Positions 1 through 64,000 of a stretch of DNA of 64,000 nt are shown here, one piece after another. Source of the stretch: Acidobacteriaceae bacterium (GTDB lineage Bacteria; Acidobacteriota; Terriglobia; Terriglobales; Acidobacteriaceae); contig PLBY01000145.1 of assembly GCA_003134655.1 (NCBI GenBank), forward strand, positions 1 through 64,000, given 5' to 3'. Within the stretch, counting starts at the first letter, position 1, and each line of letters opens with the position of its first letter. The notes below the pieces were generated by a model. That model was not told the origin of the DNA, did not search any database, and saw only the letters and a list, made by a program, of their open reading frames with translations. The position numbers and the translations under genes were made by a program.

Positions 1-44
1 CGACACAGACTCCTTCGGGACTCATTCCTCGTGTTGCGAACCGA

Positions 45-90
45 CCCAGCGCTGAAGCGCTGGGCTAAGTTGTTTCGCCGCTGTGCGGCT
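45..90. repeat. Paired-hairpin repeat, family F5, copy 1
   Basis: Two hairpins lie 12 bases apart. The first has a perfect 9-bp stem (CCCAGCGCT, loop GA, AGCGCTGGG); the second is GCCGC-tgt-GCGGC. The linker (GGGCT...TTTCGCCGCT) and the second hairpin recur near 43790-43855 and 45410-45451, where they fall inside reading frames. Nothing else is recognisable in bases 1-170. Confidence 0.6.
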
Positions 91-170
91 CTGGACTCCG
101 TGGGTTGAGCAGCCTGGTTTACACCGGCCTGCAGGGATGGCTCGCGCGAGGATCCTTGGCAATGGCAAGA

Positions 171-206
171 GCGCGGGCGGGGGCGGGGGCGCCCGCGCCA
201 CATACA
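171..206. repeat. REP-like palindrome, family F1, copy 1
   Basis: A 9-bp perfect stem (GCGCGGGCG / CGCCCGCGC) is followed by CCACATAC. Copies with shorter stems and the same CCACAT tail occur at 32827 and 59177. On the opposite strand the tail reads GTGG just before the palindrome, as in REP elements. It sits directly upstream of the GNAT gene. Confidence 0.6.
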
Positions 207-233
207 CCACACACTCATACAAAGCTAAAGCTT

Positions 234-920
234 ATGCATCCACTCGACAATGTGATTTGGCAGGCGCTGACTACTCGGGATTCGCAGTTTGCCGAGAGCT
301 TCCAGGAGGCGCGGCGCTTTGTTCGGGAGGTAGGCCCGTTGGGCGCATTCCGCGAGTACGGGGCACAGGGCTTCGCGTCCTTGGCCGGACTGGTTGGAAC
401 CGGCGGGACGGTCGGGCTATTCCTCGACGACCCGTACGAATCGCGAGTCGGTTGGGACTTCGTGGTTGGCGCGCCGCTGCTGCAGATGGTAGCTGACAAC
501 GGAATTGGGTCGCCTGCCTTGGCGAACGCTGGCGCAGAGCTCATCGAGCTTGGTCCCCAGGACTCGCTGGAGATGATTGAACTGACTGCCCTGACGAAAC
601 CTGGGCCGTTTGGCAGTCGTACTCATGAACTGGGCACGTACCTGGGCATTCGAACGCAGGGGAAACTGGTTGCCATGGCGGGCGAGCGCTTGAAAGTTCC
701 GGGGCACACCGAGGTTAGCGCCGTGTGCACCCATCCGGAGCACACGGGCAAGGGCTACGCGGGAATTCTGATGGCGGAAGTGATGAGGCGGATTCGCGAG
801 CGGGGAGAGACGCCATTTCTGCACGTTCGAGCAGACAATGGGCGGGCGGTTGAGATCTATAAGAGGTTGGGATTTCGGGAGAGAAAACTGGGGCACTTCG
901 CGGTGCTGCGAAAGGCTTAG
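234..920 (+). CDS. GNAT family N-acetyltransferase
   Basis: A 228-residue protein, probably cytoplasmic, that transfers acetyl from acetyl-CoA to an unknown amine. The C-terminal third carries the GNAT fold: a strand ending EVSAVCTHPE, then the pyrophosphate-binding loop HTGKGYAG (about residues 164-171) and the closing stretch HVRADNGRAVEIYKRLGF typical of motif B. The N-terminal 120 residues resemble no family I can name. The reading frame is open further upstream to 105, but that part is encoded by a REP palindrome, so the ATG at 234 is preferred; no strong ribosome-binding site is visible. It stands alone, with repeats on both sides. Confidence 0.85.
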   Translation: MHPLDNVIWQALTTRDSQFAESFQEARRFVREVGPLGAFREYGAQGFASLAGLVGTGGTVGLFLDDPYESRVGWDFVVGAPLLQMVADNGIGSPALANAGAELIELGPQDSLEMIELTALTKPGPFGSRTHELGTYLGIRTQGKLVAMAGERLKVPGHTEVSAVCTHPEHTGKGYAGILMAEVMRRIRERGETPFLHVRADNGRAVEIYKRLGFRERKLGHFAVLRKA

Positions 921-941
921 GGTCCGATTCAGTGGTCGGGT

Positions 942-983
942 GTGGCGGCGAGACGCCGCCACTACAGCCGGCGAGTCGCCGGC
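942..983. repeat. Tandem pair of REP-like palindromes
   Basis: GTGGCGGCG-aga-CGCCGCCAC (perfect 9-bp stem) is followed by TACAG, then GCCGGC-gagtc-GCCGGC followed by GCTACGA. Both stems are followed by CTAC, i.e. GTAG precedes the palindrome on the minus strand. The pair fills the gap between the convergent GNAT and TonB genes and could also act as a transcription stop. Confidence 0.6.
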
Positions 984-997
984 GCTACGAAGAAAAC

Positions 998-1993
998 TCA
1001 GTACAGGTGGAAGTCGACTTCTACGGCGATCTCGACCCGCACGGGGTGACCGTCTTTCATGGCGGGCTCGAACTTCCAATTCTTCACGGCTTCGATGGCC
1101 TTCTCATCGAGTCCCATACCAAGGCTGCTCAGCACGCGGATGTTGCTGGGACGGCCATCGGTTCCGACGATCAGACCGAGAGTGCAGACTCCCTGGTACT
1201 TCGCTTTGCGAGCTTCTTCGGAGAATTCGGGTTCGGGCGCGTAGATCTGGCGTGGCGGGGAAACACCGCCGCCGACGTGGAAGATGCCTCCACCAGTGCC
1301 GCCGCCTTCACCGGGACCGAAGCCTGGTCCCTTGCCCGATCCCACACCTCCGCCGCTACCTGAACCGATACCGCTGCCCGAGCCGGTGCCGTTTGAGGGC
1401 AGCATGGCGTGGGACATGGGGTCCCCCAGGTTCGGCATGTTGTTGGAAGCCAGTTGGACTTGCGGGGGAATCACGATGGTCGGTTCCACCGCGAGTTTCG
1501 GATGATCATTGCGGATGACCACGACGGGTGGCGTGATCTGCGTCATCGCAAACTTCGGGAGCTTGCCCTTGCTGGCCTGCAGAACGTCGCGATCACCACC
1601 GCCGCCACCGCCGCCAACTTGCGTCTTGGAAGGCTTCAGAGCCGGGATCTCGCCGGGGTCCACCAGGGTAACCGTGACCTTTGCCGCCGGGGCTGCATTC
1701 ACCACGTGGCGTCCCAGCATATAGCCGGCGATCACGACTCCCACGATCAGAACATGCACGCCCGTCGAACCCAGGGCGCCGTTTCTCCAATTGTTGTAAA
1801 AGCCCCAGATGTCTTTGACGGGTTCCGGCTTCGATTCCAGCTTGAGGGGTGGAAGCTTTTTGGGGAAGAAAAAGTCGTCCAGTTCGCGAAACAGGGACTT
1901 GTAGAGGGGTTCTTCGAAGGTAGTGTTCGCCAAAAGCAGGTGGAGCTCTGGCTCGTTGGCGGGGCCGCTCGGGTTGATTGGTTCGGATCCCAT
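998..1993 (-). CDS. Energy transducer TonB-family protein
   Basis: A 331-residue inner-membrane protein. Residues 1-70 are cytoplasmic and end in a basic/aromatic stretch; one membrane helix spans about 77-95 (HVLIVGVVIAGYMLG). A periplasmic linker follows with Gly runs, including a long GSGSG-type stretch, and then a TonB C-terminal domain over the last 80 residues (YAPEPEFSEEARKAKYQG ... AIEAVKNWKFEPAM). Such proteins couple the proton gradient to outer-membrane receptors or act as other periplasm-spanning linkers. The long cytoplasmic N-terminus differs from classical TonB and is common in acidobacterial homologues. The start at 1993 is the last Met before the conserved part; an upstream extension to 2215 is open but unlike protein. 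No exbB/exbD is nearby. Confidence 0.85.
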   Translation of the reverse strand: MGSEPINPSGPANEPELHLLLANTTFEEPLYKSLFRELDDFFFPKKLPPLKLESKPEPVKDIWGFYNNWRNGALGSTGVHVLIVGVVIAGYMLGRHVVNAAPAAKVTVTLVDPGEIPALKPSKTQVGGGGGGGDRDVLQASKGKLPKFAMTQITPPVVVIRNDHPKLAVEPTIVIPPQVQLASNNMPNLGDPMSHAMLPSNGTGSGSGIGSGSGGGVGSGKGPGFGPGEGGGTGGGIFHVGGGVSPPRQIYAPEPEFSEEARKAKYQGVCTLGLIVGTDGRPSNIRVLSSLGMGLDEKAIEAVKNWKFEPAMKDGHPVRVEIAVEVDFHLY

Positions 1994-2283
1994 AATTCTG
2001 GTCTGGACATCCTCGCCGGTCTGCTTGGACCAGCCTGCTAGTTTCGCTGCCCTGCCACGCCCTCTGTACACAGATGAGCGCAACCCAGCACAAGTTGCAT
2101 GGACTTCTGTCCCTTTTTTGTCAACAAGGTACCTGTCGGCTGCCCCCACGGACATCGGGCCAGAGTGCCTACTTTCTAAAATTGTACCTCTAGTCGACTT
2201 ATTCCGACAGTGCATTCCGGTGTCCTTGGCAAATGTCGAAAAGACATGTCCTGAGGATCATCTAGACTTGCCGAAAAACCGCA
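1994..2283. other. Intergenic stretch upstream of tonB-like gene
   Basis: No gene is convincing here. The minus frame stays open to 2215, but its composition and lack of a start signal argue against translation. It is the divergent spacer between the TonB-family gene and ileS and must hold the promoter of the former, which I cannot place. Confidence 0.5.
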
Positions 2284-2361
2284 AACCACGAAGGACACGA
2301 AGGATCACGAAGGCTCTGTTTCCATGAGTTTCCTTCGTGCGACTTCGTGCCCTTCGTGGTT
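2284..2361. repeat. Long inverted repeat of the AACCACGAAGGACAC family (F7)
   Basis: The left arm begins AACCACGAAGGACACGAAGG; the right arm, read on the other strand, begins AACCACGAAGGGCACGAAG. The arms are about 30 bases with roughly five mismatches and a 20-base loop. Each arm is built from a 9-10-base unit (ACGAAGG). It lies upstream of the ileS promoter, so here it is not downstream of a gene. Confidence 0.75.
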
Positions 2362-2387
2362 AAGATTCGTCTCACGATCCCTCTGCA

Positions 2388-2416
2388 TGGACGTTCCCTG
2401 CCCCGCTCCCTATAAT
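2388..2416 (+). promoter_or_regulatory. Probable housekeeping-sigma promoter of ileS-lspA
   Basis: TGGACG (2388-2393), 17-base spacer, perfect TATAAT (2411-2416). Transcription would start near 2423. The -10 box overlaps the upstream ATG at 2415, which argues that translation begins later, at GTG 2451. Confidence 0.6.
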
Positions 2417-2450
2417 GAAAAGATTCAATCATTTGGGAGACGCGAACCGA

Positions 2451-5291
2451 GTGGCCTTCGAACTCAAAAAGACCATCAATCTGCCGAAAACTGACTTTCC
2501 GATGAAGGCCAACCTGCCTCAGAATGAGCCCAAAATGCTCGAACGCTGGGAGCAGACGGGCATCTACGAGCGCATCCGGAAGGCCCGGAAAGGCGCGCCC
2601 CGCTTCATTTTGCATGACGGGCCTCCGTACACCAGCGGGCCCATCCACATGGGCACGGCGATGAATAAGTGCCTGAAGGATTTCATCGTCAAATCGAAGA
2701 CCATGGCGGGGTTCGATGCGCCCTACGTGCCCGGGTGGGATTGCCACGGGTTGCCCATCGAGATCAAGGTCGACAAGGAACTGGGCGGCAAAAAGCTGCA
2801 AATGAAGCCCACCGACGTGCGCGCCGAGTGCCGCAAGTATGCGCAGAAGTATCTTGATCTGCAGCGGACGCAGTTCAAGCGCATCGGCGTATTCGGGAGA
2901 TTTGACCGGCCGTATGCCACGATGACTGCGCAGTATGAGTCGGTGGTGCTGTCGACGTTCTTTTCGTTTTACGAGAACGGATTCGTGTACAAGGGGCTGC
3001 GCGCCGTCTATTGGTGCATGCATGACGAGACCGCGCTGGCCGAGGCGGAAGTCGAGTATGAAAACCACACCAGCACGACAGTGTGGGTGAAGTACGGGCT
3101 GCTCGACGATCCCGCGAAGATTGATCCGACGCTCGCGGGGAAAAAAGTTTCGACGATTATCTGGACGACGACTCCGTGGACGCTGCCCGCTTCGATGGCG
3201 GTGGCGTTTCATCCGGATGAAGAGTACGTGGCGCTGGAAGCGGGCGGCGAAGTCTACATCGTGGCGTCGCGGCTGGCCGCCGATGCGACGGCGAAGTGCA
3301 ATCTCGCCGATCCGAAGCCGTTGGCGCACTTCCCTGGGCGGAGGCTGGAGCGTCTGAACTTTCAGCATCCATTTCTGGATCGCAAGGTTCTGGGCGTGCT
3401 GGCGGATTACGTCACCATGGACACGGGAACCGGCGTTGTGCACACAGCGCCGTCACATGGCGCCGAGGACTTTATCACCGGCATGAAGTATGGGCTCGAT
3501 GCCACGAGCAACGTCGATGAAAAGGGCATCCTGCGCAACGGACTGCCGGAGTACACGGGCAAGCGTGTGTGGGAGGCGAACCAGCCGATCGTCGATCTGG
3601 TGCGGAGCCGCGGGGCGCTGCTGCATACCGAGAAGACGGAGCACTCGTATCCGCATTGCTGGCGCTGTCATAATCCGGTGATTTTTCGCGCGACGGAGCA
3701 GTGGTTCATCTCGATGGAAACGCCGATGCCGGGCGGGGCTGGGAAGAACGACACGTTGCGCACGCGGACGCTGGACGAAATCAAGAAGGTGAAGTGGGAT
3801 CCGGCATGGGGCGAAGAGCGGTTGTCGAACATGATCCAGACGCGGCCGGATTGGTGCATCTCGCGGCAGCGTGTGTGGGGCGTGCCGATCGCCGTATTTC
3901 TGTGCGAGAGTTGCGGCAAGCCGCTCAACGATCACGCAGTTAACAAGAGAGTCGTGGAGCTGTTCAAGAAGTCCGGTGCCGATGCGTGGTTCACGCCGGA
4001 GTCGGACACGATTCTTCCCGCGGGGACGAAGTGTCCGCACTGCAGCGGAACTAAGTTCGAGAAGGAAACGGACATCTTCGATGTGTGGCTGGAGTCGGGC
4101 GCGAGCTATCTGGCGTTAGTCGACGATGAGCCTGATTATCCGTGGCCCTCGGACTTGTATCTCGAGGGCGGCGATCAGTACCGCGGATGGTTTCAATCTT
4201 CCCTGCTCTGCGCCATGGGGACGCATGCCACGCCGCCGTACAAAGGCGTGGTGACGCCCGGGTGGACGCTCGACGAAAAGGGCCAGGCCATGTCGAAATC
4301 GCGCGGGAATGACGTGGACCCTGTCGATATCTCGAGCCGACTCGGGGGTGAAGTTGTCCGGCTATGGGTGGCGTCGGTTGATTTCCGCGAAGACGTGGTC
4401 GGGTCGGAAGCGCTGATGCTGCGGGTGGCGGAAAATTACCGCAAGATCCGCAATACGTTCCGCTACATCCTGGGAAATGTGGGGGACTTCGATCCGCAGA
4501 CGGATGCGGTGCCGTTCGACCAGATGGATCCGCTCGACCAGTATATGCTGCGTCAGACCTGCGGGTTCGTGGCCGACGTGCGGAGTGCGTACGAGGAGTA
4601 CGCCTTCCACAAGATTTACCACCGCGTGAACCACTTCTGCATCGTGGACCTGAGCGCGTTTTACTTCGACGTGCTCAAGGACCGGCTGTATATTTCTGCG
4701 CCGAAATCGGAGGCGCGGCGGTCAGCACAGACGGCGGTTTGGCGTATCGGTGAGGCGCTGGTGCGGGTGTTGGCGCCGGTGATGAGCTTTACTTGTGAGG
4801 AGATCTGGCCGTACCTGCCGAAAGTTGCTGGGCGCGAGGAGAGTGTGCATCTGGCGCAGTTCCCGACAACGGCCGAGCTTCTGGGGAACGCTGCGCTGCT
4901 GGCAACGGGTTCGAAGTCGGACGAGGAGTGGGCAAGCCTGCGGTCGGTGCGCGATGAAGTGCTCAAGGCGCTGGAGGAGGCCCGGAACAACAAACTGATC
5001 GGGACCGGACTGGAAGCACAGGTGTCGATCACCGCGTCGGATCCTTTGTATTCGCTGCTGCAGCGCCACGCGGAACAACTGCGGTATCTGTTCATCGTGT
5101 CGGCGGTTACGCTCACGCAGGGGTCGGGCAATGGGACCGGTGGGGTGCACATTGAGGTGAAGAAAGCCGATGGGGCCAAGTGCGAACGCTGCTGGAACTA
5201 TTCCACGCACGTTGGCGAAGATAAAACGTATCCCACGGTCTGCGAGCGCTGCAGCGAGGTGCTGAAAGAACTGGAAGCGCGCGCTCACTGA
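2451..5291 (+). CDS. ileS: Isoleucyl-tRNA synthetase
   Basis: A class I aminoacyl-tRNA synthetase of 946 residues (958 if started at ATG 2415) that charges tRNA-Ile and edits valine. The family N-terminus LNLPKTDFPM is present as INLPKTDFPMKANLP. The HIGH-like signature reads GPIHMGTAMNK and the KMSKS loop reads GQAMSKSRGN, both slightly unusual. An internal zinc knuckle (CESCGKPLND ... CPHCSGTKF) and a C-terminal zinc finger (CERCWNY ... VCERC) are intact. I prefer GTG 2451 because a GGGAG lies 11 bases upstream and the ATG at 2415 overlaps the -10 box. It forms an operon with lspA through an ATGA overlap. Confidence 0.95.
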   Translation: MAFELKKTINLPKTDFPMKANLPQNEPKMLERWEQTGIYERIRKARKGAPRFILHDGPPYTSGPIHMGTAMNKCLKDFIVKSKTMAGFDAPYVPGWDCHGLPIEIKVDKELGGKKLQMKPTDVRAECRKYAQKYLDLQRTQFKRIGVFGRFDRPYATMTAQYESVVLSTFFSFYENGFVYKGLRAVYWCMHDETALAEAEVEYENHTSTTVWVKYGLLDDPAKIDPTLAGKKVSTIIWTTTPWTLPASMAVAFHPDEEYVALEAGGEVYIVASRLAADATAKCNLADPKPLAHFPGRRLERLNFQHPFLDRKVLGVLADYVTMDTGTGVVHTAPSHGAEDFITGMKYGLDATSNVDEKGILRNGLPEYTGKRVWEANQPIVDLVRSRGALLHTEKTEHSYPHCWRCHNPVIFRATEQWFISMETPMPGGAGKNDTLRTRTLDEIKKVKWDPAWGEERLSNMIQTRPDWCISRQRVWGVPIAVFLCESCGKPLNDHAVNKRVVELFKKSGADAWFTPESDTILPAGTKCPHCSGTKFEKETDIFDVWLESGASYLALVDDEPDYPWPSDLYLEGGDQYRGWFQSSLLCAMGTHATPPYKGVVTPGWTLDEKGQAMSKSRGNDVDPVDISSRLGGEVVRLWVASVDFREDVVGSEALMLRVAENYRKIRNTFRYILGNVGDFDPQTDAVPFDQMDPLDQYMLRQTCGFVADVRSAYEEYAFHKIYHRVNHFCIVDLSAFYFDVLKDRLYISAPKSEARRSAQTAVWRIGEALVRVLAPVMSFTCEEIWPYLPKVAGREESVHLAQFPTTAELLGNAALLATGSKSDEEWASLRSVRDEVLKALEEARNNKLIGTGLEAQVSITASDPLYSLLQRHAEQLRYLFIVSAVTLTQGSGNGTGGVHIEVKKADGAKCERCWNYSTHVGEDKTYPTVCERCSEVLKELEARAH

Positions 5292-5785
5292 TGAAGACTT
5301 CGGCACGAATCACACATTTCCTCCTCGCGCTGCTCGTTGTGCTGCTCGACCGCTGGACGAAGCGGATGGTGGCCGCGCACATCGCGATGTACACGCACAT
5401 CCAGATTATCCCGGGATTCTTCCGAATCACGCACACGGAAAATACCGGGGCGGCGTTCAGCTTGTTTGCGGATTCTCCGTCGCATTGGAAGACTGCGCTG
5501 CTGATTGGGTTCTCGCTGATCGCGATGATCATCGTGTCGGTGCTGCTGTGGAGGCAGGCGCGCGCGCTGACCATCACGGGGATCGCGCTCTCGCTGATTC
5601 TGGGCGGGGCGGTGGGAAACCTTTGGGACCGCGTAGCGAGTGGCCGAGTGGTGGATTTTCTGCTCTTCTATGTGAAGTCGTACCAGTGGCCGGTGTTCAA
5701 TCTGGCGGACAGCGCGATCGTCGTGGGCGCTTCACTGCTGGTGATTGAGATCCTGTTCACGCATCACACGCAATCGGAGACATAG
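5291..5785 (+). CDS. lspA: Lipoprotein signal peptidase II
   Basis: A 164-residue inner-membrane aspartic protease that removes the signal peptide from diacylglyceryl-modified prolipoproteins. Four membrane helices are visible. The conserved blocks are DRWTK (20-24), ENTGAAFSLF (50-59), GNLWDRVASGRVVDFL with catalytic Asp122, and FNLADSAI with catalytic Asp140. Its ATG overlaps the ileS stop (ATGA), so the two are translationally coupled, a pairing found in many bacteria. Substrates in this window would include the lipoproteins at 47973 and 60264. It ends three bases before the convergent gene at 5789, leaving no room for a classical terminator. Confidence 0.96.
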   Translation: MKTSARITHFLLALLVVLLDRWTKRMVAAHIAMYTHIQIIPGFFRITHTENTGAAFSLFADSPSHWKTALLIGFSLIAMIIVSVLLWRQARALTITGIALSLILGGAVGNLWDRVASGRVVDFLLFYVKSYQWPVFNLADSAIVVGASLLVIEILFTHHTQSET

Positions 5786-5788
5786 CTT

Positions 5789-6394
5789 CTAGCGAAGCTC
5801 CAATTGCCCCGCGCCGACATGCGCATGGACCCGAAACTTGCCCGGTCCGCGATGATCAAACGAGCGAAACAATCCTCCCTTGGAAACGTCGAAGGCCGAA
5901 GCCTCCAAATCGCCCGTCAACACTGAGGCATCCACGTGTCCATTCTCGTCGGGGCGGCCGATCTCCATTGTGAGGTGGCCGGCGTGAATCTCCACATCTT
6001 TGTCACCACGAATGCCGTCGATATTCATCTCTCCGGCAAACATGCGAGCGTACAGATTCGATGTTTTCGGAACCTCGATCCTTAGCTCAAAGTTGTTGTG
6101 GGGACATCCCCTCACGCGGATCCCAGCCTCGTCGCCGTTCACCTGGATTCGAACTCGAACTTCCTTCTCTTCGTCCGTCCGCGTGGTGTAGGAGACGCGT
6201 AGCTGGCTGTCGTCCCTGCCCGTCACCTCAATGGCGCCGGGGCAAAGCGACATCCGCACGCGACCGCCCGAAACAAACCTGGCTTCAACAGGGCTCTTGC
6301 CGACTTCTTCAATATCCGAGGCCTGAGCATGAGCGCTCGGAAGAAACAGCACCAGCGTGCAGAACGCTACCAGCATTACCAAGGCATTTCGCAT
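5789..6394 (-). CDS. Secreted protein with beta-helix-like (DUF4097-type) repeats
   Basis: A 201-residue exported protein. Residues 1-23 form a signal peptide (MRNALVMLVAFCTLVLF..AHAQ). The rest is a series of short beta strands separated by turns (GAIEVTGRDDSQLRVSY, GEMNIDGIRGDKDVEIHAG, GHLTMEIG), the pattern of the adhesin-like DUF4097 family often found beside anti-sigma or cell-envelope genes. No catalytic motif is visible. I chose ATG 6394 because a GGAGG lies 8 bases upstream; a GTG two codons earlier would be too close to it. Function unknown. Confidence 0.75.
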   Translation of the reverse strand: MRNALVMLVAFCTLVLFLPSAHAQASDIEEVGKSPVEARFVSGGRVRMSLCPGAIEVTGRDDSQLRVSYTTRTDEEKEVRVRIQVNGDEAGIRVRGCPHNNFELRIEVPKTSNLYARMFAGEMNIDGIRGDKDVEIHAGHLTMEIGRPDENGHVDASVLTGDLEASAFDVSKGGLFRSFDHRGPGKFRVHAHVGAGQLELR

Positions 6395-6463
6395 GGGCAC
6401 ACCTCCGCTCCGCTTTGGGATACGAAGGGTTCAACGCAGAAGTTCCGTGGAATTGGCAGCCGG

Positions 6464-8863
6464 TTACGGCGTGCCGTAGAGCTGTTTGTAGACGTTGGCG
6501 TTGCGCATGATTGCCTGCACATATTCGCGGGTTTCGGTGAACGGGATCGACTCGACGAACTCTGCCGAGTCGCGATACTTGCCCTGTCCCATCCACTCCT
6601 CGACGCGGTCGGAACCCGCGTTGTAAGCGGCCAAAGCGTTTTCGAACGATCCGCCAAACTTGTCGACCATGCCGCGGAAGTAACGTGTGCCCAGTTGCAG
6701 ATTGACCTCTGGGGTAAACAGTTGGGTCGGGTTGTAGCGCTTCAGATCCACCTGATGTGCAACGACCTTGCCGGTCTTGGGCAGCAATTGCATGAGCCCC
6801 ACGGCGTTGGCGCGCGAAACCGCGAGCGGATTGAACTCCGATTCCTGGCGGATCAGCGACGCCACTAGATAAGGATCGAGGCCGTTGGCGACGGAGAATC
6901 TTTTCAGGTCGGTCCAGTACGGGCGCGGGAACAGAGCTTCCCAGTACGCGCGCGGCAACGTCGGAATGTCGACGGCGAAATAGCTAGGGACAGAGTGCTT
7001 CATCACTTCGATAGCCCGGTCGTAATGGCCAGTGTCGATGTAGAGCTGCGCGGTCTCGGAGGGACCCCAGTTGCCGCCGTCGGCGGTGGCGGCTGCCTGC
7101 AATTCGCGCACGGCAAAGTCAATCAAGCCGCCGTTGCCCAGCAACTGCGCCTTCTGCAGGTGGAGGTCGTCCGTTGGAAGTTCCGACAACGTCACCTTCT
7201 CGCCATGTTCGAGCGGCGGAATGTGATCGAGCAGAGGATACTGCCCCGGTGGATCCGTTCCCGCGGGAAGTTTCTGCAAGCGCTGCCGGCCGAGTTCCGC
7301 ATAGTAATAGTTGCGGAAGCGGTCCGACAATTTCTGGTAATAGGCGCGGGCCATCGCGGGCTGGTTGTCTTCTTCCGCCAGGCGGGCACGCCAGTACAAC
7401 GCCGCGGAGGTTTCGTTGCCTCCGGGATACATCCCGATCTGCTCGTCGAATAATTTCTTAGCTTCATCGTTTCGTCCAAAGCGAAGAGTGAGCCACGCCG
7501 CTTTCCAGTGCGCGTACGAGCCGCGGGATCCGTTGGGGAAACGCTGCTGCAGTTCGCGAAAAGCGTCGAGCGCCTGGTCATATTCGTGATGCACGAGATG
7601 CAGATTCGCCACCGAGAGCAGCGCCGCCTCTAACCAGGGACTGGCGGGGTCGGCTTGGCGGAGTTGGTCCACCATACTGTAGAACAAGGCGTTCTCATCC
7701 GACGCCCAGGCGACTTCGCCGAGAATGTACAGGCGCTGGGCATTTTGCTCGGGAGTGGCGCCCGGCAGATTGGTCATCTCCGACTTGGCCTCGCGGTTGC
7801 GGCCACTTTTGTGGAGCGCGTCGGCTAACGCGAGTTCGGCCGCTGCCGGACGCGACTCCGCGGTGGCATGGCTCGCAAGCTCGCGATATTCATCCACCGC
7901 ATCGTTGTAGCGCTTGGCCTTCATCAGCAGGTCGGCTCGGGTCTTTCGTTGCGCCGGGCTAGCGGGCGGCAGCGATGGAAGTTTCTTCAGCTCCGCAAAT
8001 GCTGCATCGGCTTCGGCCGCGGTTGGCATGTTGTAGTAGACGTTCGCGAGGGCCTCGGCGGCTTTGTCCTTCTGGCCTATCGCGGCGTAAGCGCGCCCGA
8101 GCGTGAACTCGTAATCGGATCTCGCGGGCAGGCGGTCCTTCTCCAGCAGGTCGGCGGCTTCTGCGGCGCGGCCTTCGGTCAACAACGCGGCGGCGTAACT
8201 CAAGTGGGCGTCACGAACCAGCAGCGAATCCGAATACGTCGTACTGAAGTTGGCCAACGCGGCAAGACCTTCGGCCTGATGGCCGGTTTGCAGGTAGCAG
8301 GTTCCAAGCCAGTAGGCGACGTAATCGCCCAGATCTCCGGCGAGAGGCTTGGCGCGGTTCAGCGGATCGATGGCCTTGGCGCAATCATGGTCGAGGACGT
8401 GGGCGTATCCCACGACGAGCCAGGCGAGCGCTCCGGCGTCCTCTTTGGAGTGGCCGCGCGCGTAGGCTTCGACTCCGGCGTAACCCGCTGGAGTACGATC
8501 GAGGATTAACTGCTGCGCCATGGGGCGCAAGGTTGTGGACGCTACGAACGCCTGGCGAATGCGGCGCACGCGAGGGGACATCGGGCGGTGTTTCTTCGCG
8601 GTTGTATGGGCGGGTGCCGTCTTCTTAGCCGGAGCATGTGTGCCCGTGGTCTTGCTGGGCGTAGCGGACGATTTCGTTTGCGAAGATTTATGCTGTGCGG
8701 GCTTATTGGGGGCAGGTGCGGTCGTGTCAGTCTGCTTGTCGGGAGTCGGGGAAGCCGCTGGCGTGGAAGCCTGCTGAGGACGAGGGGATGCAGCCGAGCG
8801 CGTGTCGCTCAGAAGCCCGCACGTCACGGCGAGCGCGAGCACCCACCACCACTTGAGACCCAA
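6464..8863 (-). CDS. Soluble lytic murein transglycosylase with TPR-like domain
   Basis: An exported enzyme of about 799 residues that cleaves the MurNAc-GlcNAc bond of peptidoglycan, leaving anhydro-MurNAc ends. A signal peptide (GLKWWWVLALAVTCGLL) is followed by a Pro/Thr/Lys-rich linker, then about 550 residues of helical TPR-type repeats as in the ring of Slt70. The SLT domain is C-terminal: catalytic Glu in RQESEFNPLAVS (128 residues from the C-terminus), then GLMQLLPKTG and ALAAYNAG. The start is uncertain: TTG 8863 has AAGGTGG five bases upstream, whereas TTG 8908 has none and would translate through an inverted repeat. Its anhydro-muropeptide products are the substrates of the nagZ-anmK pair at 57915-60271. 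Confidence 0.88.
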   Translation of the reverse strand: MGLKWWWVLALAVTCGLLSDTRSAASPRPQQASTPAASPTPDKQTDTTAPAPNKPAQHKSSQTKSSATPSKTTGTHAPAKKTAPAHTTAKKHRPMSPRVRRIRQAFVASTTLRPMAQQLILDRTPAGYAGVEAYARGHSKEDAGALAWLVVGYAHVLDHDCAKAIDPLNRAKPLAGDLGDYVAYWLGTCYLQTGHQAEGLAALANFSTTYSDSLLVRDAHLSYAAALLTEGRAAEAADLLEKDRLPARSDYEFTLGRAYAAIGQKDKAAEALANVYYNMPTAAEADAAFAELKKLPSLPPASPAQRKTRADLLMKAKRYNDAVDEYRELASHATAESRPAAAELALADALHKSGRNREAKSEMTNLPGATPEQNAQRLYILGEVAWASDENALFYSMVDQLRQADPASPWLEAALLSVANLHLVHHEYDQALDAFRELQQRFPNGSRGSYAHWKAAWLTLRFGRNDEAKKLFDEQIGMYPGGNETSAALYWRARLAEEDNQPAMARAYYQKLSDRFRNYYYAELGRQRLQKLPAGTDPPGQYPLLDHIPPLEHGEKVTLSELPTDDLHLQKAQLLGNGGLIDFAVRELQAAATADGGNWGPSETAQLYIDTGHYDRAIEVMKHSVPSYFAVDIPTLPRAYWEALFPRPYWTDLKRFSVANGLDPYLVASLIRQESEFNPLAVSRANAVGLMQLLPKTGKVVAHQVDLKRYNPTQLFTPEVNLQLGTRYFRGMVDKFGGSFENALAAYNAGSDRVEEWMGQGKYRDSAEFVESIPFTETREYVQAIMRNANVYKQLYGTP

Positions 8864-8881
8864 TCGAACCACCTTAGTATT

Positions 8882-8903
8882 CTTTCGCGCGCTGACGCGA
8901 AAG
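8882..8903. promoter_or_regulatory. 8-bp inverted repeat upstream of the transglycosylase gene
   Basis: CTTTCGCG-cgctga-CGCGAAAG, perfect arms with a six-base spacer. It lies 19-40 bases upstream of the preferred start at 8863, where an operator could sit. It has no CTAC tail and does not recur in the window, unlike the REP families. No regulator is implied by name. Confidence 0.4.
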
Positions 8904-8942
8904 GCCAACTGTTAATAGATGTAAGAAGCGCGAACTTGGGAG

Positions 8943-9010
8943 TCCTCGGGGGCTAAAGCCCGGGTTTTTTTTGACACGCCCTACGCGGCCCTCAAAGGGC
9001 CGCTCTTCCA
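8943..9010. repeat. Paired-hairpin repeat, family F9, copy 1
   Basis: GGGCT-aa-AGCCC followed by eight T, then GCGGCCCT-caa-AGGGCCGC (perfect 8-bp stem). The same order, with different stem sequences but a conserved CAA second loop, recurs at 33793-33860. The T8 tract makes the first hairpin look like a terminator on the plus strand, although both flanking genes run on the minus strand. Confidence 0.6.
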
Positions 9011-9022
9011 CATCAAGAACCC

Positions 9023-10165
9023 CTACTTGCGGAAGTTGGCGCCCATGACGGAATAGTCATCTTCCGCCAGGCTGCGTACGACTTCCTTTTGAAAGTAGTC
9101 GCCACTCGCCGCCGCGGTGTTGCCGTAGCGCTTCTGGAATGTGGAACGGCTCTTTTCAATATCTTCTTTCAGGCGATCGTAGAGATCTTTATTGCGGCGG
9201 CCTTCGGCTACCTTCGCCTGGTTGTACAGCTTGATCTCGTCCACCAGCAGGCGGGCAAAACGCTGCGCCTTGCGGTGTGTGTCGGCGTCTTCGGCGGACA
9301 TGCCGGCAAATGGATCGGCGGCTGTGGCCGGTGCGGAGGCTGCCGCACTCGCCGACGCGGCGTGAGCCGCGACTTCGACTACTTCCGCGGCCGGTTCCGG
9401 CTCGGGCGCGGCTTTCGCCGCGACATGCTTCGGAGGTGCTGCGGCAAACGGGTCGGAAAACGAACTCACAGTCTGCACGGGCGCCGCGACTGGCGGACGT
9501 TCCATGCTGGGGCCGGCATCGCTAACATCTCTTTGCGCCTGCTTGCGGAGTGAGGTGACTTCCAGCCAGGCGCTGGTGGCCATCACCAGAACCTCGAGCG
9601 AGGGCCCGTCGAGCACGCCTTCGGCTCCGCCGTCGGCATAAAGCAGTGCGGCAACTTTATCTTTCAGAACCAGGGGCAGAACCACGATCTGCTCGTTCCC
9701 AGGTCCGCCAAACTGTTTCACGAAACGCCGGTCCATCTCGGCGATGTTGGCCGGGGCGACGATGCGGTTCTGATAGGCATGGGCCGCGGGGCCGGTTGTA
9801 AGGTCGAGCGGAAAATCTTTTACGGCATCGGTGTCGCCCAGGCCGCGGCCTTGCCATCCGCTGGCCGATCCGGCTTTTACAACGAAGAGTGCGATGCGCG
9901 AACCGTAGGCGCTGCCCGCGTCGAGCAAGGCGCGCAGAATTTCTTTTTGCGTGGTACCCGCGTGAATGCTGGCGACGGCCTGCACCAAGTTGCCGTTTGC
10001 GTGACCGCCTTGAACCGGGCTTCCCGCGCCCGTTTGCGCCGGTGCCGCTGGCAGTTCGGCCAGAACGCGCTCGACCAACTCCGCCTGTAACTTTGGAAGC
10101 GTGCGGTCGAGAACCTGCGCCACCGCTCGCTCGACGATTTGCTGGAGTTCCTTGCTGTCCGCCAT
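9023..10165 (-). CDS. GAF-like domain protein with Ala/Pro-rich linker
   Basis: A 380-residue protein, probably cytoplasmic, with no signal peptide. Residues 1-45 form a helix (ELQQIVERAVAQVLDRTLPKLQAELVERVL-like). Residues 70-215 look like a degenerate GAF domain (LVQAVASIHAGTTQKEILRALLD, then VLPLVLKDKVAALLYADG, the usual GAF strand order). A low-complexity Ala/Pro/Glu linker follows (220-300) and the C-terminal 75 residues are a charged helix. This architecture is common in Acidobacteriota as a hypothetical protein. No signalling partner is encoded beside it. The ATG at 10165 lacks a good ribosome-binding site but a TATAAT lies about 80 bases upstream. Confidence 0.65.
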   Translation of the reverse strand: MADSKELQQIVERAVAQVLDRTLPKLQAELVERVLAELPAAPAQTGAGSPVQGGHANGNLVQAVASIHAGTTQKEILRALLDAGSAYGSRIALFVVKAGSASGWQGRGLGDTDAVKDFPLDLTTGPAAHAYQNRIVAPANIAEMDRRFVKQFGGPGNEQIVVLPLVLKDKVAALLYADGGAEGVLDGPSLEVLVMATSAWLEVTSLRKQAQRDVSDAGPSMERPPVAAPVQTVSSFSDPFAAAPPKHVAAKAAPEPEPAAEVVEVAAHAASASAAASAPATAADPFAGMSAEDADTHRKAQRFARLLVDEIKLYNQAKVAEGRRNKDLYDRLKEDIEKSRSTFQKRYGNTAAASGDYFQKEVVRSLAEDDYSVMGANFRK

Positions 10166-10242
10166 GCTCAGAGAACCGTTCTCAATACCCGAGTCTTCGC
10201 CTGCCACCGCGCACACCCGAAAACACACTGCCCTAAGTGCTG

Positions 10243-10271
10243 ATTATACGGCACTTGTACGGGGGCATCAG
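10243..10271 (-). promoter_or_regulatory. Candidate promoter of the GAF-like gene
   Basis: On the minus strand a perfect TATAAT (10248-10243) is preceded at 17 bases by CTGATG, a poor -35 match. Transcription would start near 10236, giving a leader of about 70 bases before the ATG at 10165. Confidence 0.45.
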
Positions 10272-10451
10272 AGTACTTCGGTACCTGTTCGTCCGCGTTA
10301 CCGGCCTTGTTTTCGATTCTATAGCAATCTTGCGCTGGGCCAAGCGCGGAGTGGGCTCCAGGATTGTTCATCTTGACACCGGGTAGGGACCGCACGACGC
10401 GTCACCCCGGACAAGGAATTCATCTATCCCTGGCCCGAACCGAACTGGCGA

Positions 10452-10481
10452 TTGGGCAAACCGCTCGTTACCAAGTAGAAT
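10452..10481 (+). promoter_or_regulatory. Candidate promoter of the sigma/anti-sigma pair
   Basis: TTGGGC (10452-10457), 18-base spacer, TAGAAT (10476-10481), about 55 bases before the start codon. It resembles a housekeeping rather than an ECF promoter; an autoregulatory ECF promoter was not recognised. Confidence 0.35.
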
Positions 10482-10535
10482 AGTGGTTCGATTTTCACGG
10501 TTTTGATTTCCGGAAAATACTGCATCGATCAGCGA

Positions 10536-11222
10536 ATGGGAGCCATCCAAAACAAAGTAGTAGGACCAGTTAGCGAAGAGTTGACCCTCGTCCAAGCGGC
10601 CAAGCGAGGGGACGACTCGGCGTTTGAAGAGTTGGTCCGCCGTTACGACCGCAACGTTTTTCGGATCGCGCAGCACATTACGCAGAACCGCGAAGACGCG
10701 GAAGACGTGGTGCAGGAAGCGTTCCTGAAAGCCTACGGCAACCTGAAACAGTTTCAGGAGCAGTCGAAGTTTTATACGTGGTTGGTCCGGATTGCGGTCA
10801 ACGAAGCGCTGATGAAGTTGCGCCGGCGCAAGCCGGAGCGCACGGTTTCGTTAGACGAAGACATTAAGACGGAAGACGACTCCCTGCCTCGCGAGATTGC
10901 GGACTGGAGCCCGAATCCGGAGCAGCAATACACGCAAGCGGAATTGCGCGAGATTTTGAGTAAGACCATCCAGGGACTGCCCCCCGGCTTCCGGACGGTG
11001 TTTGTGCTGAGGGACGTCGAAGGACTTTCGACGGAAGAAACCGCGGCCGCGCTCGAGTTGAGCGTACCCGCGGTGAAGTCGCGGCTACTGCGGGCTCGCT
11101 TGCAGCTTCGGGAGCGGCTGGGACGATACTTCCAGCGAAGAGAGAGTGGCAATGGCAAGGATGGCACTAAGAGCGGTGAAGTTAAAACGGGTGATGCTCC
11201 AAATGGAGATGGCAACCAGTGA
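10536..11222 (+). CDS. ECF-type RNA polymerase sigma factor
   Basis: A 228-residue sigma-70 family protein of the ECF (sigma-E-like) group. Region 2 spans about residues 18-85 (AAKRGDDSAFEELVRRY, then the -10 recognition helix REDAEDVVQEAFLKAY). Region 4 covers about 145-200 (GLPPGFRTVFVLRDVEGL, then the helix-turn-helix STEETAAALELSVPAVKSRL). A hydrophilic 25-residue tail (GNGKDGTKSGE..) follows. ATG 10536 is preferred over TTG 10503. The stop overlaps the GTG of the anti-sigma gene (GTGA), which ties the amounts of the two proteins together. It probably answers an envelope or oxidative stress; the signal is unknown. Confidence 0.92.
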   Translation: MGAIQNKVVGPVSEELTLVQAAKRGDDSAFEELVRRYDRNVFRIAQHITQNREDAEDVVQEAFLKAYGNLKQFQEQSKFYTWLVRIAVNEALMKLRRRKPERTVSLDEDIKTEDDSLPREIADWSPNPEQQYTQAELREILSKTIQGLPPGFRTVFVLRDVEGLSTEETAAALELSVPAVKSRLLRARLQLRERLGRYFQRRESGNGKDGTKSGEVKTGDAPNGDGNQ

Positions 11223-11476
11223 AATGCTCTGAATTTTTGACCGAGCTGACCAATTATTTGGACGGCGTCCTCGACGAAAAAACCAAAGCTGAGTTGGAAA
11301 ACCATCTTTCCTGGTGCCACAACTGCTATGTCGTCTGCGACACAACCAAGAAGACCATTGAGATCTACCGCGACTCCCAACTCTACGAGTTGCCCGACGA
11401 TCTCCGCAGCCGCCTGCGATCGGCCATCATGACCAAGTGCCAGCAGCAGAAAAAGCGCGGCCCACAGAGCGTATAA
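11219..11476 (+). CDS. Zinc-finger anti-sigma factor (ZAS type, soluble)
   Basis: An 85-residue protein with a zf-HC2 motif, His29-x3-Cys33-x2-Cys36 (ENHLSWCHNC), which in the family binds zinc and clamps the sigma factor. There is no membrane segment, so it is a cytoplasmic anti-sigma; thiol oxidation releasing zinc is the usual trigger in this class, but that is inference here. The GTG start overlaps the sigma stop codon by four bases. The C-terminal 30 residues are basic. Confidence 0.88.
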   Translation: MKCSEFLTELTNYLDGVLDEKTKAELENHLSWCHNCYVVCDTTKKTIEIYRDSQLYELPDDLRSRLRSAIMTKCQQQKKRGPQSV

Positions 11477-11701
11477 AGACTGTGTGAAACGTTTTTCCCC
11501 CTCCTGTAACTATATCTAGGGAAATGGCTTCGGGCTTTTTTCCGCCCGGGGGATGGTTCTTTTACGAAATCCTCAACCCTTTTGGCAATCAGTGAATCTA
11601 AGTATTTGAGTGAAAGCGTTCCACAGACACCGTGGAGGGGGCGCGCACTCTCAGCACAACCCAGGGACTCGGCATACAGCTCAGGTATGGAAGGTGGGGT
11701 C

Positions 11702-11935
11702 ATGATTGCAAAATTGATCGATGCAGTGTTTGGATGCAGACACAATCACTACAGCTTTCCCGTAACCATCCGTGGCGCGAAACGGCGCCCGCAGGCCGCA
11801 GCTTTGACGGGAACTTATGTCGCTTGTCTCGATTGTGGCAGAGAATTTCCTTATGACTGGCAAGAGATGAAAGTCATCACTTCGCCCGAGCGTCATCGCG
11901 AGTATCTGGCCGCGTTGGCAAAGCACGCCGCTTAA
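11702..11935 (+). CDS. Small zinc-ribbon-like protein
   Basis: A 77-residue cytoplasmic protein. The pattern is Cys-x-His near residue 12 (FGCRHNHYSFP) and a second knuckle CLDCGREFPYDW at about 42-53, together resembling a zinc ribbon. A basic loop (RGAKRRPQ) lies between. The start at 11702 has GGAAGGTGGGG just upstream; a longer frame from 11582 is open but lacks such a site. It probably belongs to a family of short acidobacterial proteins without assigned function. It is followed by two hairpins. Confidence 0.7.
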   Translation: MIAKLIDAVFGCRHNHYSFPVTIRGAKRRPQAAALTGTYVACLDCGREFPYDWQEMKVITSPERHREYLAALAKHAA

Positions 11936-11986
11936 GGCGCGAGGCTGATAACTGGAACGGCATGAGGGCGAGTCTTCCCCTCCCCG

Positions 11987-12022
11987 GAGCCGCAGGCGAA
12001 CCGCTTGCGGCTCGTCGCTTTT
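11987..12022 (+). terminator. Intrinsic terminator-like hairpin
   Basis: GAGCCGCAGGC-gaacc-GCTTGCGGCTC-type stem with one G-U pair, followed by a short CTTTTC tract. It serves the small gene ending at 11935. Confidence 0.55.
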
Positions 12023-12035
12023 CTGGTCTCAAATG

Positions 12036-12073
12036 AAAAACTGCCCCGCGGCAAGGCGGGGCAGTTTGTTTTT
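12036..12073. terminator. Bidirectional intrinsic terminator (gltA end)
   Basis: AAAAACTGCCCCGC...GCGGGGCAGTTTGTTTTT. The stem pairs AACTGCCCCGC with GCGGGGCAGTT, with A and T tracts on both sides, so it can stop transcription in both directions between the convergent small gene and gltA. Confidence 0.8.
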
Positions 12074-12092
12074 CAGACCTCGACAGGGACCA

Positions 12093-13415
12093 TCAGTGCG
12101 CGGGGTAGTCGGCCGGAATCGGCACGGGAACCCGCTTGTCGAGGGGCGTGAATTCCCGCTCGCCGGGTCCGGTGTAAACCTGGCGCGGACGCGCGATCTT
12201 CTGCTCGGGGTCGGTGATGAGTTCCTGCCACTGCGCCAGCCATCCCGCGGTGCGCGGAATCGCAAACAGCACAGTGAACATTTCGGGGCGGAAGCCCATC
12301 GCCTGATACATGATCCCAGAATAGAAGTCGACGTTGGGATACAGTTTGCGCTTCACGAAATAGTCGTCTTCCAGGGCGATGCGCTCCAGTTCCAGCGCGA
12401 TGTCGAGTTTGGGACTGCGTCCGGTAACCTGGAAAACCTGCTCGGCGCTCCAGCGGATGATTTTCGCCCGCGGATCATAGTTCTTGTAGATGCGGTGCCC
12501 GAAGCCCATCAGCTTGATCTGGCCTTCCTTGACCCGCTTGATGTAGGCCGGAACGTGATCTTTCGAGCCGATCTCGTCGAGCATCTTCAGAACTTCTTCG
12601 TTGGCACCGCCGTGCAGAGGTCCGGCCAGAGCCGAGGCCGCCGACGCAACCGACAGATATGGATCCGCCTGCGAACTGCTCACCGAACGCATGGCGTTGG
12701 TGCTGCAGTTCTGCTCGTGGTCGGCGTGCAGAATAAAGAGAATGTCGAGCGCGCGCGCAATCGCTGGATTGGCCACGTATTTCGGCTCGACCATCTTCCA
12801 CAACATGTTCATGAAATTTTCCGTGTAGCTGAGATCGTTGTCGGGATACACGTAGGGGAACCCGACATTGTGCCGGTACGACATGGCCGCGATGGACGGC
12901 ACTTTGCCGATGAGGCGTTGGATCTGGTGCATGCGGTTGGCGGGATCGTGCACGTGCTTGGCGTCGGGATACACGCTGGACAGGGCCGCAATCGTGCTCA
13001 CAAACATAGCCATGGGATGCGAGGAGTAACGGAAACCCTCCATGAACTTCTTGGTGGTTTCGTGCAGCATGGTGTGATGGGTGATGTCGTGGACCCAGGT
13101 ATGCAGTTCTTTCTCGGTGGGGAGTTCGCCGAACAGCAACAGGTAGGCGACTTCGAGGAAGGTGCAGCGCTCGGCGAGAACCTCAATAGGATATCCGCGA
13201 TAGCGTAGGATTCCCTTATCTCCGTCAATGAAGGTGATGTTGCTTCGGCACGACGCAGTGTTCATGAACGCCGGGTCGTAAGTCATCAGACCGAAATCGT
13301 CGGAGGCCGTTTTGATCTGGCGCAAATCCATGGCCCGGATGGTGCCGTTGTCGACCGGGACGGTGTAGGTCTTGTTGGTGCGATTGTCGGTGATGGTGAG
13401 TGTGTTCTCTGCCAT
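12093..13415 (-). CDS. gltA: Citrate synthase (type II)
   Basis: A 440-residue enzyme that condenses oxaloacetate with acetyl-CoA, the entry step of the TCA cycle. The catalytic triad is clear: His268 (GPLHGGANEE), His307 (GFGHRIY) and Asp363 (YPNVDFYSG). The oxaloacetate-binding HADHEQN block (230-236) is also intact. The longer N-terminal domain (residues 1-60) marks the hexameric, NADH-sensitive Gram-negative type. It is monocistronic, with a terminator directly downstream and a CRP/FNR-type palindrome 73-90 bases upstream of the ATG. Confidence 0.97.
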   Translation of the reverse strand: MAENTLTITDNRTNKTYTVPVDNGTIRAMDLRQIKTASDDFGLMTYDPAFMNTASCRSNITFIDGDKGILRYRGYPIEVLAERCTFLEVAYLLLFGELPTEKELHTWVHDITHHTMLHETTKKFMEGFRYSSHPMAMFVSTIAALSSVYPDAKHVHDPANRMHQIQRLIGKVPSIAAMSYRHNVGFPYVYPDNDLSYTENFMNMLWKMVEPKYVANPAIARALDILFILHADHEQNCSTNAMRSVSSSQADPYLSVASAASALAGPLHGGANEEVLKMLDEIGSKDHVPAYIKRVKEGQIKLMGFGHRIYKNYDPRAKIIRWSAEQVFQVTGRSPKLDIALELERIALEDDYFVKRKLYPNVDFYSGIMYQAMGFRPEMFTVLFAIPRTAGWLAQWQELITDPEQKIARPRQVYTGPGEREFTPLDKRVPVPIPADYPAH

Positions 13416-13487
13416 GGAAATAGTCCGCCTTATCCGCGTGTTCTGAAATCGGGCATTACCGAGCCTAAGTCCGTTCCCCAGTCCGAT

Positions 13488-13505
13488 CTGTGATTAGAAT
13501 CACAG
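13488..13505. promoter_or_regulatory. CRP/FNR-family operator upstream of gltA
   Basis: CTGTGATTAGAATCACAG matches TGTGA-N6-TCACA with perfect symmetry. It differs by one core base from the site at 47797. Its position upstream of gltA suits an activator or repressor of the CRP/FNR family; which member cannot be told from sequence. Confidence 0.65.
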
Positions 13506-13625
13506 CCACTTGTGACACAGGACAAAAATAATTCTATTCCAAATCGCGCTCGGGCGTGGTTAGGACGTTTGGTTCAACATGTTGTCCGGCCGTTCAACCG
13601 GGCGCCAAGCGGGACTCTTCCCGCC

Positions 13626-16421
13626 TCAAGGGGTCGCTGCGGGCTTGAAGGCGTAGTAGCCCTGGCGCGCCTGTACGGTGAGCTTTTCGGGACCGTTCAA
13701 AGTCACTTTCAGCTTGTGGAACTTGCCGTCGAGTTTCTGGGGCGAGAATCCGAGGACGTAAATGTACTCCGGCGTATCGGCAGTGCGGCGGAAACCCTCG
13801 TCGAGATCGTTGCTGTTGTGGAAGAACGTCCCGCCGGTGCTGTAGGCCAAGTTCGCCAGCACATCACTGCGTTCGAGGGCCTCTTCCCTGTCGAGCCGGG
13901 TCCTCTCCACTGGATCAGCTGGATGACTGGCGTTTGGCGCCGGGACTGGAGTGGACAGGCCACGCACGTCCAGGGTGTTAACGATGATGTCGGAGCGCAA
14001 AGCTCGGTCGATCAGTTCCGCGATGGACTGGCGTGAATCGACAGTTTGCGTCAAGAATCCGGGAGAGACCAGAACGATGCTGCGGCTGCCCGGAGTAGCC
14101 GCAGTTCTCTGGACGACCTCCCGCAAGACGCCGAGCGTGCTTTGAAGTTGGGCACTATTGGCGGTCAGTACTTCAACGGCTTTTTGCTTGGCCAGATGCT
14201 CAGCCTGCCGGTAGTCTTTCACGCCGCCATAGGCGCAGTTATCCGCATCCTGGGTGGCCAGGAAGAGAGTTTCCAGATCATTCTGATTCACGATCAAATC
14301 CGCCATATACGGTGTCATGGGCGGGCAGTCGATACCGGACGCAAAGGGATGGGGCCTGAGGCTCTTCAGAGCATCCTGCAGTTTCTGACGGTCGGCCGTG
14401 AAGTCGAGTCCGCTTTGTCCCGACGTTGTGAAAATCGCGGCGCGATCTTCGGGATGCAGGGCGGCCAGGTGCCGTGCGGCCGCGGCGCTGGCGCTCGACA
14501 GATCAGCGAATGTCGCGTGGATGTCATCGAAGACATAAGCCACATCGCGCCCGGCGGCTGCCGGAGTATTGTTAGGGCTCAGGACCGCGCCGGCAGAAAG
14601 CGTCGGAGACTGATTCTCAGTACGGGCGGCGGTCGAAGCTTTCTCCGCGGAGAAACTAGAGATCACCTGGGGCTTGCCGTTATCGAAGAGCTGGAAATCT
14701 TCCTTCTTGAGACTTCCCACAGCACGGCCCTTTGCGTCGCGCAACACCACGCCAACCTGCACCAATTTCACGCGCACTCTCAGGGTGGTCAGGCCCTCCT
14801 TCGTCGCGGGAGGTGTGACCTCCTGTACGCTGACTCGGAGTTTTTCGCTGGCTTCGAGCGCTTCCTGATTCTTCTGGCGAGTCTGTTCCAGCGCGGCCAT
14901 TCTTTGTCGTACCGCTTCTGCGAAGGCGTTCAGGTCCTGCGCCTGCTCGGCCTGCAGGCGGGCCGCGTCCTCCTGCACCGCCTGCTCGCGGAGAATGGCA
15001 TAGATTTGAGTGTTTTCTTCCAATTGGCGTTGCAGTTCCTCGGGATTCGCGGTTCCACCAGCAGGGGCTCCCGCTGTGAGACTCGCTGGGGCTTCGAGCA
15101 GCATGCGGGTCTTGGCCCGGAACTTGTGGCAGTTTCGGAACTGCAGCACGTTACGCCTCAACTCTTCCCCTTGCTGTCGGGTCGCGATGGATGCCGCCAC
15201 GGGCAGCGCGAAGGATGAACCGTCGGCGAACGCAACGTTCTCATAGTCCGTCTGGAGATCGGCGCTTTGCGTGGGAAAATCTTTCGGGATATCCGTTGCG
15301 ACCGAGCGAAACCGGAGCAGGTCGCCGGTCTTCTGGTCGACCCAGAGTTCTCCTCCGTAGGGCGGCGCAATGACCCGATCTGCGGTGCGTAGCCGCCACA
15401 AGGGATCATTCTGCTTCGCGATCTGGTAGGTGAATACCCAAGCCGTATGGCCATTCAGGTTGTTCACACCAGAAAACTCGAATACCGCCTGATTGCGCAA
15501 ATCGAAGATGGCACGCAGATTACTGCCGAATTCTCCGGTGGACCACTGGCCCGGCGAATCGGTGATCGCGCTCGGAGCGGTCTTGCCGTTCAATTTGATT
15601 TCGGTATAAGACTCGTTCCCGTCTTCGTACCGGACCAGCGCCGTGATCAGATCGCGGGGCACCTTGCTGTCGCCGCGATACCGGGAAGTCTGCTGGTCAC
15701 AGATGAAATTGGGCATTCTTTGCGGCAGGCTCATCGCGTACTGACATATCCCGCGCAAGGCGTCAGAGTGAGGAACGTCGGTGGGCAGCCACTTGCAGAA
15801 GTCGGTCCCGATCATCGCGACGTCGATCTTCGCGGCAGGCTTCTGGGCGGCGGTCGTGTCCTGAGGAGCGAACTCGCGGTGCGGAACGTTTCCACCCGTT
15901 TTCAGCTCCGCGAACACGGTAACCGCCAGTTGCGTCATTGTGTCCATTACTGCGTCCCTGACGGAGGAGGCGTCGTCCACCCTCGCCGAGCCGATCGCGA
16001 ATTCCGCGCCATCCACCGTTTGATCGAGCTCATAGCTTAGTTTCGCAGTAACCGCTGGAACGCTGTCGAGGTTCCCTGTGGTGACGTTCGGCACCATCTT
16101 TTCCGACGTCAGCAGATCGGTCAGGTGGCTGAAGAGGACAAATTGACAGTTCTTCTCTCTGGCTTCGGCGAGGGCGATTTTTCCCTGCGACGCTTCGAGC
16201 GCGACTGCATGCACTCGCAGCTTCAGCTTCTTGTCGGGCTTCTGCTGGTTGAGCGCCTTCACCAGACGGTCGCGGGCTTCTGTAACCGAGATCTTCTCGG
16301 TGCCGCTGCGCAGGACCGCGACGCCGATGCGGACCGCATCTTTGTCCTGGGCGAACGCGGGAAGGCAGAAGAGAACCAGAAGAAGAGGAGGAAGCAACGT
16401 TCGGGGAAAAAGGCCGCGCAT
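13626..16421 (-). CDS. Secreted VWFA-related protein (acidobacterial type)
   Basis: A 931-residue exported protein. The signal peptide (LLPPLLLVLFCLPAFA) is cut near residue 24. Residues 30-450 hold a region of unknown fold with beta-rich segments; about 460-540 is a predicted coiled coil rich in Gln/Glu (ELQRQLEENTQ). A VWFA-related domain of the acidobacterial family covers about 544-925: it opens VKLVQVGVVLRDAKG, has KEDFQLFDNGKPQ, and its metal-site position reads VFDDIHATF (Asp632-Asp633) rather than the classical DxSxS. The end LTVQARQGYYAF is typical of the family. A role in surface adhesion or matrix sensing is possible but unproven. Confidence 0.85.
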   Translation of the reverse strand: MRGLFPRTLLPPLLLVLFCLPAFAQDKDAVRIGVAVLRSGTEKISVTEARDRLVKALNQQKPDKKLKLRVHAVALEASQGKIALAEAREKNCQFVLFSHLTDLLTSEKMVPNVTTGNLDSVPAVTAKLSYELDQTVDGAEFAIGSARVDDASSVRDAVMDTMTQLAVTVFAELKTGGNVPHREFAPQDTTAAQKPAAKIDVAMIGTDFCKWLPTDVPHSDALRGICQYAMSLPQRMPNFICDQQTSRYRGDSKVPRDLITALVRYEDGNESYTEIKLNGKTAPSAITDSPGQWSTGEFGSNLRAIFDLRNQAVFEFSGVNNLNGHTAWVFTYQIAKQNDPLWRLRTADRVIAPPYGGELWVDQKTGDLLRFRSVATDIPKDFPTQSADLQTDYENVAFADGSSFALPVAASIATRQQGEELRRNVLQFRNCHKFRAKTRMLLEAPASLTAGAPAGGTANPEELQRQLEENTQIYAILREQAVQEDAARLQAEQAQDLNAFAEAVRQRMAALEQTRQKNQEALEASEKLRVSVQEVTPPATKEGLTTLRVRVKLVQVGVVLRDAKGRAVGSLKKEDFQLFDNGKPQVISSFSAEKASTAARTENQSPTLSAGAVLSPNNTPAAAGRDVAYVFDDIHATFADLSSASAAAARHLAALHPEDRAAIFTTSGQSGLDFTADRQKLQDALKSLRPHPFASGIDCPPMTPYMADLIVNQNDLETLFLATQDADNCAYGGVKDYRQAEHLAKQKAVEVLTANSAQLQSTLGVLREVVQRTAATPGSRSIVLVSPGFLTQTVDSRQSIAELIDRALRSDIIVNTLDVRGLSTPVPAPNASHPADPVERTRLDREEALERSDVLANLAYSTGGTFFHNSNDLDEGFRRTADTPEYIYVLGFSPQKLDGKFHKLKVTLNGPEKLTVQARQGYYAFKPAATP

Positions 16422-16510
16422 GGCTTAACTGCCCGTTCAGCAGCGTCTGGACGAGACAATCATACAGTGGCCGACTCCGGAGATTAGTTCGATGTTCCGG
16501 GCAAACAAAA

Positions 16511-16580
16511 CCGGCGGCCGCAGCCGCCGGTGGAAGGCAAAATCAAAACCTGACAGCCGAAGACGGCTGTCTCTACATGT
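16511..16580. repeat. Two adjacent palindromes, second of family F3
   Basis: CCGGCGGC-cgca-GCCGCCGG, then GACAGCCG-aaga-CGGCTGTC followed by TCTACATGTTA. The second matches copies at 31842 and 54016. CTAC after the stem equals GTAG before it on the minus strand. They lie just beyond the stop of the M48 gene and may end its transcript. Confidence 0.65.
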
Positions 16581-17683
16581 TAGTTCGAAGAGTCGTCGCG
16601 GCGCTTCAACGTCGGCCGATCATCGTCGCTCTTGGTGTCGCCAGTGTTGTCCGTAGGGTTCGAAGTCCGCCGCAGACTCGGCTTGTTCGAATCTTTCTCG
16701 TCGAGCACTTTGTGCTTGTTCTCGATCGCCGCCAGCCGCGCCTTGACCCCGTCAAATTCCGAGGTGGTTACAACATACTGCTGTTTGGCGGGAAGGATCT
16801 TGCGGATCTCATCCTGCGATTTCTCGATCCGGTCCGGAGTCTGCGGGTGGGTATCGAAGGCTTTCGACAGCGTGCCGGGTTTCTTCTTCTCCATCGCCTG
16901 AATCTTTTCGAAGAACGAAACGAAAGCCGAAGGATCGTATCCTGCGCGGTACATGTATTCGATGCCCAGGTAATCGGCCTCAGCCTCAAAGCCGCGCGAA
17001 AAGTGCAGGAACGTCAGCGGAATGCCGAGGCCCATGCCCTCATAAATTCCGTAGCCGAGCGCGCCACCCATAAAGATAGCCGGGAGCGAAGCCATCTGCA
17101 GCAGGTTGAGTCGCGTCATTTCGCGCCCGTAGTGGCAGGCGGCTACGTGGGCGATCTCGTGCGCCATCACGCCGGCCATTTCGGCTTCTTCATCGGCCGC
17201 GAGGATCAGGCCGGAATTCACATAGAAAAATCCGCCAGGCAGAGCCATGGCGTTGACCACGTCGGAGTCGATGACCTTGATGGTGAACGGAACCTGCGCG
17301 TCGGAATTACGCACCAGGTTCTGCCCGACCCGGTTCACGTATTCAGTGATCACGGGATCATTGACCAGCTTGATCTGCGCTTCGATCTGCTGGGCGTACT
17401 GCCGCCCGCGAGCGACCTGGCCTTCCACGGTGTACCAGTTGCCCACGCCGCGCCCGCAGCCTACGTTGCGGTTCCCTACGGCATCGACGTCGGTCTTGCC
17501 GCCGTCATGCTTAATTTGGCTGTCATCTTGGGTGGGCAGCGCTGCAGGCGCCTGTTTAGGGGCATTCTGCACGTCGCCGGATTTCGGCTGATCCTTGTCT
17601 TGATCTGAAACTTGGGCAAACGTCCAGGGTCCCACACTGAACGCCGCTACTGCCGCCGCAATTGCCAGCCATCTGAGCTTCAT
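16580..17683 (-). CDS. Exported M48-family zinc metalloprotease with C-terminal tail
   Basis: A 367-residue periplasmic protease. A signal peptide covers residues 1-23 (LAIAAAVAAFSVGPWTFA). The catalytic HEIAH lies at 175-179, with the third zinc ligand Glu233 in RGFEAEADYLG; the fold matches BepA/Oma1-like M48B/C enzymes that trim misfolded outer-membrane proteins. The sequence THPQTPDRIEKSQDEI after the domain is typical of this branch. The last 70 residues are charged and low complexity. AAGGAG lies 8 bases before the ATG and a TATAAT about 20 bases upstream. Confidence 0.9.
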   Translation of the reverse strand: MKLRWLAIAAAVAAFSVGPWTFAQVSDQDKDQPKSGDVQNAPKQAPAALPTQDDSQIKHDGGKTDVDAVGNRNVGCGRGVGNWYTVEGQVARGRQYAQQIEAQIKLVNDPVITEYVNRVGQNLVRNSDAQVPFTIKVIDSDVVNAMALPGGFFYVNSGLILAADEEAEMAGVMAHEIAHVAACHYGREMTRLNLLQMASLPAIFMGGALGYGIYEGMGLGIPLTFLHFSRGFEAEADYLGIEYMYRAGYDPSAFVSFFEKIQAMEKKKPGTLSKAFDTHPQTPDRIEKSQDEIRKILPAKQQYVVTTSEFDGVKARLAAIENKHKVLDEKDSNKPSLRRTSNPTDNTGDTKSDDDRPTLKRRDDSSN

Positions 17684-17703
17684 AGGGGTACTCCTTGAGC
17701 TTG

Positions 17704-17731
17704 ATTATACGCCCGGTCGGGAAGACACCAA
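17704..17731 (-). promoter_or_regulatory. Promoter of the M48 protease gene
   Basis: Perfect TATAAT on the minus strand (17709-17704), preceded at 16 bases by TTGGTG. Transcription would begin about 15 bases before the ATG, just upstream of the AAGGAG site. Confidence 0.5.
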
Positions 17732-17732
17732 G

Positions 17733-18131
17733 GCCCAATCTTGGTCCATAAAGTTAGACGCGGTGGGGTCAGTCCGGGTTTATCCGGCAGGCTGGATAAA
17801 GCACGGGTAATTAACCAAAGGGATCCCCACTTTAGACCCCTGGTTCACGTCCTGGCGGAATGCTTGCCTAGGCATTCGACTTCCCCTGTCAAAACATCGG
17901 AGCAGTAAAACTAAGGACTCTGTACAGCTCGCCCAAGGCTGTTTTCCCTTGACTCGCCAAAGGCTGGGGCTGAGAATTGCCCAGCAGTTTGCCGGCTGCT
18001 TTCCCTTAGGGCCGGTCCCCGAATCTGGCCAAACCCTTTCTATCTGTTTGCGGTTGAGTTGTTGCGATGGCTCGGAGTGTGCGCAGGTTAGCCAGCCGTT
18101 TGAGTGCGGGTTCAAGAAGATGGAGAGAACA
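17733..18131. other. Long leader/spacer upstream of the lectin-Ig gene
   Basis: About 400 bases without a gene. It contains TTTATCC..GGATAAA (17779-17800), GAATGC..GCATTC (17858-17877) and TTGACT-17-GAGAAT (17949-17977), the last being the best promoter candidate. That would leave a 5' leader of about 150 bases. I compared it by eye with c-di-GMP riboswitch consensus and saw no match. Confidence 0.4.
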
Positions 18132-21100
18132 ATGATGAAGACCACGATGCGTGGTGCTTTTGTCGGCGTAGGACTGCTCGTAGGTATCATTTTCGGGGCG
18201 CAGGCGGCATCCGCCCAGACCTTCGGGTTCCCGGTCGCGGGGTTTACCACCAGCAACGTGTGCAAGAACAGCGCCACGCCGCCCCCCTCCTGCCAGATCC
18301 TGACTGATGGATCTCCGTCGCAGCCCACGGTTGTGACGGGTGGTATTTTGCGGCTCACGACTGCGAATCAGAACCAGCATGGCGCAGCCTGGTACTACCT
18401 GACGCAACCGATCTCCACCGGATTTACAACGGCTTTCCAGTTTCAGATTTCGAGCACGAATTCCTGTTTCTTCTGCAGCTTTCCCGCCGACGGCATGGCG
18501 CTGGTGATCCAGAATGATCCGGCCGGCACAGGCGCGATTGGATACACGGGAAACGGGCAGAACATGGCATACGGCAACAACGATGTCTCCACTGCCAGCG
18601 GCCCCGGGAACGCCATCAAGAACAGCCTGGCCATCGAACTCGATACCCATCTGAATTCGAACTACAGCGATCCTGACGGCAACCACATCGCCGTGCAAAC
18701 CTGCGGGCCTAACAACGCCACGACGCTCACGCCGAACAGCGCGGACCACAACTACGCCTGCCCGGACGGCAACCTGGCGAAACTCGCGCTGCAAAGCCTG
18801 CCTGCCGGAATGTCGTTGACCGATGGAAAGATACACACCATCACGGTGAACTATTTGCCGCCGGGGACCTGCACCAGCGCTTGCAACAATCTGGCCGTGT
18901 ACCTGGACAGCACGCTGATTCTGCAGGCCACGATCGACATTACCAAGCAACTCAACCTGACCAGCAATGGTGGCGCGTATCTTGGGTTTACCGGCGCCAC
19001 CGGTTCCAGCGTCGAGAACAACGACATCATCAGCTGGTCGTTCAGTTCCCTGCCGTTGGCGCCCATCACGATTAACCAGCCTCTGCAGCCCACGCAAACC
19101 AACTTCAATTACACGCCGAACCTGACGGCGGTGACGGACTACTCCCAGAGCGGGCTCAATGGCAACTCGTTCCAGGGCGTAGTGATGCAGGGGACGGCCC
19201 AGTCGATTACCGATCAGCAATTCTCTGACCTGGTGAACAACACACCCTTTCAGGGAAGCACCTGCCAGCTTCAGGACACCGGCAGCGGCAACTACAACTG
19301 CGTGACGACTACGGATCTCTGCACGACGCCCACCAACGGGAACGCGAGCGGAGCCAACTGCCCTAACACCGGCACGAGCGCTCTCATCATCGTCAGCAAC
19401 AGCTATAACCTTGATCCCACACAGAAACCTGTAATCGCTCCTGGCTACATCATGGGCAAAGACACGGCGCTCAGTTGCGGAGCCTCCGGGGATAACACCT
19501 GCAAAGGGTTGATCAACATTTTCAGCAGTATTAACGGTGATTTGGTCAGCTCGGGCGGGAAAACGAACAACTTCAATTCCATTCTCATTCCAATTCTCGG
19601 TGTGGTGCAGCCCACCACATCGCCCACCACGACTCCCACGCTGACCAACGGCTGGACGAATGGCAGCGTCGCGCTGAATTTCAACAGCATTGAGACGGTG
19701 CCCAGCAATAATCACACGCCGCCATCCCCGCTGCCAACCGTCAGCAACATCACGTATAGCGCTACCGGAGCGAACCTTCCCAACCCGGCGTCGGGAACTC
19801 TGCCGGGGTCCAGCGGAACAATCACGATTCCCGGCACGGTTGAGGGAACGACGGTAGTGACCTTCTTCGCCACAGACAGCTCTGGGACCATCGAGAGCGT
19901 CATCACCAACGACAGTGGTGCGAATACGGTGAGCACGGGTACACCGACGATCACGATCCAGGTGGATAAGACTGCTCCCACGGCGAGCTGCGTGGGACCA
20001 AACCCGCCACCTACCGGATGGCAGGCGGCCGACGTTCTCTACAATTGCACGGCGAGTGACAGCGGATCTGGCCTCGCCAACTCGAGTCAATCGAGCTTTA
20101 CGCTTTCGACCAACGTTCCTGCCGGCACGGAGACGAGCAGTGTCAGCATTCCGCTCGTAACGATTTCCGACGTTGCTGGGAATTCCACGACCCAGGGCCC
20201 ATTCGGCCCGTTCGAGGTCGACAGGAAAGCGCCGACGATCAGCACACCGAGCTTATCTGTTACGAATCCGGTATTTGGCCAGTCGGTGACGGCCACCTAC
20301 ACCTGTGCGGACGGCGGCTCAGCGGTTGTGTTGTGCGCTCCCACGCAGCAATCCACGCAGATTCCTCCGACGGCCTCGGTCACGATTACGAGCCCGGTCG
20401 ACACCAGTACGGTCGGAACCCATACGTTCACTGCCTATTCGCAGGATCTGGTGGGCAATGCAAGTTCGAACCCGTTGAGCTATACAGTCGGGCAAGCCAC
20501 GCCAACGATCACCTGGACGGCTCCGTCCGCGATCATCTACGGAACGGCGCTGAGCGGAACGCAACTCAATGCCACTGCGAGCGTCCCTGGAACATTCGTC
20601 TACACTCCTGCGGCGGGCGCAGTATTGGGCGCCGGGACTCAGACCCTTTCGGTGACGTTCACACCGACGGATGCCACTGACTACGCGACCGCCACAGCCT
20701 CCGTATCGTTGATGGTGACTCAGGCGACGCCGACCGTCACGTGGGCTACACCGTCAGCCATTACGTACGGGACGGCGTTAAGCGCGGCCCAACTCAATGC
20801 CACTGCTAACGTTCCCGGCAGCTTTGTCTATTCCCCCGCTGCGGGCGCAGTCCTCTCGGCAGGAAGCCAGACCCTGTCGGTCACATTCACGCCGACCGAC
20901 ACAACGGACTACGGAACTGCAACCACTTCCGTACTGCTGCTCGTGAACAGGGCTACTCCGACCATCACATGGGCTACACCGTCAGCGATCACCTACGGGG
21001 CGGCTCTCAGTGCGACGCAGCTCAATGCCACTGCTAACGTTCCCGGCAGCTTTGTCTATTCCCCCGCTGCGGGCGCAGTCCTCTCGGCAGGAAGCCAAAC

Positions 21101-21965
21101 TCTGTCGGTCACATTCACGCCGACCGACGCGACCGACTACGGAACGGCAACCGCCTCGGTCACGCTGATCGTGAACAAGGCCACGCCGAGCATCACGTGG
21201 TCCACACCGTCAGCGATCACGTATGGCACGGCTCTCAGCGGGACGCAGCTCAATGCCACCGCGAGCGTAGCGGGAACATTCCTCTACTCTCCTGCTGCGG
21301 GAACCGTGCTGGGCGCTGGAACTCAGACGCTATCCACGACGTTCACGCCAACCGACACGACGGACTATGGAATCGTAACGGCCACAGTCTTGTTGGTGGT
21401 GAACAAGGCAATACCAACCATCACTTGGCCGACTCCCGCGCCCATCTCCTACGGGACGGCGCTCAGTTCGACTCAACTCAACGCCACCGCGAACGTGCCG
21501 GGATCGTTCGTGTATACACCGCCTGCGGGCACGATCCTGGCCGCTGGCAATCAGACGCTGTCGGTGACCTTCACGCCCACGGATTCGGTGGACTACACTT
21601 CGGCGACTGCGCAAGTAACGCTGGTAGTGACGCAGCCGACGATTACGATCTCGCCGAGTAGCGTTAACTTCGGAACCGTCTCGTCCGGGAAAACGGCTAA
21701 GCAAACGGTAACGGTTTCTAACCCTGGGACGGCAACCGTGACCTTCACCAGTATCAAGGTCACGAACGCAACCGACAGGGACGACTTCTCAGCCACGAGC
21801 TACTGTGGCTCCTCTCTGGCTGCGGGCAAGAGTTGCAGCATCACGGTTAAGTTCAGTTCTGACGATTCCGGCACGCGAACGGCGAACCTGACGCTCACCG
21901 ATAGCGCTGCCGGCAGCCCCCAAAACGTGCCCATGACCGGGGTGGTGAGTAAGAGGGGGCACTAG
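18132..21965 (+). CDS. Large secreted L-type-lectin / Ig-like repeat protein
   Basis: A 1277-residue exported protein. GGAG stands 6 bases before the ATG at 18132. A signal peptide (GVGLLVGIIFGAQAASA) leads into an L-type (legume) lectin-like domain over about residues 30-315, with ADGMALVIQN, SLAIELDTHLN and YLGFTGATGSS as its strand signatures. Then follow about 200 residues of unassigned sequence, Ig-like/HYR-like strands (500-780), five tandem 76-residue MBG-type beta repeats (about 789-1168), and a final 110-residue domain (SSVNFGTVSSGKTAKQTVTVSNPG) of the ASH/HYDIN type. No sorting anchor is visible. It probably binds sugars at or outside the cell surface. Confidence 0.88.
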   Translation: MMKTTMRGAFVGVGLLVGIIFGAQAASAQTFGFPVAGFTTSNVCKNSATPPPSCQILTDGSPSQPTVVTGGILRLTTANQNQHGAAWYYLTQPISTGFTTAFQFQISSTNSCFFCSFPADGMALVIQNDPAGTGAIGYTGNGQNMAYGNNDVSTASGPGNAIKNSLAIELDTHLNSNYSDPDGNHIAVQTCGPNNATTLTPNSADHNYACPDGNLAKLALQSLPAGMSLTDGKIHTITVNYLPPGTCTSACNNLAVYLDSTLILQATIDITKQLNLTSNGGAYLGFTGATGSSVENNDIISWSFSSLPLAPITINQPLQPTQTNFNYTPNLTAVTDYSQSGLNGNSFQGVVMQGTAQSITDQQFSDLVNNTPFQGSTCQLQDTGSGNYNCVTTTDLCTTPTNGNASGANCPNTGTSALIIVSNSYNLDPTQKPVIAPGYIMGKDTALSCGASGDNTCKGLINIFSSINGDLVSSGGKTNNFNSILIPILGVVQPTTSPTTTPTLTNGWTNGSVALNFNSIETVPSNNHTPPSPLPTVSNITYSATGANLPNPASGTLPGSSGTITIPGTVEGTTVVTFFATDSSGTIESVITNDSGANTVSTGTPTITIQVDKTAPTASCVGPNPPPTGWQAADVLYNCTASDSGSGLANSSQSSFTLSTNVPAGTETSSVSIPLVTISDVAGNSTTQGPFGPFEVDRKAPTISTPSLSVTNPVFGQSVTATYTCADGGSAVVLCAPTQQSTQIPPTASVTITSPVDTSTVGTHTFTAYSQDLVGNASSNPLSYTVGQATPTITWTAPSAIIYGTALSGTQLNATASVPGTFVYTPAAGAVLGAGTQTLSVTFTPTDATDYATATASVSLMVTQATPTVTWATPSAITYGTALSAAQLNATANVPGSFVYSPAAGAVLSAGSQTLSVTFTPTDTTDYGTATTSVLLLVNRATPTITWATPSAITYGAALSATQLNATANVPGSFVYSPAAGAVLSAGSQTLSVTFTPTDATDYGTATASVTLIVNKATPSITWSTPSAITYGTALSGTQLNATASVAGTFLYSPAAGTVLGAGTQTLSTTFTPTDTTDYGIVTATVLLVVNKAIPTITWPTPAPISYGTALSSTQLNATANVPGSFVYTPPAGTILAAGNQTLSVTFTPTDSVDYTSATAQVTLVVTQPTITISPSSVNFGTVSSGKTAKQTVTVSNPGTATVTFTSIKVTNATDRDDFSATSYCGSSLAAGKSCSITVKFSSDDSGTRTANLTLTDSAAGSPQNVPMTGVVSKRGH
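20496..21635 (+). repeat. Five tandem 228-bp coding repeats
   Basis: Units begin at 20496, 20724, 20952, 21180 and 21408, each 76 codons (ATPTITW..PSAITYG..LNATA..GTFVYTPAAG). Units 2 and 3 share a run of about 110 bases with only a couple of differences, whereas other pairs differ at many third positions, so those two were homogenised or duplicated recently. Confidence 0.9.
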
Positions 21966-21991
21966 GACAACGCGTTCGGCTCAGACTCAGA

Positions 21992-22029
21992 GGGCGGGAT
22001 CTTCGGATCTCGCCCTTCTTTAATATTTT
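21992..22029 (+). terminator. Intrinsic terminator of the lectin-Ig gene
   Basis: GGGCGGGATC-ttcg-GATCTCGCCC, a 10-bp stem with one G-U pair and a stable TTCG loop, followed by TTCTTTAATATTTT. It lies 27 bases past the stop, between convergent genes. Confidence 0.85.
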
Positions 22030-22070
22030 GTATGGTCGGGGATTCCAACTCAGAAATTACAGTTTCGCGC

Positions 22071-25000
22071 TCATCGCGCGAACTTGGTGGCTTCGGCGTA
22101 GATGGGCTTCAGATCGTAGCGTTCGAGGATGTGTTCCGCGCCCGGTTCTTTCCCGATTTCGTCAAGCAAACGCACCGCCTCACGATACTGGGGAGTTGCT
22201 TCTGACGCGGTCCCCGAGAGGCGGAGGGCGCTTCCCAGCAAGTAGTGAATCTCGGCGTTCTGCAGACGCAGCCCCAGCTTTTCGCTCCTGCTGAGGTTGC
22301 GCTGCAACTCCTGTCGAGCGTGCGAATAATCCTTGTTGTCGATCAACGCTTGGGCCATGAGCGTGGAAGAAACCACCGAGACGTACTTCTTGCCCAGGGA
22401 GTCAGCCTGCTGCGCCAGCGCCCGCAAATCAGCGGCCGCGGCTTGAGCAGGCCCTTCGCTGACAGCCACCTTCGCCAGATTCAACTTTGACGTCAGCATC
22501 CCGTCCTTGTCAGTGCCGTGCGAAGCCAGGCGCTGTGCCTGCTGATAAGAATCCTTCGCCGATTTCAAATCGCCCTGATAGAAGCGGACGTCGCCTTCGG
22601 TATTGAAAAGACTCGTAGACAATGCGTCATTCTTCAGCTCCCGTGCAATCCCATGGGCTTCTTCGAGCGATTTCGCAGACTCGGTTCCTCTTCCCGACAT
22701 GGCAAGAGCACCAGCGAGATCGGTAAGAGCTTGCGCCATGGTAACGCTTCGGTCGCCGGCATCGCGGAACGCCTGGACTGCATCCTGCAATGCACCTACC
22801 GCCGGCCCGAGTCGACCCTGCTCTTCAAAGACCAGGCCGACACTGCTCGACATCGTCGCGATGCCCTGCTTGTTATCGGATTTGCGGTACAAGTCCAGTC
22901 CGCGCATATAAGAGGTCATGGCCTGGTCATACTGCCCCAGGTTCGCGTATGCGCCGCCGAGATTGCCCAGCGTTTGCGCAATATCGCCGGGGACATTCAA
23001 CTTCTCGCGGATCTGGAGGGCCTGCTGCAGGTAAGTGAGAGCGTCCTCGTTCTCGCCCTTCTGCAGATAGGCGGTGCCGATGTTGCTCAAGCACAAGGCT
23101 TGGTTGGTCTGATCCCCGGCGTCGCGCTGAATCTGCAAGGACTCCTTAAACATTTGCAGCGCCTTGTCCGGTTGACCCCGTTCCAGGTAGAAATCGCCCA
23201 GGTCGTTGAGCGTGTCGCCGGCTTCTTTCTTGGCGCCAATGTCTTGCCGGATCTTGAGAGCATCGTTGTACGCCTTCAGAGCGGCGTCGGGTTTCCCCAG
23301 CGAGAGTTGCACTTCCGCGATTTCTTCCAGGCTCGCCGCCACCCCGCGCTTCTGCCCCAGGCGCTGGTTGATGGCCATCGAGTCCTCGTAGTTGCGGAGG
23401 GCCTCTGCGGGCTTACTCATTAGCTTGTAGGCAATTCCGGTGGCCTGCAGGATGAGCGCCTGCTGCTCCTGGTTATCCAGATCAATCGCAATGTGGCGAG
23501 CCTGATCGAGCGGATCGAGTCCCTTCTGCGGATTGCCGGACTTGATCTCCACTCGCCCCATGGCCAGCAGCGCGTCCAGGTTCTTGCCGTCGGCCTTCAG
23601 CACGTTCGCATAGTTGGCACGCGCCTTATCCAGGTCTCCGGCGTCTTCATAGAGACTTCCCAGGGCGAATTGCACGTCGAGGTTATCGGGGAAACTCTTG
23701 GCCAAGTTCTCGTAAGCCGCAAGCGCCTTCTGGTTGTCCTTCGTGATGCGCGCCAGACTGGCCTCAATAAAATATCTCTGAGCTAACGGGAGGCTCTGGC
23801 TCAGATCGACTGCATGCCGCGCCGACTGCTCCGCGTCCGCCTCGTATCCCAAGTCAGACAAGGCTTCTCCCAGCCGCGAATACGCGACGGCAAATTGGGG
23901 GTCTTCTTTGGTCGCAGCCTCAAACTGTTTCTTCGCCTCAAGATTATTGCCCTGGTGCAACAACTGCAGTCCCTGGTTGTAGTCGCGCAACGCGTCCACC
24001 GAAGTCGAGGTCGGCTTGAAGGACTGCGCCTGCAGTTCTTTCACCAGATCGGGCGACAGAGCGAGGTTCTGGCGAATCATCGCGGCCAGCCGGTCCACCG
24101 CCGCTGACAAGTCCTGCTGATTGGCCGCTTCCGTCTTCACCTGGATCGTGCGATTGTGTTTCCGATCCTGGAGCGTCGCATCGATGCGGATCTGGTCGCC
24201 CAGCCTGGTGTATTGCCCCCAAACCAAGGTGTCGGCATTGGTGAACTCGGCAACCCGTCCAAGCGTCGACGTATCGACGGTGGAGTTGGGAGCGATCCGC
24301 AAATCATGGAAGACCTGTTGCACGCGGTCAGAAGAGACGGCGCGCAGATGCGCGGATTGTCCAACATCCGTGCTCAACATGTCGGCGAGACTCGGTCCCA
24401 ACCAGTCCCAGGACGCGTCCCCCGACTTGTTTTGAAAAGGAATCACGGCCAGCGACAGCGCCTGCCCCGTGGCCGCTTTCCTGGCGGACGGCGAGAAGAG
24501 CGGCCCCCGGAACACGTAGCCCACAATCGCCAGCACCAGCACGGTGACGATCCCGGTCACCAGAGGCCAGTGAATCGTGCGTCCCCAGGGCTCGACCGCC
24601 GGCTGGAAACGCAAGTTTGCCGCCGCGCCCTTGCCGGAATATGCGTCCAGATCGTGCAGCAACTCGGCGGCGTTCTGGTAGCGCAATTTCGGATCGCGCT
24701 CCAGACACTTGCTGACGATGTTGCTGAGCGGCTGCGGAATCGTCCCATCGTGATCGGAGACCGGGATGGCTCGTTCCTGCGTACGCTTGATCAAACTGGC
24801 GACGGCGCTTTCAGCCCCGTACGGCGCCTTGCCCGTCAGTAGTTCGTAAAGGATCAACCCCAGCGTGAACAAATCGGAGCGCTGGTCCAGTTCCTTGGCC
24901 AGCGCCTGCTCGGGCGACATATACTCCATCGTCCCAACGAGTGCCCCGGTCTGCGTCATGCCGTCGCCTTCGACGGTGCGCGCCAGGCCAAAATCCATCA

Positions 25001-25709
25001 GCAGGATGCGGCCGGTCTGATCGCGCATGATGTTCTGCGGCTTCAGGTCGCGATGGATCACTCCCACGTTGTGCGTGGCCTCGAGGGCGCGGCAGATCTG
25101 CTCCGTGATCTGCACCGCTTCTTCGGGGGAAAACTTCTTCTTCTCCTGGATCAGGGCGCGCAGGTCCACGCCCTCGACGTACTCCATCGTGATGAACTTC
25201 ACGCCGTCGGCGTCGCCCAAATCGTAAATGCGGATGACATTCTTATGGGTGACCTGGTGAGCAAGAAGGAGTTCCTGCTTGAAGCGTGCCAGGATCGACG
25301 GGTTGGCTGCGAGTTGCGGCCGGATGAGCTTCAGCGCAACCGGGCGGTTCAACTCCCGGTCCATCGCCTTGTACACCGCGCCCATCCCGCCTTCGCCCAG
25401 CAACTGCAGAATCTCGTAACGGCCGCCGAGCACGTCTCCGGTCCGCAGCACCGGAGCGATGGTCTGTGGCCGGAGGGGTCCGGGACTGGTGAGGCGAACC
25501 GGCGGGCCTGTCCTGACGTACGAGGCATTGCCGTCCACTATGGTGGCGTCGGGATCCGCGTAAGAATTAGAGAAATCAACCAGCGTGGCGTCGGGCTCAC
25601 CCGAAGGCTTGGAGCCAGCACTGTCCCCTTTGGCGGGAACGCTCACACCGGGCGAATTGGTCGCATTCTCTCCATCTTGGGGATCAAATCGCGGATTCCG
25701 GTTTTGCAT
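22071..25709 (-). CDS. Membrane-anchored Ser/Thr protein kinase with TPR sensor domain
   Basis: A 1212-residue Hanks-type kinase. Residues 1-90 are flexible and carry two copies of a PDAT(L/I)VD motif (40-46, 53-59). The kinase domain covers about 98-355: G-loop GEGGMGAVYKA (105-115), Lys127 (VALKLI), HRDLKPQN (Asp221), DFG (239-241) and SPEQ. One membrane helix lies at 381-400. Outside is a FlgO/TolB-like domain (415-550; SLAVIPFQNKSGD) and then about 15 TPR units to residue 1200. The design suggests phosphorylation inside in response to protein or ligand binding outside. No phosphatase or FHA partner is adjacent. Confidence 0.93.
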   Translation of the reverse strand: MQNRNPRFDPQDGENATNSPGVSVPAKGDSAGSKPSGEPDATLVDFSNSYADPDATIVDGNASYVRTGPPVRLTSPGPLRPQTIAPVLRTGDVLGGRYEILQLLGEGGMGAVYKAMDRELNRPVALKLIRPQLAANPSILARFKQELLLAHQVTHKNVIRIYDLGDADGVKFITMEYVEGVDLRALIQEKKKFSPEEAVQITEQICRALEATHNVGVIHRDLKPQNIMRDQTGRILLMDFGLARTVEGDGMTQTGALVGTMEYMSPEQALAKELDQRSDLFTLGLILYELLTGKAPYGAESAVASLIKRTQERAIPVSDHDGTIPQPLSNIVSKCLERDPKLRYQNAAELLHDLDAYSGKGAAANLRFQPAVEPWGRTIHWPLVTGIVTVLVLAIVGYVFRGPLFSPSARKAATGQALSLAVIPFQNKSGDASWDWLGPSLADMLSTDVGQSAHLRAVSSDRVQQVFHDLRIAPNSTVDTSTLGRVAEFTNADTLVWGQYTRLGDQIRIDATLQDRKHNRTIQVKTEAANQQDLSAAVDRLAAMIRQNLALSPDLVKELQAQSFKPTSTSVDALRDYNQGLQLLHQGNNLEAKKQFEAATKEDPQFAVAYSRLGEALSDLGYEADAEQSARHAVDLSQSLPLAQRYFIEASLARITKDNQKALAAYENLAKSFPDNLDVQFALGSLYEDAGDLDKARANYANVLKADGKNLDALLAMGRVEIKSGNPQKGLDPLDQARHIAIDLDNQEQQALILQATGIAYKLMSKPAEALRNYEDSMAINQRLGQKRGVAASLEEIAEVQLSLGKPDAALKAYNDALKIRQDIGAKKEAGDTLNDLGDFYLERGQPDKALQMFKESLQIQRDAGDQTNQALCLSNIGTAYLQKGENEDALTYLQQALQIREKLNVPGDIAQTLGNLGGAYANLGQYDQAMTSYMRGLDLYRKSDNKQGIATMSSSVGLVFEEQGRLGPAVGALQDAVQAFRDAGDRSVTMAQALTDLAGALAMSGRGTESAKSLEEAHGIARELKNDALSTSLFNTEGDVRFYQGDLKSAKDSYQQAQRLASHGTDKDGMLTSKLNLAKVAVSEGPAQAAAADLRALAQQADSLGKKYVSVVSSTLMAQALIDNKDYSHARQELQRNLSRSEKLGLRLQNAEIHYLLGSALRLSGTASEATPQYREAVRLLDEIGKEPGAEHILERYDLKPIYAEATKFAR

Positions 25710-25814
25710 GATTCGCCTGGCTGGGTCCAGACCGAACAGCTCTTAAAATGCGCCGCACAAGACTGCAGAAGTCTCTGCAGTATATACCGGGTGACAAGTG
25801 CGCGCACCAATAAC

Positions 25815-25839
25815 GCGCCGAACCGGGCAGGCTCGGCGC
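25815..25839 (-). terminator. Hairpin after the beta-propeller gene
   Basis: GCGCCGA...TTCGGCGC starts at the base after the TAA of the minus-strand gene. The following tract is GTTATTGG, poor in T, so termination strength is uncertain. Confidence 0.45.
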
Positions 25840-27483
25840 TTAGTTTTTCGTGGCCGTTGTTCGTAGTAAACCGTAGACGCTCAACTTAGTCTGTGTCCCC
25901 ACGTAGACCTTGCCGTTAACAACGGTGGGCACACTGAACTTCACTGCCCCACCCGGATTATCCCGGGTAAATCTCTGGCTGCTGGTATAAAGCTCCGTCG
26001 CCAGGTTCGTGGCATCGAACGCGTAAAGAACCGCGCCGTCGGCAGTCTTGTACGTGGAATTGTCCAGGGCCCACACGATGGCGTTGCCGTCCTGATTGGC
26101 GGAGACAGAAGTTGTGGTTCCGGGATAAGCAAAAACTCTCGTCGTCTGAGAGGTCGGAGTCGTGGTCAACAAACCGGTGGTCGTGTTCAATCCAAACGCC
26201 TTCAGCGTATCGCCACTCGCGCCGAAGTAGACGCGATTGTTCCACCACGTGGGCGAGGCCCACATGCCCAACTCGGCCCCCGCCAGACACTGCACAATCT
26301 GGTTATTGTTCAGGGCGTTGTAATGCCCCATGTTGTCGCGGTCGATCAGATAGATGTTCCCCACCTTGTCGCCTTGCACCAGCAGATGAAGATGTGGGCC
26401 CTTGGTCTGATCCGGCAAGAGCATGGCGCCTCCCGACCCGATGTCGAAGTCGCCGACGTTCAGGTTGGGTCCGTTGTAGGGCGTGAAGTAGTCCAACACC
26501 GCGAAAGTATTGCCGCTGGGAGGCGCAAGCTTCAGCATGCTCTGGCCGAAGTCGCCGCCTCCTGTGTTCGCGTCGAAGGTCCCATTACCGATCGCAAAAT
26601 AGGTGTTGAGCGCGATATCGCCGGCGGGCCCCGAGCCGCCTTCCCAGATCGCGCCTTCGCTGCCATTCGGCGTCGTCACCCAGACGCCCTTCTGCGCCAG
26701 CGAAGTGTGGTCGTAGGCCATGAGCCATCCGTGGTAAAAGCCTTTGTCGCAGTGCGAACCCCACGCGATGTACACCATTCCGTTCTGAAACAACAGGGCG
26801 GACCGCTGGTTCTGGATCAGGGGATCAAAACTGATCGTTCCGTGCTGCGAGCCACTGCCGCTGCCCGACACTGACGCCTGGATCACCACCGGACCTCCGA
26901 ATTTTTCCAATCCGCTCTTGATGTCGAGCGCGTGCAGGCGCTGGTAATACTGGCCGGTCTCTTTCGTTCTGGCGATCACATACAGAGTCCCGCCCGCAGT
27001 ATCGACGACCGGCGTGCCCACGATGCCGATCTTTGGGCTGAACAAGTCGGAACAGTTCACGTCCGCTGCGGGTACAGTGGTGATCCCGCTCTTGGGATTG
27101 ATGAAACTCACCTTCCAGAGCGGCTGCGCATTGTTTCCGGATTTGCTGTCGGCGTCAAAGGCATAGACGCTGTCGTTCATCGTCGCCACATACACCACAT
27201 TGTGCGTACCGAGCCCCGTGATACTCCCGTTGGGCACGTATAGCGGCTGCGCGTAGATGTAGCCGTCGACAAACTGCGAGAACAGCTTGCCGAACTGAGC
27301 CGGATTCACGTTGCTTGTGGTGAGCGTAGTTTCGAGTAGATTGTTGCCGGTGCGGGCCTTGTCGTTGTGGTACGTGGCAACGGTGGCCTGCGCCGCGGCG
27401 AAGCCGCTCAGCAGGGTCCAGAGAAATAGAAGTACCACCGGCCTGCCAAAACGACCCAGGGTTCGGCCCGAAGTTCTCCACAT
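25840..27483 (-). CDS. Secreted PQQ-like beta-propeller protein
   Basis: A 547-residue exported protein. A signal peptide (RPVVLLFLWTLLSGFAAAQ) is followed by blade-like repeats: GTHNVVYVATMNDSVYAFDA, GTPVVDTAGGTLYVIARTK, GNIYLIDRDNMGHY, NNRVYFGASGDTLKAFG, NGKVYVGTQTKLSVYG. These are the strand and turn patterns of PQQ/BamB-type propellers. Cofactor ligands of the PQQ dehydrogenases (the Cys-Cys ring, the Ca site) are not evident, so it is more likely a binding scaffold than an enzyme. ATG 27483 has GGAG nine bases upstream; the TTG at 27498 does not. It is separated from the kinase gene by a hairpin. Confidence 0.82.
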   Translation of the reverse strand: MWRTSGRTLGRFGRPVVLLFLWTLLSGFAAAQATVATYHNDKARTGNNLLETTLTTSNVNPAQFGKLFSQFVDGYIYAQPLYVPNGSITGLGTHNVVYVATMNDSVYAFDADSKSGNNAQPLWKVSFINPKSGITTVPAADVNCSDLFSPKIGIVGTPVVDTAGGTLYVIARTKETGQYYQRLHALDIKSGLEKFGGPVVIQASVSGSGSGSQHGTISFDPLIQNQRSALLFQNGMVYIAWGSHCDKGFYHGWLMAYDHTSLAQKGVWVTTPNGSEGAIWEGGSGPAGDIALNTYFAIGNGTFDANTGGGDFGQSMLKLAPPSGNTFAVLDYFTPYNGPNLNVGDFDIGSGGAMLLPDQTKGPHLHLLVQGDKVGNIYLIDRDNMGHYNALNNNQIVQCLAGAELGMWASPTWWNNRVYFGASGDTLKAFGLNTTTGLLTTTPTSQTTRVFAYPGTTTSVSANQDGNAIVWALDNSTYKTADGAVLYAFDATNLATELYTSSQRFTRDNPGGAVKFSVPTVVNGKVYVGTQTKLSVYGLLRTTATKN

Positions 27484-27756
27484 GAAACCATGCTCCAATC
27501 GGCTCGTTCTTCAACCCCTGGTGAAGCCAGGCGGACAGAAAACCGCAGACGGAGGAAGAGAACCTGAAATGCAGACTTCGAAAACGTTCGGGGAGGAACA
27601 GCAGTACCGCCATCTTCCTTTACAGCGCCCAGACCGTCAAGGATGAAAGTTCTTGCACTCTTCCCGGCGTTCCAAGTCGATTGACGACGCGACGTGAAAC
27701 CAGTCAATTCGTTCGGGAGGCTGGCATTTAGCTCTGATCGCTGGCCGGCCCCTGTT

Positions 27757-28275
27757 ATGATCCGGCCCATGTCCGGACGCGCGATCAGGACTACATCTCG
27801 CATCGCGTTTCTTCTATGCGGCCTGATTTCGCTTTTCACAGCCGTTCCTTACGTGGCGCTGCGGGGCATCGACTTGCCGGTTCAGAGCGAATGGGTCGTA
27901 TTTGTGGTTGCGCTAGCGCTGGTGGGCGTTTTCAGCGTGGTGGTCGGGCTGCTGCCCCGCTCGTGGATCGCGAAAGCCTGCAAGAAAGATCGGGACGACG
28001 AACAGTTGTTTTCAGCGCCCCTCAAACTGCTCGGTGGCTTTGCGGCTATTTCCTATCTGGTGGCGGTGGTCGCCTATCTCGCTCCGCATCGCTGGAATCT
28101 CGATCCTCAACTCATGCTTGTGCTGTGTCCGATGTATCTCGTGAAGATGACGTTCGATCCCCCGGCGGCGGCAGTTTTCTTGCTGCTGGCGCCCATGAAC
28201 GCGGCGGTGTACGGCTCACTCGGCCTCACCGTGGGATACGGATGGTTGGCCTTCGGTAAACGAACATCCAGTTAG
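27757..28275 (+). CDS. Small membrane protein, four helices, unknown function
   Basis: A 172-residue integral membrane protein (168 if the ATG at 27769 is used). Four hydrophobic segments are seen: IAFLLCGLISLFTAVPYVAL, EWVVFVVALALVGVFSVVVGLL, LLGGFAAISYLVAVVAYLA, and the C-terminal AAAVFLLLAPMNAAVYGSLG. Charged loops between include KACKKDRDDEQ. I recognise no family. A TG-t-TATGAT extended -10-like sequence overlaps the first ATG, which might favour the second. It diverges from the beta-propeller gene. Confidence 0.6.
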   Translation: MIRPMSGRAIRTTSRIAFLLCGLISLFTAVPYVALRGIDLPVQSEWVVFVVALALVGVFSVVVGLLPRSWIAKACKKDRDDEQLFSAPLKLLGGFAAISYLVAVVAYLAPHRWNLDPQLMLVLCPMYLVKMTFDPPAAAVFLLLAPMNAAVYGSLGLTVGYGWLAFGKRTSS

Positions 28276-28282
28276 ACTCCCC

Positions 28283-28318
28283 GAAACGAACGGGCGGACG
28301 GGCCCAACCGTTCGTTTC
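28283..28318. repeat. 11-bp inverted repeat after the membrane-protein gene
   Basis: GAAACGAACGG-(14)-CCGTTCGTTTC, starting 7 bases past the stop codon. No T tract follows, so it may act as a weak terminator or an RNA end-protecting stem. Confidence 0.55.
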
Positions 28319-28468
28319 AGGGATAATCCGTGCCCGATAATCCCGCCCTCGATAGTTCCGTGGAAGAGCTGCGCTTCGAGGGCCGCGTTCCGCGCCCCCA
28401 ATGAGGATCGGCCTTTAGGACTCGTGTTCCGTCTTGGCCTCCCCGCGCCCTACGCCCCAACACGACTG

Positions 28469-28616
28469 CGGCTGCCCCATCCGTCGCGGTTTTCGACGGA
28501 TGGGAACTCGTGCTGCTGGCAGAGAGCGTTGTCGCACCGGATCATTCCAAAAAAGGCATCCCGGATTGAGGTCCGTGGTGCCCAGGCTTCGAAAACCGCG
28601 AAGCTTGGGGCAGCCG
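28469..28616. repeat. Inverted pair of hairpin repeats (BIME-like, family F6)
   Basis: Both ends read CGGCTGCCCCA inward. The left hairpin is CCCATCCGTCG-CGGTTTT-CGACGGATGGG. The right one, on the opposite strand, is CCCAAGCTTCG-CGGTTTT-CGAAGCCTGGG. Loop, outer flank and stem ends are the same while the middle of the stem differs on both arms, i.e. it covaries. The two copies face each other across about 76 bases. Confidence 0.75.
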
Positions 28617-28723
28617 ACTTCTTGACACGATAGAAAAGCTGCAAAGGTGGGCCATGCCGCTCTTTGACCTTTTGACAAAACACCAAACAACATCAACAAT
28701 CATCGGCGATCCCAAGGAGCCCT

Positions 28724-30013
28724 ATGCTCGACCGCCGTCATTTCCTCTCCACCGCCGCAACTGGAGTTGCCGCCTCGCTCGCCTTCCGCGGCAACCTCTT
28801 CGCGCAGCTCCAGAAAGTTCCGCCGCTGCCTGACCGCTCTCTGCTCGACAAGAACGAAGACGCCTTCTGGTCTGAAATGCGCAAGCAGTTCATCATCCCC
28901 GAAGACGAGATCTACCTGAACAACGGAACCGTCGGATCGAGCCCCGCTCCCGTGTTACGCGCCATCTTCGACGGATACAACACGACCGAGAGAATGGACC
29001 AGCAGGATCCCGAAGACTATCCGATTTGGGGATACGCCGCCTGGAACGAGTTCCGCGCTACGCTCGCCGCATTCGTCGGCTGCAAGCGCGACGAGATTGC
29101 CCTGCTGCGCAATGCCACCGAGGCGAATAGCTACATCGCCAACGGCATCGACATGAAGCCCGGCGATGAAGTGCTGATGACCGATCAGGAGCATCCCGGT
29201 GGAGAACATCCCTGGGACTTGAAAGCCAAGCGCTACGGCATCGTTGTGAAAAAGATCACGCTTCCCCGCCCCGTGAAAGATGCCGCGCAAGTTCTGAATC
29301 TGTTTAACGACGCCATCACGCCGCGCACGCGCGTGCTGTTCTTCAGCCACATCACCACCTTTTCGGGAGTTGTATTGCCCGCGAAAGAACTCGCCGCTCT
29401 GGCGCGCACGAAAGGAATCCTCTCGGCGGTCGATGGAGCGCACGTTCCCGGCATGATGCGCCTGAACATCAGCGAACTCGGCTGCGACCTGTATTCCGCT
29501 AGTCCGCACAAATGGCTGTTCGCAACCAAGGGCACAGGATTTCTGTATGTGCGCGACGAAGTGATCGACCGCATCTGGTGCACGATCGCCACCGAAGGTT
29601 GGGACGACACGAAGATCCGCGCCGAACGCTTCCAGCGCATCGGAAGTTCGAACGTGCCCACGTTGTGCGGGCTGCGAGCCTCGATCAAACTGGCGAACGA
29701 CATTGGCATCGACCGCATTGAGCGCCGCCACCGCCAGTCGGCCGACTACATCCTCGCCGAAATGAAGAAGCGCGGCGTCGAGAGTTGGACCTCGCCCGAC
29801 CCCGCGCTGCGTTGTGGCATTGTCAGCGTGAACTGCCCGCCCGTTCCCCGAATGGATCTCGAGAACTGGCTGTGGAAGACGCACAAGATCCGCATCCGCG
29901 GCGGCGATCCGAATAAGCTGCGGCTCTCGACTCCCTACTACCTGCAGAAGAAGGACATCGACCGCTTCCTGGAGAAGTTCGACGAGTACAAGCGCGAGAA
30001 GAAAGTGGAGTAA
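28724..30013 (+). CDS. Tat-exported class V aminotransferase-fold protein
   Basis: A 429-residue PLP enzyme of the isopenicillin-N epimerase / cysteine desulfurase-like group. A twin-arginine signal (DRRHFLSTAATGVAASLA) covers residues 1-28, so it is folded in the cytoplasm with its cofactor before export. PLP contacts are visible: Asp237 in SAVDGAHVPG and the Schiff-base lysine Lys263 in SASPHKWLFATKG. No catalytic Cys of desulfurases is evident. AAGGAG lies four bases before the ATG. Substrate unknown; epimerase or lyase activity on an amino acid derivative is the best guess. Confidence 0.88.
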   Translation: MLDRRHFLSTAATGVAASLAFRGNLFAQLQKVPPLPDRSLLDKNEDAFWSEMRKQFIIPEDEIYLNNGTVGSSPAPVLRAIFDGYNTTERMDQQDPEDYPIWGYAAWNEFRATLAAFVGCKRDEIALLRNATEANSYIANGIDMKPGDEVLMTDQEHPGGEHPWDLKAKRYGIVVKKITLPRPVKDAAQVLNLFNDAITPRTRVLFFSHITTFSGVVLPAKELAALARTKGILSAVDGAHVPGMMRLNISELGCDLYSASPHKWLFATKGTGFLYVRDEVIDRIWCTIATEGWDDTKIRAERFQRIGSSNVPTLCGLRASIKLANDIGIDRIERRHRQSADYILAEMKKRGVESWTSPDPALRCGIVSVNCPPVPRMDLENWLWKTHKIRIRGGDPNKLRLSTPYYLQKKDIDRFLEKFDEYKREKKVE

Positions 30014-30023
30014 GCAAATTTCA

Positions 30024-30091
30024 CCACGGAGACACAGAGCCGCTGAGAAAATCCTCCCGCTTGTCTTCTCTGTGCGTCGGTGTCTCTGTGG
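30024..30091. repeat. F7 inverted repeat between convergent genes
   Basis: CCACGGAGACAC on the left pairs with GTGTCTCTGTGG on the right with one mismatch. It begins 11 bases after the aminotransferase stop and ends 20 bases before the stop of the minus-strand synthase, so it can terminate both transcripts. Confidence 0.7.
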
Positions 30092-30111
30092 TTCATTTGG
30101 TACTCACATCT

Positions 30112-31629
30112 TCAGTCGTAGTACTCCAATCCGAGGTGCGTGATTAGCTCCTCGCCCTTCAGGTGACGGAGGGTGTTCTTCAGCTTCATGAGTTGGATGA
30201 ACAGATCGTGCTCCGGATACAGGCCCGGAGGCGTCATCGGGGACTTGAAGTAGAAGCTGAGCCACTCCTGAATGCCGAGACCGCGCAGTTCGGAAGTACG
30301 CTTCGCCAAGTCGAGGAAGAGGACGAGGTCGAGCACGATCGGCGCGGCGAGGATCGAGTCGCGGCAGAGGAAGTCGACTTTGATCTGCATGGGATAGCCG
30401 AGCCATCCAAAGATGTCGATGTTGTCCCAGCCTTCTTTGTTGTCGCCGCGCGGTGGGTAATAGTTGATGCGAACTTTATGGAAGATGTTTCCGTAGAGTT
30501 CGGGATAGAGTGCCGGCTGCAGAATGTGCTCCAGCACGCCCAGCTTGGACTCTTCCTTGGTCTTGAACGAACCCGGATCGTCGAGCACTTCGCCGTCGCG
30601 GTTGCCGAGGATGTTGGTGGAATACCAGCCGCTCAGGCCGAGCAGACGGGCTTTGAACGCGGGCGCCAGAACGGTCTTCATTAAAGTCTGACCGGTCTTG
30701 AAATCCTTGCCACAGATGGGCGCTTCGTTCTTGCGGGAGAGCTCGAGCATCACGGGAAGGTCGACCGTGAGGTTCGGCGCGCCGTTGGCGAACGGGACAC
30801 CTTCCATGAGCGACGCGTAGGCGTAGATCATGGAGGGCGCGATCATTTCGTCGCTCTCTTTCAGCGCCTTCTCGAACGCCTTCACGGACTGGTGCGCTTC
30901 GGTGGGCTCGATGTAGGACTCGGTCGATCCGCACCACATGGTGATCAGGCGGCTTGCCCCACTTGTCTTCTTGAAGTCGCGGATGTCGTCGCGCAACTGC
31001 TCGGCGAGATCCATTTTTGTCTTGCCCTTTTTCACATTGGGCCCGTCGATCTTCTTCACGTAGTTGTGATCGAACACGGCGGCGCGCGGTGTAATCGTGG
31101 AGAGGAACGGTTTCAGTTGCTCCAGCAGGCGGTAGTCGAGCACGCCGGCATTCGAAGCAGCTTCATACATGTTGTCATTGAAGATGTCCCATCCGGTGAA
31201 GACCAGGTCGTCGAGTGTGGCGAGCGGGACAAACTCCTTTACTTTGGGCGAGCGTCCGTCGGTGCGCTTGCCGAGACGCACGGTGCCCATTTGCGTGAGC
31301 GATCCGATGGGCTTGGCGAGGCCTTTGCGAATGGCCTCGACCCCGGCGACGAATGTCGTCGCGACCGCGCCCATGCCTGGGATCATCACACCGAGCTTGC
31401 CTTTGGCGGGTTCGATGGTGCCTTTAATCGCTTCGGTACGAGGCTTTTTACCGCCACCAGTTCGGGCCGCCAGCTTCATTTCCCGGCTGGCGCGCTCGGC
31501 GTGAGCGAGGGCGGTTTCCCGGTGCTCATGCTCTCGTGCTGACGCTGATGTTGCGAACTGCTTGCGATGGCGGCGGCCGTCGGCATCCCACCAATCGGCC
31601 ATGAAGACTCCCGGGCGTTTTTGATACAT
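30112..31629 (-). CDS. Inositol-3-phosphate synthase with extra N-terminal domain
   Basis: A 505-residue NAD-dependent enzyme that makes myo-inositol-1-phosphate from glucose-6-phosphate. The Rossmann loop is GKLGVMIPGMGAVATT (about 77-92); later conserved blocks are MWCGSTESY, GVPFANGAPNLTVDLP, GKDFKTGQTLMKT and WYSTNILGNRDG. The normal enzyme would begin near residue 65. Residues 1-55 are foreign to the family: KRPGVFMADWWDADGRRHRK followed by a helix resembles the arm-type DNA-binding domain at the N-terminus of tyrosine recombinases. GAGAGGG lies five bases before ATG 31629, so this part appears to be translated. The frame is open further to 31743, through a palindrome. Confidence 0.88.
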   Translation of the reverse strand: MYQKRPGVFMADWWDADGRRHRKQFATSASAREHEHRETALAHAERASREMKLAARTGGGKKPRTEAIKGTIEPAKGKLGVMIPGMGAVATTFVAGVEAIRKGLAKPIGSLTQMGTVRLGKRTDGRSPKVKEFVPLATLDDLVFTGWDIFNDNMYEAASNAGVLDYRLLEQLKPFLSTITPRAAVFDHNYVKKIDGPNVKKGKTKMDLAEQLRDDIRDFKKTSGASRLITMWCGSTESYIEPTEAHQSVKAFEKALKESDEMIAPSMIYAYASLMEGVPFANGAPNLTVDLPVMLELSRKNEAPICGKDFKTGQTLMKTVLAPAFKARLLGLSGWYSTNILGNRDGEVLDDPGSFKTKEESKLGVLEHILQPALYPELYGNIFHKVRINYYPPRGDNKEGWDNIDIFGWLGYPMQIKVDFLCRDSILAAPIVLDLVLFLDLAKRTSELRGLGIQEWLSFYFKSPMTPPGLYPEHDLFIQLMKLKNTLRHLKGEELITHLGLEYYD

Positions 31630-31642
31630 TAGTTCCCTCTCT

Positions 31643-31668
31643 GGTGGCGGTGGCTGGTCACCGCCACC
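31643..31668. repeat. Perfect palindrome upstream of the synthase start
   Basis: GGTGGCGGTG-gctggt-CACCGCCACC, a 10-bp perfect stem located 14 bases before the ATG of the inositol-phosphate synthase. In the mRNA it would form a stem just upstream of the ribosome-binding site. Confidence 0.6.
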
Positions 31669-31841
31669 GCGACTGAGAATCATCTCACTTCGGATGGGAG
31701 TTTGGCAAACCGTCAATGCCAAGCGTGCAGAATCGCGGTTCAACGGATCCGCTCTGGCATTGAACGGACTTTTCGGCTTTTGTTGCGGAGTCCGGGCTTC
31801 CCGTTCGACTCGCGGTGCTCGCTCAGGGCGGGCTCTGGCGA

Positions 31842-31873
31842 GACAGCCGAGGCGGCTGTCCCCAAATGTTTAG
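31842..31873. repeat. REP-like palindrome, family F3
   Basis: GACAGCCG-agg-CGGCTGTC followed by CCCAAATGTTTA; compare 16552 and 54016. Confidence 0.6.
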
Positions 31874-32159
31874 ATCCGCTCACGCGCAGTTACTTCGGTA
31901 CCGCGGCGCGCGCGAATCACGTCCATAGATTTTTTGAGTTGGACTGTTGCACTGGTTGTGTTGCATAGTGGAATCACTTCGCAGCCGGCTCTGCAGCCGG
32001 TCCCGCGAAGCTGCTGTTTGCGTGCCAGCCGTGTTTGCGGCATGCAATTCTTATTGACCCCGTTGATCTCCACCTCAGCCTGAGCCCACGCCATCCGGAC
32101 TCGCGCCGGTAGTGTGCTCTTCAGACGAGTTCTTCACAACGAAGACAAAAGGAGATTCC

Positions 32160-32594
32160 ATGAAAACCACTCGCAACTACGTGTATGCCGCGCTGCTCGC
32201 GGCAAGCGCTCTGACCTTCACACCCAGCCTGGCTTCGGCGCAGGAGTCGGCGCGCGGCAAGTTCACGTTGACTCACGAAGCGCATTTGGGAAATGCGACA
32301 CTCGCGGCCGGAGATTACGCGTTTTCCTTCGATCCCGACAACGGTACGCGCATGCTCAGTATCAGCAAGCTGAGCGGGGCCCGCACCGGATACATGGTGT
32401 TGGTTTCCGATACGGAGGATTCGAAGCCGTCGGATCAGAGCCGGCTCATTCTTGAAGCTACGCCCGACGGCAGCTACGTCAGCGCCATGCAACTGCCGGA
32501 ATTCGGCATGACGCTGCGTTTCACCGTGCCGTCGCACACCACGGAAAGACAGATTGCCAAGGCCGGTACCTCGGCCACGGCGTCGGGCCAATAG
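32160..32594 (+). CDS. Small secreted protein of unknown function
   Basis: A 144-residue exported protein with a signal peptide ending SLASAQ (residue 27). The mature part is a compact beta-rich domain: GKFTLTHEAHLGNATLAAGDYAFSFDP, then GYMVLVSDTED and MRFTVPSHTTERQ-like strands. Similar short proteins are frequent in Acidobacteriota. AAGGAG lies 6 bases before the ATG. A strong terminator follows. No role can be assigned. Confidence 0.8.
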   Translation: MKTTRNYVYAALLAASALTFTPSLASAQESARGKFTLTHEAHLGNATLAAGDYAFSFDPDNGTRMLSISKLSGARTGYMVLVSDTEDSKPSDQSRLILEATPDGSYVSAMQLPEFGMTLRFTVPSHTTERQIAKAGTSATASGQ

Positions 32595-32617
32595 TCTTTC
32601 TGCTTGCCCAGAAAGCC

Positions 32618-32658
32618 GAGGGCGGATGGCGAACCTGCTATCCGCCCTTGGTGTTTTT
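32618..32658 (+). terminator. Intrinsic terminator of the small secreted protein gene
   Basis: GAGGGCGGAT-(12)-ATCCGCCCTT followed by GGTGTTTTT, 24 bases past the stop codon. Confidence 0.8.
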
Positions 32659-32680
32659 GCGGAGTCGTTTCGCGAGGGGC

Positions 32681-32756
32681 CTCAGCGGCTGAAGCCGGCG
32701 GGACTGTGCGGCGCTAACGGCCCGACTGAAGTCAGGGCCCTTCCCGTTTTCGGTCG
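32681..32756. repeat. Dual-hairpin repeat, family F4, copy 1
   Basis: CTCAGCGGCTGAAGCC, a 20-base linker, then CTAACGGCCCGACTGAAGTC..GGGCCCTTCCCG. The same order of parts occurs at 42704 (inside hemD) and 47846. Confidence 0.65.
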
Positions 32757-32826
32757 TGCTACTTCTTGAGCAAGTGACTCCTGAACTTGAGTTCGCTCGT
32801 TTCTCGCTGTGTTGCTCATGACTAGA

Positions 32827-32852
32827 CGCGGGCGGGGCGCCCGCGCCACATG
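32827..32852. repeat. REP-like palindrome, family F1, copy 2
   Basis: CGCGGGCG-ggg-CGCCCGCG followed by CCACATGTT. See 171 and 59177. Confidence 0.65.
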
Positions 32853-32875
32853 TTCAGAATCGAAATTCAACACCT

Positions 32876-32902
32876 GGACGGGCAGGAGTGTCCGTCCCAC
32901 AC
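32876..32902. repeat. REP-like palindrome, family F2, copy 1
   Basis: GGACGGGCA-ggag-TGTCCGTCC followed by CACACG; one G-U pair. The loop GGAG and its flanks are shared with 43048 and 52926. Confidence 0.65.
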
Positions 32903-32920
32903 GAACCCGTCCACACAGGC

Positions 32921-33643
32921 TTAGGTTGGCTGGATTTGGGAGTTTCCACGGACGTCATCGCTCAGGACGATGGCTTCGGCAATTTCCTTCATCGGTTTGC
33001 GTTTCTGGCGGCTCTGGCGTTGCAGGGCAAGGTAAGCCTGCTCTTCGTTGAGACCCAGATCGCGCTGCAGAATTCCTTTGGCGCGCTCGACGATTTTTCT
33101 GGTCTGTAATTGTTCGGCGAGCGTGGAGTTGGCTTCTTCGAGACGCGCGAGTTCAAGCTCGGCGCCCACGAGAAATCCTACGGTAGAAATCATGCGAATC
33201 TCACTACGACGGTAGACGTGGTGCTGGCGGTGCTGCAGGTTGATGACGCCCACCACACGACCCCGGCACATCAAGGGCACCGAGAGAAAAGCTTCGTAGC
33301 TGTCTTCCGGCAACTCGTTGAAGAATTGAAAGCGCGGATCTTGGGAGGCTTCTTCCGGAATGGCCACGGGTTCGCGGTGCTCCGCTACCCATCCCGTAAT
33401 GCCTTGTCCGACGCGGAGTTTGAGGCGGTCGACGACGTCGGGATGCGGATTCTTCGACGCCCTTAGAACGAGTTCATCGCCTTCGAGAATGTAGATGAGG
33501 CAGGAGTCGCACTTGACCAGCGCAGCAGCAAATTCGACGACGTGATTCAGAACTTCGTGAAATCCGTCTCCCGTACCGAGGCGTTCGCTGATTTCGTGGA
33601 GTACATCTACGTGTGAGTCCTCAACCGATATTAAGGGTTCCAT
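32921..33643 (-). CDS. GAF-ANTAR transcription antitermination regulator
   Basis: A 240-residue cytoplasmic regulator. The GAF domain (about residues 15-165: GDGFHEVLNHVVEFAAALVKCDSC, GQGITGWVAEHREPV, FLSVPLMCRGRVVGVINL) would bind a small ligand or sense redox. The C-terminal 60 residues are an ANTAR domain (TRKIVERAKGILQRDLGLNEEQAYLALQ), which binds paired hairpins in nascent RNA and prevents termination. The start could also be ATG 33652; neither has a clear ribosome-binding site. No ANTAR target hairpin pair was recognised next to it, and no sensor kinase is nearby. Confidence 0.9.
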   Translation of the reverse strand: MEPLISVEDSHVDVLHEISERLGTGDGFHEVLNHVVEFAAALVKCDSCLIYILEGDELVLRASKNPHPDVVDRLKLRVGQGITGWVAEHREPVAIPEEASQDPRFQFFNELPEDSYEAFLSVPLMCRGRVVGVINLQHRQHHVYRRSEIRMISTVGFLVGAELELARLEEANSTLAEQLQTRKIVERAKGILQRDLGLNEEQAYLALQRQSRQKRKPMKEIAEAIVLSDDVRGNSQIQPT

Positions 33644-33792
33644 GCAATACATTATCGATCTTGTAGAGATTATGTCTAATTCCAAATTTTGATGGGCGCG
33701 ATAAAGGAATTCCGTCGAGATTGTTACCAAGGATTAACATCTTTTGCGGAGTTTGCGCATCGGAGTGCGGATGGCAAGAAGCGGGCGAACCG

Positions 33793-33860
33793 CACCTCAG
33801 GGGCGTAAAGCCCTGCGGGAAGAGAGAGGCTAACCGCAGCGCTCAAAGCGCTGCGCCACC
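33793..33860. repeat. Paired-hairpin repeat, family F9, copy 2
   Basis: CCTCAGGGGCGTAAAGCCCTGCGG, then after 20 bases GCAGCGCT-caa-AGCGCTGC (perfect stem). Same layout and CAA loop as 8943-9010. Confidence 0.6.
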
Positions 33861-33903
33861 CAAATGTGCTGTTCAACAGCCGCCGCGCTTGCCTTGCCTC
33901 GTG

Positions 33904-34038
33904 CTAGCGCGCCGGGACGGCTAGAAACCAGACAAGCAAGCCGAACAGGAGCAAGGTGCCGACCAGGGAAAAGAGGATGTGCAGCGGGTGGAAATGGAAG
34001 TACGGATTGCGATTGAGGCGACATCTTGTCGCGAGCAT
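33904..34038 (-). CDS. 44-residue single-span membrane peptide
   Basis: A short reading frame: MLATRCRLNRNPYFHFHP, then one hydrophobic helix (residues 19-42, LHILFSLVGTLLLFGLLVWF) and the end AVPAR. A perfect AAGGAGG lies four bases before the ATG, the strongest such site in this part of the window, which is the main reason for the call. The N-terminal half is basic and His-rich, so it would stay in the cytoplasm. It stands between the GAF-ANTAR gene and the divergent SDR gene, in an otherwise empty 500-base spacer. Function unknown. Confidence 0.65.
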   Translation of the reverse strand: MLATRCRLNRNPYFHFHPLHILFSLVGTLLLFGLLVWFLAVPAR

Positions 34039-34152
34039 AAGACCTCCTTGGCACGTGTTACGGGTGCAAATGGACGGCCTGTCTAACCCTATTTTCCCAC
34101 GATTTGGGGTGCGGAGCTCCAGTTTTTTGCGCGGCTGTGTTACACCATTCGA

Positions 34153-35004
34153 ATGCCTGAAAAGATAGCTTTGGTTACTGGCGCATCCAGCGGTTTTGGA
34201 TTGCTGACCTCGATTGAACTGGCGAAGGCGGGATTTCGCGTGATGGCGACGATGCGCGATCTGGGGCGGCGCGACCGACTGGACCGGGCGGTGGCGGCTG
34301 GTGGAGTCGCGGCGAAGCTCGACGTGCGCGCTCTCGACGTCACGAAGTTCGACACCATCCAGGGATTCGTCGATGGCGTCGTCCGCGATTACGGGCGGCT
34401 TGACGTCCTAGTCAACAATGCGGGATTCGCCGTCGCCGGGTTTGCGGAAGACATCAAACTGGATGAACTGCGGTTGCAATTCGAGACGAACTTCTTCGGC
34501 GCGGTTGCCATGACGAAGGCTGCATTACCCATCATGCGGCGGCAGCACTCCGGACACATCATTCAGGTCTCGTCGATTTCCGGATTGCACGGGTCGGTGA
34601 CGGTAAGCAGCTATTCGGCGTCGAAACATGCGCTGGAAGGATGGAGCGAGTCGCTGCGCATGGAAGTGAATTCACTGGGGATTAAGGTGGTGCTGGTGGA
34701 GCCGGGAGCGTTTCAGACCGATATCTGGACGCGCGGCGCGGTGATGGGGGAGCAGGCTACGAAAGAAGCGTCACCGAATATTCAGCGAAGCCTGCGGATG
34801 CGCGAGCGCGTTCAGAAACTTCCCAAGGCGGATCCGATCGCGGTCGCCCGCGCCATTGTTGCAATCGCGCGGGATCCGAATCCCAAGCTGCGGTATTTGG
34901 TCGGGCGCGATGCGAAGATGCAGCTGGCGCTGAAGAGGATTCTGCCTTGGAAGTGGCATGAGAAGGTGGTCGCCAATTTCTTGAAGATCGACCAAGACTC
35001 TTAA
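34153..35004 (+). CDS. Short-chain dehydrogenase/reductase
   Basis: A 283-residue NAD(P)-dependent oxidoreductase of the classical SDR family. The cofactor loop is TGASSGFG (9-16), followed by NNAG (about 90-93), the catalytic Ser in VSSISG, and Tyr/Lys in SYSASKHALEGW. The PGAFQTDIW stretch and the long C-terminal segment (DPNPKLRYLVGRDAK) place it with the retinol-dehydrogenase-like SDRs acting on lipophilic or unknown substrates. Its TAA forms part of an F7 repeat. No strong ribosome-binding site precedes the ATG. Confidence 0.9.
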   Translation: MPEKIALVTGASSGFGLLTSIELAKAGFRVMATMRDLGRRDRLDRAVAAGGVAAKLDVRALDVTKFDTIQGFVDGVVRDYGRLDVLVNNAGFAVAGFAEDIKLDELRLQFETNFFGAVAMTKAALPIMRRQHSGHIIQVSSISGLHGSVTVSSYSASKHALEGWSESLRMEVNSLGIKVVLVEPGAFQTDIWTRGAVMGEQATKEASPNIQRSLRMRERVQKLPKADPIAVARAIVAIARDPNPKLRYLVGRDAKMQLALKRILPWKWHEKVVANFLKIDQDS

Positions 35005-35034
35005 CCACAGAGGACACGGAGGACACAGAGGAAG
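35002..35034. repeat. F7 repeat containing the SDR stop codon
   Basis: TTAACCACAGAGGACACGG followed by AGGACACAGAGGAAG. The stop TAA (35002-35004) is itself the start of the repeat. Confidence 0.75.
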
Positions 35035-35072
35035 AACTTTTTGTTCTGCGCCTCTTTGTCGGGTCACTCGCT

Positions 35073-35513
35073 TTATGGCTTATCCAGGTCTACTGTCTTG
35101 ATCGGCAAGTCCCAGTGGGCATCGAGGATTTCGAAGCGGCGCTGCTCTTCGCGCTGGAAGGTGTCCTGGTCGGGATACATCTGCTTTTGCAGCGCGGCTT
35201 CGTCGAAGGGCTCGTTGGCGACGGTGGCGTTCTTAAAGACGATGGTCACGCGGAAATCCCAACGGCCGTCTTCAGTGGTGTGGTAGCGAGGTTGGTCCAT
35301 CCAGACCTTGGTGATTCGGCCCATCTCGGATTCTTTTTTCAGGACGGGATAGTGGTTCTTCTTGAAAAGTCTGAGGAATTCGTCGGCGTGGCCCCACTTG
35401 GTTTTGTAGTAGTACTCGACGACGAATGGCTTGTCGGGCGCGGCGGACTGGGCGGGCGCGGAGATGGGGACAGCGATCGCCAGGAACAGCAGGGCGGCGA
35501 GAGCGTGACGCAT
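35073..35513 (-). CDS. Secreted protein of unknown function
   Basis: A 146-residue exported protein. Signal peptide: ALAALLFLAIAVPISAPAQ. The mature part (EYYYKTKWGHADEFLRLFKKNHYPVL ... IVFKNATVANEPFD) has the strand-helix rhythm of a dimeric alpha/beta-barrel (ABM-like) fold, but no heme- or substrate-binding residues stand out. AAGGAGG lies six bases before the ATG. It converges on the SDR gene across an F7 repeat. Confidence 0.75.
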   Translation of the reverse strand: MRHALAALLFLAIAVPISAPAQSAAPDKPFVVEYYYKTKWGHADEFLRLFKKNHYPVLKKESEMGRITKVWMDQPRYHTTEDGRWDFRVTIVFKNATVANEPFDEAALQKQMYPDQDTFQREEQRRFEILDAHWDLPIKTVDLDKP

Positions 35514-35628
35514 GGATCCTCCTTGGACTGGGTGCTTTGCTTGTACACCAAGGCGCGGTTGGCAGCAATAGGCTGGGTGCTTGTTGAGAACTCCCTGGCG
35601 GGCCGGAGCTGTGTTTGCGGCGTAGGGA

Positions 35629-35685
35629 TTCTTCGACTGCGTGGCGTTTCGCTTCGCGATCGGCCACTTCGCTCAGAATGACAAG
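35629..35685. repeat. F8 repeat (TTCGACT...GCTCAGAATGACA)
   Basis: ATTCTTCGACTGCG...CACTTCGCTCAGAATGACAAG with an internal GC-rich stem. A diverged copy is at 49857-49902 and a remnant near 31803. It overlaps the first possible ATG (35641) of the next gene, which is why a later start was chosen there. Confidence 0.6.
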
Positions 35686-35712
35686 CATTCAGAGGATAGG
35701 AGACCGGTAGAG

Positions 35713-36084
35713 TTGAACGAAGAACAAGAAATCTTGAGGCTCTTTGAGGATGGGGATCGGGCTCTGATCGCGGGCGACGTTGGGGAGCTGTCTCGCATCT
35801 TTGCGGACGATTATGTGCAATATGACGAAGCCGGGAATATGTCGACCAAGGCGGATGTGATCGAAAAGCTGAGGTCGGGGAAGATCCGGTATGTGTCGAT
35901 GATCTCGACCGGGCGATGGATTCGAATCTTGCGGGAGGACGTGGCTATTGTTCACGGCTCAGAGGACGATGTGGTCGAGCAGGATGGGAAGCGCTTCCCT
36001 GTTCGCTATTTGTATATGGATGTGGTGATGAAAGGCGGTGGAAGATGGCAGATTGTGGGGTCACAGCTGGCCAAACCCGTTTGA
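35713..36084 (+). CDS. NTF2-like (DUF4440-type) protein
   Basis: A 123-residue cytoplasmic protein of the SnoaL/DUF4440 cone fold: EEQEILRLFEDGDRALIAGDVGELSRIFADDYVQYDEAGNM opens the domain, then RGK-like strands, DVAIVHGSEDDVV, and the C-terminal strand GGGRWQIVGSQL. Such proteins bind small hydrophobic ligands or act as isomerases. TTG 35713 is chosen as start because AGGAGA lies about 10 bases upstream and everything before it belongs to an F8 repeat. Substrate unknown. Confidence 0.78.
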   Translation: MNEEQEILRLFEDGDRALIAGDVGELSRIFADDYVQYDEAGNMSTKADVIEKLRSGKIRYVSMISTGRWIRILREDVAIVHGSEDDVVEQDGKRFPVRYLYMDVVMKGGGRWQIVGSQLAKPV

Positions 36085-36104
36085 GCGTCGTTCGGTTCAA
36101 ACGC

Positions 36105-36749
36105 TCACTGACCGCTCATGGCTGAGCGCTGAGAACTGATGCGGTTCTGCCAGTGACTCCACACAAAGTACGCGACACCCGCTAAGAGCATCACGCCGAT
36201 GACGGCGTCGAACTTGTGGAAGTATTTGCCGAGATCGCGCCAGTTCTCGCCCAGTTTCATGCCGAGGTAGGCCAGGCCGAGGCACCAGGGCCATGACCCG
36301 AGGAAGGTGTAGATGTGAAAGCGGCCGCGGGGCATGCGGGCAATTCCGGCGGGAAGTGCGATGAAGGTGCGGACAACGGGGAGCAGGCGTCCGATGAAGA
36401 CGGCAAGATATCCCCAGCGCGCGAAGAAACGATCGGACCAGTCGAGTTCGCGGCTTCCCATGAGAATCCATCGGCCATAGCGCTCAACCAGCGGACGGCC
36501 GCCGTAAGATCCGATCTCGTAGGCGACGAGCGATCCCAGGTTGCAGCCGATGGCGCCGGCCGTCGCCAGCCACAGCAGTTTGAAAGTGCCTTGGAATACG
36601 AGGTATCCGCCGAAGGGCATGATCAGTTCGGAAGGGAGCGGGATGCAGGCCGACTCAATCGCCATGAGGAGCGTGATGCCGGCATAGCCGGTCACGGCGA
36701 TGACTTTGCTGATGAAGACGAACAGGATGGCAAGAATTTTTTCAGTCAT
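36105..36749 (-). CDS. DedA family membrane protein
   Basis: A 214-residue integral membrane protein of the DedA/SNARE-associated family, now linked to scrambling or flipping of lipid carriers. Conserved blocks: ESACIPLPSELIMPFGGYL (about 30-48), GSLVAYEIGSYGGR, and GRLLPVVRTFIALPAGIARM. Five to six membrane segments are visible. The last ten residues (SSQRSAMSGQ) are encoded by a CGCTGAGAACTGA-type repeat that recurs upstream of the gene, so the tail may be repeat-derived. The start follows a GTACTCG triplet repeat and has no clear ribosome-binding site. Confidence 0.92.
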   Translation of the reverse strand: MTEKILAILFVFISKVIAVTGYAGITLLMAIESACIPLPSELIMPFGGYLVFQGTFKLLWLATAGAIGCNLGSLVAYEIGSYGGRPLVERYGRWILMGSRELDWSDRFFARWGYLAVFIGRLLPVVRTFIALPAGIARMPRGRFHIYTFLGSWPWCLGLAYLGMKLGENWRDLGKYFHKFDAVIGVMLLAGVAYFVWSHWQNRISSQRSAMSGQ

Positions 36750-36755
36750 AAGAAC

Positions 36756-36778
36756 AGTACTCGGTACTCGGTACTCAG
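36756..36778. repeat. Three tandem GTACTCG units upstream of dedA
   Basis: AGTACTCGGTACTCGGTACTC: three copies of a 7-base unit beginning 7 bases before the DedA start codon. Within the leader it could pair with itself. A CGCTGAGAACTGAGGACTG repeat follows at 36795. Confidence 0.6.
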
Positions 36779-36866
36779 TCAAACCCTTTGGGCCGCTGAG
36801 AACTGAGGACTGGGAACGGAGAACTTGCCTTCCAGTGTAAAGGAAATTGGAGCAGAAACGCCTGGG

Positions 36867-37091
36867 CTAGAACGAGCCTTCCTGCGTGAAGGCATATCCG
36901 GGTAAGGTGGCGCCCTGGGGGCCTTTGGTGACTTTTATGCGGACCGTGGGGGCATCGGGGGCGGTGATTCCAGCGGGGCGTAACATGGCGAACTGCGAAA
37001 AGACTTCGTTGTAGACTTTGGTGACAAGGTAATCCTGGCCATCGGCTTCGCTGCGCCAGACTTGGCCGAGTTGAATGGAATTGACTGCCAT
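36867..37091 (-). CDS. Small protein of unknown function
   Basis: A 74-residue soluble protein (IQLGQVWRSEADGQDYLVTKVYNEVFSQFAML ... LPGYAFTQEGSF), beta-rich, without signal peptide or cysteines. AGGAAG stands seven bases before the ATG, supporting translation. It diverges from nth. No family recognised. Confidence 0.6.
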   Translation of the reverse strand: MAVNSIQLGQVWRSEADGQDYLVTKVYNEVFSQFAMLRPAGITAPDAPTVRIKVTKGPQGATLPGYAFTQEGSF

Positions 37092-37251
37092 TGGATTCTT
37101 CCTGACTCTCGCTGGATTACTTCCAGACTACCGGGGGGAGAGGGACGCGTCAATTCCCAGCGAGGTTACCGAGGGCCAACGAGGGGCCTCGCGATTGGCC
37201 GACTCAATTCACCGAAGATCGCTGCTAAGATGTTGGGCCAAGGAGACGATC

Positions 37252-38121
37252 ATGGCTCGTGGTGTAGTTCCGCGTCAGCCCGCCCGGACCGGGCGTCAGG
37301 ACAAAGTTCGCGTGAAGAATGCTCATGTGGGGACGGGCGCCTTCGCCCGTCAAGGCCAAGGCAAAGCTTCGGCAGCAGCCCCGAAGGGGCGCCAGGGTAC
37401 CGCCGGGAAGTCTACTCCCACGTCCGCCCCTAAGATCAAAGGCTACAATCCGGTGGCGCCCGATCGCGTGACAGAAATCCTGAAGCGGCTGGACCAGCTC
37501 TATACGGAGGTCAAATGCGCCCTCACGCATGCCAGCGCTTGGGAACTGGTGGTGGCGACGATTCTGTCGGCGCAATCGACCGACGTGAACGTCAACCGGG
37601 TGACGCCGGAGTTGTTCCGCAAATATCCCACGGTCGAGGCGTTTGCCGCGCTCACCCCAGAGCAACTCGAACCGGACGTGCGGTCTACTGGATTCTTTCG
37701 CAATAAATCAAAGTCCGTGGTGGGAGCGGCGAAGAAGATCGTCGCGGACTTCGGAGGGCAGGTTCCTGACGACATGGAAAAGCTGCTGACGCTGCCGGGG
37801 GTCGCGCGGAAGACCGCGAACGTCGTATTGGGATCGTGGTTTGGGAAGGCTGTGGGCGTGGTGGTCGATACGCACGTACACCGTATTTCGCGGCGGCTGG
37901 AATTGACGACGCAGAATGATCCGCAGAAAATCGAGCAGGATCTGATGAAGATCATCCCGCGGGAAAAGTGGATTCTGTTTTCGCATCAGATCATCTGGCA
38001 CGGGCGCAAGTTGTGCATCGCACGCAAGCCCAAGTGTGCGGAGTGCGCGCTGGAGAATCTGTGCCACGCGGGGGATAAGACTTGGAGCACGGTGGAGATG
38101 CATAAGAACGCCAAGGTCTAG
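37252..38121 (+). CDS. nth: Endonuclease III, DNA glycosylase/AP lyase
   Basis: A 289-residue base-excision repair enzyme removing oxidised pyrimidines. The HhH-GPD fold is complete: LPGVARKTANVVL with catalytic Lys187, VVDTHVHR with Asp206, and the [4Fe-4S] ligands Cys255-x6-Cys262-x2-Cys265-x5-Cys271. The family body begins near residue 62; the extra N-terminal 60 residues are Ala/Gly/Lys-rich and partly encoded by a palindrome (37332-37351). AAGGAG lies seven bases before the ATG at 37252, so this extension appears translated. It may have arisen from repeat insertion. Confidence 0.95.
   Translation: MARGVVPRQPARTGRQDKVRVKNAHVGTGAFARQGQGKASAAAPKGRQGTAGKSTPTSAPKIKGYNPVAPDRVTEILKRLDQLYTEVKCALTHASAWELVVATILSAQSTDVNVNRVTPELFRKYPTVEAFAALTPEQLEPDVRSTGFFRNKSKSVVGAAKKIVADFGGQVPDDMEKLLTLPGVARKTANVVLGSWFGKAVGVVVDTHVHRISRRLELTTQNDPQKIEQDLMKIIPREKWILFSHQIIWHGRKLCIARKPKCAECALENLCHAGDKTWSTVEMHKNAKV
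37332..37351. repeat. REP-like palindrome inside nth
   Basis: GACGGGCG-cctt-CGCCCGTC, perfect 8-bp stem, in frame in the N-terminal extension of nth (residues 27-34). Confidence 0.6.
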
Positions 38122-38128
38122 ATACAAC

Positions 38129-38186
38129 CACAGAGAACACGGAGGACACAGAGGAAGGCTCGGTGAACTCTGGGTCCTCTTCTGGT
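38129..38186. repeat. F7 repeat pair between convergent genes
   Basis: AACCACAGAGAACACGG.. on the left and, on the other strand, AACCAGAAGAGGACCCAG at the right. The arms pair imperfectly across the gap between nth and the beta-galactosidase gene. Confidence 0.65.
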
Positions 38187-38193
38187 TAAAGCT

Positions 38194-40038
38194 CTATTTT
38201 GCTCCCAGTTCATCTAGTATTGGCGCGCGCAATCCGCGAAGCAGCAGGGCTTTCGGCTTGTCCTGGGCCAACACGACCACCTCGTTGGCGCCCTTTCGGA
38301 GCCAGGGGGCCGGGATGTACAGAGTCTGTTGCGGGCCTAGATTCCAGAAGCGGCCGAGGGCGTGGCCGTTGATCCAGACGGCGCCTTTGCCCCAGCCGCG
38401 GGTGTCCAGAAAAGTGTCGCCGGTATCGTGGAGATCAAATTGGCCGCGGTAAAACGCAGGTCCCTGCGACGTGTCGGAGCTCGCCTTTGAAAACCGCAAT
38501 TTCGAGAGATCATCCATTGGCAAGAGGAAAACCTGCCAATCTGACAACTCCTTCCCGGCGAGGGTCACCGAACCGTTGATTCCCTGGCGCTCGTTGCGCA
38601 ACTCGGTGGTGAAGTTGATGCGGCCCGTGCCCTCGACGAGTATGTCGAGGGTGAAGTCGGCTTTGGCTTCGATGCGCAGCCGATCCTGTTTCTTGCGGCG
38701 GTCGAGCGTGCCCGCGAGTTTCCCGTTGACGAAGATGCGCGCGTAGCTGCGCAGGTCGTGAATCGTCAGTTCGCCGGTGAGGAACTCCTTAATCTTTGTG
38801 CGATAGAGGATGTATCCATAGGACTGGCCGAAGGTTTCCATGCCGCGCGGCCTTTCGACGCGGATCGGAGTCGGCAGGTTCGACAACAGCGGCGCGCTTT
38901 CTGCCAACTCGAATTCCGGCACGTCAATCACGGGCAACGGCGCAGGAGAATCGGGAATCATCACTCCCGGGCTATGCTTCGCGATCACTTCTCGGAAGGC
39001 GAAATACTTTTTCGTCAGCGCGCCAGACTCGCTCACTGGAGAGTCGTAGTCATAGCTGGTGACATCCGGCTCGTAGACTTTCTGCCAGTTTGCTCCGTTC
39101 ATGAAGCCGAAGTTTGTGCCACCGTGGAACATGTAGAGGTTGATCGAGTATCCCTGGCTCAGGATCCAGTCGAGTTCCTGCGCTTGTTGGCTGGCGTTTG
39201 TGGTCTGATGTTTCTCGCCCCAGTGATCGAACCATCCGTCCCAGTATTCGCCGCTCATCATGGGGCGGCCCGGGCGGAACTTCTGCAGCTTGGCAAATTC
39301 CGCTTTGGCTTCGCCGGGACCGAAGTTGACGACGGCGTGGATGTCGGGGAGAGTTCCGGCGGGGAGTTCGTCGCCTCCGTCCGCGGTGTAGAGCAGGACT
39401 TCTCCGAGACCTGCGTTTCTCAGCGCGGCGAGAATCCGCTTCATGTAGTCGTGATCGCTGCCGAAGGAGCCGTATTCGTTTTCGACTTGGACGGCGACGA
39501 TGGGTCCACCGTGCGTGATCTGCAGAGGGGCGAGCTCCGTGCCGAGTCTTTGCTCCGCCGGGGCCAGAAACTTTTCGTCAGAGCTGCGCAGAACGATGTT
39601 GGGATCGGCCAGGAGCCACGCGGGCAGGCCGCCCAAATCCCATTCGGCACATGCGTACGGTCCGGGGCGCAGGATGACGTAGAGGCCTTCTTCCTGCGCG
39701 GTGCGGACGAAGGCGGCCACGTCGAGCGATCCCGTGAAGTCGTAAGCTCCGGGCTTAGGCTCATGCACGTTCCAGAAAACGTACGTCGAGATGGTGTTCA
39801 GGCCCATCGCCCGTGCTTTCTTCAGGCGATCTCGCCAGTACTCACGCGGGATGCGCTCGTAGTGCAGTTCGCCGGAGATGATCTGCAAAGGCTGGCCGTC
39901 GAGCGCAAGGTGATCGCCTTCGATGACGATGCGATGGGCTGGAGCGGAATTGTCCTGTGCGGGTGCGACTGGAGAGACTACAACTGCAGTACAGAGAAGA
40001 AACGGAACGAGGGTGCGACGAAGCGTAGAAACATTCAT
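38194..40038 (-). CDS. Exported beta-galactosidase, glycoside hydrolase family 35
   Basis: A 614-residue exported enzyme releasing terminal beta-galactose from plant or bacterial polysaccharides. Signal peptide residues 1-28 (LVPFLLCTAVVVSPVAPAQ). The GH35 barrel has GGPIVAVQVENEYG with acid/base Glu188 and MSGEYWDGWFDHWG with nucleophile Glu264, plus FHGGTNFGFMNGA. Two jelly-roll domains follow (residues about 400-610), the last with WGKGAVWINGHALGRFW. It diverges from the S9 peptidase gene. The organism probably degrades galactan-type polymers. Confidence 0.95.
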   Translation of the reverse strand: MNVSTLRRTLVPFLLCTAVVVSPVAPAQDNSAPAHRIVIEGDHLALDGQPLQIISGELHYERIPREYWRDRLKKARAMGLNTISTYVFWNVHEPKPGAYDFTGSLDVAAFVRTAQEEGLYVILRPGPYACAEWDLGGLPAWLLADPNIVLRSSDEKFLAPAEQRLGTELAPLQITHGGPIVAVQVENEYGSFGSDHDYMKRILAALRNAGLGEVLLYTADGGDELPAGTLPDIHAVVNFGPGEAKAEFAKLQKFRPGRPMMSGEYWDGWFDHWGEKHQTTNASQQAQELDWILSQGYSINLYMFHGGTNFGFMNGANWQKVYEPDVTSYDYDSPVSESGALTKKYFAFREVIAKHSPGVMIPDSPAPLPVIDVPEFELAESAPLLSNLPTPIRVERPRGMETFGQSYGYILYRTKIKEFLTGELTIHDLRSYARIFVNGKLAGTLDRRKKQDRLRIEAKADFTLDILVEGTGRINFTTELRNERQGINGSVTLAGKELSDWQVFLLPMDDLSKLRFSKASSDTSQGPAFYRGQFDLHDTGDTFLDTRGWGKGAVWINGHALGRFWNLGPQQTLYIPAPWLRKGANEVVVLAQDKPKALLLRGLRAPILDELGAK

Positions 40039-40130
40039 GGATTGTATGACCTGAAGCGCACGAGGCGCTGACCGAGCGCATACTGCCTCTGCTAGACTCT
40101 CTTTTTTACATTACCTTGAGGATCTGCGCC

Positions 40131-42128
40131 ATGCGCCTCTGCGCACTCTTTGCTATCGTCATATTTATGAGCACCGTCATGAGCACCTTGGTTGGAGAAA
40201 CCGCCGCCCAGACCTTGCCCGCGCCGCAGGCTGTTACCGATCCGAAGCAGATCTCCTCGAAGCCGAACGCGCAGGTTGAGCCTCGGAGCCTGACCATCGA
40301 GAAGCTGTACATGACGCGGCAGGTGGGACGGGCGACCTGGTCTCCCGATGGCAAGAGCGTCGCGTTTATCTCGAACATGAGCGGGCGGAATAATCTGTGG
40401 CTCGTCCCTTCCGAGGGCGGATGGCCGGTACAGTTGACGGTGAGCGACCAGCGGCAGACGGCGCCGGCGTGGTCTCCCGACGGGAAATGGATCGCTTACC
40501 AGTCCGACTACGACGGCGACGAGCAGTGGGACATCTTTCTTGTCTCGCCGAAGACCGGGAAAGTCGTAAACCTGACGCAGACCCGTGAGATCGCGGAACT
40601 GAATCCGACATGGTCGCCGGATGGGCGCTATCTGGCCTATGAAGTGAAGCCGAAGACTTCGGCGGCTTATGAGATCGACATCTACGACATGGTGATGCGC
40701 GAGGTGAAGCACCTCACTACCAACACGTCGCAGGATCGAGGAAATTACGGCATCATTTGGTCAAAGGATGGGAAGTCCATCGTTTACACGCAGGAGCAAG
40801 CGAAGGGGACGGATTCGAATATCTTCATCGCCGATATCGCCACGGGTAAGAGCACGCTGCTCACGCCGCATGAGGGCGAGCAACGCTACTATGCAAACGA
40901 TATTTCGCTCGACGGCACGCGTATTCTGCTGACTTCGAATGCGGCGAATGGGTACGAGAACATCGGGTTGCTGGATGTCGCGACGAAGAGGATCACTTGG
41001 CTGACGAAGGACAAGTGGGAAATTCGCGGGGGCGAGTTTTCTCCTGACGGCAAGCACATCACCTTCAGCGCGAATGTCGACGGGAACGAAGACATCTACC
41101 TGCACGACCTCGCGACCGGAAAATCGTCAGCTCTTCCAATTCCGAAAGGCGTGAACGAGCCTACGGGCGGGCATTCCGCGTTCAGTCCGGACGGACAGCG
41201 GCTGCTCTACAACCACAATGGGCCGACGGCTCCCGGCGATCTGTGGGTCCACAACCTCGGCACGAGCAAGTCGCTGCAGGTCACTCATTCGCTGGTTGCG
41301 GGGGTGCGGTCGGAGGATATGGTAGAGCCGTATCTGGTGCACTATCCCAGCCGCGACGGCAAGTGGACCATCTCTGCGTTTCTTTACGTGCCGTTCAACA
41401 TGGCGCGCAACGGGCAGAACGCGGCTATCGTCTACATTCACGGCGGGCCGACGGCACAGAGCATGAATTCTTTTAACCGCTTCGTGCAGTTCGCGGCAAA
41501 TCAGGGATACATAGTGTTGGCGCCTAACTACCGCGGATCCACCGGCTACGGCAAGGAATTCCAGCAGGCCAATCTGTTCGACATGGGCGGCGGCGATTTG
41601 CAGGACGTGCTGGCGGGCGTCGACTGGATCAAGCAGACGGGACATCTCGATCCGAAGAAGATCGCGGTGATGGGCGGAAGCTACGGCGGGTATCTGAGCA
41701 TGATGGCGGTGACGAAGGCGCCGGACGTGTGGGCCGCGGGCGTGCCGATTGTGCCGTTTGTGAACTGGTTCACTGAAATTGAGAATGAGGATCCAGTACT
41801 GCAGCAGTCCGACCTGGCGACAATGGGCGATGTGGTGAAGAACAAGGCGCTGTACGAAGACCGGTCGCCCATCAACTTTATTGATCAGATCAAGGCACCG
41901 CTGCTGCTGTTGGCTGGAGGGCACGATCCGCGGTGTCCGAAGTCGGAGACGCAGCAGGTGGTCGATGCGATCAAAAAGCGCGGGGGCACTGTGGACGCGA
42001 AGATTTATGAGAACGAGGGGCACGGGTTCGCGCGGGTGGAGAATCAGATTGACGCGTACAAGCGTGTGGCGGATTTTCTGCTGGCGCATGTGGTGCCGGC
42101 GGATTGCAGTTGCTCTGTGACGGAATAG
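40131..42128 (+). CDS. Exported S9-family prolyl oligopeptidase-like peptidase
   Basis: A 665-residue peptidase (dipeptidyl/acylaminoacyl peptidase type). A signal peptide covers residues 1-27. Residues 50-380 form a WD/TolB-like beta propeller with repeated WSPDG and FSPDGK motifs. The hydrolase domain has HGGPTAQS, the nucleophile Ser517 (GGSYGGY), Asp599 (GGHDPRCP) and His631 (EGHGF). GAGG lies nine bases before ATG 40131; a TTG at 40116 is less likely. The propeller restricts access to short peptides. Confidence 0.93.
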   Translation: MRLCALFAIVIFMSTVMSTLVGETAAQTLPAPQAVTDPKQISSKPNAQVEPRSLTIEKLYMTRQVGRATWSPDGKSVAFISNMSGRNNLWLVPSEGGWPVQLTVSDQRQTAPAWSPDGKWIAYQSDYDGDEQWDIFLVSPKTGKVVNLTQTREIAELNPTWSPDGRYLAYEVKPKTSAAYEIDIYDMVMREVKHLTTNTSQDRGNYGIIWSKDGKSIVYTQEQAKGTDSNIFIADIATGKSTLLTPHEGEQRYYANDISLDGTRILLTSNAANGYENIGLLDVATKRITWLTKDKWEIRGGEFSPDGKHITFSANVDGNEDIYLHDLATGKSSALPIPKGVNEPTGGHSAFSPDGQRLLYNHNGPTAPGDLWVHNLGTSKSLQVTHSLVAGVRSEDMVEPYLVHYPSRDGKWTISAFLYVPFNMARNGQNAAIVYIHGGPTAQSMNSFNRFVQFAANQGYIVLAPNYRGSTGYGKEFQQANLFDMGGGDLQDVLAGVDWIKQTGHLDPKKIAVMGGSYGGYLSMMAVTKAPDVWAAGVPIVPFVNWFTEIENEDPVLQQSDLATMGDVVKNKALYEDRSPINFIDQIKAPLLLLAGGHDPRCPKSETQQVVDAIKKRGGTVDAKIYENEGHGFARVENQIDAYKRVADFLLAHVVPADCSCSVTE

Positions 42129-42141
42129 GAGCGCAGGAGTT

Positions 42142-42170
42142 CACCACGGAGGACACTGAGGACACGGAGG
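42142..42170. repeat. F7 repeat after the S9 peptidase gene
   Basis: CACCACGGAGGACACTGAG then GACACGGAGG, starting 13 bases past the stop and ending 5 bases before the hemD stop on the other strand. Confidence 0.7.
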
Positions 42171-42174
42171 TGGG

Positions 42175-43032
42175 TTAACCCTCAAGACTTCGTACGATTG
42201 CTGCCACCAGGCCCGGGATAGTAAATTCCTTCGCCGCGATGTCGACTGGCATGCCGAGTTCGCGCAGAGTGGCTGAAGTGACCGGGCCGATTGAGGCCAT
42301 CCGAATTCCATCCAGTGATGCGGGTCGCGTTCTCTGCGCCGGACCCAGCAATTCCGCAAAATTCTTGACCGTCGAGGAACTGGTGAACGTGACTACGTGC
42401 GGGCGTCTCTTGGGATTCTTCAGGGCGGCACGCAGGCGGGCGCGAGAGGATTGGGGCACTACGGTTTCGTAGGCTTCGACGACGTCAACCTGGGCTCCGG
42501 CTTTACGCAGTTCATCGGGGATTACGTCGCGGGCCACTTTGGCGCGGACCAGCAGGACGCGCTTTCCTTTGACTTTCTTCTTCAGGCTTTTGACGACGGA
42601 TTCGGCTACGTATTCTTTGGGGACGACGTCGACTTTCATCCCACGCTGCTCGATGGCCTTCTTGGTGGCGGGGCCGATGGCGGCAATGCGCAACTGCGCG
42701 CCCCCAGCGGCTAGAGCCGGTTTTGATTTGGACCTCTTTACGGCAGGACTGAAGTCGTGCCCCTCCCTCGTCTTTTCCATTCGATCCCACATCGCTTCTA
42801 CGCCGTTTACGCTGGTCAGGATCAGCCAGTCGTACGTTTCGAGGCCCTTTAGCGCTGCGTCCAGGGGCTTGAAGGATTTGGGTTTGCGGATTTCAATGAA
42901 CGGGATCTCGAGCACTTCCGCTCCACGCTTGCGCAGTTCCGCGGAGAGCGCGCCGGCTTGATGCTTGGCGCGACCCACCAGCACGCGGATTCCGCTTAGT
43001 GAGGTGTTCTCGGGATTGAGTTTCTTTGTCAT
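42175..43032 (-). CDS. hemD: Uroporphyrinogen-III synthase
   Basis: A 285-residue enzyme that closes and inverts ring D of hydroxymethylbilane to uroporphyrinogen III. Two Rossmann-like halves are visible: LSGIRVLVGRAKHQAGALSA (12-31), LILTSVNGVEAM (70-81), LRIAAIGPATKKAI (114-127), then RVLLVRAKVARDVIP, VTFTSSSTVKNFAEL and IASIGP-like repeats. Residues 88-111 (REGHDFSPAVKRSKS..) are an in-frame copy of a dispersed repeat and absent from the usual family pattern. It is the last gene of the minus-strand tetrapyrrole run, 61 bases after paiB. Confidence 0.9.
   Translation of the reverse strand: MTKKLNPENTSLSGIRVLVGRAKHQAGALSAELRKRGAEVLEIPFIEIRKPKSFKPLDAALKGLETYDWLILTSVNGVEAMWDRMEKTREGHDFSPAVKRSKSKPALAAGGAQLRIAAIGPATKKAIEQRGMKVDVVPKEYVAESVVKSLKKKVKGKRVLLVRAKVARDVIPDELRKAGAQVDVVEAYETVVPQSSRARLRAALKNPKRRPHVVTFTSSSTVKNFAELLGPAQRTRPASLDGIRMASIGPVTSATLRELGMPVDIAAKEFTIPGLVAAIVRSLEG
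42704..42770. repeat. Dual-hairpin repeat, family F4, inside hemD
   Basis: CCAGCGGCTAGAGCCGG, linker, then TTTACGGCAGGACTGAAGTC..GCCCCTCCC. Same parts and order as 32681 and 47846. It encodes hemD residues 88-110 without breaking the frame. Confidence 0.75.
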
Positions 43033-43047
43033 GGTTATGGTTAGAGT

Positions 43048-43074
43048 GGACGGGCAGGAGTGCCCGTCCTACAC
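43048..43074. repeat. REP-like palindrome, family F2, copy 2
   Basis: GGACGGGCA-ggag-TGCCCGTCC, a perfect 9-bp stem followed by TACACAG. It lies in the gap between paiB and hemD. Confidence 0.65.
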
Positions 43075-43093
43075 AGGGTAGGGCCACACGAGG

Positions 43094-43729
43094 TCACTCG
43101 CTCTCTTTCTTCACGCCTAGCTTCTGCTGTTTCATCAGGCACGAGACGCCGGAGATTGCTGTGTCTTCGGCTTTTTCGAGGGATGTGATCACGTTGGATT
43201 GTTCTTCTTTCGTGCGATTTTGGCTTAGCTTGAATTTGGCTTCGACTTTGGTGACTGCGATTTCGAAACCGACGATATGGCTTAGCATGCGCTCGCGGTA
43301 AGCATGGGTCAGGCTTCCCCACTGTTCGGCGTAGGCGGGCTCGAATGTACCGATGAGTTGGTGCAGGACTCCTTGCAAGTCTTCCGGAGCGGCGAAAACG
43401 CGGGCGCTGCCGTGGACGTGCACCGCCCCATAGTTCCAGGTGGGGACGTTTTCGCGGGTGACGTAGTTCGAGGCGGATACGTAGGCGTGGGGGCCGTGGA
43501 AGATCGTCATGCACGTAGGGTGCATTTCGAGATGGCGCCAGTGTGGATTCGCTTTGGCCACGTGGCCACGGATCACGAGGCGACCTTCCTCCTGCTGGAC
43601 GAAGACGGGAAGGTGCGTGGCGAAGGGGCCGTCGTCCGTGATCGAGACCAGGATCGCGAACGGATTCGCGCGCATAAACGCAATAGCATCGGCGTGGTCG
43701 TGCACGCGGAAGTGTTCGGGGATGTACAC
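43094..43729 (-). CDS. PaiB-family FMN-binding split-barrel protein
   Basis: A 211-residue protein (225 if the GTG at 43771 is used). Family members begin MYIPKHF; here VYIPEHFRVHDHADAIAFMRANPFAILV, which favours GTG 43729, although no clear ribosome-binding site supports either. Further blocks are THLPVFVQQEEG, GHVAKANPHWRHLE, VSASNYVTRENVPTWNY and GFEIAVTKVEAKFKLSQNR. PaiB was named as a negative regulator of sporulation in Bacillus; the fold resembles FMN- and heme-handling split-barrel proteins. Being placed between hemC and hemD, a role in tetrapyrrole or flavin handling is possible. Confidence 0.85.
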   Translation of the reverse strand: MYIPEHFRVHDHADAIAFMRANPFAILVSITDDGPFATHLPVFVQQEEGRLVIRGHVAKANPHWRHLEMHPTCMTIFHGPHAYVSASNYVTRENVPTWNYGAVHVHGSARVFAAPEDLQGVLHQLIGTFEPAYAEQWGSLTHAYRERMLSHIVGFEIAVTKVEAKFKLSQNRTKEEQSNVITSLEKAEDTAISGVSCLMKQQKLGVKKESE

Positions 43730-43789
43730 GTCGTTTTCTTTCTTTCGCCCCTTCGGGGCCTGTTCAAACACTGGCGGCTTTTCCCCACG

Positions 43790-43855
43790 GCTTACGCCCC
43801 TTCGGAAGCCTCAGGGCAAGCTGTGGGCTGCACTCTTTCGCCGCTTCGCGGCTGG
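43790..43855. repeat. F5 repeat overlapping the thioesterase stop
   Basis: GGCTT..AAGCC, then TGTGGGCTGCACTCTTTCGCCGCTTCG with hairpin GCCGC-ttc-GCGGC. The last 20 or so residues of the thioesterase-like protein are encoded by it. Confidence 0.6.
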
Positions 43856-44367
43856 GCCGGCGGTGCGTCGCTGGCCACCTTATCTTTATCTTTCTTGCGG
43901 ACGTGGATCAGCTTCTCTACGGCCGCTACGACTTCGCCCGATTGATCTTTTACTTCTACCTGAAACGTCGGCTCGTACTTCGGCAGCGTCTTTAGTTTGC
44001 CACGAATGTCGTCGAGTTGGGCGTCGGTCAGGCGAAATTCCGCGCGGACCGTTCCTTTCCCCGGCTTGCGGTAGCGGATGCTGGCGGCTTTGTCCCAGAC
44101 GATGTAGTCGCGGCCGAGGTTTGCCATCAGCATGAGCATATAGAAAGGGTCGGTCATGGCAAAGAGGGATCCGCCGAAATGGGTGCCGACGTAGTTGGCA
44201 TTCCACGAGCGTAGCTTCATCTCGACGTCGACGGCTTTCATGTCGGGAGCGATGTGATTGATGCGAATGTCCGCGCCAAGGAAAGGGGGCCACAGATTGA
44301 CCAGACGGCGGAGGTGGGCCGGGCTTTTCGTGCCACCCAGAATCTGCAGAAGAACATTGCGGCTCAT
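43792..44367 (-). CDS. Hotdog-fold thioesterase-like protein (DUF4442)
   Basis: A 191-residue protein of the DUF4442/PaaI-like hotdog family: LVNLWPPFLGADIRINHIAPDMK, then NYVGTHFGGSLFAMTDPFYM, where the GTHFGGSLFA helix start is the active-site region in relatives. It may hydrolyse acyl-CoA. The domain ends near residue 165; the tail SDAPPAQPRSGERVQPTACP is encoded by an F5 repeat. The gene starts nine bases after hemC and is followed by paiB, so it is probably cotranscribed with the hem genes. Confidence 0.82.
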   Translation of the reverse strand: MSRNVLLQILGGTKSPAHLRRLVNLWPPFLGADIRINHIAPDMKAVDVEMKLRSWNANYVGTHFGGSLFAMTDPFYMLMLMANLGRDYIVWDKAASIRYRKPGKGTVRAEFRLTDAQLDDIRGKLKTLPKYEPTFQVEVKDQSGEVVAAVEKLIHVRKKDKDKVASDAPPAQPRSGERVQPTACPEASEGA

Positions 44368-44376
44368 ATCTGACGG

Positions 44377-45345
44377 TCAGGGCTGCGGTGGGACGGCCAG
44401 GCCGCGGCCGTAGACGGCTTCGAGAATTTGGTCGCCGCCGCGTTTGAGCAGGGCGGCACCGGCCGCGTCGCCGAGCTTTTCAGCGTCTTCAATCCTTCCA
44501 TCGCGGGAATCGCGGAGGAGTTTCGAGCCGTCGGGATCGGCGACGATGGATTCCAGATGCAATTTGCCATTGCGCATTTCCGCGAAGGCGCCGATGGGGA
44601 CCTGGCAGCCTCCGCCGAGGCTGTTGAGCAGGGCGCGCTCGCAGGTGGTGGCGGCGCGGGCTGCGGGGTCGTTCAGAAATTCCAAGTGCTCGCGGGTGGC
44701 AGCATCGCCTAGACGGATCTCTATGCCCAGCGCGCCTTGGCCTGCTGCGGGGCACATGATGTCCACGGGAATAATTTGTTTGACGAGTTGCGTCTTGCCT
44801 AGGCGGTTCAGTCCCGCTGAGGCGAGGATGATGGCGTCGTATTCTCCCTGCTCGAGCTTGCGCAGGCGCGTGTCGACGTTGCCGCGCAGGGGATGAATAT
44901 CGAGATCGGGGCGAACGGCCTTGAGTTGCGCCTGACGGCGCAGGCTGGAGGTGCCGACGCGGGCGCCCTGGGGCAATTCCTGGAAGCTCGAATAGTGGCG
45001 CGAGCAGAAGGCGTCGCGCGGATCTTGTCTTTCAGTGATAGCGGCGATTTCGAATCCTGGGGGAAGTTCGGTAGGCAGATCTTTCAAGGAGTGCACGGCC
45101 AGATCGACGCGTCCGGCGGCGAGGGCTTCTTCAATCTCTTTGGTAAACATGCCCTTGGTGCCGACCATGGCCAGGGCAACGTCGGTGATCTTGTCGCCGG
45201 TGGTGTGAATGATTTCGATTTCGACTTCGTGGCCGCGGGCACGTAGGAGCGCGGAGATGTGGTTGGCTTGCCATAGGGCGAGTTGAGAACCGCGGGAGCC
45301 TATGCGGAGTTTCGTCGGATGTGAGCCGTTGTGGGAGTCGGTCAT
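44377..45345 (-). CDS. hemC: Porphobilinogen deaminase
   Basis: A 322-residue enzyme that polymerises four porphobilinogens into hydroxymethylbilane. Opening block [16 protein letters not shown] (13-28), catalytic Asp89 in [22 protein letters not shown], and the dipyrromethane-cofactor cysteine Cys247 in [11 protein letters not shown] are all present. The ATG at 45345 overlaps the stop of a small ORF (ATGA). It follows hemA and precedes the thioesterase gene in one direction. Confidence 0.96.
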
Positions 45346-45560
45346 TCGGTAATCCGTTCGTGCGATAGTGCCGTCCTTGCGGGACTCGTTCCGTCTATCA
45401 CGCATCCTCGGCACTGCCGTGCCGGGCTTTCCCATGCCGCCGCTTCGCGGCTGGAGACGGGGTGGAGCTCGGTCTCGTGGTCATCGACGAATCGGATGAC
45501 GATACGAAAATTCGTTTCGTTGGCGCGGGCTGTATCACGCTGATAGGGAATGGAGTTCAC
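45342..45560 (-). CDS. 72-residue ORF coupling hemA to hemC
   Basis: This frame fills the hemA-hemC gap exactly: its GTG overlaps the hemA stop (GTGA) and its TGA overlaps the hemC ATG (ATGA). The first half ([20 protein letters not shown] ... [10 protein letters not shown]) looks protein-like; the second half is encoded by an F5 repeat and adjoining palindromic sequence. It may simply let ribosomes reach hemC, or be a relic opened by repeat insertion. No family recognised. Confidence 0.4.
45410..45451. repeat. F5 repeat between hemA and hemC
   Basis: GGCAC-tgcc-GTGCC, linker GGGCTTTCCCATGCC, GCCGC-ttc-GCGGC. Same layout as 45-90 and 43790-43855. Confidence 0.6.
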
Positions 45561-46861
45561 TGCCGCGTCTCCACTTCGTTCTTCTTATCTTGAGACGGCG
45601 CTTCTTTGTCGTGCAGGTTGAACAGGCGGCGGACTACGTCGACTACCGTCGTTGCTTCCGATTCTCTCGCGGCAGTCTTCAACGTCGTGATGGGCGTGTG
45701 CATGACTTTGTTGATGATGCCGCGAGTCAAGGCCTCGACTGCCATTTCCTGCTCGGGGGTCAGGTGTCCCATACGGCCACGGACACGATCGATTTCCGCT
45801 TGGCGAATCGTTTCCAGATGATCTTGCAACGACACGATCGTGGGCACCACATCGAGGGTATGAAGGCGGGCTTCGAAACGCTCGACTTCGCTGGTGATGA
45901 TCGCTTCGGCCAGCTCGGCTTCCTTGCGGCGGTCGGCGACGTGGCTGCTGACGGCTTGCTGCAGGTCGTCGATGTCGTAGGTGAAGATGCCGTCGAGCTT
46001 GCCCATCTCGGGCGAAACGTCGCGGGGAACGGCGATGTCGATGAAAAACATCGGGCGGTTCTTGCGGCGCGCGAGGAACTGTTCGCCGTGTTCGCGGCGG
46101 AAAATCGCGTGGGGAGAGCCAGTCGAAGTGATAACGATGTCGGCGCGGTCGCAGGTGTTATACAAGTCCTCGAACTTGATGGCCTGGCCGTTAAACCTCT
46201 GCGCCAGTCCGATCGCACGATCATAGGTGCGGTTAGCAACAAAGATGGAGGCGCAGCCGTGGGCCATCAGGTGGCGGGCAGCGAGTTCGCTCATCTTGCC
46301 GGCGCCGATGATGAAGACCGTCTTCCCTTCCAGTGTCCCGAAAATCTTTTTGGCGAGTTCGACCGCGACCGAGGCGATCGACACGGACGACGATCCGACG
46401 GCGGTCTCGGTGCGCACGCGCTTGGCGACGGCGAAGGCGCGGCTGAAAAGCTGGTCGAGTTGTCCGCGAACGGCACCTATGGCGCGCGCCGTGGCATAGG
46501 CTTCCTTGACCTGTCCGAGAATCTGGGCTTCGCCGACGACCATGGAATCCAGGCTCGAGGCCACACGGAACAGGTGCCGGACTGCGTCTTTCTCGCGGAA
46601 CTCGTAGAGATGAGCGTCTAACTCGTCGGCGGTAAGGTGAAAGTGATCGTGCAGGAATCCGCGGAGGTCGGCGTGGCCGTTGGTGGTGTGCGCCACAATC
46701 TCCACGCGATTGCAGGTGGAGATGACCATGCCTTCTTCAATACCGGGGTAGGCATTGAGATCGCGGCAAGTGTCAGGCATGCGCGATTCGGGGATGGCCA
46801 GGCGCTCGCGCAGTTCGAGCGGCGCGCTCTTGTGATTCACGCCAATGAGTTGGAATCTCAT
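45557..46861 (-). CDS. hemA: Glutamyl-tRNA reductase
   Basis: A 434-residue enzyme that reduces glutamyl-tRNA to glutamate-1-semialdehyde, the first committed step of the C5 pathway. Catalytic Cys50 lies in VISTCNRVEI; GVNHKSAPLELRE (7-19), MVVGEAQILGQVK, the NADPH loop FIIGAGKMSELAARHL and DIAVPRDVSPEMG are intact. The C-terminal dimer helix is complete and a 25-residue charged tail follows. Its ATG overlaps the ccsA stop (ATGA). The pathway continues with hemC and hemD downstream; hemB and hemL are not in the window. Confidence 0.96.
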   Translation of the reverse strand: MRFQLIGVNHKSAPLELRERLAIPESRMPDTCRDLNAYPGIEEGMVISTCNRVEIVAHTTNGHADLRGFLHDHFHLTADELDAHLYEFREKDAVRHLFRVASSLDSMVVGEAQILGQVKEAYATARAIGAVRGQLDQLFSRAFAVAKRVRTETAVGSSSVSIASVAVELAKKIFGTLEGKTVFIIGAGKMSELAARHLMAHGCASIFVANRTYDRAIGLAQRFNGQAIKFEDLYNTCDRADIVITSTGSPHAIFRREHGEQFLARRKNRPMFFIDIAVPRDVSPEMGKLDGIFTYDIDDLQQAVSSHVADRRKEAELAEAIITSEVERFEARLHTLDVVPTIVSLQDHLETIRQAEIDRVRGRMGHLTPEQEMAVEALTRGIINKVMHTPITTLKTAARESEATTVVDVVRRLFNLHDKEAPSQDKKNEVETRQ

Positions 46862-47670
46862 GAGGCAGCGAACCTGTGGATCGCGGAGAAATAGTTGGCG
46901 GCCCATGCGGCCAGCGCGGCCACGAAGGCGAAGGTTGCAAGGAAGGCGGCGCGGCGGCCGCGCCATCCGGAGTTCCAGCGGGTGAAGACCATCACCATGT
47001 AGACGGCCCACATCAACAGCGACAGCAGAATCTTGGGATCGAGGAAATCCATGCGGCCGTAGGTGGTGAGGGCCACGATCGATCCAGTGATCAGTCCCAG
47101 CGTCATGAAGGGGAAGCCCAGCAGCAGCGAGCGGTAGCCGATCTGGTCAATCACTTCGAGCGCGGGCAGGAACGAGATCAGGCTGGTAGACTTCTTGGCC
47201 TTCAGGCGGCGTTCTTGTAACAGGTAGAGCAGGCTGGCGCCGAAGCTGAGCACGAGCGCGGCATAGCCGGTGAAGATGAGGATGATGTGGGCGATGAGCC
47301 ATCCCTTGTGCGAAACGAACTGGGTCAGCAGCACCGGCTGCTCGTCCACGGCACCCACGAACGTCAGAAAAAAGACCACTGGAAAGACAACGACGCCGGG
47401 CGACGTGGTCTGGTAGATGGCGTAGATGATCATGAAGAACGTCATCGACAGGAACGCCAGAAGAGACTCCCCGTTGTGCACCGACGCCCAGACGACCTGG
47501 CCCGACAGAAAGAGTTCAGCGAGCGATACGAAGTGGAAGACCATCCCCAAACTGGCGGCATGGAGGGCGATACGGCTGAACAGGTCACTGGTGCGGGTGA
47601 GCGCCACGAAGGCGTAAACCAGCCCGATGAAGTAGCACCCCAGTGCGAAACGCAGCCAAAGCAGAGACAT
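46858..47670 (-). CDS. Cytochrome c biogenesis / HemX-like membrane protein (CcsA family)
   Basis: A 270-residue integral membrane protein with about eight helices, belonging to the CcsA/HemX group that handles haem. Family signs are FHFVSLAELFLSG, SVHNGESLLAFLSM, HIILIFTGYAALVLSFGASLLYLLQERRLK and GRMDFLDPKILLSLLMWAVY. The tryptophan-rich WWD segment of CcsA is weakly represented, so HemX-like is the safer name. It is first in the minus-strand hem operon, with hemA overlapping by four bases. A CRP/FNR-type palindrome lies 127-144 bases upstream. Confidence 0.88.
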   Translation of the reverse strand: MSLLWLRFALGCYFIGLVYAFVALTRTSDLFSRIALHAASLGMVFHFVSLAELFLSGQVVWASVHNGESLLAFLSMTFFMIIYAIYQTTSPGVVVFPVVFFLTFVGAVDEQPVLLTQFVSHKGWLIAHIILIFTGYAALVLSFGASLLYLLQERRLKAKKSTSLISFLPALEVIDQIGYRSLLLGFPFMTLGLITGSIVALTTYGRMDFLDPKILLSLLMWAVYMVMVFTRWNSGWRGRRAAFLATFAFVAALAAWAANYFSAIHRFAAS

Positions 47671-47796
47671 AGGCCTTATAAGTTCCGGAATCCCATGAGT
47701 TTACCCCAAATCGCGGGTCCGGTCTGTCTTCCTCTTGTTACGATGTCCATTTTCTACGGCGGACGGGGTAAGGCAAACAAAGGGGGTCACTTAAAG

Positions 47797-47814
47797 GTGT
47801 GATTAGGATCACAG
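47797..47814. promoter_or_regulatory. CRP/FNR-family operator upstream of ccsA-hemA
   Basis: GTGTGATTAGGATCACAG matches TGTGA-N6-TCACA and differs by one core base from the gltA site at 13488. The only gene in range and pointing away is ccsA. Confidence 0.65.
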
Positions 47815-47845
47815 ACTAGACGGCCACGGAACGTCAAAGCCAACC

Positions 47846-47912
47846 CCAGCGGCTAAAAAGCCTCAGCTTCATCAGCAGCTTACGGCACGAGTGAACTCGT
47901 GCCCTTCCCGGT
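47846..47912. repeat. Dual-hairpin repeat, family F4, copy 3
   Basis: CCAGCGGCTAAAAAGCCTC, linker, then CTTACGGCACGAGTGAACTC..GTGCCCTTCCCGG with a perfect GGCACGAG/CTCGTGCC stem. Confidence 0.7.
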
Positions 47913-47972
47913 TAAGAACTTCGTTCCTACGCATTCCCCAAGCGGCGCTTCACAAATGCCGCCGACCACAAA

Positions 47973-48515
47973 TCATTTCGGCGTAGCGTGCGGATTCGCG
48001 GAGCCGGTCGCGTGCGGATTGGCCATTCCGGGCGGTATGGAACCGGCCGTGTGGCCAGCTCCGATGGAGCCCATGTCGCCGGGAGCAAAGCAGGTAACGC
48101 GACCGCTGGAGGCGATGCGCAGGTGCGATGGGCAGTCACCGCTGGTCAGTGCGGCCGACGGGCCTGATCCTTGCGACTGCACGGTGAATAGTTTGCCGTC
48201 AGCGTTGCCGGCAACTCCGACTGCCATGCCTGGCATGTCATAGGCGACGTAGAACGGATGCTTGGTCTGACTGGCTTGCATGGCGCAGTCGCCGGCCGTC
48301 TTGGATTGGTCGGCGGTGGCCTGCACGTTGAGGCGTCCGCAGTCGGTCGCGCCCGTTCCGGAATATTCCTGCAGCTTCTGCTGCACGGCGTCGGGAGACT
48401 TCGCCGACGAAGTAGCGCTGGATGATGCACTGGACGACGCGGCCGGACCTGCCGACTTGTTGCAGGCCACGAGGCAGGAAAGCGCGAGGACTAAAGTGAC
48501 CGGGAAATTCTTCAT
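47973..48515 (-). CDS. Lipoprotein of unknown function
   Basis: A 180-residue lipoprotein. Lipobox LSCLVAC with Cys18; a Ser/Ala-rich linker (SASSSATSSAKS) follows. The globular part (QQKLQEYSGTGATDCGRLNV ... DCAMQASQTKHPFYVAYDMPGM ... KLFTVQS) contains four cysteines that may form disulfides. The C-terminus is Gly/His/Pro-rich with a repeated ANPHAT motif, possibly metal-binding. The frame is open upstream, but ATG 48515 gives the proper signal peptide. It lies between an F7 repeat and the ccsA control region. Confidence 0.72.
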   Translation of the reverse strand: MKNFPVTLVLALSCLVACNKSAGPAASSSASSSATSSAKSPDAVQQKLQEYSGTGATDCGRLNVQATADQSKTAGDCAMQASQTKHPFYVAYDMPGMAVGVAGNADGKLFTVQSQGSGPSAALTSGDCPSHLRIASSGRVTCFAPGDMGSIGAGHTAGSIPPGMANPHATGSANPHATPK

Positions 48516-48576
48516 GACGTCGTGATTGTAAATGGAAGCACGCGCTTCCGGAAATTCCGCGCGGGCGAAGAACTCT

Positions 48577-48605
48577 AACCACGGAGGACACTGAGGACAC
48601 AGTGG
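48577..48605. repeat. F7 repeat upstream of the lipoprotein gene
   Basis: TAACCACGGAGGACACTGAGGACACAGTGG, plus-strand orientation, between the GH5 stop and the lipoprotein start (both minus-strand genes). Confidence 0.7.
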
Positions 48606-48655
48606 AACTCTCCGGGAACCTCTGACTCCAATGAATTGGTGTTCTTGCTGCGGCC

Positions 48656-49792
48656 TTAGGGTTTTCCAGTAAGTTGCCTTATCAGATCCACTTCTGCTTG
48701 GCGGTAGGGTTTTCCGTCGGAGCGAAGGACTTCGTGGAACCACACTGGAGGCGGATTCTTAACGTAAGGATGCTCCCACGACTCCCACGGGTAGTAGGTT
48801 TGAGTTTTGCCGGCGACGAATCCCCAGTTAATGGCGCCGACACGCTCCTGCTTGGCAATCAGGAGAATCGTGTCGAATGTGCTGCCGACCGACCGAGCCA
48901 TATATTCCGTACAGATCACGGGCCGGTGGAACCGCCGCAGCCACGCGACCTCGGCTTTGAAGTCCTCGGGCCAACTGTAATTGTGGAACGTGATGATGTC
49001 GGACTCGCGCAGTTGAATGCGCTGAATCCCTTCCACGGCGCTCTCGTCCTTGGACGTGTCGATCTCCCATACTCCGCTGGTAAGGGGCTGCGAGGGATTC
49101 GCCTGGCGCGCCCACTCGAACGCCTGTGGCAACAGCGTGGTCACTCGGGCCATCTTGTTGGCATATTTCGATTCTGACTTTGCATAGTTCCCGCCGCCAT
49201 ACGATCCGGGTTCGTTCCAGACGTCCCAGCCCAGGATGCGGTCATCTTTGGCGAAGGTGCCCACGACTCCCTGCACATAGTCTTTCAGCCGCGGATACTG
49301 GCTCGGGTCGTCCAACGCCTTCGCGCCCGGACTTTGGACCCAGCCGGAGTTATGCACACCGGGAATGGGAGCATGTTGCGGACCCAGTTTCGGCATAGGA
49401 TCCCAGCAGGAATCGAAGAGCACGAACAGTGGGCGAATGTGATGGCGCGAGGCGATGGTGAGGAACTGGTCGATGCGCTTGCGAAAGCCGGGGGCGTCCT
49501 GCTGCCACAGCAGATCGTGGAGAAAGACGCGCATCGTGTTCATCCCCATGGCTTCGGCCCAGCCCAGTTCCTTGTCGATTTGCGCGGGATCGAAGGTGGA
49601 CTCCTGCCACATTTCCAATTCGTTGATCGCCGATTTGGGAACGTAGTTGCTGCCCACGAGCCAAGGTTGCTGCGCGTACCAGTCGTTGGCCTTTTGCTCA
49701 GACCAGCGCGCGGCTTGCGAGAAGGCGGCGCTGGAGAACAGGGCTATGGCGAGCAGGGCCGAGGTGATGAACTTGTATTTGAGTTTCTTCAT
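48656..49792 (-). CDS. Exported glycoside hydrolase (GH5-like)
   Basis: A 378-residue exported enzyme. Signal peptide ITSALLAIALFSSAAFSQA. The clan-A barrel has DRILGWDVWNEPGSYGG with acid/base Glu194 and PVICTEYMARSVG with nucleophile Glu296; MNTMRVFLHDLLWQQ and GVHNSGWVQSPG fit the loops of GH5 endoglucanase/mannanase relatives. Substrate is a beta-glycan of unknown type. The frame extends to 49840, but ATG 49792 gives a standard signal peptide. It may act with the GH35 enzyme on plant polymers. Confidence 0.85.
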   Translation of the reverse strand: MKKLKYKFITSALLAIALFSSAAFSQAARWSEQKANDWYAQQPWLVGSNYVPKSAINELEMWQESTFDPAQIDKELGWAEAMGMNTMRVFLHDLLWQQDAPGFRKRIDQFLTIASRHHIRPLFVLFDSCWDPMPKLGPQHAPIPGVHNSGWVQSPGAKALDDPSQYPRLKDYVQGVVGTFAKDDRILGWDVWNEPGSYGGGNYAKSESKYANKMARVTTLLPQAFEWARQANPSQPLTSGVWEIDTSKDESAVEGIQRIQLRESDIITFHNYSWPEDFKAEVAWLRRFHRPVICTEYMARSVGSTFDTILLIAKQERVGAINWGFVAGKTQTYYPWESWEHPYVKNPPPVWFHEVLRSDGKPYRQAEVDLIRQLTGKP

Positions 49793-49856
49793 AGTGAGAA
49801 GTCCGCGATCCTTTTTATGCTCAGTCCCAAGCAGGTTCAATGACTCAGGCCACGCT

Positions 49857-49902
49857 TAGATCCTTCGCTCCGCCGGAAAAGCGGCTACGCTCAGGATGAC
49901 TC
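49857..49902. repeat. F8 repeat, copy 2
   Basis: GATCCTTCGCTCCGCCGG followed by a stem and GGCTACGCTCAGGATGACT. Compare 35629-35685. Confidence 0.6.
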
Positions 49903-49961
49903 CATCTGTGCCGATGACTTCCGCTGTGGTGATGACGACCTTTGTGCCGATCCCGAACCCG

Positions 49962-50336
49962 TTATTCCACACCCAGGGTTGCCAGAGCCTCTTCGAGCCG
50001 ACTTGTGTCGATGCTCAGGCGGCGTCCGTGGGTCTTCATATCTTCGAGTTCGTCGAAGGCGCGGAAGAGGCGGAGCTTGACGGCGGCGTATTGCTCGGCG
50101 TCGTTCAACGGACGGCCGTGGTTCTGGCTCCAGGCAGCTCGGGTGCCGTCTGGAAGGAACACGCTGACGGCATAGGTCAGCTTGCGGTCGGAGGTTACGT
50201 CGAAGACGAACTCGGTGGCGGGTGCCTCGGGATCGTCCGGCAGAGCGGCGCGTTTGCCGACGAAGTAATACTGGTAGACGTAGCCTTGCGATCCGGTGTA
50301 GGTCTTCAGGCGGCGAAGCGGAGGATTCGGAGACAT
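49962..50336 (-). CDS. Protein of unknown function
   Basis: A 124-residue soluble protein: SPNPPLRRLKTYTGSQGYVY, then TEFVFDVTSDRKLTYAVSVFLPDGTRAAW with alternating strands, then a helical C-terminus (EQYAAVKLRLFRAFDELEDM). No signal peptide, no cysteines, no known motif. Upstream frame to 50459 is open but low in protein character. It follows the DinB-like gene by 58 bases and may share its transcript. Confidence 0.65.
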   Translation of the reverse strand: MSPNPPLRRLKTYTGSQGYVYQYYFVGKRAALPDDPEAPATEFVFDVTSDRKLTYAVSVFLPDGTRAAWSQNHGRPLNDAEQYAAVKLRLFRAFDELEDMKTHGRRLSIDTSRLEEALATLGVE

Positions 50337-50394
50337 GCGGACATTATGAAACGGGGACCGGGCGCTTGTCGCGGCAGAAGTGTCGGCGCCACTG

Positions 50395-50961
50395 TCAGGC
50401 GCTATGACCATCGCAATGCAGCACGCCGAGATAAGCGCTCCATGGGCCGACGGTGTCACGATACTGGTGGGCCATCACGCGCGACAGTTGATGCAGGTGG
50501 GTGAGGTCGTGCACGGCCCACGTCGCCAGAAGTTCCCCCAACGTCACCGGGCCCAACGATGGATGCGTACCGCGCCGTGTGAAGTCTTCCTTCTGTAAAT
50601 TCAGCGCCTGCAGGGCAGCCAGATTCTCGCGGCGCAGACGGGCGAACTCGTCCAGGAGTTGGTCCAAGGACTTGCCTCGACTCTCTCTCTCCTGCGCGAA
50701 GCGGTCGAATGGATCGAATGGCCGGGTTTCCCCTTTTTCGAGGATGACCCGCGCGCGTGGCATCCAGTCGTTGCGCTCCCCGGCGATCAGGTGGCCTACG
50801 ATGTCGAAGGCGCTCCAGGTTTCGGCGCCGTCATGGCTGGGCCCTTCGTTGGTGCGCGCCCATACGTCAGGCAGACCGCGCAACCATACATCCATGGTTG
50901 CGGGAGTGCGGCTTAGAACTGCAACGGCATCGGCGAGGCTGAATTCCTTCGAGGTTGGCAT
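50395..50961 (-). CDS. DinB-like metal-dependent protein
   Basis: A 188-residue four-helix protein of the DinB/YfiT superfamily. The histidine ligands expected for the metal site are in DIVGHLIAGERNDW and WAVHDLTHLHQLSRVMAHQY. Relatives act as thiol transferases or isomerases with mycothiol, bacillithiol or similar; the acceptor here is unknown. The preferred start is ATG 50961. It diverges from the PAS-GGDEF-EAL gene across 89 bases. Confidence 0.85.
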   Translation of the reverse strand: MPTSKEFSLADAVAVLSRTPATMDVWLRGLPDVWARTNEGPSHDGAETWSAFDIVGHLIAGERNDWMPRARVILEKGETRPFDPFDRFAQERESRGKSLDQLLDEFARLRRENLAALQALNLQKEDFTRRGTHPSLGPVTLGELLATWAVHDLTHLHQLSRVMAHQYRDTVGPWSAYLGVLHCDGHSA

Positions 50962-51050
50962 GCCTACGTAGATGCGCGTCTGGTGCATTGGACGCAAGGT
51001 TTAATGTCCCGATGCAGTCCTGCCGATAGATCTACGCAGGAGACCTGTGC

Positions 51051-52895
51051 ATGCTGCTGCAATGGTTCTGGGTTCCGCTGGGGGCGCTCGCGGTGCTGGC
51101 TCTTTACCAGCAGGTGCGGATTTATCAAATCCACCGGGAGTCGAAAAAAAAGGAGGAACTGTTCCAGATCGTGACCGAGAACGCCGCCGACATGATCGCG
51201 TTGGTGGACGTGAAGGGGCGGCGACTCTACAACAGTCCGGCTTACAAAAGAATCCTGGGTTACTCGGCGGCGGAGTTGGGGGAGACCTCCGCGTTCGAGC
51301 AAATTCATCCCGACGATCGCTTCCGGGTACTCGACGCGGCGCGCGAGGCTCGAGAGACAGGCACAGGAAAACGGCTGGAGTACCGCATCAAGCACAAGGA
51401 CGGCAGCTGGCGGGTGCTGGAGTCGGTGGCCAGCACGATCCGAGACGCGAAGGGTGAAGTCGCGAAGCTGGTGATTGTGAATCGCGACATCACCGAGCGC
51501 AAGCGGGCGGAAGAACAACTCCAGCACAACCTGTTTCACGATCCGCTGACGAATCTCCCCAACCGCCGGCTTTTTCTCGACCGCCTGCAAAGCTCTTTTG
51601 CGCGAGCCCGGGACGCCGGCCGGCCCTACACACTGCTGCTGGTGAACGTGGATCACTTCAAGGTATTCAATGAAACCATGGGCACGGTGGCGGGAGATCA
51701 TGTGTTGCTGGAACTCAGCCGACGGCTCGCGACTCGCTTGCGGCAGGATGAAACGATCGCGCGTCGCGAGAGCAGCGGCGCCTCACCCGAAGCCGTGCTG
51801 TTCCGGCTGGGCGGAGATGAATTCACCATCCTGCTCGACGTCGTCGACGATCCCAGCGATGCCCTCCGAGTGGCCAAGAGCATCCAGGCCGCGGTGGCGG
51901 AGCCTTTCTTTGTCGAGACCCGCGAGATGCGCGTCTCCGCGAGCATTGGGATCGCCTTGAGCACGGTCACGCACGAGCGGCCCGAGGATGTGTTGAAAGA
52001 TGTGGATGTGGCGATGCGCCGGGCGAAAGCCCTGGGCGGTTCGCGCTGCGAAGTTCTGGATGAAGCCATGCACACTCGCGCCGTGGGACGCCTGCGCCTG
52101 GAGGCCGATTTGCGGACGGCGCTCACCGAGCGGCAGTTCCGCGTTTTTTACCAGCCGGTGGTGGAACTCGCTTCGCGGCGCGTCGTGAGCTTTGAGGCGC
52201 TGCTGCGGTGGGAGCATCCCTCGCAGGGCCTGATTTCGCCCTACCGGTTCATTGAAGCCGCGGAGGACACGGGCATACTGGTTTCCATCGGCCATTGGCT
52301 GCTTCTGCAGACCTGCCGGCAGCTGCGCGATTGGGCGGCCGCCAATTTCTCCGCGCAGCCGATTCATATCACGGTGAACGTATCGGCGCGGCAGTTGGCC
52401 GACGCACGCCTGGTGAACGACCTACAGGATGCGCTGCAGCAGTCCGGAGTAGACCCGGCGCTGCTGCAACTCGAAATGACAGAGAGCGTCGCCGCTGCGG
52501 ATCCCAAGCTTACGGTCACCGTGCTGTCGCACCTGAAGCACATGGGAATCGGGGTGATCCTCGATGATTTCGGAACCGGGACGACATCCCTGCGCGGGCT
52601 CAGGCAGTTCCCGGTGGATGCGTTGAAAATCGACCGATCGCTGGTGCGGGAGATGCAGACGGACCGCGCCACCTCCGACATTGTGGAGTTGATTATCACC
52701 CTGGCACACAAAATGAGCCTGCGAGTCATCGCGGAAGGCATAGAGACCTCCCGCCAATTGGAGCGACTGCTCGAACTGGGATGCGAGTTTGGGCAGGGCT
52801 ACTATTTCTCGCAACCGCTGGAGGCGAAGGCCGTTCAACAGTTCGTACGCCAGCAGATCGGTCCAGCCAGGAAGAGCGGCGCGGGCGCGTCATAG
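51051..52895 (+). CDS. Membrane-anchored PAS-GGDEF-EAL cyclic-di-GMP protein
   Basis: A 614-residue protein. One N-terminal helix (LLQWFWVPLGALAVLALY) anchors it; a PAS domain with PAC motif covers about 35-155 (ADMIALVDVKGRRLYNSPAY ... IVNRDITERKRAEEQL). The cyclase domain has LTNLPNRRLFLDRL and an intact GGDEF (RLGGDEFTILL) but no RxxD inhibitory site in the usual place. The phosphodiesterase domain is complete: EALLRWEHP, NVSARQL, EMTES, LDDFGTG, LKIDRSLV, EGIET. Both activities are therefore possible, with the PAS domain as sensor. GGAG lies nine bases before the ATG. Confidence 0.94.
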   Translation: MLLQWFWVPLGALAVLALYQQVRIYQIHRESKKKEELFQIVTENAADMIALVDVKGRRLYNSPAYKRILGYSAAELGETSAFEQIHPDDRFRVLDAAREARETGTGKRLEYRIKHKDGSWRVLESVASTIRDAKGEVAKLVIVNRDITERKRAEEQLQHNLFHDPLTNLPNRRLFLDRLQSSFARARDAGRPYTLLLVNVDHFKVFNETMGTVAGDHVLLELSRRLATRLRQDETIARRESSGASPEAVLFRLGGDEFTILLDVVDDPSDALRVAKSIQAAVAEPFFVETREMRVSASIGIALSTVTHERPEDVLKDVDVAMRRAKALGGSRCEVLDEAMHTRAVGRLRLEADLRTALTERQFRVFYQPVVELASRRVVSFEALLRWEHPSQGLISPYRFIEAAEDTGILVSIGHWLLLQTCRQLRDWAAANFSAQPIHITVNVSARQLADARLVNDLQDALQQSGVDPALLQLEMTESVAAADPKLTVTVLSHLKHMGIGVILDDFGTGTTSLRGLRQFPVDALKIDRSLVREMQTDRATSDIVELIITLAHKMSLRVIAEGIETSRQLERLLELGCEFGQGYYFSQPLEAKAVQQFVRQQIGPARKSGAGAS

Positions 52896-52925
52896 CCTGG
52901 GGCGAAGATCAAAGTCAAAAGCAGC

Positions 52926-52950
52926 GGACAGGAGTGTCCCCCGCCACGCG
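52926..52950. repeat. REP-like palindrome, family F2, copy 3
   Basis: GGACA-ggag-TGTCC followed by CCCGCCACGCG; a shortened stem with the same GGAG loop as 32876 and 43048. Confidence 0.5.
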
Positions 52951-52959
52951 AAACACACA

Positions 52960-53880
52960 TTAGCGCGCGCCGTTTCCGGGGGAGACGACTCTGCCGTACT
53001 CGGAGGCTCGGCTGAGACGGTCGAACAAGCGCCAGGCCTCGAGCGAAACTTTGCTGATGGCCTCTTCTCCGTCGCGTTCGTTGCGCAGGAACGCGGTCAT
53101 GACACAGATCACGTAGGGCCGGCCTTCGACAAAAACGATGCCGGAGTCATTGCGCACGGCTTCCAGCTCGCCGGGCTTGTTGGCGACCTTAAGGTCGGCG
53201 GGCAGGTCGCGAGGGATGAAGGAACTCTTATTCGTGCTCAGCATCTTGAAGAAGTCGGCGATGGAATCCTTGTTCAGAAGCTTGCCGTGGAAGATTGCGT
53301 CGAGCAGGGACATCATTTCGCGCGGGGTCGAGATGTTTTCGCGCCCTTCCTTGGCGGCTTGCAGGTCCATCATCTTGCGGCGCAGGCGTGTGTGGGTGAG
53401 TCCGAACGAGTCGAGCATGGCATTCACGTTCTGCATGCCGACGCGATCGATGAGGACGTTCGTGGCGGAATTGTCGCTGACGGCGACCATCATCGTTGCC
53501 AGGTCACGCAGAGTGAGGCGCGTTACGCCTGGCGCGAGTCCGCCCATGATGTCGCTGTCGGGAACCAGGTCGGACGATTGGACCGTGTACAGATCGGTGA
53601 GCTTGAGCTTTCCCTGCTGTGCTTGCAGGTAGAGATTCGCCAGAACGGTGATCTTGATCGAACTGGCCTGGGCGAAAACTTCGTCTTCGTGCAGAAAGAA
53701 GTGGTCGCCGGTGGTGAGGTCTTCGATGGCGACTCCCATGACGCCGTCAAGGTGCTGGTCGACTTCCTGAATACTTGCTTCCAGTTTTTGCCAGAGGACT
53801 TTCTGTTTGCCGGGCGAAGGCGCGGCGGTCTGGGCAAGGCAGGTGGAAAGAAAGAGCACGCAAACGAGCGAGGGTTTCAC
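52960..53880 (-). CDS. Exported beta-lactamase-fold serine hydrolase
   Basis: A 306-residue exported protein resembling class A beta-lactamases. Signal peptide residues 1-16. Ser73-x-x-Lys76 (ASSIK), Ser135-Asp136-Asn137 (VSDNSATN) and Lys235-Pro-Gly (ANKPGEL) occupy the three active-site positions. KTG is replaced by KPG. Counting back from the ENISTPREM block, the residue at the deacylating Glu166 position appears to be Lys169, so hydrolysis of beta-lactams is doubtful. A peptidoglycan- or ester-related role is as likely. Confidence 0.85.
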   Translation of the reverse strand: MKPSLVCVLFLSTCLAQTAAPSPGKQKVLWQKLEASIQEVDQHLDGVMGVAIEDLTTGDHFFLHEDEVFAQASSIKITVLANLYLQAQQGKLKLTDLYTVQSSDLVPDSDIMGGLAPGVTRLTLRDLATMMVAVSDNSATNVLIDRVGMQNVNAMLDSFGLTHTRLRRKMMDLQAAKEGRENISTPREMMSLLDAIFHGKLLNKDSIADFFKMLSTNKSSFIPRDLPADLKVANKPGELEAVRNDSGIVFVEGRPYVICVMTAFLRNERDGEEAISKVSLEAWRLFDRLSRASEYGRVVSPGNGAR

Positions 53881-54015
53881 GGGACGGGTCTCCTGACGGC
53901 AGGGATTGTAGCAGCAATGAAAAATGAACCTGGAAGCTTAGTCGACTGGTCGAGGAGCAGGCAATAGCCGTCGAGATCTTCGGCGCGAATCTGCCTTCGT
54001 AGGACTCCGCCCGAC

Positions 54016-54048
54016 GGACAGCCGAAGGCGGCTGTCCCCACATATTTC
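54016..54048. repeat. REP-like palindrome, family F3, copy 3
   Basis: GGACAGCCG-aagg-CGGCTGTCC followed by CCACATATTTCA, just downstream of the GalT-like gene. Confidence 0.65.
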
Positions 54049-54059
54049 ATCGTTCATCT

Positions 54060-55070
54060 TTAGCCTGCAATTTTCGCTTCCCGTAATTGCTTCACTGCGG
54101 TTTCGGAACTGACCGGGGAATAGTACACCTCCTTAAAGGTGTAGGACTTCGCCTTGGAACTGACGACGGGGAGAATTTCGATGTGCCAGTGATAGTCGTC
54201 GTCGATCGTGCGCCAGTAGCCAAGATTCTTCGAGGGGTGGATGGCGCTGGGCGAAGTGTGCAGGACGAGATGAAAGTCCTCGGTAGTGGAACGCACGCGC
54301 TGCAAGGTGCGGCGCAGAAGGGCGGCCAAATTGATCCGCAGTCCCGGCCGATTCAATCCCGCCCGCTCGAAAGAAGAATCGTGATAGCGCGGCAGAATCC
54401 AGGTTTCGTAGGGAACGCGCGGAGCGTAGGGACAAAGGGCAAGATAGTCGCCTCGGGCCTCGAGAACGCGCAGGGCCTGGCGCTCTTCCTGCTGGATGAT
54501 GTCGCAGAAGACACAGCGTTCCTTGCTGACGAAGAACTCGCGTCCGGCGCGCAGTTCGTAGAGCACCCGGCGCGGAACGAACATGGTTGCGGTGATTTGT
54601 GACGTGGGATGGCTGAATTCCTGCCCGGCGTTCTTGCCGTAGTCCTTGAAGAGGCTGACGTACTTGATGCGCGGGTCGCGCTTGAGATCGAGGATGCGCT
54701 CGGCTGCGAGGCGGAGGAAATGCGCGATTTCGTCATCGCTGGCGTTCCAAAGGTGGCGGTCGTGGTTGGGGTTCTCTATCAGCACTTCATGTGCGCCGAC
54801 AGAGTGCATGCGGTCATAAATGCCGTCCCCGCGGCGGTCGGGTTCGCCCTCGATCCGGTAGAGGGGTTTGGGATGGACGACCGAACACGCGGACCACGGA
54901 GTGCCCGGCGAGTTCGGAGATTTCGCGACTACCTGCAGCGACGCCGCGGAAGCATCGCAGAAACGGCAGGGTAAGTCGGGGCGCGATCCAGTGTCGGCGG
55001 GATCATCGCCTGTCATGACCCAGGAGCGGGTGATGGGATCCTTGCGGAGTTCCATAGGGAAGGAGTACAT
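54060..55070 (-). CDS. GalT-like sugar-1-phosphate nucleotidyltransferase (HIT superfamily)
   Basis: A 336-residue protein of the galactose-1-phosphate uridylyltransferase family. Zinc ligands Cys-x-x-Cys appear in LPCRFCD (35-38) and again in KERCVFCD; the catalytic His triad reads [10 protein letters not shown] near residue 293, the form seen in many non-proteobacterial GalT homologues. [14 protein letters not shown] and [15 protein letters not shown] are conserved. It moves a UMP or AMP between sugar phosphates; the sugar is uncertain. It could feed galactose released by the GH35 enzyme into central metabolism. It diverges from mutS. Confidence 0.88.
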
Positions 55071-55158
55071 CCTGGAAGAACTGGAGTCAACCGCGAATTG
55101 TTGCGGTAATTTCCCGGCGAGCTATCCGAAATGGCGAACCAAGCGAGCTGTTCTCATT

Positions 55159-55167
55159 TGTTATAAT
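55159..55167 (+). promoter_or_regulatory. Extended -10 promoter of mutS
   Basis: TGTTATAAT: TG, one base, perfect TATAAT, 19 bases before the mutS ATG. No -35 match is seen, as expected for extended -10 promoters. The position also shows that the upstream in-frame codons to 54868 are not translated. Confidence 0.6.
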
Positions 55168-55185
55168 CCGCCGAAGCCCGCCCAG

Positions 55186-57873
55186 ATGACCGAGCCGTCC
55201 ACTCCGCTGATGCGGCAGTATGCCGCCGTCAAAAAAGAACATCCCACTGCGCTTTTATTTTTTCGCCTGGGCGATTTCTACGAACTGTTTTTCGATGACG
55301 CGATCGTGGCGGCCAAAGAGCTGCAGATCACGCTGACCTCGCGCAACAAGGAAAAAGGCGTGGCTGTGCCCATGTGCGGCGTGCCTTATCACGCGGCCGA
55401 GGGCTACATCGGGAAGCTGATTCGCAAGGGCTTCAAGGTGGCGATCTGCGAGCAGATGGAAGCACCCAGCCAGGCGAAGAAACTGGTGCGCCGCGAAGTA
55501 ACGCGGGTCATGACGCCGGGGACCGCGGCGGATTCGTCGTTGGGCTCGGACGAGAATAATTTCTTGGCGGCGCTCGCACAGGTGGGAGATCGCGTGGGAT
55601 TCGCGGCTCTCGACTTGTCGACGGGGGAATTCCGGGCGACGGAGTTTTCGGGGGAGGGCGCGCTGCGGCGGGTGCAGGAAGAGTTGGAGCAGTTGCGGCC
55701 GAAAGAATTGCTGTATGGGTCGGCGGCGCCGCTGTTTGAGACTAAGAGCAGCCGAGGGTTGATTGTCCGGACGGGCGAGGCGCCCGTCCCGACAGCGACA
55801 TTACCAGTGTCGACGCCGCAGGCTCGTGCGGCGGGAGTTACTTGCACCGAGACTCCGCTGGATGACTGGATCTTTGCGCCAGATCATGCCCTTCCTCTCC
55901 TCGAGAATCATTTTGGAGTGCTGTCGCTGGAAGGGTTTGGGCTGGCCGGGCGGACGGCTGCCGCAGCCGCGGCGGGTGCAATCCTCTATTACGTGCGATC
56001 GACGCAGCGTGGGTCGCTGGATCACGTCGACCGCATCGGATGGTATGAGCGGCAGAGTTGCCTGGTGCTCGATGCGGTCACGGTTCGTAATCTGGAATTG
56101 ATCGAGCCGTTGTTTGCGGGCACCGATGCGGGCGTCACGTTGTTCAGGTCGATGGATGCCGCGGTCACGCCCATGGGTAAGCGGTTACTGCGGGCGTGGC
56201 TGTTGCGGCCGTCGCTTGATTTGAACGAGATTCACGCGCGGCTTGATGCGGTGGAAGCCGGAGTAAAGGAGACCGTCGCTCGGGAGGAATTGCGGCGAGC
56301 GCTCGACGGCGTGCTGGACCTGGAGAGGCTGCTGAGCCGGGTCACGCTGGAGACGGCGAATCCGCGCGACGTGCTCGCGCTGGCCGCGTCGCTGGGGAAA
56401 CTTCCGGCAGTAAGGGTTGCACTGGCGCGGCTGCCAGCGGATCGGCTGAGGGCTTTGCACGCCTCGCTCGACGAACTCGGCGACGTGCGGGATCGCATTG
56501 AGAAGACCATCGTTCCCGCGCCGCCTTTGAGTTTTGCGGATGGCGGCGTCATCGCGGCGGGTGTGGATCCGGATCTGGACGAACTGCGGGAACTCTCGCG
56601 CAACAGCAAGCAGGTGCTGGCGCAGATCGAGCAGCGCGAGCGCGGGCGCACTGGCATTTCCTCGTTGAAAGTGAAGTTCAATTCCATCTTCGGCTACTAC
56701 ATTGAGGTTTCGAAGCCGAACCTGCACCTGGTCCCGCAGGACTACGAGCGCAAGCAGACTTTGGTCGGAGCGGAGCGCTTCACCACTCCCGAACTGAAGG
56801 AATATGAGGGCAAGATTCTCGACGCGCAGGAGAAGATTGTCGAGATCGAACGGCGGCTGTTTACCGAGTTGCGGACGGCAATCGCGGCAGAGGCCAAGCG
56901 GATCCGGCAGGCTGCGCTGGCTCTGGCTGAAGTTGATTTGCTGGCGTCGCTGGCCCACATCGCCACCCTGCGTAATTACTGCCGGCCGGCTTTCGTGGAA
57001 TCTGCCGATGGGAGTGAGATCGAGATCGTGGAAGGCCGCCATCCAGTGATTGAGCAGCAGGAAATGGCTGGAGGCAGCGAGCGGTTCGTGCCTAATGATC
57101 TCTATTTGAACGGCTCAACGCACAACATCATGCTGCTGACCGGGCCGAACATGGGAGGCAAGTCGACGTACCTGCGGCAGACGGCGCTGATCGTGATTCT
57201 GGCGCAGATGGGATCGTTTGTGCCGGCGCGGTCGGCGCGGCTGAGCGTGGTCGACCGCGTGTTCACGCGTATTGGGGCGAGCGACAATCTGGCGCGCGGG
57301 CGATCGACGTTCATGGTGGAGATGACGGAGACGGCGGCGATTCTGCATACGGCGACGGCGCGGTCGCTGATTCTGCTGGATGAAGTTGGGCGCGGAACTT
57401 CCACCTACGACGGACTGGCGATTGCGTGGGCTGCGGTGGAATATCTGCACGCGCGGGTGCAGGCTAAGACATTGTTTGCGACTCACTATTTCGAACTCAC
57501 CGAGTTGGCCGAGCAACTTTCCGGAGTGAAGAATTATCACGTCTCGGTGAAGGAGACTGGCGGCGGGATTGTATTCCTACGAAAGGTCGAGCCCGGGGCG
57601 GCCGACCGCAGTTACGGGATTGAAGTGGCGAAGTTGGCGGGGCTGCCGAACGAGGTCGTACTGCGGGCGCGGGAGGTGCTAGCTGAACATGAGTTCGCGG
57701 AGCAGCAGGCGACAGCTCATCTTTCGCCGGGGGCATCGCCTCCACCTACGCAGTTGACGATTTTCACGCCGTTGTCGCAGCCAGTGCTGGATCGGTTGCG
57801 AGAAGTAGATCTGAACCGGCTTACACCGCTGGAAGCTTTGAATCTGTTGGCGGAATTGAAGAGGGAAATTTAA
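55186..57873 (+). CDS. mutS: DNA mismatch repair protein MutS
   Basis: An 895-residue mismatch sensor and ATPase. The mismatch-reading Phe-x-Glu is Phe31/Glu33 (LGDFYELF). The clamp and lever regions are complete, and the ATPase has [13 protein letters not shown] (about 652-664), [16 protein letters not shown] and THYFELTEL. At residues 195-201 a palindrome is translated ([16 protein letters not shown]) in the connector domain, an insertion the family does not need. ATG 55186 is right: [20 protein letters not shown] matches the family start and lies after the promoter. Its stop TAA is part of an F7 repeat. Confidence 0.97.
55769..55789. repeat. REP-like palindrome inside mutS
   Basis: GGACGGGCG-agg-CGCCCGTCC, perfect 9-bp stem, in frame at mutS residues 195-201. 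The following bases (CGACAGCGACA) recall the tails of the intergenic copies. Confidence 0.65.
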
Positions 57874-57902
57874 CCACAGAGGACACTGAGGACACCGAGG
57901 CG
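57871..57902. repeat. F7 repeat containing the mutS stop codon
   Basis: TTTAACCACAGAGGACAC then TGAGGACACCGAGG. The mutS TAA (57871-57873) is the first part of the repeat, as in the SDR gene at 35002. Confidence 0.75.
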
Positions 57903-57914
57903 TCCTCTCAGATC

Positions 57915-59045
57915 ATGACGGTTCTTCGCAAGACTCGAGGCATCGAACAGATTGGTCAGCTACTGATCGTTGGGTTTGACGGTACGGAGATGACGCCCCG
58001 TGTCAGTTCCCTGCTCGCGCGGGTGCAGCCGGCTGGGGTCATCCTGTTCGCGCGGAACATTCAGAGTCCCGAACAGACGTGGCGACTGCTGCGGGAGTGT
58101 CAGAAGTGCGTCGCGACTCCGCTGTTTACTTGTGTTGACCTTGAAGGTGGGGCCGTCGACCGTTTTCGCGATGCGCTGGGCGCGACTCCTTCGGCAGCGG
58201 ATGTTTTCGCTACTGGAGATCGAGAACTTTATCGGAAGCATGGCGAAATCATCGGCACGAACTGCCGCGCTCTGGGATTCAATGTGGATTTCGCGCCGGT
58301 GCTCGATCTGGCATTCGAGGCGTCACAAACTGTGATGGGGTCGCGGGCGGTGTCGTCGGACCCGCTCGACGCCACCACCTACGCCCGTGAATTTCTGGCG
58401 GGGCTTCGAGACGCGAACGTATTGGGATGCGGCAAGCACTTTCCCGGACTCGGCGAGGGCAAACTCGATAGCCATCACGAGCTGCCGGTGATCGAAAACC
58501 CGCTCAAACAACTTTGGACTGAGGATCTGCTTCCCTACCGGACGCTCCGCCGAAAACTGCCGCTCGTCATGGTGTCGCATGCTGCGTATCCACAACTTAC
58601 GCGCGATAGGACTCCGGCCTCGCTTTCGAGTGTCTGGATCACGGATATTCTGCGCAAGCGAATTGGGTACCGCAATTTGATTGTGTCCGACGATCTGGAA
58701 ATGGGCGGGGTGCTGTCAGCCGCGCCGATCGGCGGGGCGGCCGTTGGGTTCGTGCGGGCGGGCGGGGATCTGTGCCTGATCTGCCATCGGGAGGATTACA
58801 TCCTGCAGGCGCATGAATCCCTGATCAAAGCGGCGGAGCTGGATTCGAAATTCGCCAGACGCGTGGCGGAAGCGGCGCGGCATGTGGCGGCGTTTAAGAG
58901 GAAATCGGCAAAGACTCTCCGCCACGCGGCCGTTCCTTCGACCGCCACGGTCGAGAGGCTGACCCGGCGCTTGTGGGAGTTTGGAGAGCAGGTGCGGCTG
59001 GAACCTTTCAGCCGGAAGGCAGATAAGCAGCGGGCGCGGCGATGA
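57915..59045 (+). CDS. nagZ: Beta-N-acetylhexosaminidase, GH3 (NagZ type)
   Basis: A 376-residue cytoplasmic enzyme that removes GlcNAc from anhydro-MurNAc-containing muropeptides. GH3 marks: VDLEGGAVDRF (74-84), NVDFAPVLDL, KHFPGLGEGKLDSHHE (174-189) where the Asp-His pair (185/187) acts as acid/base, and IVSDDLEMGG (257-266) with the nucleophile Asp. No signal peptide, as expected for recycling. Its stop overlaps the anmK start by four bases. The gene begins 41 bases after mutS, across an F7 repeat, so it may share the mutS transcript. Confidence 0.93.
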   Translation: MTVLRKTRGIEQIGQLLIVGFDGTEMTPRVSSLLARVQPAGVILFARNIQSPEQTWRLLRECQKCVATPLFTCVDLEGGAVDRFRDALGATPSAADVFATGDRELYRKHGEIIGTNCRALGFNVDFAPVLDLAFEASQTVMGSRAVSSDPLDATTYAREFLAGLRDANVLGCGKHFPGLGEGKLDSHHELPVIENPLKQLWTEDLLPYRTLRRKLPLVMVSHAAYPQLTRDRTPASLSSVWITDILRKRIGYRNLIVSDDLEMGGVLSAAPIGGAAVGFVRAGGDLCLICHREDYILQAHESLIKAAELDSKFARRVAEAARHVAAFKRKSAKTLRHAAVPSTATVERLTRRLWEFGEQVRLEPFSRKADKQRARR

Positions 59046-60271
59046 GCGAGAAGGCCATGATTGTCGCCGGCGTAATGAGTGGGACTTCCGCCGACGGGAT
59101 TAATGTGGCACTGGTGCGACTCGGATCCAAGGGCGGCTCCCGCTCGCGTGACAGGTCTCTTTCGGCCACCGGCACTCGCGGGCGGGACCCGCGCCACATA
59201 TTCACGCTTCTCGGACATGCGGAATATTCTTATCCTGCCCAGGTTCGGTCGGCCGTGCTTTCGGCGATGAATGCGAAACAGGCCAGCGTGGCGGATCTCG
59301 CGCGGCTTAGCTTCCTGCTGGGCGAGTTGTACGCTGACGCGGTGCTGGCGACGCAGCAACAATTTCGAACGAAGGCTGATCTGGTCGGTTGTCATGGGCA
59401 GACTCTTTATCACCAAGGCGAGGCGCAGATGTTTCTGGGCCGAAAGATCTTTGCCACCTGGCAGACGGGAGAGGCCGCGGTGATTGCGGCGCGGGTGGGG
59501 GTACCGGTCGTGTCGGATTTTCGCCCCGCCGACATGGCGGCGGGAGGCAAGGGAGCACCTCTTGTTCCCTATCTTGACTACCTGCTTTTCCACGATCCGA
59601 AGATTGGCCGCATCGTACAAAACATTGGAGGCATTGCGAATCTCACCGCGATTCCTGCTGGGGCCAACGTAAGTCGCGTGTTCGCTTTCGATACCGGGCC
59701 CGGCAACATGGTCATCGATGCAGTGACCGAGAAGATGTTTGGGCGGGCGTTTGATCGCGGGGGAAAGATAGCCGAGTCAGGAATGGTGCTCGAGCCTGTT
59801 CTGCGGCAAGTCTTGAAGCGCAGGTTCTTTCGTGCAGCGCCTCCTAAGACCGCGGGCCGCGAAGAATTCGGGCGGGAGTTTGTGCGCGAGTTCTTGCGTG
59901 CTTGTGGACGCGCACGCAAGGAAGATGCTGTGGCCACGGCCACCGCTCTGACGGCCCGATCAATCGTCGATGCGGTACAGCGATTCGTGAGGGAGCAATC
60001 CGTCCCGGCTACTAAAGCCTCTTTTCGCGAACTGATTCTCTCCGGAGGAGGCGCCAGGAATGCCACGCTGGTTGGCATGTTGGCGGAAGATCTCGCGCCC
60101 CTGGGAATCCAGTTGCGATTCTCCGACGAGTTCGGCTTGCCTTCGGAGGCGAAAGAAGCGGTGGCATTCGCGGTGCTGGCATACGAGACGTGGAACCGGC
60201 GGCCTTCGAACGTGCCGTCCGCCACTGGTGCGAAACGGGCGGCGGTGCTGGGGAAGATCTCGTATGCATAA
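59042..60271 (+). CDS. anmK: Anhydro-N-acetylmuramic acid kinase
   Basis: A 409-residue kinase that opens and phosphorylates 1,6-anhydro-MurNAc to MurNAc-6-phosphate. ATP loop GVMSGTSADG (10-19), GCHGQTLYH, SDFRPADMAAGGKGAPLVP (158-176) and NIGGIANLT are all intact. Residues about 31-52 (GGSRSRDRSLSATGTRGRDP) are encoded by an F1 palindrome and its flank, in the loop between the first two strands. It overlaps nagZ by four bases and the binding-protein gene by eight. MurQ, the next step, is not in the window. Confidence 0.95.
   Translation: MSEKAMIVAGVMSGTSADGINVALVRLGSKGGSRSRDRSLSATGTRGRDPRHIFTLLGHAEYSYPAQVRSAVLSAMNAKQASVADLARLSFLLGELYADAVLATQQQFRTKADLVGCHGQTLYHQGEAQMFLGRKIFATWQTGEAAVIAARVGVPVVSDFRPADMAAGGKGAPLVPYLDYLLFHDPKIGRIVQNIGGIANLTAIPAGANVSRVFAFDTGPGNMVIDAVTEKMFGRAFDRGGKIAESGMVLEPVLRQVLKRRFFRAAPPKTAGREEFGREFVREFLRACGRARKEDAVATATALTARSIVDAVQRFVREQSVPATKASFRELILSGGGARNATLVGMLAEDLAPLGIQLRFSDEFGLPSEAKEAVAFAVLAYETWNRRPSNVPSATGAKRAAVLGKISYA
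59177..59202. repeat. REP-like palindrome, family F1, inside anmK
   Basis: CGCGGG-cggga-CCCGCG followed by CCACATATTCA, the same tail as at 171 and 32827. It encodes part of anmK residues 45-53. Confidence 0.7.
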
Positions 60272-61799
60272 CCGGACATGCTGGGCGGGGCTGCTCTTCT
60301 GTCTTGCACTCTTTCCTCTTCTTTCCTGCTCGCCCCAGCCCGATCCCAATACGCTGGTCATGATCATCGACTCGAGCCCAACGAATCTTGACCCTCGGGT
60401 AGGGATTGACGCGCAATCGGAACGAATTGACAACCTGATCTTCGACGATCTGCTGTCGCGCGGAGAGGATCTGAACGTTGCGCCCGGGCTGGCAGAAAGC
60501 TGGGAGATTCCCGATCCGCGAACCTATGTCTTTCATCTGCATCGTGGGGTCAAGTTCCACGATGGGCGTCCGCTGACCTCGCGCGATGTGAAGTGGACTT
60601 TCGACTCGCTGCTGCAGGCGAAGATTCGGAGCACGAAGGCTGCGGTGTACAAGTTCGTGGACCGGATCGAGGCGCCTGACGATGTCACGGTGATCTTCCA
60701 CATGAAGGAACAAGACGCCACGTTGCTCTGGAATCTGTCGGACGGCGCAATCGGGATCGTCCCCGATGGCAGCGGCGAGGAAATGACGCGGCATCCGATC
60801 GGCTCTGGCCCTTTCCGGTTCGTCAGCGCGGAGACCGACCGGGAGGTCGTCGTCGAACGCAACGAGGACTATTGGGGCGAGAGGGCCAACTTGGCGCGGG
60901 TCCGCTTTGCGGTTGTGCCGGAAGCGACCACGCAGGCGCTTGAATTGCGTAAGGGCAGCGCCGACATCGTCATCAACGCGATGTTTCCACCCGATACGAC
61001 AATTACCCTGCAACGGGAGCGCAATCTCGTGATCGAGCGCGGGACGGGTACGAGGCTTGCCTACCTTGGATTTAACGTGCGCGATCCCATCCTGAAAGAT
61101 GCGCGTGTGCGCCAGGCAATTGCTTACGCCCTCGACCGGCAGCCGATGATCGACTACCTATGGCACGGGCAAGCACAACGCGCACGCAGCGTTTTGCCCC
61201 CACAGAGCTGGGCGTATGACGGAAACGTGCCCGCTTACGACCATGACCTCGACAAAGCAAATCAGTTGCTGGATGCGGCGGGCTACCCGGCAGTGAACGG
61301 TGTGCGCTTCCACCTCACGATGAAGACCTCGACCGACGAGAACACGCGTCTGATGGTGGCGGTAATACAGCAGCAGATGCGCGACGCTGGGATTGCGCTA
61401 GATATCCGGAGCTTCGAGTTCGCCACCTTCTTTTCGGACGTGCAGCACGGAGCCTTTCAGATGTATGGGCTGCGCTGGATCGGGGGGAATGAAGATCCCG
61501 ACATTTTCGAATATGCATTCGACTCGGCAAAATTCCCGCCGAATGGGGCGAACCGCGGCTACTATTCGAATCCCAAGTTAGACGCACTGATCGACAAAGC
61601 GCGGCGCGAAATCGATCCCCAAGTGCGCAAGCCGCTCTATGCCGAGGTGCAGCGCATTCTGGCCGAGGATGTCCCTTCCATCAATCTCTGGTATCTGGAC
61701 AACGTTCTGGTGCACACGCGCCGGGTGCGAAATCTGAAATTGAACCCGGCGGGCAACTACGACTTCCTGCGCACCGCGGAGATGGAATCCCGAAACTGA
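60264..61799 (+). CDS. Peptide-binding lipoprotein, ABC transporter family 5
   Basis: A 511-residue extracytoplasmic solute-binding protein. Lipobox LLSC with Cys22. Family-5 (DppA/OppA/MppA-like) blocks: NLDPRVGIDAQSERIDNLIFDDLL, WEIPDPRTYVFHLHRGVKFHDGRPL, GSGPFRFV, YLGFNVRDPILKDARVRQAIAYALDR and PSINLWYLDNVLVH. GGGGAAG precedes the ATG, which lies inside the end of anmK. Its position suggests import of murein peptides, but no permease or ATPase gene follows. Confidence 0.93.
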   Translation: MHNRTCWAGLLFCLALFPLLSCSPQPDPNTLVMIIDSSPTNLDPRVGIDAQSERIDNLIFDDLLSRGEDLNVAPGLAESWEIPDPRTYVFHLHRGVKFHDGRPLTSRDVKWTFDSLLQAKIRSTKAAVYKFVDRIEAPDDVTVIFHMKEQDATLLWNLSDGAIGIVPDGSGEEMTRHPIGSGPFRFVSAETDREVVVERNEDYWGERANLARVRFAVVPEATTQALELRKGSADIVINAMFPPDTTITLQRERNLVIERGTGTRLAYLGFNVRDPILKDARVRQAIAYALDRQPMIDYLWHGQAQRARSVLPPQSWAYDGNVPAYDHDLDKANQLLDAAGYPAVNGVRFHLTMKTSTDENTRLMVAVIQQQMRDAGIALDIRSFEFATFFSDVQHGAFQMYGLRWIGGNEDPDIFEYAFDSAKFPPNGANRGYYSNPKLDALIDKARREIDPQVRKPLYAEVQRILAEDVPSINLWYLDNVLVHTRRVRNLKLNPAGNYDFLRTAEMESRN

Positions 61800-61800
61800 A

Positions 61801-61834
61801 GCGGCAACAATCCCGCCGCACATTTTTTTGTTGC
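61801..61834 (+). terminator. Terminator of the nagZ-anmK-binding-protein unit
   Basis: GCGGC-(9)-GCCGC followed by ACATTTTTTTG; an alternative stem GCAACA/TGTTGC spans the T tract. Confidence 0.55.
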
Positions 61835-61891
61835 ACACTTCCCCGATGAGCGCATAATCAGGCTAAAGAGCGATGTCCGCGGAGGAGTCCC

Positions 61892-63049
61892 GTGGAGAGT
61901 GGTACCGCCAAATACGTCTGTTCCTTCGCGATCGGTCTTGGTTTGCTGTGCGCTGTTCCGGTGACGGCTCAGCAGTCTGGCGATATTCCTGAAGTTCCTT
62001 CCCAGTTCAAGCTCGACACGAAGACCGCAGCGCGACTGCGACCCCAACTCATGGCACAGAGTTCTGCCGCTTCAAGGCGCTACGCCACTGGCCGCATCGT
62101 TTTCGACCGCCTGATCGAGCAGGTTCGTGATCCCTCCCAGAGCAAGTTCGCATGGCAGTTGCGCATTGTTGAAGACGACCAACTGAACGCGTACTCGTCG
62201 CCCGATGGAAGCGTATACGTGGAAAGTGGGCTGGCGATCTTGGCAGGTTCGAGCGCTGGACTGTGGGCGGCCATCCTGTCGCATGAGATTGCACACGTCG
62301 TGCGCCGCGACTGGGCCCGGCGATACCTCTACCAGAAATACCTGGAGAACGGCGGCGGTGCCGCAATCGTGCTCGGCGATCCTAGTCTGCCTTCGGTCTC
62401 ATGGGAGACTTCGGAGAAGGCTAGCGCGGATATGGGCCGGTTCGGCCGGCAAATGGAACTGGAAGCCGATCGCGAAGGCCTGATGATGATGGCGCATGCG
62501 GGCTACCATCCTGACTTCGTTCCCGCACTGCACCACTTGTTGCACGCTCGGGGTCTGGGCACGAACAGCAGGTCAATTTACGCAATGCACCCGTGCTGGG
62601 AAGAGCGCGATCGGAAGTTGAACCATACCTACGTTGCGGCAAGCATCGAGTTTGCGCGCCGGTGGCCCGAGTGGTATGCCTCGCCGGGAGGAAATCCTCC
62701 CGTGGTTGTGTTTGCCGAACAACCGACGGTCCGCAAGACTGGCGGGAGCGAATGGCAAATCCAGATTCCCATGCGGTGTCAGAACCTGGCCGGCGCGGTC
62801 GAAGTGGTTTTGAGTTCCGGTCGTGCGCACCAGGCGGTGGCTCTTCCTGATCGGCCAGAATCGGACGGCGAGCCGGGGCCAGACGTTCGGCAATTGACAG
62901 GTTGCACTTCCCCCAAGACGACAATCACATTCGCTCTCGCGGATGCATCCGTCCGCCCGAAACCAGGCGCGCAGTGGACTGACATTTACGTTCTAGACTC
63001 GTGGGGATCAGTTCTCGCACGAGCTGAACTGCCCAAGCTGCCGCACTGA
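61892..63049 (+). CDS. Exported M48-family metalloprotease
   Basis: A 385-residue exported protease. Signal peptide residues 1-26 (YVCSFAIGLGLLCAVPVTA). Zinc site HEIAH (131-135) and Glu189 in QMELEADREG; NAYSSPDGSVYVESGLAILAG precedes it as in YcaL/LoiP-type enzymes. A 150-residue C-terminal beta domain of unknown role follows. GGAGGAG lies four bases before the GTG start at 61892. It is a second M48 enzyme beside the one at 16580, only distantly similar. Confidence 0.9.
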   Translation: MESGTAKYVCSFAIGLGLLCAVPVTAQQSGDIPEVPSQFKLDTKTAARLRPQLMAQSSAASRRYATGRIVFDRLIEQVRDPSQSKFAWQLRIVEDDQLNAYSSPDGSVYVESGLAILAGSSAGLWAAILSHEIAHVVRRDWARRYLYQKYLENGGGAAIVLGDPSLPSVSWETSEKASADMGRFGRQMELEADREGLMMMAHAGYHPDFVPALHHLLHARGLGTNSRSIYAMHPCWEERDRKLNHTYVAASIEFARRWPEWYASPGGNPPVVVFAEQPTVRKTGGSEWQIQIPMRCQNLAGAVEVVLSSGRAHQAVALPDRPESDGEPGPDVRQLTGCTSPKTTITFALADASVRPKPGAQWTDIYVLDSWGSVLARAELPKLPH

Positions 63050-63130
63050 TTGCGCCCCATACTTTAATTCACGCACGCCGCCCATGATGCTCCTCGCGCA
63101 CGTGTTACCATCAAAATTCAGCTCAAACAC

Positions 63131-63922
63131 ATGCGAATTCTCTTTATTGGGGACATTTTCGGGCGGCCGGGACGCAACATTGTCAAAGACAAGCTGCCTG
63201 GGATCGTCCGCGACCACGCCATCGATCTCATAATCGCGAATGGGGAAAATTCCGCGGCGGGCTTTGGCATCACTCCGGCGCTGGCCGAGGAACTCTTCGA
63301 GCTCAATATCGACGTGATCACCACCGGCAACCACGTCTGGGATAAGCGCGAAATCGTCGACTACTTCCAGATGGTCGAGGGCAATGGACACGGGCCGGCG
63401 CGGCGGGTGCTACGTCCGGCGAACTATCCCGCGGACATGCCGGGATCCGGTGTGTATGAGGGAATGAAGGGGAAGGTTCCGTATGCGGTAATCAACCTGC
63501 AGGGGCGGGTGTTTATGGCCGCGAACGACGATCCGTTCCGTACGGTGGACCGCACTCTGCAGAAGATTCAGGCCAAGGTAATTCTGGTGGATATTCACGC
63601 GGAGGCGACGTCTGAGAAGATTTCGATGGGATGGTATCTGGACGGGCGCGTAACAGCCGTAGTCGGTACGCACACCCATGTGCCGACGGCGGACGAGAGG
63701 GTTCTGCCCAACGGAACCGCATACGTGACCGATGTCGGCATGACCGGACCCTACGACGGAGTGATCGGGGTGAAGAAGGAACTGGTGGTGGGAAAGTTCC
63801 TGAACGGAATGCCGGTGCGGTTTGAGCCTGCAACGGGCGATGCGCGCCTCTGTGCGGTGGTGATTGATGGTGATGAGCACACGGGCAAGGCACGTTCCAT
63901 CGAACGCCTCATGCTGTCGTAG
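63131..63922 (+). CDS. ymdB: YmdB-family metallophosphodiesterase
   Basis: A 263-residue cytoplasmic phosphodiesterase, in Bacillus active on 2',3'-cyclic nucleotides. Metal ligands in order: Asp8 (FIGDIFG), Glu39-Asn40 (NGENSA), Asn67-His68 (TGNHVWD), His156 (VDIHAEATSEK), His181 and His183 (GTHTHVPTAD). The chain is full length, so it is complete before the window end. A weak TG-t-TACCAT extended -10 lies about 20 bases upstream of the ATG. In other bacteria the gene often neighbours rny, which is not seen here. Confidence 0.94.
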   Translation: MRILFIGDIFGRPGRNIVKDKLPGIVRDHAIDLIIANGENSAAGFGITPALAEELFELNIDVITTGNHVWDKREIVDYFQMVEGNGHGPARRVLRPANYPADMPGSGVYEGMKGKVPYAVINLQGRVFMAANDDPFRTVDRTLQKIQAKVILVDIHAEATSEKISMGWYLDGRVTAVVGTHTHVPTADERVLPNGTAYVTDVGMTGPYDGVIGVKKELVVGKFLNGMPVRFEPATGDARLCAVVIDGDEHTGKARSIERLMLS

Positions 63923-64000
63923 CTGGTATTTGCGATTACGGAGAATGCAAGGCCAGCATTATCCCCCGTTCTACCCAAGGCACGTTGTCCGGCGGGCCAG

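Follow-up and report, generated by a model that had tools for sequence, protein, structure and literature searches.

How does a dispersed palindromic repeat come to be read as protein in the middle of uroporphyrinogen-III synthase, and did it enter that enzyme once or many times? The question is raised by hemD in the 64-kb window (the whole stretch of DNA that was analysed, contig C84 of the 8.05 Mb assembly G000). A sequence-only reading had described a composite repeat in three copies of the same order, one of them in frame in hemD. Both descriptions are confirmed here: copies are found at 32683, 42705 and 47847, and the second is read in frame as residues 88-112 of the hemD product. The consensus unit consists of hairpin 1 (CAGCGGCTnnAGCCG), a linker of about 20 bases, hairpin 2 (GGCACGACT GA AGTCGTGCC) and the tag CTTCCC, with a recognisable length in the window of 63 bases. 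The features are as follows.

42175..43032, minus strand: hemD, uroporphyrinogen-III synthase, 285 aa; Pfam HEM4 at 1.3e-68, scored on the ORF with 12 extra N-terminal residues; one match in G000
42705..42719, plus strand: hairpin 1 of the hemD copy; CGGCT/AGCCG stem with 0 mismatches; part of PALAAGG in the minus-strand reading
42742..42761, plus strand: hairpin 2 of the hemD copy, GGCAGGACT GA AGTCGTGCC, with one broken pair; read as part of REGHDFSPA
42762..42767, plus strand: hairpin-2 tag of the hemD copy, CCTCCC; the usual form CTTCCC is GGGAAG before the stem on the other strand
32683..32745, plus strand: second copy, intergenic; hairpin 1 at 32683-32697, imperfect hairpin 2 at 32719-32739, tag CTTCCC
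47847..47909, plus strand: third copy, intergenic; hairpin 1 from 47847, hairpin 2 at 47884-47903 with a perfect stem, tag CTTCCC

The repeat unit in the window and in the genus

Hairpin 1 matches CAGCGGCTnnAGCCG exactly at 42705 and 32683 and has a longer loop at 47847. The hairpins 2 at 42742-42761 and 47884-47903 each differ by 2 mismatches from the 28-base pattern used, and that at 32719-32739 has a stem made imperfect by one extra base. Hairpin 1 alone gives 60 matches at ≤3 mismatches against 38.5 expected, which is modestly above chance, so the evidence lies in the composite unit and in hairpin 2. The hemD copy is placed on the strand opposite to the coding strand, with a spacing of 37 between hairpin 1 and hairpin 2. 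Folded as DNA, it does no better than shuffled sequences (z -1.09; other strand, z +1.21), and neither does the copy at 32683 (z -0.94), whereas the copy at 47847 folds well (z -3.27). With its stem mismatch and its poor fold, the hemD copy is decayed and, on our reading, old. A palindrome of another family, GGACGGGCAGGAGTGCCCGTCC, is located just upstream of hemD, and GCGGGCGGGGCGCCCGC is the further other-family palindrome of this pair in the window (43048-43069 and 32828-32844).

The repetition of the unit extends through G000, as had been expected from the window. In this 8 Mb genome the hairpin-2 pattern gives 16 rows at ≤1 mismatch and 24 at ≤2, some of the latter probably by chance, given 14 + 17 rows for the reversed control at ≤3 mismatches. 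A 20-base hairpin-2 core at ≤2 mismatches is present in 44/45 genomes of the genus, where the reversed-pattern control gives one hit in one genome; the largest count for a single genome is 65 rows, some palindromes being counted from both strands. In a phylum sample of 297 genomes, the stem-neutral core GGCACGNNTGAANNCGTGCC is found in 24/32 of the same family, the window genome included, and in 5/265 others (control, one hit; the split by family was counted from rows). The stem variants occur in matched pairs (AC/GT, GC/GC, CC/GG, AG/CT and AA/TT), and pairing is therefore kept where the letters change. The commonest tags are CTTCCC, CTGATA, CTACCC, CTTCCA and CTTTCA. The unit is thus a dispersed repeat of this Acidobacteriota genus. 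A second, more numerous family (GCGAGGGCGGGACGCCCTCGC + GCCGGCGGGGACGCCGGC) has at least 42 matches in G000, for instance C75:68987-69046 (L374), with one copy in frame in Lhr; the RAYT gene at C137:86522 (L022) is flanked by hairpins similar to this family.

Filled and empty loops in HemD and other proteins

We measured the HemD loop between two anchors, the helix with VEAMWDRM and the strand LRIAAIGPAT, both of which are present in 38 HemD proteins of the genus. The loop is short in 25 of these (exactly 18 aa in 22, 17 aa in two and 24 aa in one, G017) and long, 34-56 aa, in the remaining 13, here called carriers. Beyond the genus no alignable block corresponding to residues 88-111 was found, in agreement with the original reading: the loop is 18 aa in 15/15 family outgroup HemD proteins examined (the top scorers among 224 family genomes outside the genus that gave a match), and the solved HemD 1jr2 aligns poorly there. 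The estimate of about 23 added residues survives as a coding length but not as a gain. The unit codes for about 24 residues, and the net gain in the window HemD is only 16 (34 against 18 aa in relatives) since the old linker has been lost in part; the net insertion in G002 HemD is 78 bases. Judged from these homologues, the HemD insert is a true in-frame insertion.

With its two loops removed, hemD has a dN/dS of 0.17 between G000 and G013 and is therefore constrained, not decaying. An AlphaFold2 model of the protein has a mean pLDDT of 89.4 and places the insert between helix 75-87 and strand 115-118; the blocks over residues 91-110 score 54 and 46, where most others exceed 90, and the modelled loop is probably disordered. 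The best structural matches of the model are solved HemD proteins, 1jr2 first, and the nearest named relative by HemD is a MAG, Acidobacteriaceae bacterium, isolate palsa_142. A second loop, TSSSTV...LDGI (about 229-241 of P0001), looks equivalent to the first in the other HemD domain; it holds different inserts with an RGRxRHTSL-like peptide in several genomes (L028, L033, L038, L047, L054, L156, L166 and others), also beyond the genus.

Hairpin 2 is read as REGHDFSRA or a variant in 10/13 carriers. These ten, with the GGCACG-type hairpin, share loop, orientation and reading frame, while the other three (G024, G031 and G034) contain a related hairpin with another stem and tag, read as WKSG(A/P)SGPR. 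In the closest relative, G013 (L027), an extra 36 in-frame bases with their own palindrome sit inside hairpin 2 as a nested insertion, and in G044 a 15-base duplication gives REGHD twice.

A hemD DNA tree was built from 51 rows without the two variable loops; 20/48 inner branches are strongly supported, and G010, G028, G030 and G118, which have no anchor motif, are absent. On this tree the carriers need 10 changes, at least 6 of them forced by well-supported branches. In 51/500 label shuffles no more changes are needed than for the real carriers, which are therefore scattered almost as if at random. Constraining them to one clade costs 192 log-likelihood units and is rejected (p-AU 5.6e-29). 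Since the carriers are scattered, we favour recurrent insertion into the one loop, and consider it likely that the insert is a non-autonomous REP-type element, linked to a RAYT transposase, that has entered the hemD loop repeatedly in this genus. The loop would then have been filled by repeated gain rather than emptied by repeated precise loss.

The main rival is a single insertion in the ancestor of the genus, which was then precisely excised many times while some of the copies that remained were homogenised; to it we give a minor but real share of the probability. IS200/IS605-type Y1 transposases are able to excise scarlessly. Non-carriers are mostly exactly 18 aa long (22/25), the 24-aa loop of G017 could be a remnant of a loss, and the common loop, orientation and frame of the ten GGCACG-type carriers would follow directly from one event. 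In four lineages, moreover, the unit begins at the identical loop residue, 13 after MW (alignment read by eye). This shared start hints at a preferred target and counts for precise loss as well; random insertion followed by selection does not by itself predict it, which is a caveat to our reading.

The hairpins themselves bear on both readings. Across 21 pairs drawn from 7/13 carriers, hairpin 2 and its tag agree at 20-28/29 bases, against a fourfold-site identity of 32-56%. The pair G002/G023 matches at 28/29 bases with a fourfold identity of 47%, and G002 and G044 are likewise near-identical at about 47%, so that an ancestral insertion would need homogenisation. Some pairs have at most 20-22/29 bases in common and differ at 7-9/29, as an old insertion would allow, and the argument from near-identity thus rests on part of the pairs. 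Against a single insertion also stand the up to about 10 exact losses that it requires, the empty loops of all the family outgroups examined, and the three carriers with another stem and tag. For shared RPE sites in Rickettsia, the choice between one old insertion and insertion hotspots is left open in the available text of PMC3767692.

Insertion inside genes is not peculiar to hemD. We sampled copies at ≤2 mismatches from four genomes (G000 in part, G001 and G002 for all matches listed, G003 in part), counting identical contexts once, and likewise the palindrome L236, which is seen from both strands. In G000, 17 of 30 loci were taken and those without a core-pattern match dropped, leaving 12 copies. 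Of the resulting 97 copies, 18 are in-frame parts of an ORF whose coding signal is present to either side of the copy (3/12 in G000, 4/43 in G001, 10/33 in G002 and 1/9 in G003), as assigned by a codon score for which the cut-off is arbitrary and the training set, ORFs of the window, contains hemD itself. The hosts are MoaA, an Lhr-type helicase (twice), HemD (twice), PheT, HemW, MnmG, HemC, DusB, HpnE, PurL (two copies), a FAD-oxidase/Fe-S protein, a C26 peptidase, a metallo-beta-lactamase-fold protein, a DinG-like helicase (named from Pfam Helicase_C_2 + DEAD) and one protein without assigned function; the copy L246 is in a protein without a family match. A frame-blind test of 96 copies found 12 with strong same-strand coding signal on both sides, of which 10 keep the same frame, where a third would be expected by chance; the two out-of-frame cases may be neighbouring genes.

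Solved homologues span the insert sites with no or few residues (flanking residues MnmG 154|195 against 160|154, HemC 310|335 against 257|257, PheT 456|491 against 527|527, MoaA 87|125 against 93|98, PurL 421|494 against 378|393). The HemC insert, a net insertion of 75 bases, is absent from 19/19 HemC genes of other genomes with a readable C-terminal end. Among 28 Lhr genes read, loop A was found in 27; it measures 36-81 aa in 7 of these genomes and 9 or 14 aa in the rest, and most of the long A loops contain readable hairpins of more than one family. The MoaA loop after TGGEPLLR, parsed in 29 of 30 loci (L344-L373), is long (41-82 aa) in 18 and short (27-29 aa) in 11, the sister G013 among the latter. 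The MoaA pair is not a clean comparison of empty and filled: G013 lacks the insert, but its loop also differs. Two further observations concern these loops. Lhr loops A, B and C (L284-L313) are lengthened in frame in different species, many with palindromes of different families, and the MoaA hairpins belong to at least two families, mostly in the orientation opposite to the hemD copy.

Retention of the inserts for a function, either an mRNA hairpin that tunes translation or a useful surface peptide, is improbable, at about half the weight that we give to an ancestral insertion. One spacing is favoured among in-gene copies: hairpins 1 and 2 are 37 apart in 12/18 of these against 11/71 other copies (Fisher p 4.4e-5), the prevailing spacing outside genes being 36 (40/71), with 8 further copies lacking a measurable spacing. 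This test was chosen post hoc, it counts two Lhr copies and two HemD copies that lack independence, and hairpin 1 was located with a tolerant pattern, the strict one losing 10/19 in-gene rows. Perfect in-gene hairpins, as in G002 and G023, would also suit a function, but the hemD hairpins of G000, G029 and G001 are decayed, the linker residues of the HemD insert vary between carriers, 25/38 HemD proteins of the genus do without the insert, the same behaviour is seen in unrelated proteins, and the peptide is modelled with low confidence. The peptide would be neutral, tolerated by the fold.

Slightly less probable again is a spread of the filled loop between species by short hemD recombination tracts instead of transposition. 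The tree was made from hemD without its loops, and a loop-only tract would yield the same scatter of carriers, but the linkers and hairpin-flanking residues differ between carriers, and within the four genomes examined the same units are also found in other genes and between genes. That an ordinary variable loop resembles the unit by chance can be dismissed: although other organisms' HemD aligns poorly there (1jr2) and hairpin 1 alone is common, ten genomes of the genus code the same GHDFSRA-like peptide at this place, 100 shuffles gave 0 hairpin-2 matches of such quality, and the unit has matches in G000 at E 1e-8 over most of its length.

A candidate transposase clade

RAYT-type genes (PF01797; RAYTs are REP-associated Y1 transposases of the HUH class) are present in 43/45 genomes of the genus. 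The best-scoring RAYT locus per genome was considered as the match and rejected, with often another hairpin (CCCGGCGTTGAAACGCCGGG + CTATT and kin) or none detected at its ends; the matching clade emerged only from a second locus sample. Its loci were found by tblastn, and 30 (one per genome) of 57 matches were examined, 11 of them with ≥60% identity to a reference RAYT of G025. That G025 gene is flanked by inverted copies of hairpin 2, the 3′ copy bearing the tag CTTCCC; in the wide sense, the clade of this gene is found in 30/45 genomes. The RAYT L271 contains the motifs MPDHVHLL (HUH), IWQ (WQ) and YIHRNP (Y..NP), which are nearest to subclass 2.7 in the table of PMC6006769, as far as its accessible text goes.

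A GGCACG-type hairpin 2 flanks 10/11 of the RAYT genes with ≥60% identity (7 on the 5′ side, 9 on the 3′ side and 6 on both, some stems being counted with one mismatch), and nearly all of the flanking hairpins come with the GAAG/CTTCCC tag, in some cases changed at one base. In L341, the eleventh, the CTTCCC tag accompanies a variant stem (GGTGCGAC). L316 and L318 have, in addition, a hairpin-1-like stem placed inside the 5′ end, before the gene. Among the more distant members other stems and tags occur: CGCAGCGCT with GGGTGG, GGCACGCC or GGCACGGC with TCAG, GGCGCGCC with GAAAG and kin, and GCGGCGC with TCTTCCACG. Hairpins of some of these kinds are found in the Lhr and HemD loops, and the related RAYTs L331, L333 and L340 have a GTGG tag. 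Across L314-L343, a stem and tag of its own tends to go with each RAYT group, as though enzyme and hairpin had diversified together.

At E 1e-15 the cognate clade has no match in G000, and either mobilisation in this genome is past or the gene was missed by the assembly. The RAYT at C145 was rejected as the cognate enzyme: two hairpin-2 copies adjoin it, and its own ends have a different hairpin set. The region G000:C145:1300-3450 (L021, L023) comprises a RAYT-like gene, an end of several hairpins and a partial second copy, with two direct copies of a stretch containing hairpin 2 between gene and partial copy. The earlier description of a very active element is not supported for G000, given the modest row counts, the decayed hemD copy and the lack of a close cognate RAYT.

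These findings are consistent with the following course of events. The element would consist of the tag, hairpin 2, a linker of about 20 bases and hairpin 1, and the RAYT clade with the same hairpin and tag at its gene ends probably moves it, or moved it, in trans as single-stranded DNA, both the catalysis and the mechanism being what we infer. Most copies lie between genes; for one inside a gene to survive, it would have to preserve the reading frame in net length, be read in a frame free of stops and be placed in a surface loop that tolerates it. The hemD loop between helix 75-87 and strand 115-118 would be such a site, entered repeatedly in the genus. A broader notion, which we hold tentatively and believe somewhat less than we doubt it, is that RAYT-moved palindromes are a regular source of new protein loops in this genus, several families repeatedly entering a small set of loops in HemD, Lhr, MoaA and further core enzymes, to some degree at exact preferred positions, and with a frame-suited linker length predominant inside genes. 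With 45 genomes, filled and empty orthologues, several hairpin families and probable transposases, gain, loss, targeting and tolerance become directly measurable. For annotators there is a warning that about one fifth of the copies examined in four genomes (18/97) appear to be read as protein.

Relation to known systems

The closest match is the REP/RAYT system, with which the unit shares a short palindromic repeat dispersed in many copies (44/45 genomes), the same palindrome flanking the RAYT gene in inverted orientation (10/11 on one side or both, 6/11 on both) and a transposase with HUH, WQ and Y..NP motifs (L271). REPs usually exceed 100 copies, according to the accessible part of PMC2817692, and there are fewer here. 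Where the stem foot would canonically have GT[AG]G, the unit has GAAG (CCGGGAAG). Unlike REPtrons and REPINs, the mobile unit consists of two unlike hairpins and has a sizeable share of its copies inside genes.

Intragenic GTAG/CGTC REPs were reportedly described by Di Nocera and colleagues in 2013; the unit lacks the GTAG or CGTC end of these super-families. In the available portion of PMC3733652, REPs inside coding regions occur as dimers or groups coding for 20-30 residues in genes of tRNA and DNA metabolism, and recB of two Xanthomonas species is filled at about the same site. Since in-gene REPs are in print, even at about the same site in two species, the kind is already known. In that portion, Acidobacteriota are mentioned for their TIR-flanked transposases and not for repeats inside genes. 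Non-autonomous elements derived from IS200/IS605 likewise have subterminal hairpins and a guide-like tetranucleotide at the foot (PMC6006769, accessible part); the likeness here is one of hairpin and tag sequence. A full-text literature search covering papers open without subscription found no intragenic repeats of Acidobacteriota and only PMC3733652 and PMC6006769 as relevant, by their accessible text.

The sequence-only reading had likened the unit to Rickettsia palindromic elements (RPE), and the likeness holds for its in-frame insertion in protein genes though not for its kind. As described in the available text of PMC3767692, RPEs are 100-150 bp palindromic repeats of Rickettsia and Wolbachia, read in frame in housekeeping genes at solvent-exposed places, with orthologues filled at the same site, PheT among the targets as it is here, and an ATGAC motif in RPE-4/-6/-7. 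That motif was not seen, by eye, in the consensus hairpins and tags. Host and length also differ, the nearest named relatives being Acidobacteriaceae MAGs and the unit 63 bases long, and, unlike RPEs, the unit has two different hairpins, a GAAG tag and a flanked transposase gene at hand. Judged by these features, the unit works like an RPE and is by kind a REP/RAYT-type element with a GAAG tag. What seems new, within the literature searched, is the Acidobacteriota host, the two-hairpin GAAG unit, its correspondence with a RAYT clade, and a tree on which one loop is filled repeatedly.
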